This document shows, in pieces, positions 1 through 64,000 of a stretch of 64,000 nucleotides of DNA. A program made the translations under genes and the position numbers. The notes under the pieces are model-generated. The model searched no databases, had not been told where the DNA came from, and was given only the letters and a program-made list of their open reading frames with translations. How positions within the stretch are numbered: the first letter of the stretch is position 1; each line of letters begins with the position of its first letter. The stretch spans positions 186,001-250,000 of the forward strand of contig NZ_CP036269.1 of assembly GCF_007744675.1 (NCBI RefSeq), read 5' to 3'. Origin of the DNA: Gimesia alba. Lineage in GTDB: Bacteria; Planctomycetota; Planctomycetia; Planctomycetales; Planctomycetaceae.

Positions 1-180
1 GCGATGGCATGGGAATCCTCTTTAACAAAGCATCGGCGGGAGAAATAACGCACTCTCCAGCATAACCTATCCATTAGCAGGATTTCCAGACACAACCTAC
101 ATTTTAAACCCGGATTCATCACTGACTCATGTTGTAGATGTATGCTGATGCAAGCAGATCAATAACAGTCTTATTCAAAT
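1..180. other. Intergenic, no gene recognised
   Basis: No open frame with a recognisable product and no RNA gene was seen. The palindromic repeat block begins at 181. Any upstream gene lies outside the window. Confidence 0.5.
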
Positions 181-476
181 GTAGGGGCAACCCTGTGTGG
201 TTGCCCGCGGTATCGACATAGTTTGCGTGATGGCATGTGAAATGTTTTCACCGGTTCCTTCGCAAGCGTGATGCAGAATAGAAAGCGACCAGGCGGGCTG
301 ACACATGGGTCAGCCCCTACGTTCCGGTCTCATTGCGGGATGACAAATTCGTTTGACTGCTCTGTCACCTCCTGCTCGCTACGCTCGGCACGAATTTCAT
401 TCGTGCCCACCCGGATCAAGTTTTGAGTTGCAAAGTAAAACTGTGGCGTGTACCACTGTCGGCTTGCCCGACAGTG
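181..476. repeat. Left palindromic repeat mosaic flanking the GH105 gene
   Basis: Seen directly: four short palindromes in a row. GGGCAACC/GGTTGCCC at 185-206 has a 6-base loop. GGGCTGAC/GTCAGCCC lies at 295-316. A GCACGAAT/ATTCGTGC arm pair lies near 389-407. CACTGTCGG/CCGACAGTG lies at 454-476. The part 181-412 is homologous, in inverted orientation, to 2540-2816 on the other side of the GH105-type gene, including the stretches between the palindromes. No transposase is present. This fits a REP- or MITE-like non-autonomous repeat. It could also act as a terminator for the leftward gene that ends at 539, since it lies just downstream of that stop. Confidence 0.75.
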
Positions 477-538
477 TTTAAATCAGCGACGATGTTCATA
501 GAACTTCAGAAGTATGTACGTTCCAGAACCGTGTGCCC

Positions 539-2398
539 TCAATCCAGTTTCTGCTGTTCGGCATTATCTTGTTCGTTAAGCCACTGGGCCATTTCATTGG
601 AAACCAGAAACGCCATTGCCCCGCCGCGGGTATCGTTGCCCAGAATTGCCATGCGGTCGAAGTACCCGCGGACGCTGGTCTGTTTCCCGGTTCCCGTGCA
701 GACATCAACGAGTGTGCCATCAAAGGCGACGCGGGTTTTGATTCCGTTCCAGGCCCGTTCGATGATCGGCGTGTACTGTGCTGCATCGAGCCAGCCTTCC
801 CGGATGCCGCGAATCATGGCAAACGTAATCATGCAGGTGCTGGTCATCTCACGATAACTTTCGGGATGGTCAATCACCTGATGCCACATGCCGGTCGGGT
901 CCTGATGCCGGGCGAGTGCTTCCAGATGTTTGCGATGCCCGTCAATGAACTGTTGACGCAAGGGGGAATTTAACGGTAACTCGGAAAGGACCAGAGCCAG
1001 TCCCAGCGCGGGGAAACCATTCCCGCGTCCCCAGGCGGCATCACTGAGGGGCGAATTACGATAAACGCCATCCGGTCGTTGATCCAGTTTCTGAATGAAA
1101 CGCCAGTGACGTAGCGCCATTTCGTAATATCGAGGTTCTCCCGTCAAACGGCCGACCGCAGCGAGGATCGGACACGACATGAAAACTGCATCACTCATTT
1201 CCACATGATGCGGCATCGATTCGCGAAAGTTTCCCTGCTCATCAAAACCCAGATCCGCGGCCCGTTTCGCAAGTGCAATATACTGCTGGTTCCCGGTTGC
1301 TTTGGCCAGTTCCGAAAACAGCAGATGCCCGGCGATCACACTGCCGCCTCCCTTGTTGCTGAGCGGGTTCGGATTCTTGGTAAGATATTTCTGCGTGATC
1401 TGTTCGACATGAGGTAACCGGCTCTGGTCGCCCGTCAGTTCTCCCAGACGAATCTGGCTGATCAGTGAAACCACAGGCAGGTAGGATAAGCGTCCCAGAT
1501 CATTGCCGTACACTTTGGAAAGTTGCGTGGCGACTTGAATCGGCGTGCGTTGCAGGCGTCGCATCAGTTCCAGTCGTGCCGGGGAAGGGCCCTGGAACTT
1601 GCTTTGCTGAATTTCTTTTAACAGAGCCGGAAGAAACGCGGGCGCGTTCTGTTGCGGAACTTCGACGGCGAGCGCGGGTAAACGCCCGACGTCTGAAGGT
1701 GATTTATAAGCCAGACTGGAAACCAGTTCCCAGCCAAACACGGGTCGAATTTGCGGCTGCAGATGTTTGCCCAGCTTGCGCGCCGCGGAAAGGGAATCCA
1801 CGGGGACCACCCACTGAAACTGGTTGCCCTCGCGGACATCAATTACAAGATCGGGCGCGTGCATGCCAATCCAGCGCCACAGATATTCGGTTTCGGGTTT
1901 CGTCGGACTGTGGTAAGCGGGGCCCATGGGCGGATAGCCGCGGGTGAGATTTCCGTTTGAGGCATTTTTCGGTCCTCGCTGCAAGACCCAGCCATCCGGA
2001 TTCGCAATCGGAACGGCGGACAGGGAAAACTGTTCTCGCAACGCCGCCGCTTCGGGTGCGCCATAAAACCAATTGACGGCATTGATTACCGCATCGACGG
2101 AAGACTTCGATGCATCGAGGCCGCCAATCAGCAGAATCCGTGTTTTTCCGGTATGGAAGTCCAGGTCCTGTTTGGAATAGACACAAGGGATCGGCGTCTC
2201 TTTCCGGGTCACGCCAATGGCCGAATGAATCAGGTCCGGCTGTTTTCGTAACGACTGCAAGCGTGTTGCGACAGGCGTTTTGAAGTCGATCGTTATATCC
2301 GGTTTGCGGGCTGCAATCGGTGCCGCGAAAAGCGAATCGAATAGAAGTGTATTCAATAAACAGAGTGTTAAACAGGACGTCAGCAGCGGATATTTCAT
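539..2398 (-). CDS. Secreted GH105/GH88-type glycosyl hydrolase with degenerate M14-like N-terminus
   Basis: A 619-residue protein with a Sec signal peptide at about 1-25. Residues about 60-230 resemble the zinc carboxypeptidase (M14) fold: a GGLD turn at 92-95 where M14 has GGxHGxE, NPDG at 133-136, an N..R.PP stretch and PETEYLW at 168-174, and VIDVREG at 185-191 where M14 has a histidine. The two zinc-binding sites therefore read D95/K98 and R189, so peptidase activity is unlikely. Residues about 300-600 form an alpha/alpha barrel of the GH88/GH105 unsaturated glucuronyl hydrolase type, with MSDAVFM (candidate catalytic D403), WGRGNG at 456-461 and WHQVID at 505-510. The likely job is removal of unsaturated uronic acids from oligosaccharides left by polysaccharide lyases, in the periplasm or outside. 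The gene stands alone between inverted repeat blocks. The hydrolase call is fairly sure; the role of the N-terminus is open. Confidence 0.8.
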   Translation of the reverse strand: MKYPLLTSCLTLCLLNTLLFDSLFAAPIAARKPDITIDFKTPVATRLQSLRKQPDLIHSAIGVTRKETPIPCVYSKQDLDFHTGKTRILLIGGLDASKSSVDAVINAVNWFYGAPEAAALREQFSLSAVPIANPDGWVLQRGPKNASNGNLTRGYPPMGPAYHSPTKPETEYLWRWIGMHAPDLVIDVREGNQFQWVVPVDSLSAARKLGKHLQPQIRPVFGWELVSSLAYKSPSDVGRLPALAVEVPQQNAPAFLPALLKEIQQSKFQGPSPARLELMRRLQRTPIQVATQLSKVYGNDLGRLSYLPVVSLISQIRLGELTGDQSRLPHVEQITQKYLTKNPNPLSNKGGGSVIAGHLLFSELAKATGNQQYIALAKRAADLGFDEQGNFRESMPHHVEMSDAVFMSCPILAAVGRLTGEPRYYEMALRHWRFIQKLDQRPDGVYRNSPLSDAAWGRGNGFPALGLALVLSELPLNSPLRQQFIDGHRKHLEALARHQDPTGMWHQVIDHPESYREMTSTCMITFAMIRGIREGWLDAAQYTPIIERAWNGIKTRVAFDGTLVDVCTGTGKQTSVRGYFDRMAILGNDTRGGAMAFLVSNEMAQWLNEQDNAEQQKLD

Positions 2399-2539
2399 GG
2401 AAGGCAGATTCCGGGCAGGAGAACAAGCGAGAGTTAGTTTTCGTAGAAATTTCGTAGTAAAAGAGCCATTGTAAAAGCGACGCAGACCAAATGCCAGCAG
2501 AGAATCAGTCTATCTATTTAGAACGAAACAATACCAGTT

Positions 2540-2816
2540 GGGTGGGCACGAATGAAATTCGTGCCGAGCACAGCGAGCAGGATGTGGCAGGGAAAGCACA
2601 CAAAAACCCTCAGTGGGTGGCACTGTTGGCTTGCCAACAGTGATCGGGAATGTCCGTTTGCAGTCAAGAAAAGAGACTGGGGATGGGGCGATGCGCCGAC
2701 CCGCCTGGCGGCACTCGATTTCGTATCACGATTACGTAGGGACCGGTGAAGCCGCTTCGTATGTCATGACACAAACCAGATCAATACCACGGGCAACCAC
2801 ACAGGGTTGCCCCTAC
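2540..2816. repeat. Right palindromic repeat mosaic, inverted copy of 181-412
   Basis: Contains GCACGAAT/ATTCGTGC near 2546-2564, CACTGTTGG/CCAACAGTG at 2621-2642, a GGGGCGATGCGCC hairpin near 2686-2698 and GGGCAACC/GGTTGCCC at 2791-2812. Read on the minus strand it matches the left block in order (GGGCAACC module, TTCACCGG, CCAGGCGGG, then the GCACGAAT module), but with the CACTG module moved. It ends about ten bases from the stop codon of the M23 gene at 2826. A transposon-like repeat, or an RNA-stabilising or terminating element for that gene, are both possible. Confidence 0.75.
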
Positions 2817-2825
2817 GATTTTAAC

Positions 2826-4328
2826 TTATGGGGCAACTCGCACGTGCAATCGTGTCACCGCTGGCACACCGTCTTCGCGTCTGCGTTCTACTTTCACGAG
2901 ATAATCACCCGGTTTTTGATACGTGTGTTGTGTGATCGCGTAACCATCTTCGTTCAATGGTTTCACGTTGCCGTCCGATTTCACGCTGACGGTTGGACCG
3001 CCATCACCGAAGTCCCAGACTTCCTCGCCGCTCGTGTTTCCAAATGTGCGAACCTTAAATGTAATCGGTTCGCCAACGCGGTTCTTGAGCGAAGGCCAGT
3101 ATGAGGCATGAATCCGCGGCACGTATTCTTCCAGGTTCTTGGGATCGAGCACATGTACTTCTGCAAAATCAAAATCGACGTTGCTTGCTTTGTCGGTGAC
3201 TTTCAGGATCTCACTATAGACGCCCGGCTTGTGATAAGTTCGTTTGACTTCTGCGCCGGTTGCTGTGGTGCCATCGGTGAAAGTCCACTCATAACTCTGG
3301 ATGCTGTTGTCGGCACTATACGATTGGGTTCCTTTGAGAGTTGTGGAATCACCGGCCTTGATAAAATGTTTGCGGCGGGTGTTGGCGACCAGTGGGGGAT
3401 GATATTGATTGCGATATGCTTCCCAGAGAAACGCATAGCCCGCTTGCGTGCCCCATTTACCGGAAGGCTGGCGGCTCTTGATTTCAAAATGCAGATGCGA
3501 CCAACCGCCGCTGGCCCCTTTCTTGCCGAGGATGCCAATCTCTTCTCCCTGTTTAATCAAACGGCCGGGGCGAATGTGATCGTTGATTTTGTGCAGGTGG
3601 CTATAGCGATAATACCAGCCTCGTGCATCGAGCAGATAAACCACATCATATCGTGGCGCGACCGGCGTATCCTTTTTATGTCCATCCAATACATCATTGC
3701 CCGAGGAAACGACAATCGCATCGGTGGTGGCAATCACTTTGGTCAACTTCTCTGCGCCGCCGATATCGAGGCCACTGTGATAATAAATTTTCGGCAGAAT
3801 TTTCGTGCCTCCGTCGACCGGTTCATTGTCATACCAGGTGCGGGTGGCGAACCAGCGCTGATCGACGGGGTAGATAAACGAACCCGGTTTGATCAGCGGT
3901 GAACCGGCGGGCCAGAAGCGGAGCCGGGCGTCTTTATCGAGTCCCCAGAAGGCCGGCGTGCCGTTGGAGTTGTAACCGCCGGTGATGGAACAGTCGATCT
4001 GCACTTTACCGACCGTCTGCGGCAGATTATACATGCCCGACTCGAGTTCAATCGTTTCGCCGTCCACTTCCACGGTGACGGCCGCACTGCGGACCGCCTG
4101 TCGAATCGGGTCGCGGGTCTCTTTCAGGTCTAATAATTTGACTTTGACCTCTTCGCCATTATTGAGTGTGACCGTGGTGGATTCGCCGACGTCCAAATCG
4201 ACAACCCGCACGATCGGCTCTACAGCCGGTTTCTCTTCAGTAGCTTGAAGCGGAGTCGCAAGCAAACAGATACAGACGACATTCAGCAGGAACAGGTAGA
4301 GCACAGAACGCAGGGGGGATTTTTTCAT
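2826..4328 (-). CDS. M23-family peptidase with two PKD domains
   Basis: A 500-residue exported protein with a hydrophobic signal at about 8-29. Residues about 180-285 hold the LytM/M23 metal site: HSGLD (H184, D188), a SHLH pair (H244, H246) and SHLHFE (H278, H280). M23 enzymes cut peptide crosslinks in peptidoglycan or are inactive activators of amidases; here all ligands of an active enzyme appear present. Two PKD (polycystic kidney disease) domains follow at about 322-395 and 415-485, the second with a WDFGDG motif; PKD domains usually bind proteins or polysaccharides at the surface. The gene lies 34 bases downstream of larB on the same strand and may share its transcript. It fits the finding that planctomycetes possess peptidoglycan. 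Confidence is high for the domains, moderate for the substrate. Confidence 0.82.
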   Translation of the reverse strand: MKKSPLRSVLYLFLLNVVCICLLATPLQATEEKPAVEPIVRVVDLDVGESTTVTLNNGEEVKVKLLDLKETRDPIRQAVRSAAVTVEVDGETIELESGMYNLPQTVGKVQIDCSITGGYNSNGTPAFWGLDKDARLRFWPAGSPLIKPGSFIYPVDQRWFATRTWYDNEPVDGGTKILPKIYYHSGLDIGGAEKLTKVIATTDAIVVSSGNDVLDGHKKDTPVAPRYDVVYLLDARGWYYRYSHLHKINDHIRPGRLIKQGEEIGILGKKGASGGWSHLHFEIKSRQPSGKWGTQAGYAFLWEAYRNQYHPPLVANTRRKHFIKAGDSTTLKGTQSYSADNSIQSYEWTFTDGTTATGAEVKRTYHKPGVYSEILKVTDKASNVDFDFAEVHVLDPKNLEEYVPRIHASYWPSLKNRVGEPITFKVRTFGNTSGEEVWDFGDGGPTVSVKSDGNVKPLNEDGYAITQHTYQKPGDYLVKVERRREDGVPAVTRLHVRVAP

Positions 4329-4362
4329 GGCAGGGCTCGCTTTCGGTGGGTAGGACGAAGTC

Positions 4363-5145
4363 TCAGGTAGTCGCGCGTTTCTGGTCGGCGATCAAGCCGG
4401 CAATAAAGCCTGCTTTGAAGCCTGCATTAATATTTACCACCGTCACATTGGCGGCACAAGAGTTTAACATGCCTAACAGGGCTGCCATGCCGCCCAGGCT
4501 CGCGCCATAACCAACGCTGGTGGGAACCGCGATTACCGGGCAGGAGACCCAGCCTCCCACGACCGACGGGAGCGCACCTTCCATGCCGGCGGCAACCACG
4601 ATTGCAGACACATTCTGAATCCGCGGCAGTTGTTCATGCAGGCGATGCGGACCCGCGACACCCACATCCAGAATGAAGTCGGGTTGGTAACCCATCCAGA
4701 TCAAAGTTTCGATGGCTTCTTCTGCCACCGGTCGGTCGCTGGTGCCCGCGGTCAGAACTGCGATTTCTCCGGTGATGAGTTCTTCGTCAAAGGCAGCATC
4801 TTTTTCCGGGATGCGAATTGTCCGTGCGGTCTGATTATAGATCGCCTGCGGAAATTGTTTCAGAACCGTTTCCGCCTGTTCTTCCGAAACGCGCGTGCCC
4901 AGGCAGCGTTGTTTCGATTCAAGTAGCAGCGTAAAGATCTCGACCAGCGCGGTTGACGTTTTGCCTTCACAGAAAATGACTTCGGGATAACCGCAGCGCG
5001 AACTACGATCCAGGTCGATATTCGCAGAAGGCAGAATGGCCGACTTATGCTGCGCCTGCTGCTGGAATTGCGTCACCGCCTGTTCCACGGAGAGCGCACC
5101 CTGTTGTACCTGCTCAAACAGTTGCGAGAGTGGATCATCGGACAT
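4363..5145 (-). CDS. larB: LarB, pyridinium-3,5-biscarboxylate mononucleotide synthase
   Basis: A 260-residue cytosolic protein whose C-terminal half is AIR-carboxylase-like (the stretch VLTAGTSDRPVAEEA and the GxGAALGG-like loop near the end), the layout of LarB. LarB carboxylates and hydrolyses nicotinate adenine dinucleotide in the first step toward the nickel pincer cofactor of lactate racemase and related LarA enzymes. The N-terminal 45 residues (SQLFEQVQQGALSVEQAV) are the usual LarB helical leader. No larA, larC or larE is in the window, so any partners must lie elsewhere. It is followed closely by the M23 gene and separated from acsA by a terminator. Confidence 0.85.
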   Translation of the reverse strand: MSDDPLSQLFEQVQQGALSVEQAVTQFQQQAQHKSAILPSANIDLDRSSRCGYPEVIFCEGKTSTALVEIFTLLLESKQRCLGTRVSEEQAETVLKQFPQAIYNQTARTIRIPEKDAAFDEELITGEIAVLTAGTSDRPVAEEAIETLIWMGYQPDFILDVGVAGPHRLHEQLPRIQNVSAIVVAAGMEGALPSVVGGWVSCPVIAVPTSVGYGASLGGMAALLGMLNSCAANVTVVNINAGFKAGFIAGLIADQKRATT

Positions 5146-5180
5146 CAGGGGGCACCTTATTCGTGATTAATATAGAACAA

Positions 5181-5207
5181 CAGGATGGCCGTTTGCGGGC
5201 CATCCTG
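5181..5207 (-). terminator. Terminator after acsA
   Basis: A perfect 10-bp stem (CAGGATGGCC/GGCCATCCTG) with a 7-base loop lies between the acsA stop at 5260 and the larB start at 5145. On the minus strand the stem is followed by TTGTTCTATATT, a modest U-tract. This suits factor-independent termination of acsA and would separate it from larB. Confidence 0.7.
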
Positions 5208-5259
5208 CGAAATTGTTTTGTGCTGACGCACTACGTTTGATTGTGACACTTCGATGCGA

Positions 5260-7215
<1,956 letters not shown>

Positions 7216-7355
7216 CGTTGTCATTCCCCTTTGTTTTATTTGGCGAGCGAAATAAGAACCGAAAAATGTGATCAACGCCCCGATTGCTCCGGAGCGCAGA
7301 TTCGATTCTCTCCCTGTTTCTTTCCGTTGAATTATTAAACAATGCTAAGTTAGCG

Positions 7356-7384
7356 ATTTTAGGGCACTATTTTTTTGAAGTCAA
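7356..7384 (-). promoter_or_regulatory. Sigma-70-like promoter of acsA
   Basis: On the minus strand TTGACT (7384-7379) and TAAAAT (7361-7356) are separated by exactly 17 bases, with an A-rich spacer. The implied start near 7349 gives a leader of about 134 bases before the acsA ATG at 7215. Confidence 0.65.
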
Positions 7385-7665
7385 CAAACGGACAATTGCT
7401 TCCTATCAGAACCCGAAAGGCCCTTTGATTCAACTTATCTAAGTGTCAAAAGAGGGAAAATCAAGCAGAACGCACTGCTCAAGCCGGTTTAAATTGTGGG
7501 AAACTAATTCTGTTTCCCGAATTCTTCGCGAATTGGTCTGTTTTCACGCCAAAATGTGAACACTTGATATAAACAGACTTTGAAGTGTCGGAGTAGCAGA
7601 GCCGCTTAGACATTTACTCCCTATTTTGGTGTGGTTTAAAAACTCAAACGGAGGAGACAAACGTT
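7385..7665. other. AT-rich intergenic region
   Basis: No gene recognised. The stretch is visibly richer in A and T than its surroundings and continues into the acyltransferase gene, so it may be part of an acquired segment. No insertion-sequence ends or direct repeats were recognised. Confidence 0.4.
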
Positions 7666-7818
7666 ATGACACGACCCTATTCTGGATCAATCGAAAAATG
7701 TTGCCGGAGCAGAAACATTTTTCTTGCCTTTGATAGTGGTGCACTTTTTAAAAGAGAAGAGTTGCTTAAAGCAAACCACAGTGTGATACAGAGATTATGC
7801 GCCAGAGCCCACAACTGA
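7666..7818 (+). CDS. Putative 50-residue small protein before an acyltransferase
   Basis: An ATG at 7666 is preceded at nine bases by GGAGGAG, one of the strongest Shine-Dalgarno matches in the window. The frame runs 50 codons to TGA at 7816-7818. The product begins MTRPYSGSIEKCC, is basic, has three cysteines and no clear membrane segment. It ends nine bases before the acyltransferase ATG at 7828, which has no ribosome site of its own, so the acyltransferase may depend on translational coupling to this ORF. I recognise no family. It may be a real small protein, a leader for the acyltransferase, or the remnant of a longer gene. Confidence 0.5.
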   Translation: MTRPYSGSIEKCCRSRNIFLAFDSGALFKREELLKANHSVIQRLCARAHN

Positions 7819-7827
7819 TTCAGTGCC

Positions 7828-8946
7828 ATGAAATCGTCATCAGGGAAATATTATATTGGGTTAGACCATCTCAGGGCTATTGCAGCCTTTATGGTGTTTT
7901 CATGGCATTTCATCCACGCTGCGATCCCTTTCACTTATGCCCCCTCATTTTTCCCATTTTCATTGATCAATGAGGGACACACGGGGGTTGCCTTATTCAT
8001 GACACTTAGCGGTTATTTATTTGCTAAGTTACTGGATGGGAAGAAAATGAAATATTTTTCATTTTTGTGGAATCGATTCTTCAGACTCGCTCCCTTGCTG
8101 CTGTTTGTGCTTGTCGTTGTTGGAATCCGGCTCTACTTCCAAGGCCAAAATATTTCCCTGTATTGTCGTCAAATTCTTGCTGGTGTCATCTTCCCAACTC
8201 TCCCCAATGGAGGTTGGTCAATCGTAATTGAATTTCACTTCTATCTGATTCTGCCAGTTTTATTGTACCTCTCACGTAAGTCCAAGTATTCACTCGGCAT
8301 CATACTCTGCTGCGCAATTCTGGTTCGATTATACTTGTATCATGCACTTGGTGAAATTCAATCTCTCGCGTACTGGACGATCGTGGGGCGCATTGATCAA
8401 TTTTTGCTGGGGATGATCGCCTTCCAAATGCGGACTTTTTTTAAAGGACGCCATTTTCTGGTTCTCAGTGGCTTCATTGCCTTTTCCATCTTTTACTGGT
8501 CTTTTGATAAATCAGGTGGATTTTATAACAACCCATCCTATCCTTCTAATCGTCTGATCTGGGTCTATTTGCCAACGCTGGAAGGCCTGATTTATGCGTT
8601 AATCATTGCCTGGTACGATAATTCTTTCGTGCATAGTCACGGTAGAGTTTCCCGATTTGTTGCGCTGATTGGTACCTATTCCTATTCTATTTATCTGCTA
8701 CACTTTTTCTTCTACAGAATAATCCTCTTTCTCATGATCAGGTACATCATGCCTGTTTCCAATTTCTATATCGCTTTCTGTTTTTCTGTGTTGGGCTTTT
8801 TAATGATGGTTCCCATTGCTGCCCTCAGTTATCGATTTATTGAATCCCCCTTCTTAAAACTGAGGACCAAATATTTAATCGAAGATCAAGTAGAAAGTAC
8901 GATAGAACTACAGCTGGAAAGTGGAGCAGACAGTGTTGGTGCGTGA
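7828..8946 (+). CDS. Membrane acyltransferase, OafA/YrhL (acyltransferase 3) family
   Basis: A 372-residue integral membrane protein with about ten hydrophobic helices. The N-terminus carries the family signature: GLDHLRAIAAFMVFSWH, in which the histidine at the end of the second motif is the proposed catalytic residue, followed by GHTGVALFMTLSGYL and WNRFFRLAPLL. Members move acetyl or other acyl groups to extracytoplasmic sugars such as O-antigen, exopolysaccharide or peptidoglycan. No sugar-polymer cluster lies next to it, so the acceptor is unknown. The gene is AT-richer than its neighbours, which hints at transfer. Its stop lies eleven bases from the convergent PhyH gene. Confidence 0.85.
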   Translation: MKSSSGKYYIGLDHLRAIAAFMVFSWHFIHAAIPFTYAPSFFPFSLINEGHTGVALFMTLSGYLFAKLLDGKKMKYFSFLWNRFFRLAPLLLFVLVVVGIRLYFQGQNISLYCRQILAGVIFPTLPNGGWSIVIEFHFYLILPVLLYLSRKSKYSLGIILCCAILVRLYLYHALGEIQSLAYWTIVGRIDQFLLGMIAFQMRTFFKGRHFLVLSGFIAFSIFYWSFDKSGGFYNNPSYPSNRLIWVYLPTLEGLIYALIIAWYDNSFVHSHGRVSRFVALIGTYSYSIYLLHFFFYRIILFLMIRYIMPVSNFYIAFCFSVLGFLMMVPIAALSYRFIESPFLKLRTKYLIEDQVESTIELQLESGADSVGA

Positions 8947-8957
8947 GCAACCACTGG

Positions 8958-9689
8958 TCAATTCGGGCTCGATTCCATCAGAGCCCGCGCCCGGTGATAG
9001 GCGTCTTTCATCTCGGGAGAGTCCTCGGTGTGTTCGCCTCGAAAGACCATCAGCAACCCCAGCCGTGGATAGTCACTCACATTCGGGGCGCTGAAATGAA
9101 TGGTCTGGCAGTGATGAATCAGAATATCCCCTTTCTGTAACAGCGCGACGGAGGCGCTGGCTTCATCGACGGCTTCCGCCAGCCCGAATGAATTCCCTTT
9201 GACGCCGGACGGCGTATGTTCGCGCAGACCCTCCCGATGCGAGCCGGCCAGATATTGCACGGGTCCGTTTTCCGGCGTGACATCATCCAGCGCAACCCAG
9301 ACAGTGAGCACGTCCGGCGGCTCCTGGCAGAAGTAGGCGTTATCCTGATGCGGGGGCACGCCCGAGCCGACCTTCGCCGGCTTGTTGAAGGTTTCCACAC
9401 CCATACAAAGGGGCGTGCCGTTGACCAGGGCGGCGATCAGAGTCATCAGCCGTTCTTCCGCCGGGAGTTGTGCAAAAAAGGGATCGTGAGTGTGCATTCG
9501 CCAGCAGTTGCGAATCGCCTGGCCATCGGCTTCGTACACAACATCACTCTCGGGAACCGAGGGAACGACGTCCCGGTTATAGCGTTCGACGGCAGCTCTG
9601 ATTTCCGCAAGCGCTTCTGAGGAATAGAATTTCGGAAGATGCACGAAGCCTTGTCTGCGGTAGTCCTGAATTGTGTCTTCCCAATGCAT
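8958..9689 (-). CDS. Phytanoyl-CoA dioxygenase (PhyH) family protein
   Basis: A 243-residue cytosolic Fe(II)/2-oxoglutarate dioxygenase. The iron triad is visible: H114 and D116 in PPHQDNAYF, and H198 in IHFSAPNVS, with R209 placed to bind 2-oxoglutarate. The PhyH family includes hydroxylases of lipids, osmolytes such as ectoine, halogenases, and the phosphonate hydroxylase PhnY. Nothing nearby fixes the substrate. The phosphonate cluster is 24 kb away, so a PhnY role is only a possibility. It stands alone, convergent with the acyltransferase, and starts MHWEDTIQDYRRQGFVHL, a common PhyH opening. Confidence 0.82.
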   Translation of the reverse strand: MHWEDTIQDYRRQGFVHLPKFYSSEALAEIRAAVERYNRDVVPSVPESDVVYEADGQAIRNCWRMHTHDPFFAQLPAEERLMTLIAALVNGTPLCMGVETFNKPAKVGSGVPPHQDNAYFCQEPPDVLTVWVALDDVTPENGPVQYLAGSHREGLREHTPSGVKGNSFGLAEAVDEASASVALLQKGDILIHHCQTIHFSAPNVSDYPRLGLLMVFRGEHTEDSPEMKDAYHRARALMESSPN

Positions 9690-9874
9690 GCCAACGCTCC
9701 TGTCAGGTCTGATTGAAACAAAGTCGTGAAACCGGAAAGCTATCGTTCATGCAATTAATCTACCTGCCTTGCCACAGAATTTCATCAGAATTACTGGAGT
9801 TTGTCAGCAGATTGAGAATTTTTAAAGGCGCGTTGAAAATAGAAGCAGCCGACTCCGGGAGTTGATCGGGAGTT

Positions 9875-10867
9875 TCAGCGACGCATCAGCGTGCGGCGTC
9901 GGCTCTGCTGGCGAAGTGGGCGGCGGGAGATTTCCTGCCAGTGGCGGATGTCGATTTCATACGGGCCGTGCGGACGATCAAAGCCGCCGTAGTCGCGGTA
10001 ATATTTTTCCAGCTTGCCGATTTTCTGATCGACGCGTAATTCGCCGCGGCGTTGGCTTTTTGGTGAGCGACCCCAGACAATTTCCGAACCGCCGGCTGTT
10101 ATCAAGCGGTAAATCAGATCGTCCAGTGACAGTACGGCCGTCGTGCGGGGTGGGGCTTCGATGGAAACCATCTCAAGCTCTTTCCAGTGCGGCCCGAGTG
10201 CTTCTGCCAGCTGTGCAGCGCCCGTCACCGTCAGATCACCCCAGGAAGTTCCCGGAGCCCCTGCGGGCATCGATTGAATTCCCGTAATCACCGGATACCG
10301 CCGGGCATCGGAGACGGAAAAATCTTCGGGGGGCAACAGCACGCCTTCATTGTCTACCGGGAACAGTCCCTGCTTGCCTTCGACCATCGCGGCCGGTTTG
10401 CGGAAGATGACTTCCACTTCGACCGTATTGGTCTTGCGCACCGAAACCACTTTTTGCACCCAGGGGTGTTTCTCGAATGCTTCGGCGACTTTCAGAACAA
10501 GCCCCTGATCCAGCAGAGAGACCTGCTCCGGCAGGGGCCCCCGTTTGATGACCTGATCGACGATATCAATCGGCACATAGTGGGGCGGTGCCGGAATCAG
10601 CGAGAGATCTTTGGTGGCAATCTGATATTCTTCGCGCTGTGATAAATCGGGAATCTGCTGTTTGAGTTTGGGAAAGAAAAACAGTCCCGAAACGATCACT
10701 GCCAGCGCCAGTAACACCTTGGGGCGGAACAGCGCGTGAAGCAGAGTCGAGGGGCTTAGCAGAGAGGCTTCTTCTTCGAGCTCTTCCTCTTCGTCCTCGA
10801 ATTCTTCCTCGATCTCTTCGACCTTCTTTTTCACAGGCCGTTTTTTTTTCGGTTTTTTTGGGCTCAT
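9875..10867 (-). CDS. ftsQ: FtsQ-like cell division protein
   Basis: A 330-residue single-pass membrane protein. It has a lysine/proline-rich cytoplasmic tail at about 1-15, a long acidic stretch at about 16-36, one membrane helix at about 52-66 and an extracytoplasmic part. That part has a POTRA-like region (about 80-155) with the KHPWVQKVVSVRK strand typical of FtsQ, followed by a beta domain containing VDNEGVLLP and YPVITGI, also FtsQ-like. FtsQ links FtsL/FtsB to the septal synthase in other bacteria. Its position after ddl on the same strand repeats the ddl-ftsQ order of the division and cell-wall cluster. Planctomycetes are known to lack FtsZ, so its partners here are unclear. The extreme charged N-terminus is unusual in composition. 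Confidence 0.75.
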   Translation of the reverse strand: MSPKKPKKKRPVKKKVEEIEEEFEDEEEELEEEASLLSPSTLLHALFRPKVLLALAVIVSGLFFFPKLKQQIPDLSQREEYQIATKDLSLIPAPPHYVPIDIVDQVIKRGPLPEQVSLLDQGLVLKVAEAFEKHPWVQKVVSVRKTNTVEVEVIFRKPAAMVEGKQGLFPVDNEGVLLPPEDFSVSDARRYPVITGIQSMPAGAPGTSWGDLTVTGAAQLAEALGPHWKELEMVSIEAPPRTTAVLSLDDLIYRLITAGGSEIVWGRSPKSQRRGELRVDQKIGKLEKYYRDYGGFDRPHGPYEIDIRHWQEISRRPLRQQSRRRTLMRR

Positions 10868-11085
10868 ACGCTCTTGTTAATTGTGTTGACTTCTGATCAG
10901 AACTGGAATTCTTCCCGGGCACTGACTGCGAACGCGATCGCAGCAGTACGAACACAGAGCGCGCAGCTGGGGGCGAGCGCACCGCTCCTCTACTATGATT
11001 ATCGCAATCTCACGCCAATAGAGTTGTGGCGCTCCGCAGAAAAGTCACGATTCCTTAGCGAAACAGGCCGCTTAGTGAAGCTGTA

Positions 11086-12048
11086 TCAATTGTGCGGCTT
11101 GTGGGTAGCCTGTGTCAGGCATGTGGTGAGAGCACGTTCGCACAATTCGCCAAAGTCGATGCCCGCTTTCGCAGCCGCTTTGGGGACCAGACTGTGGTCG
11201 GTGAAACCGGGGATCGTATTCACTTCCAGGACCCAGGGTTTCTGAAAACGGTCCAGCAGGAGATCCACGCGGACAATGCCTGTCGTCCCCAACGCTTCAC
11301 AGGCATTCACGCCCGTTTTGATGATGGACTGAATTACGTTCGTGGGCAGCTCGAATTCGAACAAATATTGTGTAGAATCTTCGTGATACTTGGCTTCGTA
11401 GTCAAAGAATTCGTGTGGTGTCTGAATTTGAATCAAGGGTAGGACCTGACCGTCGACCACGCTGACCGTCCATTCGGTTCCTTTGATGGCTGATTCCAGA
11501 ATTCCAAATGAATCGTAATGAAAACATCGCGCCAGTGCCTGCGGCAGTTCTTCAGGAGTTTGCACAATCGAGACGCCCAAGCTGGAGCCTTGTGCATCGG
11601 GCTTCACAACCAGTGGATAGCCCATACTGCGGGCATGCTGTTCGATACGCTGCGCGTTGTCCGATTCGTGAATCAAAACGTACGAGGGAGTGTTTACATT
11701 GTGTTGAATAAATCGCTCTTTCGAAGCCGACTTGCTGAAAGCCAGTTTGGAAGTCGCTGCGTCGCAACCTGAATAAGGAATCCCCAGTCGATCCAAAGTG
11801 CTTTGAATGGTGCCGTCTTCTCCATACGTTCCATGCAAGGCGATAAAGACGACATCACAGTTACCCCAGTCGTAGGTATCGAGATCGACCAGAGACGGAT
11901 CGACGGTTTTGACCTGATGTCCGCGCGACGATAACGCTTGCGCCACTGTTTCGCCACTCTGCAAACTAATATCGCGTTCAGCCGATTCCCCACCAGCGAG
12001 AACAACAATATTCAAAGAGGGACGGGGGTTGATTTGTGAATCGGTCAT
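11086..12048 (-). CDS. ddl: D-alanine--D-alanine ligase
   Basis: A 320-residue cytosolic ATP-grasp enzyme that joins two D-alanines for the peptidoglycan stem. Visible motifs are the N-terminal VLAGGESAERDISLQSG loop, FIALHGTYGEDGTIQ, the GIPYSGC segment, the ATP-binding PLVVKPDAQGSSLGV region, and the metal-binding VLEVNTIPGFTDHS near the end. Length fits the family. GGAGG seven bases before the ATG supports the start. It precedes ftsQ with 218 bases between, in which I see no gene. It supports the presence of a peptidoglycan wall. Confidence 0.95.
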   Translation of the reverse strand: MTDSQINPRPSLNIVVLAGGESAERDISLQSGETVAQALSSRGHQVKTVDPSLVDLDTYDWGNCDVVFIALHGTYGEDGTIQSTLDRLGIPYSGCDAATSKLAFSKSASKERFIQHNVNTPSYVLIHESDNAQRIEQHARSMGYPLVVKPDAQGSSLGVSIVQTPEELPQALARCFHYDSFGILESAIKGTEWTVSVVDGQVLPLIQIQTPHEFFDYEAKYHEDSTQYLFEFELPTNVIQSIIKTGVNACEALGTTGIVRVDLLLDRFQKPWVLEVNTIPGFTDHSLVPKAAAKAGIDFGELCERALTTCLTQATHKPHN

Positions 12049-12221
12049 CGGGAAGCCTCCATGCCGCCGGACTTGTTTTTCGGTCGAGTTTTATAATGTA
12101 AATGTAATGTATTTCAGGTGAATTGGGGGATTCTAGCAATTCGTCACCAATCTGGAAATGTCGATATTGAGACTAAGTTGGCTGTTGCTATAGGTGGTGT
12201 GGGGTGTTTGGGTGGAGGTGT

Positions 12222-14435
12222 TTATTGAAACAGACGAATCGTTTTTCGGAGCTGCCGATAGGCTTTTTTTCCCAGTGATTCGGGTGAAACCGCAATTTTC
12301 GCCTGCCCTGACGAGTGAATCAACGGTTGCTCGGCGAGTGCTTCCAGAGTGACGCGGGCCAGATATGACGTGTTGCTCAGTTCCCGTTTGCCGTTGGGAT
12401 CCAGTTCCGTGGTGATTTCTTCACGATGAATCAGGTTGGGATGCAGGTCTTCAATATCGATTTCCGCAATTTCCTGAATGGTGCCGTTGAAAATGGTCCC
12501 CGGATATTCATCCAGCAGAATTCGCACGGATTGACCGGCAGAGATAAACTCAACATCTTCCTGATTCACAATCAGGCGGGCCTGAAGCTGGTCGGGATCG
12601 CCGACCGAGCAGAGCCAGGTTCCCCGTTCCAGAAAACAGTTCCGATTTTCCGGGTCGAGGGGAGAGCCTGACCAGCTGGAAAGTGCACCCTCTTCCTGCG
12701 AAACCGGAGAGGTGGGCGCGGGAATCAGGGTTCCGGCAATCGGGGCTTTCAGGCTGAGTCTTTGCAAATCGGTTTGTCGCTGCTGGAGTTGCTCTTTCAA
12801 GTCGGCCAGCTGTTCTTCTGCGGTGGGAAGTTCCTGGGCGGCTTCCGGGTCATCCAGTTGGCGTTTTTGCAGCGTGGAGATGCGGATTTCCTGCTCATTG
12901 ATCAGGCCGGTCAGTTTGAGAATTTCCTGCTCGATTTGATCATTGTGCAGTTCGGCGATTAACGAACCAGGTTTGAGTTCCGCCTGGGGGGCTGCTGCTG
13001 TTTTGAGAAAGCCGGGTGCCGTTACATACACGGGCTTTGCATCTTTGAGTTCGATCAGTGCGGGAGCCGTGATCCGGTGAGGCAGGGGAATGAAGATCAG
13101 GCCTGCCAGCAAGAGCAGGACCAGTGAGGTACGAACCAGAAAACGCTGCCATTGAATATGACCTGCTTTGGAATACGTCTGAATTTCGTTGAGACCGGAC
13201 TTCAAAGGCACGATTAACATTCCTATCAGAACAAAGGCTCCCATGACCTGGGCGATGATCTCCAGGCCATACGGTTCCAATACATAATAACAGACGGACA
13301 GAATCACGATCACAATAAACCAGCGATACACCATAGAGGCGATCCCGTACACAAACAGAATTCGTCTCAGCCGTCGCGGCTCTTTGAGCAGGATGTCGGC
13401 CTTGTGACCGAAGAACCAGTGATGCAGGCGATTCGACACGATCGATTGTGCGCGCTGCCTCAAGTTGGGAACTTCGATCAGATCCAGTAGGATATAGTAT
13501 CCATCATAACGCAGCAGAGGGTTGCCATTCAGTAACAGCGTACTCACCGAACAGACAAAAACAATGTTCAGACAGAGCGAATGAAACAGGCCCGGATAGG
13601 AGAACCACCACAGAAACACACAGACAGACGAGATCACCAGTTCCACAAAAATTCCCGCGGAGCTGACCATAATGCGATGCCACTTATTGGGCATGGTCCA
13701 GGCATCACTGACATTCACATACAGGCAGGGAATGAATGCCAGCAGCATCACACCCATCTCATGACACTCGCCTCCAAACTGTCTGCAGGCTAGTGCGTGC
13801 CCCAGTTCGTGTACGATTTTCACCAGCGCCAGGCTCACGCCCAGTAATATCAGGTTCTTCGCGTCAAAGAACGTTGCGAAGTCGGGCAATTGTGCGACCA
13901 CAGTATCGACGTGCGTCAAAATTAACGTGGTCGCTGAGATCATCAAAATCAGTGATGCCAGCAGAAACAGGGGAGTAAAACAGAGCGCGGTTGCGGGCTG
14001 CAGCCAATTTAAAAAACGGTGAGGATCGATGCCGCGAAAACGAATTGCCAGCGGGTTCATGAAGCGGGAACGGAATGCCTGTCGCTGTTTTTCGGTTTGC
14101 CGTTCCAGCAGAATTTCCCCCTGGCCAATCGCATCGGCAATGATCAGCCCCGACTGATGCAGCCGCGATAAAAATCCCTGCAGGTGCGAGGCATCCAGCT
14201 TTTGAGGCAGAAAGCGTTGTTCGTATTGCCGCCTGATTGCTTCGAAGGACGCAGCACCATCCAGCTGTTTCAGAATGAAATATTCTTCGTCGCGCAGTTG
14301 ATAGTATTGCAGCGAAATCGGATCTTTGATGCCCCAATAGGTCGTGCCGCCGAATTGCAATTGTTGGACCTGCAGATCCAATCGCATTCGCAAACGCAGT
14401 GCCTGATTCGAAAAATCTTGAGAGCCGAACGACAT
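12222..14435 (-). CDS. PqqD-like / M50 metalloprotease / HlyD hybrid membrane protein
   Basis: A 737-residue protein with three parts. Residues about 35-105 resemble a PqqD-type peptide-binding winged helix (YYQLRDEEYFILKQLDG). Residues about 150-420 are a multi-helix membrane region with the site-2 protease motif HELGH at 209-213 and the second M50 motif NPLLRYDGYY at 305-314, whose D311 would be the third zinc ligand. Residues about 450-700 form a HlyD-like lipoyl/coiled-coil/beta-barrel adaptor. Related architectures occur in peptide (RiPP and bacteriocin) maturation and export, but no precursor peptide, radical SAM enzyme or ABC ATPase is nearby. It follows the adaptor gene at 14469 by 33 bases and must share its operon. 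The domains are seen with confidence; the export or processing role is inference. Confidence 0.75.
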   Translation of the reverse strand: MSFGSQDFSNQALRLRMRLDLQVQQLQFGGTTYWGIKDPISLQYYQLRDEEYFILKQLDGAASFEAIRRQYEQRFLPQKLDASHLQGFLSRLHQSGLIIADAIGQGEILLERQTEKQRQAFRSRFMNPLAIRFRGIDPHRFLNWLQPATALCFTPLFLLASLILMISATTLILTHVDTVVAQLPDFATFFDAKNLILLGVSLALVKIVHELGHALACRQFGGECHEMGVMLLAFIPCLYVNVSDAWTMPNKWHRIMVSSAGIFVELVISSVCVFLWWFSYPGLFHSLCLNIVFVCSVSTLLLNGNPLLRYDGYYILLDLIEVPNLRQRAQSIVSNRLHHWFFGHKADILLKEPRRLRRILFVYGIASMVYRWFIVIVILSVCYYVLEPYGLEIIAQVMGAFVLIGMLIVPLKSGLNEIQTYSKAGHIQWQRFLVRTSLVLLLLAGLIFIPLPHRITAPALIELKDAKPVYVTAPGFLKTAAAPQAELKPGSLIAELHNDQIEQEILKLTGLINEQEIRISTLQKRQLDDPEAAQELPTAEEQLADLKEQLQQRQTDLQRLSLKAPIAGTLIPAPTSPVSQEEGALSSWSGSPLDPENRNCFLERGTWLCSVGDPDQLQARLIVNQEDVEFISAGQSVRILLDEYPGTIFNGTIQEIAEIDIEDLHPNLIHREEITTELDPNGKRELSNTSYLARVTLEALAEQPLIHSSGQAKIAVSPESLGKKAYRQLRKTIRLFQ

Positions 14436-14468
14436 GAGGACGCAGTGACTTTCTCAATCGAATGGAGT

Positions 14469-15371
14469 TTATTTGATGATCAGCGAAGCCCGCATGCCCG
14501 GTTTGAGCTTCAACTCCGGGTTTTCAATTTCGGCCCAGATGCGTGTCTGGTTGTTGACCGAATTCACTTCAGGACTGACAAACGAAATTTTGCCTTTGAA
14601 TTTGATCTGTTGTTTCGTCCCCGGATTGACCAACAGCACCACGGGTCGATCTTTCAAATCGCGATCCTGGAGACGCGACGCGTTGATCAGTCCTTCGGCC
14701 CGCAGACGATCCAGCTTCAAAATTCGCAGGACCGTATCGCCGGGACGCACCCACTCGCCTTCTCTGGTCATAATCTGCACAACCATGCCTGTGATCGGCG
14801 AGATCACTTTCCGTTTCTGAACCGCCAGTTCGGCTATCTGCTCGGCATTTCGTTTTAAGTCGGCTTCCAGTTTCGTGGTTTTGGATTCTTCGGCCGCCTG
14901 TTCAATTTCCAGTTCCGCTTTTTCTGCGGTCAGTTTCAATCGGTCCAGCTCGGTTTTGGAAATACTCTTGGGATATTTCTTAATCGAATCTTCGGCCCGC
15001 TGCAGTTCCGCTCTCGCGACTTCATGTGACTTTTGCGCAAAACGAAGATTCACGTCATTCATGGCTTTGAGTTGTGCCATTGTAAATTCGAGTTTCGCCT
15101 GCTGCATTAACAGCATCGCTTCGGTCGCTTCAATCTGTGCCAGGACGTCCCCTTTCTGAACCGATGCCCCTTCCTTCACCAGCATGCGATTGAGTTGGCC
15201 GACTTCGCGCGCGGGGACTTCCACCTGCTCGATCAGGCTGACCAGAACCGAATCGATACGCAACTCGTTCGACCCGCTGGTCGGATCAGCGGCAACAGCA
15301 GGCCCGCAGTTGCCTGACAAAAGCAGGGCACTGATGGTGAACAAAATAATCAAAGTTCGCGTGGCATACAT
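14469..15371 (-). CDS. HlyD-type periplasmic adaptor
   Basis: A 300-residue exported protein with a signal peptide at about 1-28. It has a split lipoyl domain (LVKEGASVQKGDVLAQIEATEA near 68-89 and VISPITGMVVQIMTREGEWVRPGDTVL near 190-216), an alpha-helical coiled-coil hairpin between them (about 90-185, rich in E, K, A and Q) and a beta-barrel end (LKPGMRASLIIK). These are the parts of an RND/ABC efflux adaptor. No RND pump or TolC gene is adjacent; the next gene is the M50-HlyD hybrid, its probable partner in the inner membrane. Divergent from the propeller gene at 15684. Confidence 0.82.
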   Translation of the reverse strand: MYATRTLIILFTISALLLSGNCGPAVAADPTSGSNELRIDSVLVSLIEQVEVPAREVGQLNRMLVKEGASVQKGDVLAQIEATEAMLLMQQAKLEFTMAQLKAMNDVNLRFAQKSHEVARAELQRAEDSIKKYPKSISKTELDRLKLTAEKAELEIEQAAEESKTTKLEADLKRNAEQIAELAVQKRKVISPITGMVVQIMTREGEWVRPGDTVLRILKLDRLRAEGLINASRLQDRDLKDRPVVLLVNPGTKQQIKFKGKISFVSPEVNSVNNQTRIWAEIENPELKLKPGMRASLIIK

Positions 15372-15683
15372 GGCATTCCATTCCTTGTTACAAAGCAGTA
15401 GCAGGAATTGATGAAGTTGAAGACAGACTGGAGTGACGTCTTTTCAGTGTTTTTTCTCTCATACCATATCCGCATTCTAAAGGCCATCTTATTTGCGTAG
15501 ACTCTTCAGGAGCGGCCTGAAACAGTGAGCGAATGTGCGGAGAACATTGTCAGAATACCCTATTTTTTGCGATCCACAATTGAGAACAGGGTAATGTGTC
15601 CGTTAAGATCGAACGAACAAAGCGATTTCGCATACTGTGGATTACGGAATCTTGTTTGAAACTTTTTAAATCAGGTCAATCCT
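15372..15683. promoter_or_regulatory. Divergent intergenic region
   Basis: 312 bases between the leftward HlyD operon and the rightward propeller gene. It must contain both promoters. I could not pick a convincing -35/-10 pair on either strand and saw no strong hairpin or small ORF. Confidence 0.35.
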
Positions 15684-16763
15684 ATGGATCAGCGTTCCTT
15701 GCAGCACTCGCACCCGTCCGACTCTCGCCGCCAGTTCCTGAAAACCGCCGGTAGTGCGGTCGTCGGAAGTTTTTTCGCGCCGGCGATTCTCGGTGCGGAA
15801 GATAAAGCGGGCGTCAAGAATCCCGTGCTGGGTGAAGGCGCATTCCAATACGAGGCCACTCATGGTTGGGGAGAAGTACCCAAACACATTCAATGGGGCG
15901 AAACGCACGGCGTGTGTGTCGACGAAGCCGGCTTGATTTATATCAAGCATCGTTCACACTCAAAAACGCCCATGGATGCGATCGTCGTGTTTGATCCTGC
16001 TGGAAAATTCGTGCGGTCGTTCGGCAAGGAATATCATGGCGGCGGGCATGGCATTGATGTTCGCAAAGAAGGCTCAGAAGAGTTTTTGTATCTCTCGGAT
16101 ACGAAACATGGAATTGTCGCCAAAACGAATCTGAAAGGGGACGTGGTCTGGACCATCGGCCGTCCTGCCACTCCTGAACATTACAAGAATGCCAAAAATC
16201 GCTACAGTCCCACCAACATTGCCTTTGCCCCCGATGGGGGATTTTATGTCGGCGACGGATATGGATCGCACTACATTCATAAATATACGAAAGATGGCAA
16301 ATTCGAATTCAGCTGGGGCGGCAGCGGGACCGAGCCCGGCAAGATGAAAACGCCGCACGGGATGTGGCTCGATCAACGTGACGGCACACCGAAAATTGCG
16401 GTCTGCGACCGGGCCAACCACCGTTTGCAATATTTCACATTGGATGGAAAACATCTCGGTTTTGTCAATACGGTCAGCTTTCCAGCCGATATTGATATAC
16501 AGGGTGAAACGATGGTCGTTTCCGATCTGCATGCACGGGTCACCTTGTTTGACAAAGAGAACAAAGTCATCACGCATTTAGGCTATAACCAGGACTGGAC
16601 GAATCGCGTGCTGGATGGCTTTAAAATTCGTAAGCAACCCCAAACCTGGGAAGCCGGACGATTTATTCACCCGCACGATGCCTGCTTTGATCACGACGGC
16701 AATCTGTTTGTCACGGAATGGGTCTCAGTCGGCCGGGTCAGTAAGTTGAAAAAGCTCAGCTGA
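15684..16763 (+). CDS. Tat-exported NHL-type beta-propeller protein
   Basis: A 359-residue protein with a twin-arginine signal (SRRQFLKTAG, R15-R16) and a stretch ending near FFAPAILGA. The rest shows repeated six-bladed propeller blades with NHL-like turns: FDPAGKFVRSFGKEYHGGGHG, DLKGDVVWTIG-like, PTNIAFAPDGGFYVGDGYGSHYIHKYTKDGKFEFSWG, and AVCDRANHRLQYF. This resembles the peptidylglycine alpha-amidating lyase-like proteins that are abundant in planctomycetes. The natural substrate is unknown; a lyase, lactonase or binding role is possible. It is read rightward and followed by an unknown gene 62 bases on. Confidence 0.72.
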   Translation: MDQRSLQHSHPSDSRRQFLKTAGSAVVGSFFAPAILGAEDKAGVKNPVLGEGAFQYEATHGWGEVPKHIQWGETHGVCVDEAGLIYIKHRSHSKTPMDAIVVFDPAGKFVRSFGKEYHGGGHGIDVRKEGSEEFLYLSDTKHGIVAKTNLKGDVVWTIGRPATPEHYKNAKNRYSPTNIAFAPDGGFYVGDGYGSHYIHKYTKDGKFEFSWGGSGTEPGKMKTPHGMWLDQRDGTPKIAVCDRANHRLQYFTLDGKHLGFVNTVSFPADIDIQGETMVVSDLHARVTLFDKENKVITHLGYNQDWTNRVLDGFKIRKQPQTWEAGRFIHPHDACFDHDGNLFVTEWVSVGRVSKLKKLS

Positions 16764-16825
16764 CAGACGCCTTTGATCAAGATGCTCAAACCCTCCGTTT
16801 TTCTCTTCTCCCCGGTTGGAACCTG

Positions 16826-17359
16826 ATGGATTTTTCTCACGAGTTCGATGAACAGCGCTTCTTCGAAATATGGACCGCGGTACGGATTGAGCGTCCCGTG
16901 AATTTTTCTCTATTTACATTCGGCGATCAGAAGCTGCCTTATTATCTCGTCTGCGGTGCCGCCGAGCCCGGCTCGACGGTCACGATTCGCAAAGGCGAAG
17001 TCAGTATCACCCGTCCGATGATCATCACCCCTGATCATATGGAACCGGAGTTTCGCAACTTCTTCGAAGAACAGGAAGAAGCCGACCTGGCGGCGTTTCT
17101 GCTGTCCCGTACGGCCGGCTTTTCGAATCTGAAGTTCGCCAATACCAGCGGCCCCGAGCGGATCGTCAGCGACAGTATCGAGGAAGCGGTTGCTAAATTA
17201 AACAAGCAGCTCGATGACGAAGAAGAAGAGCACACCGCCATTCTGAGCGCCCCGCCCGGCATGGGAGGCATCGCCATTATGCGGTACGCGGCCGAACGGG
17301 TCTGGGAAAGTGCACCCGGCAATATTCAGGAATTACGAGAACGCGGCTTTTTGAATTGA
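16826..17359 (+). CDS. Hypothetical protein, 177 residues, no family recognised
   Basis: A soluble, acidic protein without signal peptide or membrane helix. The first half looks like alternating strands (NFSLFTFGDQKLPYYLVCG, STVTIRKGEVSITRPMIITP), followed by a strongly acidic stretch (FFEEQEEADLAAFLL, later LDDEEEEHTAIL) and a short helical end. GMGGIAIMRYAAERV could be a helix N-cap but is not a P-loop. The frame has sensible codon use and no competing gene, so it is probably real. It may share a transcript with the propeller gene upstream. Function unknown. Confidence 0.65.
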   Translation: MDFSHEFDEQRFFEIWTAVRIERPVNFSLFTFGDQKLPYYLVCGAAEPGSTVTIRKGEVSITRPMIITPDHMEPEFRNFFEEQEEADLAAFLLSRTAGFSNLKFANTSGPERIVSDSIEEAVAKLNKQLDDEEEEHTAILSAPPGMGGIAIMRYAAERVWESAPGNIQELRERGFLN

Positions 17360-17407
17360 TGCGTCTCACACCGTTCCCAGGACCGCAACCTGACCCAGGT
17401 CGGTATT

Positions 17408-17494
17408 AACCGTGGCTAACGTCGTGCGGCTGATCCTGTTTTTGATGTTTTCGAGCCGGAATGACTTATTAGCCGAAGGGTGTTAGCCCCGGTT
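17408..17494. repeat. Inverted repeat between convergent genes
   Basis: Two 27-base arms at 17408-17434 and 17468-17494 pair with about 21 matches of 27; each contains GGCTAAC and a CGGCT core. The 33-base centre is T-rich. It lies in the gap between the convergent genes ending at 17359 and 17536, so it may end both transcripts. It also has the look of a genome-wide palindromic repeat. Confidence 0.6.
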
Positions 17495-17535
17495 CCTCCC
17501 ATTTGCAAAGAGGCATTCGAATTAAGAAACACTAC

Positions 17536-19107
17536 TTAGCGTTTCGGAATGCGATTCAACGTGTAATATGCCTGCGGATGCAACAATGGTTGCCCCTGGC
17601 TATTCTTCACACCCTCGGCCCGCAGTTCATGCACGTAAAGGGGGCGCAGGCCGTTTGTTTTCAATTGGACGCGCATCCCATCATCCGAGACGGTAATGGC
17701 GTCTAGCGTTAACTCTTTGTTGAGGATCTCATCGCTGCCGTAGGATGAGTGATAGGTGTAGGTATAACTTTTCAACTGGTAAGACTTCGGGTCGATTGCC
17801 GTTTTCTTATCCACGGGTTCAGTGAAAACCAGTTCAAAGCCGTCCGGCTGTGCCCGCATCTCTTTGATTTCGAACGGCGTTTTGCCCGTCCAGACCAGAC
17901 GCTGTAATCCATACGAGGCGGTTCCCAGACTGCTCCAGCCGCGGTTGGTCAGGCCGACAAATACCGATCCGTCGGTTCCCTGATCCATGCGCAAGACGGC
18001 CGAGGCAAAGCCTTCCCGAAAGGGAAAACAGGCGCCCTGGTATTCGCCGTCCACTTTTTCCAGAAAGACGCGCTGCATTGAGGCTTGCGTGAATTCGCCG
18101 ACAAAAAACTGACCGTCGAACGGACCGAACTTGCCGCCGCTGTCGTCGAGCATGATATCCGTCGCCGACTGCCCCGCTTTTTTATACGGAAACCAGACCG
18201 CGGGCGGCTTCAGTTGCGGCATGCGTTTGACCGCTTCGGGAAAGGGGAGCCCGTTCGGAATCGTTTTGATGCCCTTGATCGGCGAGCCTTCCAGGTTCAT
18301 GGAAGCCAGTGCTTCGACATGATGAAAGAAGGCCCCCTTGCGCATGTGATGCAGTGTATTGGTGGCGACCCAGTTGCCTTGCTGGTCACTGTAGAACATA
18401 TCGCCTGCCCGATTCGCGCCCAGGCCGGAGGGCGAACGCATCCCCGCACAGACGGGAATCAGTTTGCCGTCCGGCGTGCATTTCATGCCCCAGCCCCGCC
18501 AGCGACCTTGAGAAAAGCCGAGCGTGGGATCGGTGACGGCGCGGGCTTTGTGTTCTTTCTTGAGCCCCAGCCCGATGTTCAGAGTCAGCCACAGATTCCC
18601 GTCAGGATCAACTTCGGGGCCGTAGGCGTATTCATGATAGTGACCTGTCACGCCCCAGCCTTTGGCGACGGTCAGATATTCGTCGGCGGTTCCATCTCCA
18701 TCGGTATCGCGAATGCGCGTCAGTTCGCTGCGCTGCACGGTGTAAAAGGCACCGTCTTTCCAGATCAGCCCCAGCGGTTCATGCAGGGCGGAGGCGAAGC
18801 GTTTGTAGGTGACGTTTTTCGGAGGTTCATCGTAGACGCCGTCCAGAATCCAGATTTCTCCTTTCCGAATGGCAACGGCGACACGCCGGTCATCAAGCAC
18901 CGCCAGGCCGCTTACCTCCAGCACCAGGTCGCCGGGCGCGGGTTTCCAGTTCTTTGCCCGCGATTCAGTTTGTGCTTTCGGCGTCATGATGGAGACAAGC
19001 CGATAGTAATCCTCTTCGCTTTGCGCGAAGCTCTGGTCGGTTCGAAGCAGAGTCGCCGCGAACGTCGCAAGGATCAGCGGCAGAAAGAGGTATGATTGCT
19101 TTACCAT
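17536..19107 (-). CDS. Exported beta-propeller protein, sorbosone-dehydrogenase-like
   Basis: A 523-residue protein with a signal peptide (cleavage near QSFAQS, residue 29). The main body has propeller blades typical of planctomycete PQQ- or haem-linked glucose/sorbosone dehydrogenase-like proteins: LAVLDDRRVAVAIRKGEIWIL, LGLIWKDGAFYTVQRSELTRIRDTDGDGTADEY, AYGPEVDPDGNLWLTLNIG and MRSPSGLGANRAGDMFYSDQQGNW. Such proteins usually accompany cytochrome c partners, as here. Its ATG overlaps the last seven bases of the cytochrome gene upstream (ATGGTAA), so translation is coupled and the two probably work together. No CxxCH is in this protein. Catalytic activity is unproven. Confidence 0.7.
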   Translation of the reverse strand: MVKQSYLFLPLILATFAATLLRTDQSFAQSEEDYYRLVSIMTPKAQTESRAKNWKPAPGDLVLEVSGLAVLDDRRVAVAIRKGEIWILDGVYDEPPKNVTYKRFASALHEPLGLIWKDGAFYTVQRSELTRIRDTDGDGTADEYLTVAKGWGVTGHYHEYAYGPEVDPDGNLWLTLNIGLGLKKEHKARAVTDPTLGFSQGRWRGWGMKCTPDGKLIPVCAGMRSPSGLGANRAGDMFYSDQQGNWVATNTLHHMRKGAFFHHVEALASMNLEGSPIKGIKTIPNGLPFPEAVKRMPQLKPPAVWFPYKKAGQSATDIMLDDSGGKFGPFDGQFFVGEFTQASMQRVFLEKVDGEYQGACFPFREGFASAVLRMDQGTDGSVFVGLTNRGWSSLGTASYGLQRLVWTGKTPFEIKEMRAQPDGFELVFTEPVDKKTAIDPKSYQLKSYTYTYHSSYGSDEILNKELTLDAITVSDDGMRVQLKTNGLRPLYVHELRAEGVKNSQGQPLLHPQAYYTLNRIPKR

Positions 19108-21536
19108 TGGTAGGTCACCTCAATTGTGTTGTTGTCAGTTGTATTGTTATCAGCGGCGGGAAGTGGAATGATCCAGTCGGTTTCATTCTTGATAGTGCGA
19201 AGTTGGCTCATCTTCGCTAACGCGTTCGAAACAGAAACGGTCAGGCCAGTTTGATTTTCCATCGTGCCCGGCTTGATCTGCTTCAGAGAGTTCCCTGTTA
19301 AGCCTCGGAACCAGAGTTTTGATTGTGCTCCAGAGCTGGGGGTGCCTTTGATCTTGATGGTTCGCTTGAGGCTTTGTTTTTCTCCGGGGGCGAAGCGGTC
19401 TTCAATCTCATACTCCCCCAAGCGATACAAGAAGGTGGGGATGCCTGCTTTATCAACGCGGTAGCCCTGAAACTGAAGGGCGTTTTTCATCGACTTACTC
19501 TCCGGCCAGCGTTGATTTGAATCACTCAACAATGCCAACGGGGCGCCGGCTGGCAGGAGCACCGGTTTTTCTCCCAGCGGAATCGCCGGTGGTGCGAAGC
19601 GAATGAACCAGGTGCCTTGGGCATCGAGGAAACGACCTTTCCAGAAAATCGCCGGTCGGACCTGTTCGGCATCAAAGGCGACGTGTACTTTTTCCGGAAA
19701 GCCCACGGCAATCGCATGCGTGCCCGCTTCCTGCATAAAGGTTCGCAGAATGAGGGGCCGCGTTTTGGGAACGAGTTCATAGTTCTTTGATTTGGCTGCC
19801 AGGATTTTTTCGGGCAGCGGCTGTTTCTCTCCCGCTTTCAGGTAGGACCAGAGTGAGGCGATCTGTTGATCCACATTGCCGTCGAGCAGTGTTTTAATCT
19901 GGCTTTTGCCATCGGGAAAAAATGTCGGCATGCGGGTGCGGGGTTTCAATGAAGCCGGGTTGAGCAGAAATTCGCGGAACCATTGGGGGTGCACGCGATT
20001 GGTGACATCGCCCAGGTCGGTGCCTACCACGCCCGGCATACTTTCGCCACGAATCGGATGGCATTGAATACAACCGGTCTCCAGCATCACGCGACCGGCA
20101 GACGCCAGCTTGCCATGATCGGGAAAGACTTGCTTTTCCTGCTGAAGCTTCTGGCTGTTGTCGGCTGTTTCAAACTCGGACGGGAGTGAGCCGACGACGG
20201 ATTTGGGAAAGACGGGCATGCGGGCGTGCATATGAAACCGCAGATCCCCTTTGCCGTTCAGTACTTTCGCCAGCCATTTTTTTTGCAGCTTAAAACCAAT
20301 GCCCGTCAACGTGGGAGGGATACGACCTTCATCCCCCAGGTCCACATGGTTGACGGTTTCGAAATAGGGCTTGCGATTAAAACCAACGCCCCCCTGTTTG
20401 TCCCGTTCGTGACAGGCATAACAGTTCAGTTGCAGTAGTTGAAAGGCCAGACGTTGTTTGGGTTCTGGTTTCTGTTTCTGGGGCAGGGATGCCAGTGCCT
20501 GCTGAATAGACGCCTGCTGTTGTTGATCCAGCGGGTAAGCGGGCATGCCGGGTTGTGACGGACCAATACAGCTTGATGCTGCTTTGCCGTTCAACTGGGT
20601 CAGCGGTTTGGCGAATTGCTTCGGTTTCAGATTTTGTACTGTGTGACAATTCACGCACTGCAATTGAACAAACCGTTTCTGTCCTTCTGCGATGAGTGCA
20701 GAGGCGCTGTTCGTAGTGTTCTCTGCCGGTTCTGTTTTTTGATTGCGGAGCAGATATGCGGCGATGTCGGCGGCTTCGACCGCCTTCAATTTCATTTGCG
20801 GCATGCGGCCCGCGGGGCGGGTCTGTTCCGGATTCAGTAGAAAAAACGTCAATGCTTTTCGCATGAACTTGGCAGACAGATCGCCGTGGGGCACCGATTT
20901 GACGGGACGCATTTTCGCAGCCAGTCCCATTTCGATGATGTCTTCCGGATCGAGTTGTGCCAGCATTTGATCGGTGGGCGAAATTTTGGTTTCACCCGGC
21001 TCATATGTTTCATCGGGTGCATGGCAGGCGACGCAGCCTATTTTGTGATATAGTTCCTGACCCCGTTCGACGTTGCCTTTCTTCCAGAATTCGTAAGGCA
21101 CCGGATTGGCGCCGGTCGCTTTGATCGTGGGGAACTCTGTTTGTTTTGACATCAGAAATGCCGATAGTGCTTTAATCGTCTGATGTTTTTCTTCCGCGGG
21201 TAAATGCTGCAGCATGTCGGGCATGGTGGAACCCGGTTTGACCGAATGGGGTGCTGCCAGATAATCTTCGAGCCATTTCTGTTGCAGTCGATTGCCCGCG
21301 CCCGTCAATCGCGGCCCCCCTTTGGGCGTTAGGTCTGATTGGTCTGTCTGATGGCAGGCGGTACAGCTGAGGTCACTTAGCAACAGTTTGCCGCCAACCT
21401 GAGGTTCAATTTCTGCATGACGGGCAAACCGATCGAAGCCAGCGACAAACGGAGCCGCTCCTGGTTCCGAAAATACGGGCGTTCCGGCGATCAGGAGCAC
21501 GAGTCCTGTCAGAAAAGGGATCAGTGGCCGACTCAT
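19101..21536 (-). CDS. Five-haem c-type cytochrome
   Basis: I chose the ATG at 21536, which gives 811 residues opening MSRPLIPFLTGLVLLIAG, a clean signal peptide; the frame start 63 bases upstream would add an improbable charged extension. Five haem-binding motifs are visible: CTACH, CVACH, CVNCH, CYACH and CIQCH, spaced as separate class I-like cytochrome domains over the first two thirds. The last part has no haem site and looks like a beta-rich domain. The motif GGPRLTGAGNRLQQKWL is of the kind that follows cytochrome modules in planctomycetes. It is periplasmic and probably passes electrons from an oxidoreductase partner; the overlapping propeller gene downstream is the best candidate. 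Confidence 0.85.
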   Translation of the reverse strand: MSRPLIPFLTGLVLLIAGTPVFSEPGAAPFVAGFDRFARHAEIEPQVGGKLLLSDLSCTACHQTDQSDLTPKGGPRLTGAGNRLQQKWLEDYLAAPHSVKPGSTMPDMLQHLPAEEKHQTIKALSAFLMSKQTEFPTIKATGANPVPYEFWKKGNVERGQELYHKIGCVACHAPDETYEPGETKISPTDQMLAQLDPEDIIEMGLAAKMRPVKSVPHGDLSAKFMRKALTFFLLNPEQTRPAGRMPQMKLKAVEAADIAAYLLRNQKTEPAENTTNSASALIAEGQKRFVQLQCVNCHTVQNLKPKQFAKPLTQLNGKAASSCIGPSQPGMPAYPLDQQQQASIQQALASLPQKQKPEPKQRLAFQLLQLNCYACHERDKQGGVGFNRKPYFETVNHVDLGDEGRIPPTLTGIGFKLQKKWLAKVLNGKGDLRFHMHARMPVFPKSVVGSLPSEFETADNSQKLQQEKQVFPDHGKLASAGRVMLETGCIQCHPIRGESMPGVVGTDLGDVTNRVHPQWFREFLLNPASLKPRTRMPTFFPDGKSQIKTLLDGNVDQQIASLWSYLKAGEKQPLPEKILAAKSKNYELVPKTRPLILRTFMQEAGTHAIAVGFPEKVHVAFDAEQVRPAIFWKGRFLDAQGTWFIRFAPPAIPLGEKPVLLPAGAPLALLSDSNQRWPESKSMKNALQFQGYRVDKAGIPTFLYRLGEYEIEDRFAPGEKQSLKRTIKIKGTPSSGAQSKLWFRGLTGNSLKQIKPGTMENQTGLTVSVSNALAKMSQLRTIKNETDWIIPLPAADNNTTDNNTIEVTYQW

Positions 21537-21698
21537 GATCGAGTTCTTTCTTCGCGAGCAGCTTAACAGCGCGGGTTTTTCTTCAATGCAATCAAACAAC
21601 AGGGAATAACCCGATCATAAAGCAGCAGCGGACCTGAATCAATTCGCTTGTGTCTTAACTTGGCAGAATCAGATCCAGACATCTGGGATGTGAAAAGA

Positions 21699-21736
21699 AA
21701 AAGCAGGTTATGCCGTAAAATGCATAACCTGCTTTT
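21699..21736 (-). terminator. Strong terminator of the DUF1559/lipoprotein operon
   Basis: A perfect 15-bp stem (AAAAGCAGGTTATGC with its complement) and an 8-base loop. On the minus strand it is followed by TTTCTTTTCA. It lies 48 bases beyond the lipoprotein stop at 21784 and is the clearest factor-independent terminator in the window. Confidence 0.88.
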
Positions 21737-21783
21737 ATTGTTTCTTGTTTGAACCAGCGCACTTTCAGTCGCGTTTTGCCGAC

Positions 21784-22215
21784 TTATTTTGCTTTGGAGT
21801 TCAGATCAAAGTTAATTTCGTTCTCGCCCTCTTTCACTTCGGCAGTTTCTTTGGAGTTCGTGTTGTACTTGGCGGGAACTTGATCCATCGTATCATTTGG
21901 AGATCCTGGCTCACCAAATTTACTGATCCGTACTGTATGTTGCCCCAGCACAGCTCCTTTGGAATTCTGGTTATATGCTAACTGATACTTTCCCGCATCA
22001 TCAGTTCTGCCCACAGAGGGAGAACCAGATTTTGGTTCGAAGGTCAGTTCCGCATCAGCGAGAGGTGCTCCATCCATCGTGACTATTCCAGAAACTTGAC
22101 CCAATTGGGGAAGATCTTTTGCAGTTCCTCCACAACCGACGATTGCGCACAGCAAGATCATCTGTAATCCGTATGCTGTCACGATGTTTAATCGATGGAA
22201 AAAATTTACCGCCAT
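21784..22215 (-). CDS. Lipoprotein with a carboxypeptidase-regulatory-like fold
   Basis: A 143-residue lipoprotein: signal helix and lipobox ending at AIVGC (C28). The mature part is a small transthyretin-like beta sandwich, shown by VSGIVTMDGAPLADAELTFEP, GRTDDAGKYQLAY and HTVRISK, the pattern of planctomycete carboxypeptidase-regulatory-like proteins. It starts inside the stop of the DUF1559 gene (TAATG), so the two are translated together. A strong terminator follows. Such lipoproteins are frequent partners of DUF1559 genes in planctomycetes; their role at the cell surface is unknown. Confidence 0.75.
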   Translation of the reverse strand: MAVNFFHRLNIVTAYGLQMILLCAIVGCGGTAKDLPQLGQVSGIVTMDGAPLADAELTFEPKSGSPSVGRTDDAGKYQLAYNQNSKGAVLGQHTVRISKFGEPGSPNDTMDQVPAKYNTNSKETAEVKEGENEINFDLNSKAK

Positions 22216-23153
22216 TAGAATTCACCTATCACTTCGCTGCCATTGATTGTTTGTATTCCTCTGAGAAGATTGATATCTATGTTCTCACTAATGAAACGAA
22301 CAGCGCCGTCTCCCAGCAGTGCATGGCAACCACCTACGTGTTCACTTCCCGGAGATCCCCAGTATGCGATGGGGTTTGTAGCACTGGTTGGGTGATTGAT
22401 TTTGCGATAAGGGGCAGCAATGACAGCACCTGTGGCAACGTAAGTAGCCCAGAAGGGGCCTCGAATAGGCGAGTCTTTTTCCATCGGGGTTTCCATCATC
22501 AACATCGAATTACTCGTACCATCTCTGACGTCTCGCATCCGAGCTGCGCCATTGCGACCGAAGGCTGTTTTTGTTCCTGTCGAGGCGCCGTAGGAAACGT
22601 TCGCTCCGTATGTGATGTAGATGACGCTATAACTCGTACGATAGTCATTTACTGTTGTGTAAGCGGTGTTTGAGTTGTAGGAGTAAGGACCGTGTGAGTA
22701 CGAATCGCTCGGACATTCGAAGACGCTAATTGGTTTGGAGGTAACCGAAGTTTGAATTCCCGTCGTCGGACCAGTGCAGGCACCATTCCCGTCGCTTGAT
22801 CCGGTTGCTTTTGAAAAATCAATTTGGTTATAGAGTACTGACTGTTCAATGAAGGGAAGTATGAATAGATATGCGGTATGGTTGCGGGTCTCTTGCGTTC
22901 CCAACCAGGCGCATTCGTATCCGCCGGCATTTATATCACCAGGAGGAAAAATGCGGTGAGTGTCGTGATAGTTATGCAAAGCCAGACCGATCTGCTTCAT
23001 GTTGTTCTTGCAGGTAGATCGCCGGGCAGCTTCTCTTGCCTGCTGAACTGCCGGCAGGAGCAACGCGATCAAGATGGCAATAATGGCGATGACAACCAAA
23101 AGCTCGATCAGGGTGAATCCGCGGGATGTTTTGGGCTTGGAGCCGCCACGCAT
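22215..23153 (-). CDS. DUF1559 prepilin-like protein
   Basis: A 312-residue protein with a type IV prepilin/pseudopilin N-terminus: a short basic leader, then [21 protein letters not shown], cut after the glycine by prepilin peptidase. The DUF1559 body follows ([35 protein letters not shown]) and the C-terminal [22 protein letters not shown] signature. DUF1559 proteins are hugely expanded in planctomycetes and are thought to form surface fibres or a type II-like secretion machine. The SD AGGAG stands eight bases before the ATG. It is coupled by TAATG to the lipoprotein gene. Confidence 0.93.
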
Positions 23154-23181
23154 AAGTCTTCTCCTGTTTAAATATTAAGAA

Positions 23182-23210
23182 GTTTTATTAATATAAGGTG
23201 AAAGACTCAA
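23182..23210 (-). promoter_or_regulatory. Candidate promoter of the DUF1559 gene
   Basis: On the minus strand TTGAGT (23210-23205) and TAAAAC (23187-23182) are 17 bases apart in an AT-rich region. The implied leader is about 22 bases. A second AT-rich copy of TTTTATTAATA lies near 23246-23257. The -10 match is mediocre. Confidence 0.4.
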
Positions 23211-23343
23211 ATTTTAACCAGCGGCGCATTATTAAAGCAAGAGATTTTATTAATAAAAGAAACTAAGTTCGTAATTGAGGTGAAAGATTTAAGCGGGAAA
23301 GTGGGACCGAATTGTGACCTCGACTCACGAATTCGTCAGACTC

Positions 23344-24972
23344 TTACTTGCTTTGCAGGCTTAATTCGCGTTCATCGAGGGCTTGTTGCATCGCTGCCGA
23401 GTAGGCTTTGTACTCGTGATCCAGCTCGGCATAAGAGTGCCCGGTCAGCTCTTCCATTGTTTTCGCGTTGTTGCGAATGCGGGAGTTGAAGCTGTAAAGC
23501 TGTGCCATCTGGTTGATGAAGGCATCCCGGTATTCTCCCTGTTTGGCGTGCATGAAGAAATGAGACAGTCCCGATGCCTGGCTGTAATTGGGGCTGATGT
23601 TAGGGCTGGTTTGAAAGGCCTGGCGACCCATGGCGGCGAATGTTTCCAGGGGGACATAATACTCGTCTTCCAGCAGCCGATAACGGGCTGCATTGAAGCG
23701 GATATGATTCGGGTTGCCGGCTCGAAAGACATTGCCGTTTTTCTCGAACGATTCCATATAGCAGGCGATGCCTTCAATGGCCCAGAAATGATTTTTCTCG
23801 CCGACCTGCCTATTGCTGCGCAGCGAACCGGTTTCGTAAAACAGTTGATGCGTGGCTTCGTGATACAGAGTTCCCAGATCACCTTCTGCATCGGGGCGGT
23901 GATAAAAGTGCGAGATCCGATCGCCGAACAGATAGATGCCGTGCGTCAATGCAATCTGGGGGATCTCTTTCTGTAAGCGTTGTAGATATTCGTCGCGAGT
24001 GCGGTAGTAGTGCATCACGTGCTGGGAATGCTTGTTTCGCCTCTGAAAGGGATTGCGGGCGCCTTCAAATAATTTTCGCAATTGCTCCGGCGTCTTAAAG
24101 AAACCGACGAAGGTTTGATGGAAGTAGCGATGAAACTCTTCCATCTCTGTTGCCAGTTTCACGCCCATTTCCAGGCTGTGATTCGTTTTGATCAGAAAAT
24201 GCTCCGTCTTGATTTCCCAGGCGTTACGGAAGTCACGTCTGATTTCTGCTTCCTGGGCGGCCGACTTCCAGCGACCATTTACATAACGTTCTCCCCGTTC
24301 ATAACGGGCGATATGTGACGCGGGTAACCAGCCATACTTTTCATGCCATTGCTGTTTGCGATCCTGCATTTCTTTTTCGAATGGAGTCATCCATTCATCG
24401 CCGTTACGCACATAGCCCAGGATCAGTCTGACCGATCGATGGTCCGGGTTATGATAAGCCGTTTCCAGAATCAGATCATAAGCATAGCTGGGGAAACCAG
24501 CGTATAAGACTTTACGTGAGAAGACAAACAGATCATTTGCCTGTTGTTCTCGAAGGTTGCGCAGTTTCAAACGCCAGGCACGTTCTGCTGGTGGGAGATT
24601 AAGTGGGATCTCCGCACGCACCGCGCGCGGCAGTGGTTTGGCATGCGGATCGAAATCCTGTACTGCTTTGAGCAATTGGGCAATCGTCTGCACGCCTTCG
24701 AACTGCTGCTCCTGCTGGCAACGAACGGCGAGCTGTTTCAGATCATTCTGAAAGTCACTTTGCAGCGTCTCGTATTGTTTCTGGTAGGCTGCCCGGGCAC
24801 GCGGGTTTTGTGCAAACGCTTGTTGAGACAGAACCAGCATCAGAGAGAAGATGAGCAATATGCGACTCCAGCGGCCAGCACGATCCGATCGCCCCGCGCC
24901 AGCCACTTGCTTGATCACAGAAGCTGCTGACTCGAATGAAGCTCGCGAAGGTTGGTCTTTCTGGACAGGCAT
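23344..24972 (-). CDS. DUF1570-type metallopeptidase
   Basis: A 542-residue exported or membrane-anchored protein: a charged 36-residue start, then a hydrophobic signal (ILLIFSLMLVLSQQAFA, about 38-54). The N-terminal third is helical and glutamine-rich. The peptidase MA-like (DUF1570) domain has HEATH at 371-375 and a downstream WAIEGIACYME with E400, which together form a gluzincin zinc site (HExxH plus a glutamate 25 residues on). All ligands are present, so activity is likely. No target is known. It is separated from the DUF1559 operon by 190 bases and from the Lpt-like gene by 129. Confidence 0.75.
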   Translation of the reverse strand: MPVQKDQPSRASFESAASVIKQVAGAGRSDRAGRWSRILLIFSLMLVLSQQAFAQNPRARAAYQKQYETLQSDFQNDLKQLAVRCQQEQQFEGVQTIAQLLKAVQDFDPHAKPLPRAVRAEIPLNLPPAERAWRLKLRNLREQQANDLFVFSRKVLYAGFPSYAYDLILETAYHNPDHRSVRLILGYVRNGDEWMTPFEKEMQDRKQQWHEKYGWLPASHIARYERGERYVNGRWKSAAQEAEIRRDFRNAWEIKTEHFLIKTNHSLEMGVKLATEMEEFHRYFHQTFVGFFKTPEQLRKLFEGARNPFQRRNKHSQHVMHYYRTRDEYLQRLQKEIPQIALTHGIYLFGDRISHFYHRPDAEGDLGTLYHEATHQLFYETGSLRSNRQVGEKNHFWAIEGIACYMESFEKNGNVFRAGNPNHIRFNAARYRLLEDEYYVPLETFAAMGRQAFQTSPNISPNYSQASGLSHFFMHAKQGEYRDAFINQMAQLYSFNSRIRNNAKTMEELTGHSYAELDHEYKAYSAAMQQALDERELSLQSK

Positions 24973-25101
24973 GATTACCGTTTCCCTGATTGAACTCAGA
25001 CGAAGGAGGCGCTACGACAGAAGGCAAACTCCCTCATTGGATTGTATGCGAGACGGACAGCGGAAAAAAGAATGATTCTGCAAAAACAGGCTGAAATCAG
25101 G

Positions 25102-28100
25102 TCAGGGCAACCCCTGTATTCCGGTTACGCCGTGTAATGTGACCCGATCGTGCGTGGGGGAAAACTCGATTTGTTGTGCCACACTTTGGTTGGGAACCCC
25201 GCCCACACGCGAAAAGCGTCGGATGGTTGCCTTGCGATTACCGAAAGAACGCATCATGTAAAGGTCTTTCGATTCGTCAAAGCTGATGGTATCGGCGCTG
25301 GCGCTGAAGGATTGATTCGTCGGCGTCCTTTTGTTTTTAATGAGTGCATTGCCTTCCAGTTCCGCATTTCCTTTCGCCAGCATCGAGATGTATTTTTTCT
25401 TTTGCCCACTGATTTCGTGCTGAATCAGTTTCAGGCTGTTGCTTCGCATCCAGCCGGCGTTGGGAGGCAGTTTGTCGGGATCGATGGTATCCAGCGGACG
25501 TTTCACACCGCCATGAGTAATCTGTACGCGATCATCAAACGTCGTGCTTCTCTGTTCCACATTGCCGGCCATCTTGCCGTTAAAATCGATGCGCGTGTAA
25601 GTCCAGCTGTCGGTGGCTGTTTTTTGAGGCAGGTTGGCCTGCGAAACTTTGGTTTCTGAATCCGGTTGGTTTGGATTTTCGCGGCGCCACAAAATCAACC
25701 AGCCCGGACCGCGGGCTTCTGCGTTACCGGTTTTCTGATCGACGTTCATCTGCCAGAAGCTGGCACGGCGGATACCGACCAGCCGGTTCTCCATGTATTC
25801 ATTGCTTTCGACTTCGACGCCATCCCGACAGGTAATGAAATGCACGTTGGGTTTTTGGCCTTTCGGCTGTTTTTTTGAAAACGAGACGCGGTCGGACAGA
25901 ATGACTTCCATCTCCTGGCATCGCAGGCGGTTGTCTCCCATATTCGTTCTGACCTTACCGAAGAAATTCGCCGTCAATCCGTCGAAGACCATTTCCTGGT
26001 CCCAGTGAATTTCCAGAACGTGGTCCTGGTTATTTTCTTCACTCAATTCTGGTTGCGCCAGGTTATGCTCCTGGGTAATGCCATCCGCACCTGATAAGAG
26101 ACCGGCGGCCGATTTTTTACCGCCACGCACCGGCAGCAGCAACAAGCCTTTCCCCTCGACCTTGGCTTTATTTGCCAGACGGTAGAGATAAATATTCTCG
26201 CCTTCGATTTGAGAATCCTGCGCATTGATTTTAGCCGGCTTGCCGATCACATGCAGAACCTGATCGTTTTCCCCTTTGTTTTCAATATGGATCTGGTTTC
26301 CCGTAATATGCAACGGCTTTTCTGATTTTTTCTGCAACTGCTCCACGGAAACATTACCTTCGGTCCAGACTTCTGCCACTTCTGCTTTGCCGCGTGCATT
26401 TTTCCTCACACGCAATTTCATCAGATCAGCATGCACCTCTACTGGCTCGGGTGGCTCTTCCTGCTTTTGATCCTGCATGGGAACTACTGAGTTTCTACGC
26501 GACGGCAGCACCGCTCGTCCTTCCGGAGAACCTGCCTGATACTGCTGATTGGTGAGAACATTTCGTCTGCCCGGATCAGAAAAGGGGCCGCTCACATTTT
26601 GATTGCGGCCTGCACTCGAAGGGACTGCGTCATCAACGGCAAACGCGACCTGCTTGACGGGGGCGCGCCTTAACTGTGGCTGTTGACTAAGGGGGGCATT
26701 CGGAGCCGACTCGGGTGTCGTCGCCTGATCAAACCAGATTTCAAGTCGTTTGGTTTTGCCACGGAGTTGCGGACTGAAGATTGTGACATCCTGTTCCGCA
26801 AACATTTTGTACGGGTCAAGTTGACTCTGCATATCCCCATCGGAATCGGATTGACGTGTTCCCTGTTGGAGCGATTCCGCCTCCTTCAGTGAAGGCAGAT
26901 CTCCTTTCAGCCAGAGTCGGATGTTTTGCGCCAGCAGGGCAAACTCCTCGGCAGGCTGCCTGACGTCGCAATTCTGCTGCAGTTCGATCATCTCCAGTTG
27001 AGTTTCCGGGTCGATCGATTTTTTCATCTGTTTAGCCCACCGCGCTGTCATTGTGATTTGACGGGTTTTGGGGTCAACATGTTCAATCCAGCCGGCTCCC
27101 TGACAGAGAATGGTTTCCAGACGTCCTTCCTCATTCTGGTGGATTGTGATCTCAGGGCATTTGAGTCTTGAAGCCTGTTGCTTTACCCGAACATCACGTT
27201 GATCTGTCAGGACGATTGTTTTGGTTTGTTCGTTGTAGGAGAACCGGGTCATCCTGCCGGAAAACTGATTTTCTTCGGAAACCAGCAGGACATTTGTGCC
27301 GATTGCCACCAGTTCCTGAAATTCCAGTTTGCCACTACTATGATGATGTTCGGACTGTTGTTTGTTTTCTGGCTGTTCGGCCAGCGTTTCCCCATGCGCT
27401 TGATCGGTTTCTACTTTACGAACAAACTGCAACAGCAGCTTGTCGCATTCCAGGGTGTCAGCCTGATAGGCGTTAGTTGGATGATGCACGCGTACGTTAT
27501 CTGTAAACGTGCCCTGATTCGATTCCAGATTAAACGTAAAACTTCCTGTACTTTTGACCGTAGCAAAACGAGAAAGGCTGGTTTCCGAAGCTTTTGTTTC
27601 TTTCTCTTTCTTCAATGCCAGTATCATATGGACATCGCGGCGGAGCACAATTTCACGGATGCCTTCTGCGGCTGGCTTGAGTTCCTTTGGTTTCTCGGCG
27701 GAGGGAATCAGTTTCATTTCGATGCCCCGCGCGCGGCCGCGATGGTCTCCATACGCGAACTGCACTTCGTGGTCGCTCCAGATATTCATTGACGATTCAT
27801 CATAAAAGAAATTACGTCCATAAATGATCAGTCCGTTGGGTCCTGTAATTTTTACATCGCCTTCCAGAGAGCCGGCAATCATCCGACCGGGGTCAGTGTG
27901 TTTGATTCCAAATGGCTGTTCAAACCGGACCAGTGCTTCCTGGCTCATCAGAGCGAACGGGGCCTCGGCTTCCCCTTTTTTGCGGTCGAACATTAACATC
28001 GCAAACGGTTTTAAACGGGCTGCTTTCTTTTCCTCTTCCTGTTTCCAGCTTTCCGTATAAATGTAGACATTTTCGTCTTTGAACTGATAGCGGGCATCGG

Positions 28101-28350
28101 CGGCCCAGGGGATCTCGGGCAGGTAGGTTTGGGCCTTCTCGTTACTTCCCGATGAATAAGCGGGAGACGTGAAGACCTCTTGCGGAAATTCACGTCGAAT
28201 GACTTTATCTTTGATGACATGCCGCAGCGTCTGCGCATACGCCAGATAGGCACCGGTCAATGAGAGTGTTGTGACCCAGGTCAGCAACAGCCGGTTTGAT
28301 ATCAGGCGATCGAAAATTCCATTCCTGTTATATTGAATGGCTCCGGTCAT
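25102..28350 (-). CDS. Giant LptC/LptA (OstA)-like protein
   Basis: A 1082-residue protein anchored by one N-terminal helix (about 20-40), as in LptC, followed by a very long extracytoplasmic part made of repeated beta strands of OstA type: GPNGLIIYGRNFFYDESSMNIWSDHEVQF, FTFNLESNQGTFTDNVRVHHP, MTRFSYNEQTKTIVLTDQRDVRVK, ILCQGAGWIEHVDP and IHIENKGENDQVLHVIGKPAKI. The repeated pattern of 'turn, strand, D/A..., strand' is that of jellyroll proteins carrying LPS across the periplasm. The order kdsD then LptC/LptA-like gene is the one known in proteobacteria, which supports the call. E. coli LptC and LptA have about 190 residues each, so this is far longer and may span the gap alone. A central proline/glutamine-rich linker lies near 600-660. 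Confidence 0.68.
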   Translation of the reverse strand: MTGAIQYNRNGIFDRLISNRLLLTWVTTLSLTGAYLAYAQTLRHVIKDKVIRREFPQEVFTSPAYSSGSNEKAQTYLPEIPWAADARYQFKDENVYIYTESWKQEEEKKAARLKPFAMLMFDRKKGEAEAPFALMSQEALVRFEQPFGIKHTDPGRMIAGSLEGDVKITGPNGLIIYGRNFFYDESSMNIWSDHEVQFAYGDHRGRARGIEMKLIPSAEKPKELKPAAEGIREIVLRRDVHMILALKKEKETKASETSLSRFATVKSTGSFTFNLESNQGTFTDNVRVHHPTNAYQADTLECDKLLLQFVRKVETDQAHGETLAEQPENKQQSEHHHSSGKLEFQELVAIGTNVLLVSEENQFSGRMTRFSYNEQTKTIVLTDQRDVRVKQQASRLKCPEITIHQNEEGRLETILCQGAGWIEHVDPKTRQITMTARWAKQMKKSIDPETQLEMIELQQNCDVRQPAEEFALLAQNIRLWLKGDLPSLKEAESLQQGTRQSDSDGDMQSQLDPYKMFAEQDVTIFSPQLRGKTKRLEIWFDQATTPESAPNAPLSQQPQLRRAPVKQVAFAVDDAVPSSAGRNQNVSGPFSDPGRRNVLTNQQYQAGSPEGRAVLPSRRNSVVPMQDQKQEEPPEPVEVHADLMKLRVRKNARGKAEVAEVWTEGNVSVEQLQKKSEKPLHITGNQIHIENKGENDQVLHVIGKPAKINAQDSQIEGENIYLYRLANKAKVEGKGLLLLPVRGGKKSAAGLLSGADGITQEHNLAQPELSEENNQDHVLEIHWDQEMVFDGLTANFFGKVRTNMGDNRLRCQEMEVILSDRVSFSKKQPKGQKPNVHFITCRDGVEVESNEYMENRLVGIRRASFWQMNVDQKTGNAEARGPGWLILWRRENPNQPDSETKVSQANLPQKTATDSWTYTRIDFNGKMAGNVEQRSTTFDDRVQITHGGVKRPLDTIDPDKLPPNAGWMRSNSLKLIQHEISGQKKKYISMLAKGNAELEGNALIKNKRTPTNQSFSASADTISFDESKDLYMMRSFGNRKATIRRFSRVGGVPNQSVAQQIEFSPTHDRVTLHGVTGIQGLP

Positions 28351-28412
28351 GGAATTGAAAAAGTCGTTTCTAATGTAAGAGAGGATTGTCAGAAAGGGAT
28401 ATCGAAAGCGGG

Positions 28413-29456
28413 TTAGCCCGCCTGTTTGTCTTCTGCTGTTTCCAGGTGTGGCTGCCAGCCGATGACATCGGTAATGTCGATCAGACCTGCTAAATGCTGC
28501 CGTTGGTCGACGACCGGCAGTTCACTGAGCTTGCGTGCTTTTAACAGTTCGACGGCCGCTTCCAGAGAAGCGTCAGATTGAATGGTAGTCGGTTGCGCGG
28601 TCATGACTTCAGAGATCGGTCGGTCCAGTTGTGCATCGCGGCGTTCTTCCAGCAGACGGGCCAGGTCACTATCGGTGAAGATGCCTGTGACCCGATCGGA
28701 TTCATCGACAATGATCACCGCACCGCTGCGACGACCGGGGCAACTCAAGCGGACAAACGTTTCGCGGATGGAACTGGTTTCTTGTGTCACACGCACTTCG
28801 CTGCGCGGGCGCATGACTTCATTAATCTGAGTCAGCTTTCGCCCCAGATTTCCTCCGGGGTGAAAGGTGGCAAACTGCAGCGGCGTGAAGCCGCGGGCTT
28901 TGCTGAGGACCAGCGAGAGCGCATCGCCCATTGCCAGCATCGCCGTCGTTGTTGTGGATGGTGCCAACTGATGCGGGCCGGCTTCTTTCAAATCTCCCAG
29001 ACACAATACGATTTGAGAGGCGCGGCCGAGTGTGCTTGTCTTGCGGGCCGTGATGCCGATCGTGGGCAGGTTCATTTTCTGAAACAGGGGGAGCAGCCGC
29101 CTGAGTTCTTCTGTTTCGCCGCTATTGGAAAGTGCCAGCACGGTATCATCGGAATGCAGGCAGCCCAAGTCGCCATGAATGGCTTCCGCCGGATGCAGAA
29201 AATGGGAACGTGTGCCTGTCGAAGAGAGTGTGGCGCAGATTTTTTGTGCGATCAACCCTGCTTTACCCATGCCCGTTAAGATGACAGCGCCCTTGCGAGA
29301 CAGAATTAATTCGACGGCGTCACAGAGTTCTGTTCCCAAGGCATGACCCATCTGGCGCAGTGCATCGGCCTCGCAGAAAATAATCTCGCGCGCATCTCGT
29401 AACTGATCAAACTGGGAAAACTCGATTACCGACCTTGCAGGAAGGGAACTCATCAC
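28413..29456 (-). CDS. kdsD: D-arabinose 5-phosphate isomerase (KdsD/KpsF)
   Basis: A 347-residue cytosolic enzyme with an N-terminal SIS sugar-isomerase domain (about 35-180: GAVILTGMGKAGLIAQKI, SSTGTRSHFLHPAEAIHGDLG, LALSNSGETEEL) and two CBS domains (about 215-335: MRPRSEVRVTQ, VMTAQPTTIQSDASLEAAVELL). It converts ribulose 5-phosphate to arabinose 5-phosphate, the first step to Kdo of lipopolysaccharide. It precedes the giant Lpt-like gene by 62 bases on the same strand, so the pair suggests Kdo-type LPS synthesis and transport. The family split between KdsD and GutQ cannot be made from sequence alone, but the context favours KdsD. Confidence 0.9.
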   Translation of the reverse strand: MMSSLPARSVIEFSQFDQLRDAREIIFCEADALRQMGHALGTELCDAVELILSRKGAVILTGMGKAGLIAQKICATLSSTGTRSHFLHPAEAIHGDLGCLHSDDTVLALSNSGETEELRRLLPLFQKMNLPTIGITARKTSTLGRASQIVLCLGDLKEAGPHQLAPSTTTTAMLAMGDALSLVLSKARGFTPLQFATFHPGGNLGRKLTQINEVMRPRSEVRVTQETSSIRETFVRLSCPGRRSGAVIIVDESDRVTGIFTDSDLARLLEERRDAQLDRPISEVMTAQPTTIQSDASLEAAVELLKARKLSELPVVDQRQHLAGLIDITDVIGWQPHLETAEDKQAG

Positions 29457-30009
29457 GCCATATCCTTATGTCGCATCCTTGCGGGCATGTTCAGGGGAGC
29501 GGGAGTATAAAGTGAGCTCGAAAATGGGTCAATCCGAAATTGCATTGCGAGAAATGCTGTAAGTATATAACAAATAATGCCTTACTGGACCTGGTTGCTG
29601 GAAGTTTGTTTCGGAGATTGTCAGGAGAATCGTTGTGGTTCCCCTTTCCTGGTCGGGATTGTAGAAGAAAGCATGAGTCGACTCTCGTAATTTCAATGAG
29701 ACCATCTACAATGATTAATCCCTGCGGTACTTTGTAGCAGGTTGTCCTTTGAGACGATCTTTCGAGTTGTCATTCTGGAACAGGCAGGATCGTTCGTTTC
29801 CACAACGCGAAGACAAAGTGCGAAACGTGGCCATCGTTTGGTTCTTAAGTCATTAAAGTAAAAGAAGATACGAAACGCATTCTTTCTGAGGTTCGCGACA
29901 GGCGTTGCAAATCTCGTTTCCCCTGAAATCTGGACCGGTCGTGGTTTTGGATTGGAATGCTTCCGGGGAGCGCAGTCTGGAATTCAAAAGTGTCAGTAGA
30001 CGGATCATT
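29457..30009. other. 553-base intergenic region before obg
   Basis: Divergent promoters for kdsD and obg must lie here. The usual obg neighbours rplU and rpmA are absent. Short frames exist, for example 29540-29737, but none has a ribosome site or family signal. No structured RNA was recognised. Confidence 0.35.
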
Positions 30010-31011
30010 ATGTTTGTAGATCGAGTAGATATATATTGTAAAGCCGGCGACGGCGGAGATGGGTGTGCCAGTTTCCGACGGGAAGCCCATGTCCCGCGCG
30101 GCGGTCCGAATGGCGGCGATGGCGGCAAAGGTGGCGATGTAGTCGTGCTCGCCGATGAGAATGTCAGTAGTTTAGCCAATATCATCGGCCACAAACATTG
30201 GAATGCCGAACGCGGCGGACACGGATCGGGAAGTTTAAAAACCGGGAAATCGGGTCAGGACGCGGTCATTATGGTCCCGCCGGGAACACTGGTCCTGGAC
30301 AGTAAACGCGGGCATCTGTTACGCGATATGAAGCAGAGCGGCGATCGCGTGGTGGTCGCCAAAGGGGGCAAAGGGGGCCGCGGCAATCGTCATTTTGCGA
30401 CCGCCACTCACCAGGCACCCCGTGAGTTTGAAAAGGGGGGAGTGGGAGAACAGCGTGATATTTCACTCGAACTGAAACTGATCGCTGACGTCGGATTGGT
30501 CGGGAAACCGAATGCCGGCAAATCGACGCTGCTGAGCCGACTTTCGAAGGCGCACCCCGAAATTGCAGACTACCCGTTTACCACAAAATATCCTAATTTA
30601 GGCTTGGTTCGACTTGGATTCGACCATCAATTCGTGATGGCGGATATCCCCGGTCTGATCGAAGGCGCCCATGCAGGTGTCGGGCTGGGGCATGAATTCT
30701 TGAAGCATGTCGAGCGGACGCGGCTCCTCGTGCATCTGGTGGAGCCGTCACCCATGGACCAGACCGATCCGATTCAGAACTACCGTCAGATTCGGGAAGA
30801 GATGCGACTTTATGATCCTACACTGATGGAACGCCCGGAAATTCTGGTAGTGACGAAAAGCGAGTTGCCCGATGCGGCCCCGGTGGCCGAACTGCTGGAA
30901 GAAGAATTAGGACATCCGGTGATGCAAATCTCCTCTGCCACCGGCGCCAATCTCGAAAAACTGGTCCGAATGATTATTGACGAACTGCAAAATCTGGAAG
31001 TCGAGGCCTGA
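30010..31011 (+). CDS. obg: GTPase Obg/CgtA
   Basis: A 333-residue ribosome-associated GTPase. I start it at 30010 (MFVDRVDIYCKAGDGG, the conserved Obg opening); the open frame continues 35 codons upstream without similarity. The Obg fold at 1-158 carries its glycine-rich loops (GGDGGKGGDVV, KGGKGGRGN). The G domain has the P-loop GKPNAGKS at 165-172, switch TTKYPN, G3 DIPG at 212-215, and G5 SSA near 308-310. The G4 motif reads TKSE at 282-285 instead of N/TKxD. The long C-terminal OCT domain is missing, as in many bacteria. It acts in ribosome assembly and growth control. Confidence 0.93.
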   Translation: MFVDRVDIYCKAGDGGDGCASFRREAHVPRGGPNGGDGGKGGDVVVLADENVSSLANIIGHKHWNAERGGHGSGSLKTGKSGQDAVIMVPPGTLVLDSKRGHLLRDMKQSGDRVVVAKGGKGGRGNRHFATATHQAPREFEKGGVGEQRDISLELKLIADVGLVGKPNAGKSTLLSRLSKAHPEIADYPFTTKYPNLGLVRLGFDHQFVMADIPGLIEGAHAGVGLGHEFLKHVERTRLLVHLVEPSPMDQTDPIQNYRQIREEMRLYDPTLMERPEILVVTKSELPDAAPVAELLEEELGHPVMQISSATGANLEKLVRMIIDELQNLEVEA

Positions 31012-31013
31012 TC

Positions 31014-31271
31014 GTGGAGCAGGAGCCCCTTTCCCAGTCAGACGATCCCGTTCAGAAACCAGCGGCTTCACCAACGCAGCCGGAAGAGACGCCCGGAGAA
31101 GTCCGGGTCCGTTTTGGTAAATTCGGAGCGGCACTGTTCATGGTACTGGGGTTCGCCTATCAGGCATTTTTTAACACCGCACAGAGCCAGACCGAGCGGA
31201 TTACCGAGCTGGGCATTCTGATGCTGGTCGGCTTCTTCTTGGGTTGGGGCTTCGCCCGACTTCGTTTTTAA
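31014..31271 (+). CDS. Small two-helix membrane protein behind obg
   Basis: An 85-residue protein starting with GTG only two bases after the obg stop, so probably translated together with it. The first third is proline- and glutamate-rich; residues about 38-52 and 64-80 are hydrophobic (ALFMVLGFAYQAFF and LMLVGFFLGWGFA). No family was recognised. Coupling to obg hints at co-expression but does not give a function. Confidence 0.6.
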   Translation: MEQEPLSQSDDPVQKPAASPTQPEETPGEVRVRFGKFGAALFMVLGFAYQAFFNTAQSQTERITELGILMLVGFFLGWGFARLRF

Positions 31272-31714
31272 GCCCTGTCTCCGCGTCGGCTTCTGAATTG
31301 TAAAATTTGCATTTCCTCTCATTCCCAGGGCGACTTTGCAATTTCTACAATGTTTTGACACGTCTCTTTTGACGAAGGTTCTGCTGCCAAATTTTTTTGT
31401 GTGTATGCCGTAAGTGGCATGTGAGACATGTCTTATGCGCATCTTGTCTCTGCTTTGAATCCCGCTTCGGTGTGATTTTCGAACCATTGGCCTCCCGTTT
31501 GCATTAACCATCTTTCACCTGACTCGCTGTGATTCGTGTGAATGGAATTCACCAACCATCGTTTCAGGCAACCGGAACCTCAGGTTCTTCCCACGATCAT
31601 ATCTCAAAACCCCATTTCGAGTGATCGACCCAAAACTATCCCGTTACAATCAATTGAGAGTGTGTCAGCCGAAGACCCGCATCTTCGGCTGCAACCCAAA
31701 AGGAACAAGAGGGC
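31272..31714 (+). promoter_or_regulatory. 443-base leader region with a hairpin before a peptidase gene
   Basis: No gene recognised. A perfect 10-bp hairpin (CAGCCGAAGA/TCTTCGGCTG, loop of 6) lies at 31666-31691, ending 23 bases before the ATG at 31715 and ten bases before the SD AGGA at 31701-31704. It could protect the leader, terminate weakly or control access to the ribosome site. Confidence 0.45.
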
Positions 31715-32899
31715 ATGGAAGCTCAACTTTGTCGCTGTTTCGTTTTATTCCTGGCTGCATTCTTATCGCTGGGAGCCTCTTACAAAACATCCAATTTCAT
31801 TACTCATGCACCCACGCCGGAAATCGCCAAGCAGGTGGGCGATGCTGCTGAGATCTATCGTAAAGAACTGGCCATTACCTGGCTGGGACATGAACTTCCC
31901 AAATGGTATGCCCCTTGTCCGATTAAAGTCAAAGTAGGCAACTATGGAGCCGGTGGTGCGACCACCTTCTCCTTCGACCGGGGAGAAGTCTTTGGTTGGG
32001 ACATGCAGATCCAGGGAACATTAGAACGCATTCTGGATTCGGTACTCCCGCACGAAGTCAATCATACGATCTTCGCCTGCCACTTTCGTCGACCGCTGCC
32101 TCGCTGGGCCGACGAAGGGGCAGCGACTATCGTTGAACATGAATCAGAGAAAAAACGTCAACGGTTGTTGAACCGTCAGGTGATGGGAACCAACAAACGG
32201 ATTCCTCTCAGACGTCTGCTCTCCATGACCGAATATCCTTCGGAAATGCAACAGGTGCTGACATTGTATGCGGAAGGGTATTCCCTGGCCGACTATCTGC
32301 TGCAGACCGGCGGCAAAAAACGCTATCTGATGTTTCTGGAAGATGCCCATAAGAATGGCTGGGATGAAGCCATCGCCAAATTATACAAATACAAAAATGT
32401 AGAAGATCTGGAACAACGCTGGGGCAGCTGGATTATGGCTGGCAGCCCGGCTCTGAATCTTCCCGCAGGTCAGCAACTGGCAGCCAACGACCCCCAAGCG
32501 AAGTCGGCAGCCGAAAACAAGGATCTTGTGATTCGTTCTCAGAGTCCTGATGAGAGTGAAGACGAATTCGAAACCGCCATGAATGAGCAGACAGAGCTGG
32601 CCAGTCTGGATCAGACCGACAGAGAGAGCCGTAAATCACGGCCGCTGCCGATTAAGTCGCGGATTCCCTTCAGCGGACGTAAGGCAGAAAGCCATCAAAT
32701 CAACGAAACGGTTGCCTTTGCACCCGAGTCACAGCGTACCTCGCTGCCACAGGAACGAGAGCAGTTTGCTCAAGCTCGTCCCCAGCCGCGACGTGCTCCG
32801 CAACGCAGAGCACAACAACAGTCGAATGGTCGGTACAGCCGCGTCGCCAGTCCTGCACGTGGCATCGATCTGGGCCAGTCGGCTGAAATCGACTTTTAG
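31715..32899 (+). CDS. Exported HExxH peptidase with disordered C-terminal tail
   Basis: A 394-residue protein with a signal sequence (about 1-23, CFVLFLAAFLSLGAS). The N-terminal half has the zinc site HEVNH at 113-117 and WADEGAA with E134 as probable third ligand, a peptidase MA-like gluzincin arrangement with a short spacing. After a helical region (YSLADYLLQTGG, about 190) the last 150 residues are low in complexity, rich in Q, R, P and S (for example PRRAPQRRAQQQ). The tail may bind an acidic polymer. It converges with the phosphonate alcohol dehydrogenase, 17 bases between the stops. Substrate unknown. Confidence 0.7.
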   Translation: MEAQLCRCFVLFLAAFLSLGASYKTSNFITHAPTPEIAKQVGDAAEIYRKELAITWLGHELPKWYAPCPIKVKVGNYGAGGATTFSFDRGEVFGWDMQIQGTLERILDSVLPHEVNHTIFACHFRRPLPRWADEGAATIVEHESEKKRQRLLNRQVMGTNKRIPLRRLLSMTEYPSEMQQVLTLYAEGYSLADYLLQTGGKKRYLMFLEDAHKNGWDEAIAKLYKYKNVEDLEQRWGSWIMAGSPALNLPAGQQLAANDPQAKSAAENKDLVIRSQSPDESEDEFETAMNEQTELASLDQTDRESRKSRPLPIKSRIPFSGRKAESHQINETVAFAPESQRTSLPQEREQFAQARPQPRRAPQRRAQQQSNGRYSRVASPARGIDLGQSAEIDF

Positions 32900-32916
32900 A
32901 CAGTGTCCAGATTAAG

Positions 32917-34017
32917 TTAATCAAATTGATGTGGCAGGATGGCGACACGATACGAACGATGATTGGCTGACTCTGCAAACGCAGCCGGGACTTCATCGAG
33001 CGAGAAGGAATGTTCGCTGAGTCGCTGAAACGGATACTGGTTCTGATAACGCTCGAGAAAATTCAACGCGTTCGCCAGATCAAGGTCGGTATAATTGTGA
33101 ATGCCTTCCAGTCTGAGTAATTTACGGACCATGGTTTCCGCAGAGAGCTGTATCGGCCGGGCCGGGTAAACGGCACCGACGAGAATCATGCGACCGCCAA
33201 TCGCCAGCGACTCCAGACCGCTTTCCATGACTTCCGGAACACCCGTCATGTCGAACACAAGGTCCACGCCGCGTCCGTCTGTCAGATGTGGAATCTCCGC
33301 ATGCAGCGGCTGTTCTTTTTTCGCCAGTACCGTGTGCGTCGCGCCGAATTCAAGACTGCGTTTGACACGCTCCGGTTCGATGTCGGTCACAATCACCGCC
33401 GCAGCGCCGTGCGAATGCGCGACGGCGGCAGCGGTCACTCCCAGCATGCCCGCTCCTAGAATGAGTACGGACTTGTTTTCGATTTCCCCGGCAAGACGAA
33501 AGGCGGCCATCACGGTGGCGGTCGCACAGTTCGCAGGGCTGGCAACCTGATCGGGCAATGATTCCGGCACTTTGAAAATCGTCGTGCCTTTAACCAGATG
33601 ACAGTGGCTGGCCAGACCGCCACTCAGATAATTTTGATCGGTGAGACGCTGATGTCCGTATTTGAACAGCCGGGTACATTTTTGCGTGAGGCCGCGGCGG
33701 CAATTTTCACATTCCTTGCAGGAAACCGCAACAGACCACGTGATGCGATCACCAATGAGAACAGGGCGGTCCAGATAATCCCGGATCGGGACTTCGGAAT
33801 TCAGGTCCACCACGCGGCCGATCATTTCGTGTCCCAGAATCGTTGGGCAGGGGGTCGAACGCGTGCCCTCGTACGTATGCAGGTCACTTCCGCAAATCGT
33901 ACAGCAGAGGATTTCCACCAGAGTTTCGCCCGGCTGCAGTTTGGGTTTTTCAACGACAGTACGTTGTAAGGGGGGATCATCGCCCGTCAGGACTATCGAG
34001 GTACATTGATCGCTCAT
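32917..34017 (-). CDS. Zinc alcohol dehydrogenase, phosphonate-cluster type
   Basis: A 366-residue medium-chain dehydrogenase. The catalytic zinc site CTICGSDLH and GHEMIG and the structural zinc cysteines (CKECENCRRGLTQKC) are present, as is the nucleotide loop ILGAGMLGVTAAAVAHSHGA. The sequence fits the subfamily (TIGR03366) found beside phosphonate degradation genes. It could reduce or oxidise an aldehyde or alcohol arising from 2-aminoethylphosphonate or hydroxylated phosphonates. It is the last gene of the leftward cluster, 170 bases after phnW, so it may have its own promoter. The exact reaction in such clusters is not settled. Confidence 0.83.
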   Translation of the reverse strand: MSDQCTSIVLTGDDPPLQRTVVEKPKLQPGETLVEILCCTICGSDLHTYEGTRSTPCPTILGHEMIGRVVDLNSEVPIRDYLDRPVLIGDRITWSVAVSCKECENCRRGLTQKCTRLFKYGHQRLTDQNYLSGGLASHCHLVKGTTIFKVPESLPDQVASPANCATATVMAAFRLAGEIENKSVLILGAGMLGVTAAAVAHSHGAAAVIVTDIEPERVKRSLEFGATHTVLAKKEQPLHAEIPHLTDGRGVDLVFDMTGVPEVMESGLESLAIGGRMILVGAVYPARPIQLSAETMVRKLLRLEGIHNYTDLDLANALNFLERYQNQYPFQRLSEHSFSLDEVPAAFAESANHRSYRVAILPHQFD

Positions 34018-34187
34018 GATTTCGTACGACTTATTATAATCTGGTTAACGCGATCTGATTGAACGGCTTTTCAGACAGCGCGAGTTTGAATCTGCTAGAG
34101 GGGTTCTGAATCAATACAGAAAAGTGACCTTTTTTATAAACGCCCTTTTCGAAAACCGAAAGTGTACTTTTATCTGCGGGGCTCTTT

Positions 34188-35312
34188 TTATTCTGTCTTG
34201 GCGGAAGTAACCGCCATCGCATCCAGCACCTGTTCAATCTGTTCCACCAGCTGCTGCATGTCAGCGGGAAAGACATTGCCGATATTTCCAATCCGAAACG
34301 TCTCTGCCTGGCTGATTTTTCCCGGGTAAATCACATACCGGCGGTGTTTCAGTTCATCGTAAAACTGATTGAAGAAAAACAGCGGCGAATCGGGATAATA
34401 AAACGACGTGATGATCGGCGATTGTAATTCGCGCGGCAAGAGTGTGCGCAATCCCGCCTGTTGCATTGCTGCGACTAAGGTGGATTGGTTTTCACAATAG
34501 CGGGCATGCCGCTGCGCCACGCCCCCTTCTGCTTCCAGTTCTTTCAACGCCTGCAGGAACGCACACACCACATGCGTGGGGGACGTGTATCTCCATTTCC
34601 CCCCTTTGTGTTCCATTTCGTTCCATTGGTCAAACAGATCCAGACTCAACGAGCGTGCGTAACCGGCCGTCTGTTCCAGTTTCTTCTGGTTGGCGATGAC
34701 AAATCCAAAACCGGGAACACCCTGAATACATTTATTGGCCGAGGAAATCAGGTAATCGACATGAAAGTTTTCCATCAACAGCGGAATCCCGCCGAAGGAA
34801 GACATCGCATCCAGAATATAGTCTTTGCCTGCCTCGGCAACGATCTGCCCGATTTCCGCAGCCGGATTCAACATGCCGGTTGTCGTTTCACAGTGCACCA
34901 TCGCGACATGTGTGATCGCCGTGTCGTCGGCCAGCGTGGCGCGAATCTGATCCAGATCGGGCGGTTCTGTTTCCGAGAAAGCTAATTCGATAAGCGGGAT
35001 TTTCAGACAGTTGGTGATTTGCGCGATGCGGCTTCCGTACGCGCCATTGGAAATCACCAGCAGTTTGCCTCCAGGCGGAATCACCGAGCCGATAGTGGCT
35101 TCGACGGCGAAGGTGCCGCTACCCTGCATCAGGACCGACGTAAATCCTGGTTCGTTTGTCGCCAGTCGTACCAGTCGCTCGCGAATTTCGACGACGCGCT
35201 GATTGTAGTCAACGTCCCACGTGGAATAATCGACGCCCATTGCCTCACGCACACTCTTTGTTGTGGTGAGTGGTCCGGGGGTCAGTAATAAATAAGGAAT
35301 GTCTGCGTCCAT
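34188..35312 (-). CDS. phnW: 2-aminoethylphosphonate--pyruvate transaminase
   Basis: A 374-residue PLP enzyme turning 2-aminoethylphosphonate and pyruvate into phosphonoacetaldehyde and alanine. The motifs are [17 protein letters not shown] at the start, [18 protein letters not shown] and the PLP lysine in [16 protein letters not shown], which is K194 when the ATG at 35312 is used. The open frame can start at a TTG 21 bases earlier inside phnX, but the ATG follows the phnX stop directly (TGATATG) and gives the normal family start. It is the third step from the end of the cluster and works with PhnX. Confidence 0.93.
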
Positions 35313-35313
35313 A

Positions 35314-36120
35314 TCAGTGCTCGCTTGCTTCAATTTGTTCGATGATTTCAGGGAGAGTTTTCAGCGTGGGAATCACAAAGTGTGCGCCCGCGTTTTTAAG
35401 TTTGGTTTCAGCGGTTTGCAGCACGCTCGTTTTTTGATTGTCGTCCAGGGCAGCGAATTCGGCGACCGTCAAGCCGACTTCGCTGCCGGTTTGCGTTAGA
35501 CCCACGGTCCACGTGCCCGCATTTAGACCGGCTTCGATATCGGGGACCGTATCGCCGACTTTCACCACCGACGTCGGAGGAAAGACATTCAGTGCTTCCA
35601 TGTTCCGATAAATCATCCACGGCGCAGGGCGTCCTGCGGGAACTTCATCGGCACACATAGAATAGTCGGGATCGTAGCCTTGTGCTTTGGCTGCTGCCAG
35701 AACAGACTCGGCGACGATCCGCGGGTAACCGGTGGTGGAACCGATTTTGATACCGCGTTCTTTCAGTCGTGAAATCGTGTCACACAAGCCGGGCACCAGG
35801 TCGGTATAGTCTTGCGCTTCCTTGACCTGCAGTGGCATAAACGTTTGATAAATCTGTTCGACATCCTCTTCCGACCAGGGACGCTGGTGGGCCGCTTCCC
35901 ACTGGGCGGCGATCTCTTCCAGTTGAAACAGGCTGCGGATGTGATCTTTTTTATGCAGGCCCATCGGTCCCCGTGCCTGGGCGGGCGTCAGTTCCACACC
36001 ACAGGCCTGGAAGGCTTTGATGAAGGCAGAGATCGGGGCAAAACAACCATGGTCGATGGTGGTTCCCGCCCAGTCAAAAATAACGAGTTTGATTTTGTTG
36101 GTTGACATAATGACTTTCAT
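35314..36120 (-). CDS. phnX: Phosphonoacetaldehyde hydrolase
   Basis: A 268-residue HAD-family enzyme splitting phosphonoacetaldehyde into acetaldehyde and phosphate. The nucleophile is D16 in [11 protein letters not shown], followed by A18, and the Schiff-base lysine is K57 in [12 protein letters not shown], 41 residues later as in the Bacillus enzyme. PRPAP-like [13 protein letters not shown] and [13 protein letters not shown] complete the HAD core. Translation starts either at 36120, immediately after the stop of the HD gene (TGAATG), or at the ATG twelve bases on. Tight packing with phnW implies one operon. Confidence 0.94.
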
Positions 36121-36702
36121 TCAGTTTGTTTCCAGTGTCGGTTGTTTCAGGACGCGCTGGACATAGGTTAAAAAATATTCGAGTTCCGGCGTTTCATAGC
36201 CGGGGATTTTGGCTGCTTCATCATAGGTCCGCAGACGCAGGGCATCTTGAGCCCACGGATTCTGTTCGAATGCCGCTTGTTCTGTTTCATCAAACGGGCC
36301 TCCCTGTAGCTTGAGACTTAACACGGAAGCAGGTGACAGGCGGGATGCATATTCTGCATCAGTCGCACAGCGATAGCGTTTGGCGTCGACGTGCAGACGA
36401 ATCGGTTCGGTGACCGCAGGAGGAAAATACCGAACGAGCCACTGCGCGCCGATGGTTTCATGCAGATCATCGATGCCTTGTGCCGCACAGTCTTCATCGT
36501 GTTTGTGGAGTAAATGACCGATGTCATGCAGGAACGCGGCCACGATCAGTTCCTGAGCTTCGCCGGCCTGCTCGGCGGCAAAAGCGGCTTGCAGCGCATG
36601 CTCTGTCTGTGAGATCGCTTCGCCGGCGTACATGTCGCTCCCTTTTTCACAGAAGCATTTCCGGATTTCCTCCACGATTTGATCAGGTTTTACCTGGGGC
36701 AT
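36121..36702 (-). CDS. PhnZ-like HD-domain oxygenase of phosphonate clusters
   Basis: A 193-residue HD-fold protein of the group tied to phosphonate degradation (TIGR03276, to which PhnZ belongs). The HD motif is AAFLHDIGHLL. The opening MYAGEAISQTEHALQAA carries Y25 and E28, which match the Tyr24/Glu27 pair of PhnZ that controls substrate entry to the mixed-valence di-iron site. PhnZ cleaves the C-P bond of (R)-2-amino-1-hydroxyethylphosphonate to glycine and phosphate with O2. No PhnY gene, which makes that substrate, is near. GGAGG six bases before the ATG marks the start. It overlaps the transporter gene by 20 bases. Confidence 0.85.
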   Translation of the reverse strand: MPQVKPDQIVEEIRKCFCEKGSDMYAGEAISQTEHALQAAFAAEQAGEAQELIVAAFLHDIGHLLHKHDEDCAAQGIDDLHETIGAQWLVRYFPPAVTEPIRLHVDAKRYRCATDAEYASRLSPASVLSLKLQGGPFDETEQAAFEQNPWAQDALRLRTYDEAAKIPGYETPELEYFLTYVQRVLKQPTLETN

Positions 36703-38044
36703 CAGGGGCCTCCGTTTCGGGTTCCGATGAAAGTGCTTGAGCCAGATTCATGTCGCGCTCCTGAATCAGCCAATACACGGTACCGGCGATAATCGCCGTA
36801 CAACAAATGCCGGCCAGACCACCAAAGGCCATCTTCCAGCCATAATATTGCGCAATCATGCCAACGGTATGGCCGGATAAAATGGCGCCCAGATAACCGG
36901 CGGAATCAACGAGACCCGCTACTGTGGAGCAGCCTCGTTTGCCGCCCAGGTCGATGGCCATCACACCCGACAGAAACGAATAGGGGGCCATCAGAAAAAA
37001 GGCGACCAGTGAGAGTAAGATGAGTGCCAATACCGGTTTGCCGGCGACATCAATCGTCGCCAGTAAACCCAGTGATAATACGAGTAGGATTAAACTGGGA
37101 AGCACAACGCGACCGTGGCGACCTCGTAAACGGTCGGACGTGACTCCCGCCAGCAAAGTGGAACAGCCGCCGACCAGGGGAAACAGCATGCTGCCAATCG
37201 CCGCTTCGCCGATATCAAACTTCACGACTTCATTCAGGAAGGTGGGGGTCCAGAAATTGAACGTTTCCCGCACGAGCGTGAGACTGAAATTCATGATGCA
37301 GATCAGCCAGAATAACGGGCTGGCCAGCAGGGGTTTCAGAACGTCTTTGATCGAAATCCGCTCGGCATGATTGCCTTCCGCACCAAACACATTGATCGGG
37401 TTGGCTTCGGGTTCTTCCAGCCCGACATCTTTGGGGCTCGACTTCAATGTGAAATACACAAAAACGGCAATCGCGGTCAGTGTGCCGGCAGCGACAAAAA
37501 AGACAGTCCGCCAGTTTGCCAGAAACTCGAACGATGCATAAGTCTCTCCCAGCAGAATCAGGCTGCCCAGGTAGATGCGGGCGAAGGCGTCTCCGAACAG
37601 AAAGGAGAGCGAAAGAATGGCCATCACGGTGGCATGCCATTTCACGGGATACCAGCGGGACGCCGTCTTGACCAGCGCCACCCAGCCCATTGACTGAAAA
37701 TAGCGGTTACAGGCCCAGACGATGATAAATACGGTCAGGCCTGATGCCAGCCCGAACAGAACGGAAAACACGATCGAGCAAATCATGCCCACGAGAAACA
37801 TCAAACGGCCGCCGAGGAAGTCGGCCAGGTAACCGTTAAAGATTTTGCCAATCGCATACAGCATCACGCCGACGGAAGCCACCGTGCCGATCTGGATTTT
37901 GGTAATCCCCACGCCGCCGTATTCTTTTAATATGAGTGGCGTCGCGACCGCCAGATTCGAGCGGCAGATATAATAACCGACATAACCCAGGAACAGACTT
38001 GTCAGAGTCAGCAGCTGCCAGTTGCGATTGCGTTTGTTTGACAT
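36683..38044 (-). CDS. MFS transporter, organophosphate/phosphonate (OPA) type
   Basis: A 453-residue inner-membrane protein with twelve predicted helices. The sequences FLGYVGYYICRSNLAVATPL, GYLADFLGGR and the SMGWVALVKTASRWYP stretch are typical of the glycerol-3-phosphate/hexose-phosphate antiporter (OPA) family. It probably takes up an organophosphonate, perhaps in exchange for phosphate; no phnCDE-type ABC transporter is present here. It lies between the FAD gene (14 bases) and the HD gene (overlap), so it is part of the operon. The conserved arginine of the OPA family (YICRSN) is present. Confidence 0.83.
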   Translation of the reverse strand: MSNKRNRNWQLLTLTSLFLGYVGYYICRSNLAVATPLILKEYGGVGITKIQIGTVASVGVMLYAIGKIFNGYLADFLGGRLMFLVGMICSIVFSVLFGLASGLTVFIIVWACNRYFQSMGWVALVKTASRWYPVKWHATVMAILSLSFLFGDAFARIYLGSLILLGETYASFEFLANWRTVFFVAAGTLTAIAVFVYFTLKSSPKDVGLEEPEANPINVFGAEGNHAERISIKDVLKPLLASPLFWLICIMNFSLTLVRETFNFWTPTFLNEVVKFDIGEAAIGSMLFPLVGGCSTLLAGVTSDRLRGRHGRVVLPSLILLVLSLGLLATIDVAGKPVLALILLSLVAFFLMAPYSFLSGVMAIDLGGKRGCSTVAGLVDSAGYLGAILSGHTVGMIAQYYGWKMAFGGLAGICCTAIIAGTVYWLIQERDMNLAQALSSEPETEAPDAPGKT

Positions 38045-38058
38045 CAGGTTTCACTTTT

Positions 38059-39216
38059 TTAAAGAGAGAGTTGGCCTATATTTTCTTTAGCCAGCCCCGG
38101 CCCTGTTGTCATTCCCTTACCGCCGATGCCTGTGACAAGCTGCACGCGATCGCTGATGGTGTGCTGGAACAGTCCTGCTGACTTTTCTTCAGTATAAATA
38201 CCACACCAGCGATCTGTGACCTGAAAATCCAGATTCACAAACATCTTTCGCGCATAATTAATGATCAGCGATTCGATTTCCGCAGACAGAAACTCGGTGG
38301 GCGGTTCGTCCGTATATTCGTGCGAGTCACCCAGGATAAATTCGTTGTTTTCATTTTGCGTGATCCAGATTTGAATTCCCCGATCCAATAATTCCTGCTC
38401 AGGCAGCGGCAGCGAAACGCCTTGTGAATATTGGGCATTCAGAAACGCCGGGTAACGCGTTAGCGCGATGGGAGAAGCGATGTTTGTTCCCAGTGTGCGA
38501 TTTTCCGGATTCGACAGTTTGAGCATCTGCAGCTTGCAGTACTGCAGATTCGCGGTCGCATAAATTTCCGGATAGAGCGTTTGCAGGTCGGCTCCCGAAC
38601 AGACAAAAACCTGTTTCGCATGAAACGGTTTTCCATCGGCGGTCGTGATCTGACTGTGCTGGGGCCGTTCTTCAATCGAGACTGCCGTGGTTTTCGGAAG
38701 ATAATCACAGTCGGAAGTACACGTGAGCCAGTTCACGAATGCGCGGAAAAACGGCCCTGGATCCAATTGCAGATCTTGCGGGAACAACAAGCTCCCTTTG
38801 CAGAATTCCGGGTTCAGGCAACAGCTCGTGCGGATTGTATCTCCCGCATTCAAAAATTCCGAAGGGCAATGCACGTCATTCTGTTCGCTTGCCAGTCGTT
38901 TTAAAAAGGTCGCTTCCTCGTCCGAATGTGCCAGATACTGCGTACCCACGCGGCGGAGCGGAGTCCCCAGTAATTCAGACAACTCGGAATAGATTTCGCA
39001 CGAGGCCAACGCCCGGTCGCGCCAGATGCCGGCGGGCATCGCACTCGGAATGATCAGACCGAAATTCCGAATTGACGCCTGCTGGGGAAACAGGTTTCGT
39101 TCGATCAACAGTGTCTTGAAACCCCGGCGCATCGCAAAGAAGGCGTGAAATGCACCCAGCACGCCGCCGCCAATCACAATCACATCATATCTGGTTGGGG
39201 ACGTTGGAGAGGACAT
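38059..39216 (-). CDS. FAD-dependent oxidoreductase of phosphonate clusters
   Basis: A 385-residue DAO-type flavoprotein with the dinucleotide fold at its start (DVIVIGGGVLGAFHAFFAMRRG, then ER at the end of strand 2). It matches TIGR03364, a family found with phosphonate genes. Recent work shows that flavoenzymes of such clusters can oxidise N-methyl-AEP, and some plain AEP, to phosphonoacetaldehyde. That would feed PhnX here beside PhnW. It is the first gene of the leftward operon, 322 bases from the divergent regulator. Substrate in this organism is inferred only. Confidence 0.85.
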   Translation of the reverse strand: MSSPTSPTRYDVIVIGGGVLGAFHAFFAMRRGFKTLLIERNLFPQQASIRNFGLIIPSAMPAGIWRDRALASCEIYSELSELLGTPLRRVGTQYLAHSDEEATFLKRLASEQNDVHCPSEFLNAGDTIRTSCCLNPEFCKGSLLFPQDLQLDPGPFFRAFVNWLTCTSDCDYLPKTTAVSIEERPQHSQITTADGKPFHAKQVFVCSGADLQTLYPEIYATANLQYCKLQMLKLSNPENRTLGTNIASPIALTRYPAFLNAQYSQGVSLPLPEQELLDRGIQIWITQNENNEFILGDSHEYTDEPPTEFLSAEIESLIINYARKMFVNLDFQVTDRWCGIYTEEKSAGLFQHTISDRVQLVTGIGGKGMTTGPGLAKENIGQLSL

Positions 39217-39538
39217 GGTTTGTGAACAAAAGCAAAGTTGGAAAATGGTGGAATTTGACGGTGTGTTTTATGGGCTGCCTCAGAGGGCAGTGAACTAGCG
39301 TTGAAGTTCGCAGCCTGACGGAAACCAGGAAAACTTTCCGCCAGGCTACGGTCAAACTTCATTGTGCATTGAAAAGTATCGGGGTTTCAGGCCAGAATAC
39401 AATGACAAAACACGCAGTTAAATTGACAATATTTACATGGTCTTCACAGCTTCTTTAACAAACGCCAATCGTCTGCGTTTAGGATGATCTACAGTGAGAC
39501 AGGCTGTTTTTTGAGATTTTCGAGTTAGAACAGGTGGA
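39217..39538. promoter_or_regulatory. Divergent regulatory region of the phosphonate cluster
   Basis: 322 bases between the operon start at 39216 and the XylR-type regulator at 39539. It holds an imperfect palindrome at 39312-39347 (AGCCTGACGGAAA/TTTCCGCCAGGCT, one mismatch in 13) extended by GAAGTT at 39303-39308 and AACTTC at 39355-39360, and a TTGACA at 39423-39428. The palindrome may be an operator of the regulator or a repeat family member. Confidence 0.5.
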
Positions 39539-40723
39539 ATGGTGCGGTTTCCCGAACGTCGTAAAATTGCTTTGTTAGTCCAGACTTCCAGCGACTGGAG
39601 TCGACAGATTATTCAGGGAATTGCCGATTATGCATTCGAGCAGGGGGGCTGGGATTTCTGGATTGAGTTCCGGGGATTACAAGAACAGCTTCGGTTTCCC
39701 GCTTCCTGGGAGGGGCATGGCACCATTTGCCGGTTGACGGATACTCGGATCCAGCAGTCGATTATCAAACGCCGCTTGCCCGCGGTGAATGTCTCATGGT
39801 TGGGAAAGCATTCGTCAAAAATTCCCAAAGTGGTTTCTGATGAGCGCGGCTGCGCGAATCTGGCGGCCTCGTTTTTTCTGGAGAAAGGCTTCCGTTCGTT
39901 CGGTTATATCGGCGCGGATCCGACGTCGCATTATCCCGACACGATCCAACAGGAATTCCAGACTGCGGTGGAACAGGCGGAGGGAGTCTGTTTCGATTTT
40001 CCCTATTATGAATTGACGAAGGAAGCCGACTATCAGAAACAGCAACAACGCTTGAAACAGTGGCTCTGGGAACTTCCCAAGCCGGTGGCGCTGTTGGTCT
40101 GGTCGAGTAAAGTCGGACGCGAGGTGGCGACGGTCTGTGTGAACCACCATCTGGAGATTCCCGATCAGGTGGCCATTCTCAGTATCGAGCACGATCCTTT
40201 GATGTCGGCGTTGTCCCCGGTTCCGCTTTCCTGTATTGATCAGGCGCCGCATGTGGTCGGTTACGAAGCGGCTTCTTTACTGGACCAAATGATTCAGGGC
40301 AAACCAGCGCCGGAAGAGCCGACTCTGATTCCGCCGTTATCGATTGAAGAACGAGCCTCTACCGATACCCTGTTTGCCGATGATGATCTTGTGCGGGAAG
40401 CGATTCAATTTATTCGCCAGCATGCACACGAAGCAATCCAGGTTTCGGATTTGACGCAACAATTGAATGTCTCCCGGCGGATTCTGGAACATCGCTTTCA
40501 AAAAGCCCTGCATCGGTCGCCGGCCAGTGAAATTCGCCAGGAGAAATTAAAACGCATCACGAAACTGTTACAGGAAACCAATCTTCCCGTTTCGCAGATC
40601 GCCAACCGGTGTGGCTTTCAGCATCAGGAAGCGATGATTCGCATGTTTGGCAGGCTGACCGGAATGTCGCCGCGGGAATATCGGCAGTCGAGTCATTCAC
40701 TGAAAGAGCCGACGGGAGAATAA
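39539..40723 (+). CDS. XylR-type AraC-family regulator
   Basis: A 394-residue cytosolic regulator. The first 270 residues are a LacI-like sugar-binding-protein fold (KIALLVQTSSDWSRQIIQGIADYA, VSDERGCANLAASFFLEKGFRSFGYIG, VAILSIEHDPLMSALSPVPLSCI). Residues about 285-385 are an AraC-type double helix-turn-helix (VSDLTQQLNVSRRILEHRFQKALHRSP, PVSQIANRCGFQHQEAMIRMFGRLTGMSPREYR). Such XylR-type proteins are common in planctomycetes. It is divergent from the phosphonate operon and near the palindrome at 39303-39360; it could control that operon or the gene downstream. The ligand is unknown; the 'XylR' sugar link comes from other members. Confidence 0.87.
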   Translation: MVRFPERRKIALLVQTSSDWSRQIIQGIADYAFEQGGWDFWIEFRGLQEQLRFPASWEGHGTICRLTDTRIQQSIIKRRLPAVNVSWLGKHSSKIPKVVSDERGCANLAASFFLEKGFRSFGYIGADPTSHYPDTIQQEFQTAVEQAEGVCFDFPYYELTKEADYQKQQQRLKQWLWELPKPVALLVWSSKVGREVATVCVNHHLEIPDQVAILSIEHDPLMSALSPVPLSCIDQAPHVVGYEAASLLDQMIQGKPAPEEPTLIPPLSIEERASTDTLFADDDLVREAIQFIRQHAHEAIQVSDLTQQLNVSRRILEHRFQKALHRSPASEIRQEKLKRITKLLQETNLPVSQIANRCGFQHQEAMIRMFGRLTGMSPREYRQSSHSLKEPTGE

Positions 40724-40842
40724 TGCCATTTTTCAAACCGGAATTGTCCGGGTTCTGAATAGTAACGGGTCTGTTCCAGTGGTACGATCAAGGAAGAGAA
40801 GAAGATATTCAAGACCAGCCTTACTGACTGAGGAAGACGACC

Positions 40843-42270
40843 ATGAATCAATTCTGTTACCGGATGTTGCTGACTGTTTGCTCTGTGATTCTATTAACAT
40901 CTCCCGCCTTCGCCGTGGATGACGATGCCGGTTCGATTTTTATCGAAGGTTATACGAATCAGTTGAGCTATCAGCCGGGGGAGCATATCGCCTTTCATCT
41001 TTCCAGTTCTGAGCCGGAATATTCTGTAGAGATCACGCGGCTGGGGCCTGAAAAAAAGACGGTGTTTAAGGAGTCCCGCAAGAATGGTGCCGCGTATCCG
41101 GTTCCGGAGAATGCCTCGTCTCACGGCTGTGGCTGGCCGGCTGCGTTTGAGTTGACGATTCCCGATTCCTGGCAGAGTGGTTATTACAACGTCCGTCTGG
41201 CGGTTCGCGATCGAGGGGGTAAGTTCATTCAGCGGAATTCCCGCACGGCGGAAACGAATCTGTTTTTCATCGTGCGTCCCAAGCAGCCGGGCACGCAGAC
41301 TAAAATTCTGATTCAGCTCAGCACGAATACGTATAACGCCTACAACAACTGGGGCGGTTCCAGCCTTTACAGTTATCACGGCCGCGCCAATCTGCAGGGA
41401 CATCGTGTTTCCTTTGATCGACCATTGGCGGGTCAATTTGGAAACTGGGAATATCCTTTCATCGTTTGGGCGGAAAGCAATGGCTACCAGCTCGACTACG
41501 CCGCGAATAGCGATCTGGAATTTCATCCGGAACTGCTGCAGGATTATAAGCTGGTGTTGAGTGTCGGCCACGATGAATACTGGTCGGCAGCGATGCGTGA
41601 TCATCTGGAGAACTACATCAAGCAGGGTGGCAACGTTGCGTTCTTCAGTGGGAACTCGGTCTGCTGGCAGGTTCGCAGTGAAGATGAAGGACGTGCACTG
41701 ACTTGCTGGAAGCAATGGTATAACCTGGACCCGCTGTTTCCGGACGGCGATCATCGTCTGTTATCGACGCTCTGGAGCCATCATCTGGTCAATCGCCCTG
41801 AGAATCAGTTAACGGGCGTCGGCTTTCTATATGGCGGTTATCATAAAAGTCATGGCCAGTTCATGGATGGTTCGGGCGCTTATAAGGTGCATCGGCCCGA
41901 GCATTGGGTGTTTGAAAAAACGAACATCAAACAGGGGGACGAATTCGGCGGCAAAGATACGATCGTTGGTTATGAGTGTGATGGTTGCCAGTTTGAGATG
42001 AAGGATGGTCTGCCCGTACCGACGTTTAAGGATGGCACGCCACGCACGTTTCAAATTCTCGCTTCCTGTCCAGCGAAATGGGCTCCGGGTGACAGTCTGT
42101 GGTATGAGCGGTTTGATAAAGATCGCGTCGGCGCTGCGATTCTGGGAATGTATACGAACGGGGGCACTGTCTTCACGGTCGGTAGTACCGACTGGGCACA
42201 CGGCTTGCGAGGCAAAGACCCAATTGTGCAACAGGTGACAAAGAATATTCTGGATCGCTTATCAAAGTAA
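40843..42270 (+). CDS. Exported dimethylformamidase beta-subunit-like protein
   Basis: A 475-residue protein with a Sec signal (about 1-25) and a mature part matching the large subunit of N,N-dimethylformamidase (PF20254-like): IEGYTNQLSYQPGEHIAFHLS at the start, NTYNAYNNWGGSSLYSYHG, DYKLVLSVGHDEYWSAAMRDHLENYI, and GTVFTVGSTDWAHGLRG near the end. DMFase has an iron site in this subunit, but many homologues exist in bacteria with no known substrate. The Y/N/H-rich motifs agree with an active fold. It follows the regulator by 119 bases on the same strand and might be its target. Confidence 0.78.
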   Translation: MNQFCYRMLLTVCSVILLTSPAFAVDDDAGSIFIEGYTNQLSYQPGEHIAFHLSSSEPEYSVEITRLGPEKKTVFKESRKNGAAYPVPENASSHGCGWPAAFELTIPDSWQSGYYNVRLAVRDRGGKFIQRNSRTAETNLFFIVRPKQPGTQTKILIQLSTNTYNAYNNWGGSSLYSYHGRANLQGHRVSFDRPLAGQFGNWEYPFIVWAESNGYQLDYAANSDLEFHPELLQDYKLVLSVGHDEYWSAAMRDHLENYIKQGGNVAFFSGNSVCWQVRSEDEGRALTCWKQWYNLDPLFPDGDHRLLSTLWSHHLVNRPENQLTGVGFLYGGYHKSHGQFMDGSGAYKVHRPEHWVFEKTNIKQGDEFGGKDTIVGYECDGCQFEMKDGLPVPTFKDGTPRTFQILASCPAKWAPGDSLWYERFDKDRVGAAILGMYTNGGTVFTVGSTDWAHGLRGKDPIVQQVTKNILDRLSK

Positions 42271-42273
42271 GCG

Positions 42274-42819
42274 TCAGTTGTGCTGTTTGCTGTCCCAGTC
42301 GGTTTTGCAAATTCGATACAGCACGTGACGTTGGAGCGGATCGCCGTCTTCCAGGGCAGGGTGGTCAAAGTTGTCGATATAAGACATGCCGATTTTTTCC
42401 ATCACGCGCCGCGAAGCCTTGTTCGCGGGAACTGTGAAAGAAACGACTTCGTTCAGACAGCACTCTGTGAATCCAAATTCCAGGACCGCTTCGGCGCCTT
42501 CACTGGCATAACCTTGATTCCAGAATGGGACCGCCAACCGCCAGCCGATTTCGATGCAGGGAGTAAAATATGCCGTGAATTGAGGAACCGCCAGACCGAT
42601 GAAGCCTGCGAATTGCGCATCCTCTTTGAGTTCTACCGCCCAGAGGCCAAAGCCATATTCGTCAAAGTGTCTTTTGATACGTTCCACCATCTGCGCAGTC
42701 TGCTCAAACGAGAGTGGTGCCGGCATATATCGCATCACTTCCGGGTCAGCGTTCAGCTTCGCGAATGGATCCAGATCGGATTCACGCCACTGTCTGAGAA
42801 TGAGTCGGGAAGTTTCCAC
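42274..42819 (-). CDS. GNAT acetyltransferase, RimJ/RimL type
   Basis: A 181-residue cytosolic protein opening METSRLILRQWRESDLDPFAKLNADPEVMRYMP, the classic Acetyltransf_3 start, with acetyl-CoA binding strand AVELKEDAQFAGFIGL and the loop RLAVPFWNQGYASEGAEAVLEF. These enzymes acetylate N-termini of ribosomal proteins, aminoglycosides or small amines. No partner is in the neighbourhood. The stop is three bases from the convergent dimethylformamidase-like gene. Confidence 0.88.
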   Translation of the reverse strand: METSRLILRQWRESDLDPFAKLNADPEVMRYMPAPLSFEQTAQMVERIKRHFDEYGFGLWAVELKEDAQFAGFIGLAVPQFTAYFTPCIEIGWRLAVPFWNQGYASEGAEAVLEFGFTECCLNEVVSFTVPANKASRRVMEKIGMSYIDNFDHPALEDGDPLQRHVLYRICKTDWDSKQHN

Positions 42820-43216
42820 TTGCTGTTCCTCTTGGGAGGTAAACGTATCTATTTAGTATTGTTTCCATTCATTACGAACCTAACGCGAAATTCTCAGAAA
42901 TATTGTTGGAAATTCAGACAAATATCAGAATCAGAGTGAGGGTTGTATCGATATTCAATTTTGTTGAGCGATTTGACTAAATATGTAAGCGTCATTTAGT
43001 TATCAGCCCTTAGAACGTTCCGTTGTTCTATTCATTTTTATGCTTTTTAAACGGACGAATTCAGAGAACCAGAAACGAATGATGTTGCCAAAAGGCAACA
43101 TTTTGAAACCGCTTATATGCACTGATGCTGATGTGATGAAGCACGATTCTTTCAGGAAGCGGAATGAAGCGGGCGCATGTTCCTGATGCATGTCGGAACG
43201 GAAGGTCGCGACGGTT
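42820..43216. other. Gap between GNAT and GH3 genes
   Basis: 397 bases with no recognised gene. The region is AT-rich and contains the hairpin at 43082-43101 and the upstream region of the leftward GNAT gene. Confidence 0.4.
43082..43101. terminator. Small hairpin after the GH3 gene
   Basis: A perfect 8-bp stem (ATGTTGCC/GGCAACAT) with an AAAA loop, followed on the plus strand by TTT. It lies about 115 bases beyond the GH3 stop at 43217 and could end that transcript. The U-tract is weak on either strand. Confidence 0.4.
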
Positions 43217-44905
43217 TCAGTTTGAAAAGCGGTCGAGAATTTGCGCCGCGTAATCGAGTTCGGGGATCAGGCAGGGGTGTTTGTATTGCTCGATACTCCC
43301 GCCCAGTTTTTTCTGTCGTTCTTGTGCGAAGCGTTGCCAGGTTCCTTTGGCAAGCGGGCAGAGTTGCAGCGGTGCGAGGCGACCGGACTGGCGTTTCTCT
43401 TCATACTCACAGTTGGTTCGTTGCAGCAAGGCATCGATTTGGTTCAACAACGCGGGCAGTTCTGCGGCAGACAGAGCAGAGGGTTCTTCTATCAACAGTT
43501 GATAGTGTGGCGGTTCGTCCCATTTGGGGATCAGTGAATACTGACCAATTTCCAGAGACGTGGTCTGAACCGCCTGACGAACGGAATCAACGACCTGCGA
43601 TTCGGTGATTTTCTCACCCGTCAAATTGGAAATGTGCGCGCCCTTATGCAGGAATTCCAGCAAAGGCGTTGACTGATAAAAGCCCGTACAACGCACGACA
43701 TCACAGATATGATATCGATACAGGCCCGAAGGGGTCGTGAGGAGAATAAAATAGTTCCGGCCGGTCTGCAGCTGATCGGCGGTGAGTACGTTGGTCGTCG
43801 TCAGCGGGTCTTCGTCTTCCGGCACGAATTCAAAAAAATGAGACGTGATATCGAGTACGCCGGTCGACGTGCCTGACTCCAGCGGAATTGTCATGCGACC
43901 TTCGCTGGCAGACAGGCCATGATCGCGGATCGGCAACTCACCATAGTAAGGAGTGAGTTGTGACAGATACGCGCCGGCACTGCCGCCCATCCAGACAGCG
44001 AGCAAAGACAGGCCGGGCCAGAAATCGCGCGGATAAAGGTACCCCGTACGTTCGATGATTGATTCCAGTTCCCGGGCCCGCTGTTTCTGCTTGCGTTGTA
44101 AGCGCGGTTTTAGTTTCTGGTAAATTGTTGTATCGAGTTCGTCGGCTCCCGTCAGTGTGCCGTCGGCGATATCGCGGACCAGTGATTCCCGGTGCTGATC
44201 GGTGAATTGTGCCAGATGCAGTAGCGTGCTCGGATTCGCGGTTGTGATCATGCCCACGTGTCGGTCGGCCAGCGAGAGACGAAGGGCCGTGTAATATTTC
44301 AGGTGTGCCTGGTCAATTTGTGAGACTTCGCTGGGGACGGTGTAAAGCAATTTCACAACCGGGCTCTGCATGGCGGCGACGAGCCCACTGATGTTGCCGC
44401 AAGGTGTTCCGCCGGGCGTGCGAAACTTATCGAAATTACTCGAGAGTTGAACGATGTTCTGATATTTGAGTGTCGGGAAATCGTCGTACGCCAGGATGCC
44501 CCAGTTCTGCCAGCCCTGACGATAATCTTTGAGAAACGGTTCGGTAATCGGAATGAACTTGGAATCCGACGTTGTGCCGCTGCTCAGCGTAAACATCAAC
44601 AATCGATTGTCTGGTCCCAGTAAAGCGGACGTCTCACCGTTTTTGACACGGTCGATATACGGCCGGAAACGTTCGTAATCGGAAACGGGAAAGCGGGACT
44701 GGAAGTCTTCAATCGTGCAGGAGTCGTCCAGCTTCCATTGTCGACTGAAATCGCTGTCGGCGTTCAAACGCAGAATTCGGCGCAGCGTCTGTTGCTGGAC
44801 CTGGCGGCAGTCTTGGGTTTGAGCGAGAAAAGCATGGGCGGCACGGCGATAGCGACGTCGTGTGAATGTGCCTCCGGCAGCCCGTAGCAGATACAGGGCG
44901 TGCAT
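43217..44905 (-). CDS. GH3-family acyl-adenylate/amido-synthetase-like protein
   Basis: A 562-residue cytosolic protein of the GH3 family (ANL superfamily). Motifs are QTLRRILRLNADSDFSRQ near the start, FPVSDYERFRPYIDRVKNGE, the ATP loop MFTLSSGTTSDSKFIPITE, SASEGRMTIPLESG, and YRYHICDVVRCTGFY, all standard for GH3. Plant members join amino acids to auxin or jasmonate; bacterial members are mostly uncharacterised and may activate a carboxylate for amide formation. It has no signal peptide. No biosynthetic neighbours give the acid. Confidence 0.85.
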   Translation of the reverse strand: MHALYLLRAAGGTFTRRRYRRAAHAFLAQTQDCRQVQQQTLRRILRLNADSDFSRQWKLDDSCTIEDFQSRFPVSDYERFRPYIDRVKNGETSALLGPDNRLLMFTLSSGTTSDSKFIPITEPFLKDYRQGWQNWGILAYDDFPTLKYQNIVQLSSNFDKFRTPGGTPCGNISGLVAAMQSPVVKLLYTVPSEVSQIDQAHLKYYTALRLSLADRHVGMITTANPSTLLHLAQFTDQHRESLVRDIADGTLTGADELDTTIYQKLKPRLQRKQKQRARELESIIERTGYLYPRDFWPGLSLLAVWMGGSAGAYLSQLTPYYGELPIRDHGLSASEGRMTIPLESGTSTGVLDITSHFFEFVPEDEDPLTTTNVLTADQLQTGRNYFILLTTPSGLYRYHICDVVRCTGFYQSTPLLEFLHKGAHISNLTGEKITESQVVDSVRQAVQTTSLEIGQYSLIPKWDEPPHYQLLIEEPSALSAAELPALLNQIDALLQRTNCEYEEKRQSGRLAPLQLCPLAKGTWQRFAQERQKKLGGSIEQYKHPCLIPELDYAAQILDRFSN

Positions 44906-45007
44906 TCCTTGCTCCCCGGTTGAATTGTGCTGCGCGTAAGAAAGGGTTGGAGTGAAGGAGAGTTATCAGAACCAGAGAACTCTCCTTCCCCTTACGAGAC
45001 CAGACGA

Positions 45008-45211
45008 TTATTCTTCGTCTTCGTCTTTCTTCTTTTTCTTCTTCTTGCCGATCGAAATTTTTTCGACGCGGACTTTAGGCAAACCCAGAGCGCCCTGTCC
45101 TTCGACCCAGCGGTCTTCGAATTTCAATTTTTCAATACGCTCGGCGCGCTTCAAAACGTTGCGTGCACGGACCAGCGTACTTTTGCTCTTCAAACTTTTG
45201 TCGAGTGACAC
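45008..45211 (-). CDS. Planctomycete small basic protein (TIGR04137 type)
   Basis: A 67-residue lysine-rich protein starting at GTG (MSLDKSLKSKSTLVRARNVLKRAERI), with a GAGGGGA ribosome site seven bases upstream. The middle LKFEDRWVEGQGALGLPKVRV is the conserved core of a small planctomycete family. The end is a run of lysines followed by DEDEE. It is too basic for a membrane anchor and could bind RNA, ribosomes or DNA. It is its own unit between GH3 and the symporter. Confidence 0.82.
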   Translation of the reverse strand: MSLDKSLKSKSTLVRARNVLKRAERIEKLKFEDRWVEGQGALGLPKVRVEKISIGKKKKKKKDEDEE

Positions 45212-45509
45212 GGTGTCATCCCCTCATAATAGATGTTATTTCGAAGGCAGTCAGTTACTCTAGAAATTGACTGTCAAAATTGGCATAGTGGTGTATCGTT
45301 CGCAAGATGGGCTGAATCAGCCTGCTGGTCAAACGGTCATGGAGCCGTGACGATTTGCGAAGCGACATATGGTAAAAGGAATCGTCATTGATTGCAACCG
45401 CTGCTAAATGAAACCTTTCCGCTGTTTTCCGTGAAAATCGGAAATTCAGCTTCGAAACCAGGACCGAGGGGACCAGACCATTTCTCTTTACGATACAAAT
45501 TTCACCTGG

Positions 45510-47054
45510 ATGGACTGGTCGATCGTCGGTTGCTACCTGTTATCTTCGATCGTAATTGGTTTGTGGGCCAATCGTTACGTCGGAAATCTTTCTGATTATC
45601 TGGTAGCCGGGCGAAAACTGCGTTTACGGCTGGCTCTGGCCACGATGACAGGCACCGAACTCGGGCTGGTCACCGTGATGTACATGGCCGAACTCGGTTT
45701 TATGCAGCAATATGCGTCCCTGTACCTCGCGTTTTTGGAAGCGGGATCGGTATTAATCATCGGTCTGACCGGCTTTGTCGTCTTTCGGCTGCGCGAATCC
45801 TCGATCATGACGATCCCCGAATATTACGAAAAACGCTATTCGCAGAAGGTACGTGTCGTCGGGGCGATCGTGATGGTGGTTTCCGGCGTGTTGAATATGG
45901 GGCTCTTTCTGAAAGCGGGCTCCCAGTTTCTGACGGCGATATCGGGTCTGCAGGATGAAATGTCCCTCAAACTGATTATGACGGGCCTGTTGTTGCTCGT
46001 GCTGTTTTACACGGTACTGGGCGGCATGGTCTCGGTAGTGATTACCGACCTGATCCAGTTTTTGATTCTGGGAACCGGCATGGTGATTGTGACCGGCGTT
46101 GTCTTCTGGAGTGTCGGCTGGGACGGACTGGCGGCGATTACGACAGAACAGAACGGCTACTTTAACCCGTTCGACTCTGAGAATCCGTCGGGGAAAGGGC
46201 CGGGTATCGGGTGGTTACAAATCATCCAGATGACGATCATTATCGGATCGGCGGCCATGCTCTGGCCGACCAGTGCGGCGCGAACCCTTTCCTGCCAGAG
46301 TGCCGCCGTGGCGCAGCGACTTTATTCGCTCAGTTCGATTTCGTTCCTGGCACGCCGCGCCTTGCCGGTATTCTGGGGCATTGGCACGTTCGCGTTTTTC
46401 GCTTCCCAGCCCCAACTGTTCGCCGAATTTGAACAGGCGGTCGAAACCAATCCATCGATTACTTCGTTATCGGCGATGCCGCTGTTCCTGGCGAAAGTAG
46501 TGCCAACCGGTTTACTGGGACTGGTCACCGCGGGCATGATTGCCGCCTTCATGTCGACGCATGACAGCTACCTGCTCTGCTGGAGCGGCGTGATTACTCA
46601 GGACATTGTCGCGCCGCTGGCGGGTCCGATGAGTCAGCGTTCACGGATTCTCGTCACGCGGATTGCGATCTTCATCATTGGAGCCATGCTGCTGATCTGG
46701 GGGCTGTGGTATGAAGTCAGCAGCGATCTCTGGGGATATCTGGCGGTGACGGGAGCCGTCTATCTTTCGGGCGCGATTCCCACCGTTGTGGGTGGCTTAT
46801 ATTGGAAACGGGGCAGTCAGATCGGCGCACTCGGCGCCATTCTGGGGGGCTTACTGGGACTTTCGGCGATGGGGCCTTGTGTGGAAAGAATCAATCACTG
46901 GTTCTCGCTGGATGTGAACGGGACCCATCTCACACTGCTGACGTTTCTGTTTTCGACCCTGCTGTATATTGCCGGTTCACTGGCATTTCCTGATAAAACC
47001 ACTGAGCTGAATTCCCAGAATTCGGGTACTCCTCCTGATGTGAATGAGAGTTGA
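45510..47054 (+). CDS. Sodium:solute symporter
   Basis: A 514-residue inner-membrane protein with about 13 helices. It is of the SSS family: LSDYLVAGRKLRLRLALATMTGTELG early, GLLGLVTAGMIAAFMSTHDSYLLCWSGVITQDIV in the middle, the motif that normally holds part of the sodium site. Substrates of the family include sugars, amino acids, acetate and urea; nothing here decides. The short gene at 47057 begins two bases after its stop and may be a partner. Confidence 0.87.
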   Translation: MDWSIVGCYLLSSIVIGLWANRYVGNLSDYLVAGRKLRLRLALATMTGTELGLVTVMYMAELGFMQQYASLYLAFLEAGSVLIIGLTGFVVFRLRESSIMTIPEYYEKRYSQKVRVVGAIVMVVSGVLNMGLFLKAGSQFLTAISGLQDEMSLKLIMTGLLLLVLFYTVLGGMVSVVITDLIQFLILGTGMVIVTGVVFWSVGWDGLAAITTEQNGYFNPFDSENPSGKGPGIGWLQIIQMTIIIGSAAMLWPTSAARTLSCQSAAVAQRLYSLSSISFLARRALPVFWGIGTFAFFASQPQLFAEFEQAVETNPSITSLSAMPLFLAKVVPTGLLGLVTAGMIAAFMSTHDSYLLCWSGVITQDIVAPLAGPMSQRSRILVTRIAIFIIGAMLLIWGLWYEVSSDLWGYLAVTGAVYLSGAIPTVVGGLYWKRGSQIGALGAILGGLLGLSAMGPCVERINHWFSLDVNGTHLTLLTFLFSTLLYIAGSLAFPDKTTELNSQNSGTPPDVNES

Positions 47055-47056
47055 AC

Positions 47057-47239
47057 ATGTATGTATGGATGACGATCTGGACGATCCTGCTGCTGACCAG
47101 TGGTCTGGCCTTTCTGGTGGTGCTGGTTTACGTTTCATTTGGTGTGAAAACAGAACTTCAGGAAACATTGAACGACTTGAAAGCCGACGTGGATGAGTCG
47201 CGGGCGCATGAAGAAATTCTGGATCGACCCATTGAATAA
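47057..47239 (+). CDS. Small single-helix membrane protein coupled to the symporter
   Basis: A 60-residue protein. I start it at the ATG at 47057, two bases after the symporter stop; a TTG overlapping that stop would add two residues. It has one hydrophobic segment (about 4-28, MTIWTILLLTSGLAFLVVLVYV) and a charged tail with DLKADVDESRAHEE, probably a short coiled coil. Tight coupling to the transporter suggests an accessory subunit. No family recognised. Confidence 0.6.
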   Translation: MYVWMTIWTILLLTSGLAFLVVLVYVSFGVKTELQETLNDLKADVDESRAHEEILDRPIE

Positions 47240-47421
47240 CGCGGAAAAACCGAGTCAGGCGGCGGCTCAGGCAGTCATCGTAAACCCGCAAAAATTCGGG
47301 ATTTCTGAACAATTGACTGGTGAATCGGATACGATCATGCTATTTTTAGACATTGATAGGCAGACTTTCCCGGAGTGTGAAGGGATGGTTCTGTTGCTTA
47401 AGTACCAGGAGTCGCGTCTTC

Positions 47422-47877
47422 ATGATGTGCCCTTTTTGTCGTGACGGTGAGACGAAAGTAATTGATTCACGTTTGAGTCAACCTTTCAGTGTGCGCCGAC
47501 GACGAGAGTGCCTGGCCTGCGGAAAACGCTATACGACTTACGAAAAAATCGAAGAGTCACCGCTGAAAGTCATCAAGAAAGATGGCGCCCGTGTCCCCTT
47601 TGATCGCAATAAGATGCTCAAGGGAATTGAGACCGCCTGCTACAAACGACCCGTCAGCCCCGATGATATTGAATCCATCGTTTCACAGATTGAGGCCGAA
47701 ATCTACGAGAACTTTGATCGCGAAGTTCCCTCCCGTTTTATCGGTGAGCATGTTTCGTCCGTTTTGAAAAACGTCGATGGGGTGGCCTTTGTGCGATTCG
47801 CGTCCGTCTATCGCAACTTCACCGACGCCAACGATTTTGTGACGGAAATCCAGCCGATGCTGCGGACGGATGATTAA
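47422..47877 (+). CDS. nrdR: Transcriptional repressor NrdR
   Basis: A 151-residue zinc-ribbon and ATP-cone protein. I start it at the ATG at 47422 (an SD AGGAG lies ten bases before), since the usual MxCPxC opening begins here: C3/C6 and C30/C33 in [13 protein letters not shown] form the zinc ribbon. The ATP-cone starts near [25 protein letters not shown] and ends in [11 protein letters not shown]. NrdR senses dATP/ATP and represses ribonucleotide reductase genes. No nrd gene is in the window. It lies about 180 bases downstream of the small membrane protein. Confidence 0.94.
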
Positions 47878-47891
47878 CGCCGGTTACTTGA

Positions 47892-49316
47892 TCAGGCAAT
47901 AATCTCGGGAACCACATTGCCGGCGACCCCGGTAATCCGCATGTCGAGTCCCTGGAACTTGAACGTCAGTTGTTCGTGATCCATGCCCAGCAGATGCAGC
48001 AGCGTGGCATGAAAATCGTTGACGTGCATTGGATTTTCGGCGACGTTGAATCCGATCTCGTCGGTTTTGCCGAATGCGAATCCACGTTTCACGCCGCCGC
48101 CTGCCATCCAGACCGTGTAGGCATCTTTGTGGTGATCGCGGCCGGGTGCTTTGCGATCGCCCTGCACCATGGGTGTGCGACCGAATTCGGCACCCCAGAC
48201 GACCAGTGTGTCATCCAGCAGCCCGCGCTGTTTCAAATCCTGGATTAATGCGGCGATGGGTTGATCCACCTGTTTGCATTTCTTTTTCAGGCCATTCACC
48301 AGACTGCCGTGATGGTCCCATCCCTGATCGAAGAGTTGCACGAATCGCACGCCGCGCTCGACCAGTCGTCTGGCGAGCAGACAGTTATTCGCGAAGCTGG
48401 CTTTGCCCGGCTGGGTGCCGTACTGTTCGTGAATGTGTTTCGGCTCGCCCGAAATATCCATCAACTCGGGAACCGCTGACTGCATGCGGTAAGCCATTTC
48501 GTACTGATTGATCCGCGTCGCAATTTCGGGGTCACCAATATCGGCCAACTGGACTTTGTTTAAGTGATTCACGCTGTCGATGATCCGTTTACGATCTTCG
48601 CCCGTCATCCCTTTCGGGTTGGATAGAAACAGAACCGGATCTCCCGACGAGCGAAATTCGACACCCTGGTAGATGCTGGGCAGAAAGCCGCTGCCCCACA
48701 AACTGTTGCCGGCGCCTGCGACGTTGCCGGTAATCAAAACCACAAAGCCGGGCAGGTTGCTGTTTTCTGAACCGAGACCATAATTCACCCAGGAGCCCAG
48801 AGAAGGGCGACCAAAGCGGGAGAACCCGGTCTGGAAAAAAAGTTGGGCGGGCGCATGATTGAAGTGCTCGGTTTTCAGCGAATGGATCATACAGAGTTCG
48901 TCCGAGACCGATCCCAGGTGAGGCATCAACTCGGAAATTGGAATGCCGGCCTCTCCCTGTTGCTTGAAGGCAAACGGGCTGCCCATCAGTTTGGGTTGCT
49001 CGCGAATGAAGGCCAGCCGCAGTCCTTCCCAGAGCTTGTCGGGAACCAGCTCACCATCCAGTTCCTGCAGTTTGGGTTTCGCGTCATACAAGTCGAGGTG
49101 CGAAGGTGCTCCCACCATGTGCAGGAAGATCACATTTTTCGCTTTGGGAGTAAAATGCGATTTGCGGGCCGCCATTGGATTGGCACTGCTGGGTGTTTTC
49201 GCCAGCAGATCATTGGCCAAAAGTGAGGTCAGCGCAGCACCGCCGACTCCCATGCCGGCCCGTTGAAAAAATTCACGACGGGTATAATTCAGAAGTTGTT
49301 GCAAACGCTCGTTCAT
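47892..49316 (-). CDS. DUF1501 Tat protein
   Basis: A 474-residue protein of the alkaline-phosphatase-like fold, with a Tat signal ([15 protein letters not shown]). Motifs common in DUF1501: [65 protein letters not shown] and [17 protein letters not shown]. The family is very expanded in planctomycetes and nearly always follows a DUF1549/1553 cytochrome gene, as here: it starts two bases after that gene ends. The function of the pair is thought to be periplasmic oxidation of a carbon source but is unproven. Confidence 0.9.
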
Positions 49317-49318
49317 GA

Positions 49319-51910
49319 TTATCCCTTCGTAATCGTTTCATCGAGATTCAGCAGAATGTTCGCGACATACAGCCAGGCCGCCATCCGCGAGGCACCGACG
49401 CCTTCCGGACGGTGATCGGCAGAAATCAGTTTCTGTGCCGCTTGAGGATGGTCCTGGAAATACTTTAATTCCTGCTGAAAGACTTTAGACAGGTGGTCGA
49501 GTTCCATTTGTTTTGCTTCACGGGCCACACACAGACGAAATGCATAGGCGATTCGTTCGCGGTCGCTCAGCTCGGTTCCCAGGCCTTTCGTTGCCAGTCG
49601 TTTCGCCAGACCGATGCCGATTTCCACATACGCAGGATCATTCAAAAGCGTAAGCGCCTGCAGCGGCGTATTCGTGCGCGAACGATTGATCACACAGGCT
49701 CCCCGGTCCGGGGCGTCGAAGTTGGTAAAACTGGGATAAGGGGCGCTGCGTCGCCATATGACGTACACGCCTCTACGATAGCGGTCTTCAGAAGTCGACG
49801 TGAGATACTTGGGCGCATTGCGACCGACGTGTCGCCAGAATCCCTGCGGCTGCGGTGGATAAATGGGCGGGCCTCCCATTTTGGTTGAGAGCAGCCCGCT
49901 GATCGCCAGGGCATTATCGCGAATGGTTTCGGCTGACAAACGGAGTCGGGGGCCGCGTGTATACAGTTTGTTATAAGGATCGGCTTCGAGCAATTCGGGC
50001 GTGATTTTTGCCGACTGCTGATAGGTGGCCGACATCACGATCAATTTGTGAATCTGTTTCATCGACCAGTTGTGTTCCATGAACTCGACCGCCAGCCAGT
50101 CCAGCAGTTCGGGATGCGTGGGCGGATCTCCCTGGCTGCCAAAGTCTTCCTGGGTAGCGACGATTCCCTGGCCGAAAAATTGAGACCACCAGCGATTGAC
50201 GGTCACGCGGGCGACCAGCGGATTCTCTTTCGCCACCAGCCACTTTGCAAATTCGAGTCGGCCTGGCGTGCCTTTAGTCTGCAAAGGATGCAGCGCTTCC
50301 GGCGTGTTTGGTGTGACTTCAGCGCCTTTGCTCAGGAAATTGCCCCGCTTGAAAATGTTGTTCATTCGCGGCTTTTCCATCTCCACCATCACTAGTGTGG
50401 AATCGGGCTCCAGGGTTTTTAGTTCGGTGCGGATCTGGTTGAGTTCGTTTTGCAGATCAGAGTAGGCGGGGTCCTGCTTTTGCTGAAACTGTGTCAGCGA
50501 TTTCTTTTGTTTGCCCGTTCGCTTTTCGGCTTCGATCCTTAAAATCTTTTGGATGGCGACGGGAACTTTGGCGCTCTCTTCGCTGTTCTCCAGCAAGGCG
50601 AGTGTCGTCTGTTCCCATTCGGGCACCGATTTCGCTAGTGCTTTCTCGCGGGCATTCAACTTTTTCTGCAGGGCGAGTCGCTGGCTGTTGAGTTCGTCTT
50701 TCGTCTTTTCTTCGGCTTTGCTTAAGGGCAACGCCAGCTTCGGGCCGGTGACATCAAAGGTTACACTTTTACCCACCTGTTCAACTTCCAGCGGCGTATT
50801 GTTGAAGAACGCAAAGATCTGGTAATAATCCTGCTGTGTGAAGGGATCATATTTATGGTTGTGGCACTGGGCACACTCAAACGTCGTTCCCAGCCAGACC
50901 AGCCCCGTGGTATTGACGCGGTCAAAGATCTGATTCACGCGATTCTCTTCCGGGTCCACGCCCGCTTCCACATTACAGGTGGTGCAACGATGAAAGCCGG
51001 TGGCAATTTTCTGGCTGAGCTTCGCCTGGGGAATCAGGTCGCCGGCGATCTGCTGAATCGTAAACTGATCAAAGGGGAGATCCTGATTGATGGAGTTAAT
51101 TACCCAGTCGCGATAGAGCCACATCTCACGTAGTTGATCCGCCTGAAATCCGTTCGAGTCGGCATAGCGGGCCAGGTCGAGCCATTGGCGGGCCCACTTT
51201 TCTCCATAACGCGGCGACTTGAGCAGACGATCAACATACTTTTCATAGGCCGCCGGTGACGGATCTTTTTCGAATGCGATCACCTCTTCCGGCGTAGGCG
51301 GCAGGCCGATCAGATCGAGGGAGACGCGTCGTAAGAGACGGGCGGGACTGGCTTGTGCCGCCTGAGTGTGAGGCGGCGTCTGCTGATTCAGTTTTTCGAC
51401 AACGTACGCATCGATCGGGTTGTTGATGCGGGCCGATCCCTGGATGGTGGGAACCGGGCTTTTGACCGGTGGCACGTAAGCCCAGTGTTTGGGGGCTTCT
51501 GATTCGGTGGGCCAGGTTGCGCCCTGATCGATCCACTGTTTCAGAATCTGGATTTCCTGTTTGGTGAGACGCTCACCAAAATCGGCGGGCGGCATCTGTT
51601 CTTTTTCGTCCTGAGTCGAAACGCGATGAATGAGCACACTCTGGTCGCTTTTTCCCACGATGATCGCCGGCTCGCCGGAATCGTTGCGGAGCAGAATGTT
51701 TTTGCGGTTTGTTAAACGCAGTCCCCCTTCGCGGGCATCGGGGCCATGGCAGTCCTGGCAATATTTGACAAACAGCGGACGCACCGATTTTTCAAAATCA
51801 ATCGGGGGCGCCGTTCCCGGCTTCTCCGCGGCAAGGGGCGCTGCCAGAGTAACGATACTTAAAATCGAGAACCCGACGATGAGAGTTCGTGGAACGAAAG
51901 AACCATACAT
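49319..51910 (-). CDS. PSCyt1/DUF1549/DUF1553 planctomycete cytochrome
   Basis: An 863-residue protein with a Sec signal (about 1-28), then a planctomycete cytochrome C domain ([17 protein letters not shown], haem motif CQDCH), followed by DUF1549 ([47 protein letters not shown]), a second CAQCH motif ([18 protein letters not shown]) and DUF1553 ([22 protein letters not shown]-type). Such proteins are co-transcribed with DUF1501 proteins, as here. They are tied to sugar or polymer catabolism by genome context only. Confidence 0.9.
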
Positions 51911-52247
51911 ACGCGTTCAATCCCTATCAGGCCGTACCACAAAGACTGCAATAATCTCGAGGCGTACCTGGTGAGACAATTGAAAGTATTGCCGGTCCGT
52001 CGGAACCGCCGAAATCGGGGGACGGTAGCCAGACACCACTGTCTGACGGGCTGAAATTTGTTGGGAGAGTTTGTGTGGTTGATCTTTCTACATAAGAAAA
52101 ATCAAGGATTCAGAATAACGGTAAATCGCAGGAATTTCAAGTTTTTCTATCAAAACAGTCTGATGTGATCGACTTTTAATCCGCGTAAAGCATTATTTAT
52201 AAAGAGGATAGGGTGAGCCCCGTTGGTGCGGGGCTCTGTGGCCTTGA
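51911..52247. other. Gap between the DUF1549/1553 and sulfatase genes
   Basis: 337 bases without a recognised gene. It contains the promoter region of the DUF1549/1553 operon (not confidently located), a short CAGACA/TGTCTG palindrome near 52033, and the sulfatase terminator at 52215-52236. Confidence 0.4.
52215..52236 (-). terminator. Terminator of the sulfatase gene
   Basis: A perfect 8-bp GC-rich stem (GAGCCCCG/CGGGGCTC) with a 6-base loop, twelve bases beyond the sulfatase stop at 52248. The tract after the stem on the minus strand is only moderately T-rich. Confidence 0.6.
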
Positions 52248-53906
52248 TCAAGATTTCGCTTTGGCGCGTTTTTTGGCGGGCTTCTTCATTTTTTGTGCCG
52301 ATGTCCCCGCTTTGAAGATATCGACCGCGCCGTTGTTCTCTTGAGGTTTACCGGGCGTCGAACGTCCTTTGTCGGCGTAACTCTGCAGCAACGCTGTTAA
52401 TTCTTTAACGACCTCGGGGTGTTCTGCCTGCACGTTCTTCTGTTCTCCCACATCGGCGTTTAGATCATACAACTGAATCGCGGGGAGGCCACTCAGATCA
52501 TCTTTGCCTGGCTTGGGAAAACTCCAGCCTCCCGAACCCGGGCAGAGTTCCAGCTTCCAGTGATCTTTGCGAATGGAAAATGCGCCGCGAATCGAATGAT
52601 GGACGGCGGCTTCACGCAGTGGTTTGGTTGCCGTGCCTTCCATCGCGGGCAGGATGCTGACACTGTCGACGCCCGCGGATTCAGGCAGCTTTGCTCCGAC
52701 GATGTCGGCGGCGGTCGCCATCAGATCGGTCAGGCACGTCAGCTGGTCCGAGTGAGTTCCCGCTTTAATATGGGCGGGCCAGTTGGCGATGAACGGGACG
52801 CGGTGTCCGCCTTCATAAATGTCGGCTTTGTGACCGCGGAATTGATAACTGGGAGAATGGTCTTTGTCGGTCATCTCTTTGAAGTTGGCGGCCGGCGAAC
52901 AGCCATTGTCGGCGGTGAAAATGACCAGCGTATTCTTATCGATGCCTTGCGCTTTGAGAGCCCGCATCACCTGGCCGACGGTGTCATCCACCTGCATCAC
53001 GAAATCACAGTAGGCATTGATGCCACTTTTCCCCTGCCATTTCGGCGTGGGAAGGATCGGCGTGTGCGGTGCATTCAGTGGGAAATAAATGAAGAACGGT
53101 TTTCCTTTTTTCGCTGCCGCAGCATGCTCGTCGATAATCTCTACGGTTTTCTCGGTAATGCGGGGCAACACGTCGATGGCTTCGAAATCTTTGTGCGCGG
53201 GGCCTTCGCGAAAGAAGGCTTTGGTGACGGTGGGAATGCCCTGGCTCTTGTTGTTTTCAATATAAACGTAAGGAGGCATGTCGAGCGATGCACTGATGCC
53301 GAAGAAGTAATCGAAGCCGACGCTGTTAGGACCGTTCTGGATCGGTTTCGAGTAATCGACTTCCCAGCCGGGATTCGTTTTTTTGTTGAAGGATTGTTCG
53401 GTCGCGATGCCTCCCTGCTTGAGCGTCCAGTCCATACCCAGATGCCACTTGCCCACACAGGCAGTATAGTAACCATGTTGCTTCAGCATTTCGGGAACGG
53501 TCAACCGGTCGGGTTCAATCAGGCGTCGGGACAGTCCCCAGAGTACGCCGCTTTTCAAACGTGAGCGCCAGTTATACCGGCCCGTCAAAATTCCGTACCG
53601 GGTAGGCGTACAGACCGACGAACTGGAATGCGCGTCAGTAAAAATCATGCCGCCGTGCGCCAACTGATCCAGATTCGGTGTGGCAATTTTACATTCCGGG
53701 TTCAATGCCCGGATATCGCCGTAGCCCATGTCGTCAGCCAGGATGTAGATGATATTGGGATCGTTTGATTTTTCTGCTGCATCGGCTGACGCAGTGCAGC
53801 ACAGCGTGAACATCCCGCAGGCGAGAGTCAGTGCGGCAGTGAGAAACAGAAAACCCGAGGTGCGGGTTCTGGCAGAGAAAGCGAGCGAGACTTTGGCAGA
53901 CGGCAT
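52248..53906 (-). CDS. S1-family sulfatase
   Basis: A 552-residue exported sulfatase with a signal-like stretch (about 18-44). The metal site is YILADDMGYGD (D58, D59) and the formylglycine motif is C99-T-P-T-R103 in SSSSVCTPTRYGILTGRY, so an active enzyme is expected after conversion of the cysteine. TADNGCSPAANF supplies the second metal site. It removes sulfate from sulfated sugars, typical for marine planctomycetes. Its promoter is nearly identical to that of the Gfo/Idh gene. The basic tail (KKPAKKRAKAKS) is unusual. It has its own terminator. Confidence 0.92.
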   Translation of the reverse strand: MPSAKVSLAFSARTRTSGFLFLTAALTLACGMFTLCCTASADAAEKSNDPNIIYILADDMGYGDIRALNPECKIATPNLDQLAHGGMIFTDAHSSSSVCTPTRYGILTGRYNWRSRLKSGVLWGLSRRLIEPDRLTVPEMLKQHGYYTACVGKWHLGMDWTLKQGGIATEQSFNKKTNPGWEVDYSKPIQNGPNSVGFDYFFGISASLDMPPYVYIENNKSQGIPTVTKAFFREGPAHKDFEAIDVLPRITEKTVEIIDEHAAAAKKGKPFFIYFPLNAPHTPILPTPKWQGKSGINAYCDFVMQVDDTVGQVMRALKAQGIDKNTLVIFTADNGCSPAANFKEMTDKDHSPSYQFRGHKADIYEGGHRVPFIANWPAHIKAGTHSDQLTCLTDLMATAADIVGAKLPESAGVDSVSILPAMEGTATKPLREAAVHHSIRGAFSIRKDHWKLELCPGSGGWSFPKPGKDDLSGLPAIQLYDLNADVGEQKNVQAEHPEVVKELTALLQSYADKGRSTPGKPQENNGAVDIFKAGTSAQKMKKPAKKRAKAKS

Positions 53907-53947
53907 GGTGGTTCCTCAGAGAATATGTTGCGTGGTATGTTTTCTTC

Positions 53948-53976
53948 AGTATCAACCAACGGGACCGCAGGGTCAA
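53948..53976 (-). promoter_or_regulatory. Promoter of the sulfatase, shared design with the Gfo/Idh promoter
   Basis: On the minus strand TTGACC (53976-53971) and GATACT (53953-53948), exactly 17 bases apart. The spacer has GGTCnCGTTG in common with the promoter at 57057-57085, as does the GAATT before the -35. The implied leader is about 35 bases. Confidence 0.7.
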
Positions 53977-54054
53977 GCAATTCATCACACGAATCAGCTT
54001 TGATTCAGGGGGATCGCATGAATCAAAATCGAAAAAAGGAGTCGCGCTGTCATG

Positions 54055-55401
54055 TCACTTCAACTCTTTGATATATAGATTGCGAAACTCTACGGGATCG
54101 TTGTGATGCTGCAGGGCAATCGGACCTCTGGCAGGAATCCCCGGAAGCTGTGCTTCAGTGATGACGGTGGTTCCGTTGAGGACGACTGTCACGCGATCGC
54201 CGCGCATCGTAATTTCGAAGCGGTTCCATTGACCGAGTGGACGATCTGCGTTTTTGATGGGGATACAGGCGCGGCGGACTTCCGGCGGCATCGTCTTGTC
54301 GGTGCGGTAGCCGTTGATTTCGCCGGAGCCGAGAACCTGGCTCCAGATGTTGAGCTGTGCTCTCGTACTGCCACGGAGATAAATGCCGCTGTCACCGGCG
54401 TCGAGATGCGGGCGGGTGACGCGTTTGCGGGGATTGTCTTCCTGCATCAAAAAATCGCCGTTGAACAGCACGATGGGGTGCGGCTTCAGTTCTGGCTCAA
54501 CCGGCAGACGCCAGTCGGCGATCAGGATAAAGTCGCCGAATTCGTCCTTGGTCCAGAGGTCGCGGTCCGTTCGCTTCTTCGACTCGGCTTTGCCGTCGTA
54601 GTGAATTTCGCCGTCGTGCGCGACCCAATGTCCCTTATGCCCTGGTAGATGCTTCCAGCCGGCAAACGAGACTCCGTCGAACAGCGACACAAAGCCTTCG
54701 TCGGACTGGGCGATTTTCTCCGGCGGCGGGTTACTCGACGGCAATTCGCGAATGCGGATGTTGCGAAAATGCACTTCGGTGTGTTCCGCCTGCAGGCCGA
54801 TAAATCCTTTGACGAGACTCGTCTGTTTCGCGCGCGTGACCACCTTCCCATTGACGGCCAGTTCCACCGTACCGTCCTTTGTTGTGAGCACGTACTGGTT
54901 CCACTGGCCGGCCGGTTTACAGCGTTTTTCGAGTGCGCGGGCCCGCGCGGTGCTCCCTTTCTTGTCGGGATCGGTCAGCGGCACGAGCGACGCACCGCGA
55001 ATTCCAAACAGACTCCCATGATCGTCGTCGAACAACTGGGCTTCGATGGCACGCGGATACGGGGCACCAATCTGCGGCAGTGCATCGGCATGGAAGAACA
55101 GACCGGAGTTGCCGCCGGGTTTTTCGTGCCGCCATTCCAGTTCCAGCACATAGTTCTCGTACATCCGATCGGTTCGAAGAAAGCAGCGTGGCTCCCCCGT
55201 ACAAACGATGGTACCGTCTTGCACCTGCCAGGTGTCTGGCGCGCCGTTGACGTTGACCCAGCCAGAGAGATCCCGGCCGTTGAACAGCGCCGTTCCTGCA
55301 GCGGGCTCGGCAGCTTGCACTGGGGCATTCGTCAGGAAGAGCGAGATGAGGCACAAGCCTAGCAGCTTAACCCCGGCGTTGATTCGTACGTTACTCTGCA
55401 T
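54055..55401 (-). CDS. Tandem DUF1080 (3-keto-disaccharide hydrolase-like) protein
   Basis: A 448-residue exported protein, signal at about 10-30. It carries two copies of the DUF1080 lectin-like beta sandwich: one beginning GTALFNGRDLSGWVNVNG (about 36-53) and one beginning SLFDGVSFAGWKHLPG (about 238-253), each ending in FRNIRIREL or FRNLYIKEL. DUF1080 proteins include 3-keto-glucoside hydrolases or carbohydrate-binding modules. It is 63 bases downstream of the Gfo/Idh gene on the same strand, so the two probably share a transcript and a sugar substrate. Confidence 0.85.
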   Translation of the reverse strand: MQSNVRINAGVKLLGLCLISLFLTNAPVQAAEPAAGTALFNGRDLSGWVNVNGAPDTWQVQDGTIVCTGEPRCFLRTDRMYENYVLELEWRHEKPGGNSGLFFHADALPQIGAPYPRAIEAQLFDDDHGSLFGIRGASLVPLTDPDKKGSTARARALEKRCKPAGQWNQYVLTTKDGTVELAVNGKVVTRAKQTSLVKGFIGLQAEHTEVHFRNIRIRELPSSNPPPEKIAQSDEGFVSLFDGVSFAGWKHLPGHKGHWVAHDGEIHYDGKAESKKRTDRDLWTKDEFGDFILIADWRLPVEPELKPHPIVLFNGDFLMQEDNPRKRVTRPHLDAGDSGIYLRGSTRAQLNIWSQVLGSGEINGYRTDKTMPPEVRRACIPIKNADRPLGQWNRFEITMRGDRVTVVLNGTTVITEAQLPGIPARGPIALQHHNDPVEFRNLYIKELK

Positions 55402-55464
55402 TCGTTCCGCGTCCTTTATGATATCTCAAACCAGGTGGTAGTCATCAGCAATCATCAATTGTCA

Positions 55465-56952
55465 TTACGACGTTTCCGGCGGCTTGCCATCGATCCATGG
55501 GCCGGCAAGCTTCTGATATTCGGGCGGGTACATCACACTGCCGGTGTCTCCCGCGTGCCAGCCGGGCACATGGCGCGGTTTGACTTCTGCCTTGGAAAGC
55601 TGCTCCCAACCGTCTGCCCAGCTGCTGTTGCCGTCGCTGACCTTGCCGGCGCGATCGACGTGGAATACCTTGCCTTCGCGATAGCTGCGCACGGCCAGAT
55701 TGACGAGCATCACTGCGGCTGCCGCCAGTTCCGGATCGTTATTAACCGATGTGGGCTTGCCCGAGCGGATGGCGTCGAGCCAGTTCGCGCAGTGCGTCGA
55801 CACGATATCGAGTTCGGTTTTCGCATGGAATGTCTCGGGCTTGAGTTTGCTGTTCAGAGTCACCTGCGGTCGTTCGGGCACAAATTCGAACGAACATTTG
55901 CCGCTGTTGCCCGAACAGCTCTTGTCGAACAACAGCAGTCCGTTGTGGCCGCGGATGATGTGATCCAGCTTGCGTTCCTCGCTGACCATGGTGCTGCTGA
56001 CCAGTCCCTGCACACCTTCGTGAAAGTCGGCGATGATCGACGCTACGTCGGTGACTTGACGATGGTCGTATTCAAAAAAGATCCCGCCACCACCGACCAC
56101 GCGGCCGGGCTTGCGGAGTCCCGTGGCTTTCAGCATGCCGGTCACACGATGTACGAACAGGTCGGAGAACATGCCGTATCCGAAGGCCCAGTAGCAACGC
56201 CATTGCCCGAAGAGTTCACGGTCGAACGGCACATCGGGATGAAAGCCCTCGTCCACACCGAGGAAGCGGCGGAAGTCGACGGTTTTCGGCGTCATTTCTT
56301 TGGTAATCAGGTTATGCCGAGACATGCCGAACTTGCCGTTACGAGCACACTCGGTCTGAAACTGGACGACTTTGCCCAGCAGGCCAGCGTCGATTTTTTC
56401 GCGGGCCATGTCCCACACAGGCGCACTGGTCGATTGCACGCCGACCTGCATCACGCGGTCGCTGGCTTTCCACGCAGCGACCACCTCTGCGCCTTCCTCG
56501 ACCGTGTGAGTCATCGGCTTTTCGCAATAAACGTGCTTGCCCGCAGCGAGTGCATCCAGCGTGATTCGGGCGTGCCAGTGATCGGGCGTGGCGATGACGA
56601 CCGCGTCGATGTCCTTATCGCCCAGCAACTCGCGATGATCGACGTGCGTGGTTGGTGTGACGCCGGTCTGTTCCTTGATGTAGTCCACAAAGCGTTGGCG
56701 ATGCACCGAGTACACATCGGCGACGGAAACGAGGTCGATATTGCGACCCAGTTCGCGGAGCTTGACGAGCTTCTTCGTGAGCGTGTTGAAGCCGCGATTA
56801 CCTGCACCAATCACGCCGATCCGTAACCGCCCGTTGGCTCCGGCCGCTCGTGTCTTTGCGGCCCCCGCCAGCAAACTTGCCGCGGCGCCGGACGTAGCGC
56901 TGGTCTTGATGAACTCGCGTCGTGATACGTTTGATTCAGTTGGTTCAGTCAT
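55465..56952 (-). CDS. Tat-exported Gfo/Idh/MocA oxidoreductase
   Basis: A 495-residue NAD(P)-dependent oxidoreductase with a Tat signal (SRREFIKTSATSGAAASLL, R11-R12). The Rossmann motif is RIGVIGAGNRG, and the EKP motif occurs in HVYCEKPMTHTVEEG. Exported Gfo/Idh proteins are frequent in planctomycetes and may oxidise or open sugars or myo-inositol-like compounds, with the cofactor carried along. Near the DUF1080 gene the reaction could be 3-keto formation or cleavage. The promoter at 57057-57085 sits about 100 bases upstream of the start. Confidence 0.88.
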   Translation of the reverse strand: MTEPTESNVSRREFIKTSATSGAAASLLAGAAKTRAAGANGRLRIGVIGAGNRGFNTLTKKLVKLRELGRNIDLVSVADVYSVHRQRFVDYIKEQTGVTPTTHVDHRELLGDKDIDAVVIATPDHWHARITLDALAAGKHVYCEKPMTHTVEEGAEVVAAWKASDRVMQVGVQSTSAPVWDMAREKIDAGLLGKVVQFQTECARNGKFGMSRHNLITKEMTPKTVDFRRFLGVDEGFHPDVPFDRELFGQWRCYWAFGYGMFSDLFVHRVTGMLKATGLRKPGRVVGGGGIFFEYDHRQVTDVASIIADFHEGVQGLVSSTMVSEERKLDHIIRGHNGLLLFDKSCSGNSGKCSFEFVPERPQVTLNSKLKPETFHAKTELDIVSTHCANWLDAIRSGKPTSVNNDPELAAAAVMLVNLAVRSYREGKVFHVDRAGKVSDGNSSWADGWEQLSKAEVKPRHVPGWHAGDTGSVMYPPEYQKLAGPWIDGKPPETS

Positions 56953-57251
56953 TACTCAATTCTCCAAATTACGGTTGAGCCAGTCCGCTTTTTGCTGACC
57001 ATGGATGAAAACAGGGGCGATGCTGAATATAAATCAACTTCGATATGAATTCTTTCAGTATCAGGCAACGAGACCTCCGGGTCAAGTAATTCGTGCAGGG
57101 GACCGGGGATGACTGCCATTTACCTTCGCCTGCGGCCCGCTGTGGCAGGAGAATCTTAATAGAGCTGTTCTGTGAGCCCGCTTTCGTTTTAGAGACGAGT
57201 ACTAGTTAGTTGTTCAGTTTACGCTGGACGAACCTGGGAGGAGTTTTCATA
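56953..57251. other. Divergent gap with promoter region
   Basis: 299 bases with the Gfo/Idh promoter at 57057-57085 on the minus strand. The rightward promoter of the 57252 unit must be here as well but could not be identified. Confidence 0.4.
57057..57085 (-). promoter_or_regulatory. Promoter of the Gfo/Idh-DUF1080 operon
   Basis: TTGACC (57085-57080) and GATACT (57062-57057) on the minus strand with a 17-base spacer sharing GGTCnCGTTG and the flanking bases with the sulfatase promoter. The implied leader is about 98 bases. Confidence 0.7.
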
Positions 57252-57305
57252 ATGAAATGGATTAATACTGCTCCCGGATGTTTAGAAATGTGCAGATGTG
57301 ACTGA
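57252..57305 (+). CDS. Possible 17-residue leader peptide
   Basis: An ATG at 57252 stands eight bases behind GGGAGGAG, a near-perfect ribosome site. The frame encodes MKWINTAPGCLEMCRCD and stops at 57305, with three cysteines. One base or less beyond it starts a hairpin (57306-57338). It may be a leader peptide for the gene at 57432, or the remains of a longer gene. Confidence 0.4.
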   Translation: MKWINTAPGCLEMCRCD

Positions 57306-57404
57306 TGCATCCGGTCGTGCAGAAATCTTCAGGATGCAGCGCACCCAATCCTGTCAATCAACGCGGGCCCGGACTTACTGGAGAGATAGAACTTTTCCTA
57401 TCTC
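57306..57404 (+). promoter_or_regulatory. Two hairpins in the leader of the thioredoxin-HEAT gene
   Basis: TGCATCC/GGATGCA at 57306-57312 and 57332-57338 (7 bp, loop of 19), and GAGATAG/CTATCTC at 57383-57389 and 57398-57404 (7 bp, loop of 8). The second ends 27 bases before the ATG at 57432. With the leader ORF they look like an attenuator or an anti-attenuator layout, but this is inference. Confidence 0.4.
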
Positions 57405-57431
57405 ACCAGGCAACGCATAACGAGATGGATC

Positions 57432-60400
57432 ATGTATCAGAAAACCGGATGGCTCATCGGCCTCATTCTCATGGTCGGGTGTGGCGAACAGCCGAAACCC
57501 GATGAACAGACACAAACCACTCCCAGTCAGACACCTGCGATTCAGACGCCTGCCAGTCAGGCAAAGCCTGAGCCAGCACCAGTGCAGGAAACTGTTACTC
57601 CAAAAGAGAAAACGGCTCCCCCCAAAAAGGACTCTACCGGAGATGACTATGTCGATAAGGTCATCGCCGAACATCAGGAGAAAACGTTCCAGAGGTCATT
57701 AAACGATCTGAAATCAAAGGATAGCGATCAGCGCGGCATGGCCGTCGCCAGGATGGTCACGTCCAAGATCGACCCCAACCGGGTAGTCGCCGGTCTGTTG
57801 AATGTCGTGGATGACAAGGATGAACGACTGGCAAAGATGGCGCGGGGTTACATTCAGTCACACACGTTCAAATCCAAAGGTCAGCTGGTCGATTTCTACG
57901 CAGACTGGTGTGGCCCCTGTCGGATGATGAAGCCGGTGGTGAAAGAACTTCAGGACGAGGGTTACCCGGTCATTCAGGTGGACGTCGATCAGAATCCGGA
58001 TTTGAGTTCGCATTTTTATATCACCAGCATTCCGACATTTGCGCTCATTGTCGACGGATCGATGCGGCAGCGCAGGATCGGCGTGGTCGATAAATCAGAA
58101 TTACTGAAACTGCTGAAAGAGATCCCCAAACCAGATAAGAAGGATCAGGAGAAGGCGTATGTGACCGATCCGAAGCTGAAGGTTTATGGCGCCCTGGTGA
58201 CGATGCAGTCGGAGAACCCCTGGTATCGGTATGAGGCGAAGCAGCAGTTAAAGCAAGCTTCCTTGCCCGCGCTGATTGAGATCCTGCAGGATCCGGGGCA
58301 GCGCACCGTCTTTCGCGAATCGGTGATGCAGGTCCTCGAATCGTTCATGAAGTCAGAAGATCAGGCAACGCAGATCGTCAAGGTGATGACGGAGATCATG
58401 AACGACCCGAAGCAGTCGGAGGAACTGCGGGGAATGGCTGTCATTTTCCTCTCCCGCCACGATCCAGCACGCAGTAGTGCGCTCGATGAAAAACTGGTGG
58501 CCCTGTTAAAGGCATCCCGTCCCGAAGCGTTACAGGCAGATGTGGCAGAAGAAATTGGTAAACGCAAAATCAAGCAGGGATTGCCGGTACTGATTGATAA
58601 GGTGAAGCACCTGGATCAGGCTCCCGAAGATGTGCGAACAGCGTATATCTCTGCGTTGGGAGAATTCGGTGCCGCAGCGGATACCGCGGTGCCTGCTCTG
58701 CTGACCGCCTATACGAACTATCCTGATGAGAGCGATGCCATTTCCGAAGCGCTCGAGGAGATCTGTCCCGATTCCAAAGCGGCCACGGAGACGTTGATCA
58801 AAGTGCTCGCAGAAGATAACGAAGAGGCCAGATCCTTGGCGGTCTCGCTGCTGGATCAGGCCGAGTATATCCGCACGGCCAGCAGTTCCCTGCAGAAACT
58901 GTTGAACGATCCCGATCCTGAAGTGAGTCTCAAAGCGGCGAAACTGCTGGAGAAAATCGGCGGGGCGGACCAGAAGATTGTTACTGCACTCGTCAAACAA
59001 CTGGATGAAGGGGAAGTGGACTGGGAAATCCGATTCGCGCTGCGGACCGCCTGGCGATACTCTTATCCCGCATTGACCAAAATCATCTGCGATCCTCAGA
59101 GTACTCCCCAGGCCAAAGAGAATGCGATGTCGGTGCTCAGGGATTTTCATCATCGACCCAGTCCGGAAGAACAGGCTTCGCTGGAACAGGCTTTAGGCCA
59201 GAAAGACCTGCTGACGAAACAGTGTGCCGCGATCATGCTGTCGTCCTCTGAATCTCAGCAGGCACAGATAAATTCCCTGCTCCTGGAAGCAGTCAAGTCT
59301 GACAACGAGGGTGTGCGCCTGCACGCAGCCCGGGCATTGGGCAGTCGTCAGAAGTCCCTCTCAAAACAGCAGCAGGAGCAGGCGAAGACAGAATTACTGA
59401 AGTTGTTGAAGGAGTCCGATTCCCGTGTCAGTGAAGCCGCCGGGTCTGCCCTTGCCAATTTCGAGTTAACTGAGGATGAGTTGAAAACGGTGGTCGGATC
59501 CCTCGAGAATCCGGACCTGCAGTACTCTGTGATGAGTATTCTCAACAGGCAGAAAACACTGCCGGGCTCGGTCGTTCCATTGCTGACCGCGAAATTAGTG
59601 AGCGATGAAATCGATGAAGATCTGGTCAATCAACTGACTGCTGTTGTGAGTCGCGCAGGTAAGCTGGCCCTGAAAAGTCTGGAAGCGGTGGTCTCGAATA
59701 CCGAGGTGGATCCGGAGCGCCGCGCCAAAGTGATTCTGGCACTCAGTGAGGTCACGGCTGACGAACCAGAGCTCGTGAAATATCTTCAAGCATTTCTCAA
59801 GGAGAAACAGCCTGAACCATTACAGATGGCGGCTGCGATTGCTGTCGCAGGCCAGGTCGAGGATAAGCAGTCCCTGGTGCCTCTATTGCTGACTGGTGTG
59901 CAAAGTGAAAACTGGCAGATCAAACAGTTCGCCGGTGATGCATTGACGAATGTCGCAGGAGATTCGCCGGAAGCGCTCAAACTGGTGCAGTCACAATTGA
60001 AAGAACTGGAAGCGAAGCAGCAATCTGCAGTGCTGGTTCTACTCTGCCAGGACGAGCGACTGCGAGATAAATTCAGTTCACAACTGCTCTCCCAGGTTCA
60101 AGGTAGGGATCAGGAAAAGGATGCCTACCAGCTCAGGGCGGCGATCAGCTACCTGGTCCGTGGCGATAGGGAGGGCACCGCGATCAACAAACTGCTTGCA
60201 GAGCAGGATCAGGAGATCGTGCAGCAGACATTACGCACCCTGGGAAATAATGCAGACGGCGTTCCCAAAGCCGTCCTGCCGGAACTGGAAGCGTTATTGA
60301 AAAACGCGCCGCCGAAGACCCGTTTACTGGCAGCGTTCTGCCTGTTGAAAGCGGGATCTGAGGATCAGGGGCTGCTGACGATTGTGCGTAACGCGCTGGA

Positions 60401-61433
60401 CTCGGATGATGAAGAACTGAGTCAGCAGGCGGCCTACGGTCTGCAGATGGCCGGCCCTTTAAATGAACAGTGGACGCCGGTCTTGATTGAGTTAATGCAA
60501 AATCGGAATTACCGGCAGGCGTCCATTGAACAGTTGGGAGAGATGGGAGCTGACGCGAAATCAGCAGTGCCGGCTCTGATTGAGCTGCTGGGGACAGTCA
60601 GTTATTACGAGGATACCGCCTCTGCCCTGAGAGAACTGGGCCCGTCTGCTGCTGAAGCGATTCCGGCACTGCGAGAGATGCTGACGAATGAGCGAACCAT
60701 GTATGCGGCTGCTCAGGCGCTGGAGAAGATTGAAGAAGACCATCAGCCGACGATCGATATTCTGGCGCAGAATCTCGATCAACCGAATCTGCGCGGGGAT
60801 GCTGCCTATAGCCTGGGAGTCTTTGCCCCGGATTCTCCCGAGCGGATCGAACCCCTGTTGTTGAAGGTGGCCAGCGGTGAGAATCAGTATGACCGTGAAA
60901 TGGCGCTTCGTGCCGCCGGCTCTTTGAAGTCAAAAGCGGTGGTCACGATGCTGATCAAAGTGCTGGAAGAAAATGACCAGGATCTTTCTGACCTGGCTGC
61001 CCTGTCGCTGGGAAAACTGGCCATTGAAGCGGATCTGGCGGTACCGGCCTTGATGAAATCGATGCAGGACTCGGATGAACGCGTGCAATATACCTCAGTG
61101 CAGGCCCTGGGTAAGTTTGGTGCCGACGCTGCGCCTGCGGTGCCCGCTTTACTCAAAGCCTTGGATGACAAATCCATTCGCCTGTCCGCTGCTGGTTCTT
61201 TAGGCCGCATCGGCGCACCGGCGCAGGAGGTCATTCCCCGCCTGATCAAAATGCTGGATGATCCGCAAGAGCGGCGTGCAGCGCTGGAAGGACTTAAGCA
61301 GTTCGGACCACTGGCAGAATCCGCGGTCCCCCGCTTGAAGGAACTGGAGCAGGAGTCTCGGAACTATGAACTGCGACAGGTAAAAGCGACCCTCAAAGCG
61401 ATTCAGTCGCCGGAGGAGAAAGAGAAGAAATGA
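57432..61433 (+). CDS. Thioredoxin-domain HEAT-repeat lipoprotein
   Basis: A 1333-residue lipoprotein: signal helix and lipobox LMVGC (C17), then a proline/glutamine-rich linker to about 68. Residues about 75-145 look like helical (HEAT-like) repeats. At about 148-232 a thioredoxin domain is inserted, with WCGPC at 159-163, the cis-proline loop TSIPTF (P201) and the FYADWCGPC strand-turn. From about 245 to 1325 a long array of HEAT-like repeats of 30-40 residues follows (for example VPALLTAYTNY, AVPALIELLG, AVPALLKALDDKSIRLSAAGSLG). Thioredoxin motifs give disulfide reductase or isomerase activity, and HEAT solenoids bind proteins. A surface-anchored redox scaffold is an attractive reading. 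The thioredoxin/HEAT fusion is unusual to me. The upstream gap has a possible leader ORF and hairpins. Confidence 0.85.
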   Translation: MYQKTGWLIGLILMVGCGEQPKPDEQTQTTPSQTPAIQTPASQAKPEPAPVQETVTPKEKTAPPKKDSTGDDYVDKVIAEHQEKTFQRSLNDLKSKDSDQRGMAVARMVTSKIDPNRVVAGLLNVVDDKDERLAKMARGYIQSHTFKSKGQLVDFYADWCGPCRMMKPVVKELQDEGYPVIQVDVDQNPDLSSHFYITSIPTFALIVDGSMRQRRIGVVDKSELLKLLKEIPKPDKKDQEKAYVTDPKLKVYGALVTMQSENPWYRYEAKQQLKQASLPALIEILQDPGQRTVFRESVMQVLESFMKSEDQATQIVKVMTEIMNDPKQSEELRGMAVIFLSRHDPARSSALDEKLVALLKASRPEALQADVAEEIGKRKIKQGLPVLIDKVKHLDQAPEDVRTAYISALGEFGAAADTAVPALLTAYTNYPDESDAISEALEEICPDSKAATETLIKVLAEDNEEARSLAVSLLDQAEYIRTASSSLQKLLNDPDPEVSLKAAKLLEKIGGADQKIVTALVKQLDEGEVDWEIRFALRTAWRYSYPALTKIICDPQSTPQAKENAMSVLRDFHHRPSPEEQASLEQALGQKDLLTKQCAAIMLSSSESQQAQINSLLLEAVKSDNEGVRLHAARALGSRQKSLSKQQQEQAKTELLKLLKESDSRVSEAAGSALANFELTEDELKTVVGSLENPDLQYSVMSILNRQKTLPGSVVPLLTAKLVSDEIDEDLVNQLTAVVSRAGKLALKSLEAVVSNTEVDPERRAKVILALSEVTADEPELVKYLQAFLKEKQPEPLQMAAAIAVAGQVEDKQSLVPLLLTGVQSENWQIKQFAGDALTNVAGDSPEALKLVQSQLKELEAKQQSAVLVLLCQDERLRDKFSSQLLSQVQGRDQEKDAYQLRAAISYLVRGDREGTAINKLLAEQDQEIVQQTLRTLGNNADGVPKAVLPELEALLKNAPPKTRLLAAFCLLKAGSEDQGLLTIVRNALDSDDEELSQQAAYGLQMAGPLNEQWTPVLIELMQNRNYRQASIEQLGEMGADAKSAVPALIELLGTVSYYEDTASALRELGPSAAEAIPALREMLTNERTMYAAAQALEKIEEDHQPTIDILAQNLDQPNLRGDAAYSLGVFAPDSPERIEPLLLKVASGENQYDREMALRAAGSLKSKAVVTMLIKVLEENDQDLSDLAALSLGKLAIEADLAVPALMKSMQDSDERVQYTSVQALGKFGADAAPAVPALLKALDDKSIRLSAAGSLGRIGAPAQEVIPRLIKMLDDPQERRAALEGLKQFGPLAESAVPRLKELEQESRNYELRQVKATLKAIQSPEEKEKK

Positions 61434-61520
61434 AGATGATCGCACCTCTGTTATAATTCTCTCTGAGTAGATTGATATCGAATTCAGATTTGCAACAGAG
61501 GTGCGTAAAACATCATGAAA

Positions 61521-63413
61521 TTATGGCGTTGTTTTCCAGCGTAGTTCGCGAAACTCCGGTGCAGGGCCACGCCAGTTTTTACCGACGATCCTTGGCTTTG
61601 TTTTACTTCTGCGCATGGGCTGCAGTCGCTCGGCATAGGTGAGCTTCAATTGTCGGATGCCTTCCCAGTTCGGTAAGGGGGCTCCGTCCAAATTTTGAAA
61701 TTCGTCTGGTTTCAGCACGACGGTCTGCCAATCTGTGCCCCCTTTGAGTTCGACCTCGGCGGCGTATCCGTCAATGACAATCACCAGCCGATTGGCTTCT
61801 GCTGCGCGAACTTTCAACGCGAGCTGCGCCTGCTTTGGTGCTTTCCAGATGGCGTCATTCAGTTTATGCGTGATCAGTGTCCATTCATCCGGTCGGTAAT
61901 TAAACCATTCCTTTTGCCAGTCGCCTTGAAAGTCTTCGATCAATAGTGTTGGCTCCAGTGTGACACGGACACCGGCATCACGAAGCTGGGCGGGTGCGAC
62001 CTGCGTCAGTAGCGATGAGACGTTGAATGATTTAGTCGTGTAGGGGCGATAGTAATAGCCCGCTCCGGAAACAGGCTCATCAAGGGGATACCGCACGTTG
62101 GCGTAGACCCAGAGTGGCTGTTCGACGTTGCCCAGTGGCAGCGCCGCTGTCCAGACGCCGTCGGCTTTGGTGGCCGGGGCATGGCGCCAGAAGCGGTGCA
62201 TGGTCTCCAGCCTGTTTTGGGGGCGTTCATTCATTTTACCCTGTTGGGTATAAAAGATATCCACAGAGAGAACGGGCCTGGAGCGATCTGGCTGCACTTT
62301 GAAATGGGGCACGCCGTCTTCGGTCTTGAGCGAGAGTGTTGTTTTTGGTGTCTGCGGAAACGAAAACGAATTTTTCAAATGCTGATCCATCCAGAGCAGC
62401 GTCGCGACTTCGTAATCGGGCGTGTCCTGGTGATTGTGGTGCGGCGAACAAGTGACGCGCCACTCGCTGCTGCTGATTTCGTTGACTGCATCAGGCAGGT
62501 TGCCCAGACGCCCGTGAAAATCGTTCGCGGGGCTGAGGAAGATAATCGGACATGAAATGTGCTTCAGACTGACGTCATCACCCAGCGTCGCACGAAAGAG
62601 CGGACTTTGATTATACCGGTCGCTGACGCCTCCACAGGACGGCGCGGCGGCCTTGACGCGCGGGTCGGGTGCGGTCATGACCGTGAGCTTGCCACCCATG
62701 GAGTGTCCATAAACGCCCAGTCGATCCGGATCGACCATCGGCTGCTGTTCCAGAAACGTCAATGCGCGGCGTGCGGCGAGCGCACACAGAAACCAGCCGC
62801 TATTGCGAGGCGACTCAACCTTATCGAGGGTCCATGCCGCCGGTTTGGCACTGGGAAAGACGTTGCCGGGATTTTTCCCCGGGGCGTGATAGCCGTCGAG
62901 GGCGCCCCAGTCGGTGGTGACTTTGTAGTGAGGGTCGTCTGTCTTGCCGTCCCAGAACAGCTTGACTTCTGCCGGCGTCACTCGGTAGTCGGGGGCACTG
63001 ATGCGTCCTGCCCAGGCAATCGAGACCGTGGCGTATCCCCGCTTCGCATTCATGAGACAGGCCTGGTGATCGGCGTATTGTCCCCCACCATGAATCTGGA
63101 CCAGTCCTGGCAGAGTTTTCGTACTGTTGGCTGCGCTCTTGGGAAATCCAAAAATTGCCGCCAGTCGGGCAGTCTGTCCTTTGAAGACGCCGATGCGAAA
63201 TCGTATCACGCGCAGAATCACGCCCTCTTCTTCCCACTCTTTAAGCACCTCGACTTCGAGCGGTTCACGGCGCGGATCAAAGCCGGCCCACATTTCATCG
63301 AAATTCTGCGGTGCCTTTCCGTTTTTCAACGGGGGCAGCGTTTCGGTTTCCTGTCCTGAAACAACAGAAGCTGAAAGCAGAATCAGGATCAACAGAGATG
63401 TGCACAATTTCAT
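61521..63413 (-). CDS. Exported acetyl-xylan-esterase/dienelactone-hydrolase-like enzyme
   Basis: A 630-residue exported protein with a signal at about 1-20. The alpha/beta-hydrolase core spans about 80-350: LPGLVQIHGGGQYAD (oxyanion loop), VYGHSMGGKLTVM with nucleophile S238, and a histidine in SPHHNHQDTPDYEVA as likely catalytic base. The C-terminal part (about 400-620) is beta-rich (LLIEDFQGDWQKEW, FQNLDGAPLPNWEGIRQLKL) and looks like a carbohydrate-binding module. It probably removes acetyl or other ester groups from polysaccharides. It follows the HEAT lipoprotein in the opposite direction, 87 bases between the stops, and precedes the SGNH gene. Confidence 0.8.
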   Translation of the reverse strand: MKLCTSLLILILLSASVVSGQETETLPPLKNGKAPQNFDEMWAGFDPRREPLEVEVLKEWEEEGVILRVIRFRIGVFKGQTARLAAIFGFPKSAANSTKTLPGLVQIHGGGQYADHQACLMNAKRGYATVSIAWAGRISAPDYRVTPAEVKLFWDGKTDDPHYKVTTDWGALDGYHAPGKNPGNVFPSAKPAAWTLDKVESPRNSGWFLCALAARRALTFLEQQPMVDPDRLGVYGHSMGGKLTVMTAPDPRVKAAAPSCGGVSDRYNQSPLFRATLGDDVSLKHISCPIIFLSPANDFHGRLGNLPDAVNEISSSEWRVTCSPHHNHQDTPDYEVATLLWMDQHLKNSFSFPQTPKTTLSLKTEDGVPHFKVQPDRSRPVLSVDIFYTQQGKMNERPQNRLETMHRFWRHAPATKADGVWTAALPLGNVEQPLWVYANVRYPLDEPVSGAGYYYRPYTTKSFNVSSLLTQVAPAQLRDAGVRVTLEPTLLIEDFQGDWQKEWFNYRPDEWTLITHKLNDAIWKAPKQAQLALKVRAAEANRLVIVIDGYAAEVELKGGTDWQTVVLKPDEFQNLDGAPLPNWEGIRQLKLTYAERLQPMRRSKTKPRIVGKNWRGPAPEFRELRWKTTP

Positions 63414-63460
63414 TTTGGTGTCTCGCTCTGAGATGGGATGTCATGCTGAAGGAGGGCATG

Positions 63461-64000
63461 TCAGTTTTTGTCAGTCTGCTTTTTCTTTAACGCAGCTTTG
63501 ATCTCGTTGGCAACCTGTTTTGCAAGTTGGGCCGAGCCTGCTTTTTTAAAGTGCACGTTGCCTGGTCCGGTCCAGAGCGCGGCGTCAAATCCGGATGCGA
63601 GTTTGTGCAGATCATTGATCCTGACGCCGTGTTGTTTCATGATTTTTTCGGCGACGGCGTTGTACTTCAAGTCGTCGCCAACGACGCGACCTGCTTCCCC
63701 TTCAGGCACCGGGGTTGTGGTGGCCCAGACCAGCGTCGCGCCGGTTTTTTCGAGTTGTTGCACTAACGCTTCCAGATTTTTCTCGTATTCTTTTAAGGGG
63801 ACGGCGATGGTGCCATTCACCTTGTCGCGGTGTCCCTGGACTTTCGAATCCGGGTGCCGATAGCAGAGGTCGTGCAAGCCCCAGTTGAAATGAATCACGT
63901 CCCAGTCCGTCTTTCCCAGCCAGCGTTTGAGGTTTTGTTTCCCCCGGTTCGTATCGCCGCAATTCGCTTTCACGCGTTCTACATTCGCGACGCCTTGAAG
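63461..64000 (-). CDS. SGNH/GDSL hydrolase, truncated by the window edge
   Basis: 179 residues of a longer protein whose N-terminus, with the GDS nucleophile block, lies outside the window; the frame stays open to base 64000 (...LQGVANVERVKANCGD). HFNWGLHDLCY is the block III equivalent, and GNVHFKKAGSAQLAKQV holds the C-terminal catalytic histidine. Such enzymes are esterases or lipases; many planctomycete ones remove acetyl groups from sugars. It is read leftward and is followed 48 bases on by the acetyl-xylan-esterase-like gene, so the two may form an esterase operon. Confidence 0.8.
   Translation of the reverse strand, partial: LQGVANVERVKANCGDTNRGKQNLKRWLGKTDWDVIHFNWGLHDLCYRHPDSKVQGHRDKVNGTIAVPLKEYEKNLEALVQQLEKTGATLVWATTTPVPEGEAGRVVGDDLKYNAVAEKIMKQHGVRINDLHKLASGFDAALWTGPGNVHFKKAGSAQLAKQVANEIKAALKKKQTDKN

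Follow-up and report, generated by a model that had tools for sequence, protein, structure and literature searches.

Thioredoxin 1 (TrxA) is a free cytosolic protein, whereas the TlpA, CcmG, ResA and HCF164 proteins are extracytoplasmic and tethered, carry a CxxC motif and are plausibly fed by carriers of the DsbD/CcdA type. The latter are small, and TlpA, CcmG and ResA have an insert in the fold. NHLRC2 and SOQ1 join a thioredoxin-like domain to an NHL β-propeller; the motif of NHLRC2 lies in the cleft between the two domains, and its bacterial homologs have no conserved neighbors (PMC6107167).

The window, by which we mean the whole 64,000-nucleotide stretch of Gimesia alba DNA analyzed, holds a gene whose product can be set against each of these systems. 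It shares with TrxA the fold (solved structure 3ziv), the WCGPC motif, the Asp and the cis-Pro, but lacks the β1-α1 elements that TrxA has. Like the TlpA group it appears to be extracytoplasmic and tethered, yet its anchor is a predicted lipid, about 32 HEAT-type repeats are attached, and its strand-helix spacing is that of a classical thioredoxin. As in NHLRC2 and SOQ1, a thioredoxin-like domain is combined with a large repeat region, but those proteins have a β-propeller instead of an α-solenoid, a CCINC motif and no lipoprotein anchor. The parts are known and the arrangement appears to be new: the earlier note on this DNA knew of no well-described system with such a layout, and our searches of open papers, which cannot prove absence, likewise returned no matching description.

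Architecture of the HEAT-thioredoxin protein

The open reading frame starts at its first ATG and encodes 1333 residues, in the order lipoprotein signal, linker of about 55 residues, two HEAT repeats, thioredoxin domain and about 30 HEAT-type helix pairs. Its features are as follows.

57432..61433, + strand: complete gene for the 1333-aa HEAT-thioredoxin-HEAT lipoprotein (open frame, Pfam, orthologs, colinear relative in genome G152)
57432..57482, + strand: predicted lipoprotein signal peptide, residues 1-17, with lipobox M-V-G-C17 (Cys17 and Gly18 invariant in six members)
57486..57656, + strand: low-complexity Pro/Gln/Thr/Lys linker, residues ~19-75 (the least conserved part)
57675..57866, + strand: two N-terminal HEAT-type repeats, residues ~82-145 (four helices, pLDDT 86-90)
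57870..58124, + strand: thioredoxin domain without β1-α1, residues ~147-231 (Pfam, strand/helix order, 3ziv superposition)
57906..57920, + strand: active site W159-C160-G161-P162-C163 (invariant in six members)
58029..58034, + strand: Ile200 and cis-Pro201 (Pro invariant; Ile, or Val in G152)
58128..61430, + strand: long HEAT-type solenoid, residues 233-1333, ~30 helix pairs (HEAT_2, helix list, pLDDT)
58764..58766, + strand: solenoid cysteine Cys445 (invariant in all six members)
59223..59225, + strand: solenoid cysteine Cys598 (invariant in all six members)

The earlier note had read the gene as encoding a thioredoxin domain inserted in a HEAT-repeat lipoprotein, and the fusion of the two in one lipoprotein frame is confirmed, with Pfam matches far beyond chance. 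The thioredoxin profile PF00085 matched residues 148-229 (E = 2.8e-19; 69.5 bits versus a cutoff of 23.5), and HEAT_2 matched 12 stretches over most of the nonthioredoxin sequence (E = 9.8e-61). We rejected a chance motif because profile, structure and conservation agreed. Promoter and terminator scans at the gene gave signals at the level of shuffled sequence.

The signal, MYQKTGWLIGLILMVGC, terminates at the lipobox cysteine and, by reading and conservation, has the n-region, the h-region and the lipobox Cys near residue 17-21 of a bacterial lipoprotein. The lipobox is kept as L/I-V-G-C in the five relatives, whose signals end in LLVGC or TIVGC, and the residue directly after the Cys is Gly in all six members. 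A lipid anchor, as the earlier note had supposed, is predicted from this motif. The linker that follows differs in length between members.

We modeled residues 81-1280 with an alignment of five full-length relatives, a HEAT-only paralog and 77 thioredoxin domains. A four-sequence model had given a thioredoxin pLDDT mostly below 50; the deeper alignment resolved the fold. The mean pLDDT was 87.1, and the pTM was 0.65, so the placement of the thioredoxin domain relative to the far solenoid is not readable from the model. The helix and strand order puts the thioredoxin domain between HEAT repeats 2 and 3, with some 63 helices following it up to residue 1280. The word "inserted" therefore holds, and a plain N-terminal thioredoxin fusion was rejected; a HEAT/Arm match was also found in the corresponding N-terminal part of the G152 relative.

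The remainder is identified as a HEAT solenoid by its recurring HEAT matches and by helices that come in pairs. Designed alphaRep HEAT proteins were the closest solved sequences to the C-terminal part, and residues 1011-1280 (270 modeled residues) superposed on an alphaRep with a Z score of 20.2; this fold is shared but generic and is uninformative on any partner. CAND1 and the karyopherins, which came up as PDB matches to the whole model, had TM-scores no higher than about 0.3 and were set aside as generic solenoids.

The thioredoxin domain shows the order β-α-β-α-β-β-α in the predicted model (strand 151-156, helix 161-175, strand 180-184, helix 189-194, strands 202-207 and 210-216, helix 221-228). 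Thioredoxins were the closest solved sequences to residues 147-231, and model residues 146-231 superposed on 3ziv over 86 residues (Z = 13.3; rmsd, 1.4 Å), beginning at 3ziv residue 16. The first ~15 residues of the classical fold, β1-α1, are missing, and the last N-terminal HEAT helix may stand in place of α1. The CxxC, cis-Pro201 and the buried Asp154 are all present and invariant in six members, bearing out the claim that WCGPC and the cis-proline are intact. By the tests made, the protein belongs to the thioredoxin fold and the HEAT solenoids and lies outside three described groups: the classical thioredoxin equivalog TIGR01068 scored 82 bits against a threshold of 96.8, aligning from profile position 15; TIGR00385 of the TlpA/ResA/DsbE family scored 28.6 bits against 123.15, and the helix and strand order held no TlpA-type insert; and no NHL match, as in NHLRC2 or SOQ1, was in the Pfam list, which had HEAT instead.

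Distribution and conservation

We looked for the full-length colinear layout across related genomes and found it in six only, five in the genus and one in another family. Within the genus, 5 of 17 genomes carry the gene (the window genome and 4 of the 16 others), so most of its species are without it; the four orthologs are 90 to 92% and 75% identical to the window protein. The class sample gave 6 of 397 genomes and 2 of 185 genera. The relative from the other family (L152:7399-11262; 1288 aa) is 28% identical across 1331 aligned positions and has the lipobox, linker, N-terminal HEAT repeats, WCGPC thioredoxin and HEAT solenoid. A profile of the N-terminal part found the same six members and no others among 397 class genomes (185 genera), 150 own-family genomes and 392 phylum genomes; because G152 was part of the profile and only a handful of candidates was scored in each genome, this search may have overlooked very remote members. 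Searched against 95 genomes of its own family, the G152 protein matched at full length only itself. A search of genome contigs gave 80 loci, all aligned over the thioredoxin region.

The outcomes that the earlier note held to speak against its idea, homologs mostly without the thioredoxin domain or a mutated CxxC, were not what we found: every full-length relative retained the domain, with the CxxC invariant in all six. Colinearity over 1331 positions implies that the arrangement has been long kept or was passed on whole. A tree of the thioredoxin domains (88 to 94 columns) was poorly resolved, placing the genus clade and G152 apart without rejecting one clade (p-AU = 0.16). Given the colinearity, a single fusion origin for both families would be the simpler reading, on which the tree is undecided.

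In genome G013, a tandem paralog lies directly downstream (L118:12145-15075); its 977 residues lack a signal peptide and a thioredoxin domain and align with residues 383-1328 at 36% identity. The closest thioredoxin in the window's own genome belongs to an exported thioredoxin-trypsin protein (43% identity) that also lacks β1-α1. Its family (~540 to 700 aa) is likewise exported with the same short thioredoxin but differs in having Trypsin_2 as partner domain, no HEAT repeats and a wide distribution across the class. This protein (L002:1432-3213; C1:774420 region), a WCGPC thioredoxin joined to a trypsin-like peptidase, had no description in the papers searched. Three further large thioredoxin-bearing frames (L122:1497-4934, L123:1029-4412 and L124:2366-7300) were rejected as HEAT relatives, not being HEAT proteins. 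They are exported proteins of the same group bearing a secretin or secretin-N domain, and their thioredoxin domains have lost the first CxxC cysteine (WSSPC, WSRPC and WAGPC) and are apparently redox-dead.

The window gene was paired with each of its four orthologs in turn, and dN/dS was counted by the Nei-Gojobori method. The thioredoxin domain gave 0.047 to 0.076, the lowest segment in most within-genus pairs, and the block right after it was also low (0.05 to 0.16). Most HEAT blocks gave 0.15 to 0.35, the short N-terminal HEAT part up to 0.5 in one pair, and the signal and linker 0.4 to 0.7. The thioredoxin domain was also the segment best conserved in G152 (41% identity versus 18 to 37% elsewhere), and C160, C163, D154, P201 and G217 were unchanged at that distance. 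Cys17, Cys160, Cys163, Cys445 and Cys598 were invariant in six of six members; Cys553, Cys872 and Cys970 were not. The intact CxxC therefore lies in the domain under the strongest purifying selection of the whole protein, and this conservation is the strongest evidence that the CxxC is used. As the secretin-like proteins show by their losses, retention of the cysteines is not automatic in such fusions.

Redox supply and possible roles

On one flank in the window lie genes, on the opposite strand, for a Gfo/Idh/MocA oxidoreductase with a 3-keto-disaccharide hydrolase and a sulfatase; on the other, also on the opposite strand, lie an esterase-like hydrolase and a GDSL lipase. This neighborhood is common to the genus, and in G010 and G001 the same neighbors are present while the HEAT-thioredoxin gene is absent without remnant. 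The G152 locus has unrelated neighbors, and the neighborhoods compared (genus members and G152) held no partner gene conserved across families. In G014 an exported peroxidase gene (L119:5859-8240; PF00141; 794 aa) lies directly upstream on the same strand, the only such case among the genomes looked at.

Among the proteins of the window's own genome is a 783-aa DsbD (DsbD_N, DsbD_TM and Thioredoxin_7), so envelope reducing power is plausibly available. In this DsbD (L176:382-2730), Pfam leaves unscored what may be an additional N-terminal domain, which contains another pair of cysteines (QICNKGSC). The genome also encodes DsbB (L180; C1:4732974-4733246); DsbA (PF01323) and VKOR (PF07884) were not found in it. 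PF01323 is just one among the DsbA-like models.

We propose, with confidence that is evenly balanced, that the protein works outside the cytoplasm as a lipid-anchored reductase of the thioredoxin type, with a HEAT solenoid that would bind proteins and hold the predicted clients near the CxxC. It would be exported and then lipidated at Cys17, and the linker would give it reach across the envelope. Inner-membrane DsbD would maintain C160 and C163 reduced, the solenoid would capture one or a few client proteins, and the thioredoxin domain would reduce the disulfides of the clients so held. A Gly-Pro dipeptide and an Ile before the cis-Pro are typical of reducing thioredoxins (E. coli Trx versus DsbA or PDI), and because both are matched here we favor reduction. 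Against this count the WCGPC motif, which alone leaves the redox direction in the envelope unfixed, and DsbB, whose presence means that an oxidizing route exists. The patchy distribution disfavors a general housekeeping role.

The main rival, to which we give a low probability, is a redox-switched scaffold, in which a disulfide between C160 and C163, or one with Cys445 or Cys598, alters partner binding and so senses envelope redox. The invariance of Cys445 and Cys598 despite 28% identity between the families is consistent with such a switch, as is the exported peroxidase upstream in G014, but these cysteines may be mere buried core residues and the peroxidase is not kept beside other members. 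It is also conceivable, although quite improbable, that the module takes oxidizing equivalents from DsbB or shuffles disulfides, replacing the unfound DsbA: with DsbB present and PF01323 and VKOR not found, another thioredoxin-fold protein may serve DsbB. A role as the general oxidase is excluded, however, by the absence of the gene from most species of the genus; the active-site residues are of the reducing type, and other DsbA-like models exist besides PF01323.

The missing β1-α1, and the fact that further large exported proteins of this group carry thioredoxin domains with a broken CxxC, would suit a structural or docking role without catalysis. We judge this improbable, since both cysteines, Asp154 and the cis-Pro are invariant, dN/dS is low, and the thioredoxin-trypsin proteins of the same short form likewise retain WCGPC. 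Least probable, and in our view very doubtful, is a lineage-specific fusion with a dispensable role, whose thioredoxin domain would keep its activity without being tied specifically to what the solenoid does. The clean absence at the same locus in G001 and G010, the G013 paralog without signal or thioredoxin, and the count of 6 in 397 class genomes would fit such a fusion, but its colinearity between two families indicates that it was long kept or passed on whole.

The HEAT-thioredoxin lipoprotein is a fusion found in few genomes, retained over a long time and clearly under selection. It may even represent a new envelope redox class, in which a lipid-tethered solenoid captures a particular set of exported proteins and its built-in thioredoxin reduces or resets their disulfides, with the invariant solenoid cysteines in the relay, a prospect that we regard as unlikely. 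If the proposed reductase role is correct, this thiol-disulfide enzyme of the envelope would come with a large docking surface built in; among the Dsb and Ccm systems described in open papers, our searches turned up none with that layout. To our knowledge, few Planctomycetes α-solenoids have known roles. The frequency of α-solenoids in Planctomycetes is reported to be near the eukaryotic average (PMC3837014). A docking reductase of this kind would offer a handle on why Planctomycetes have so many of them.
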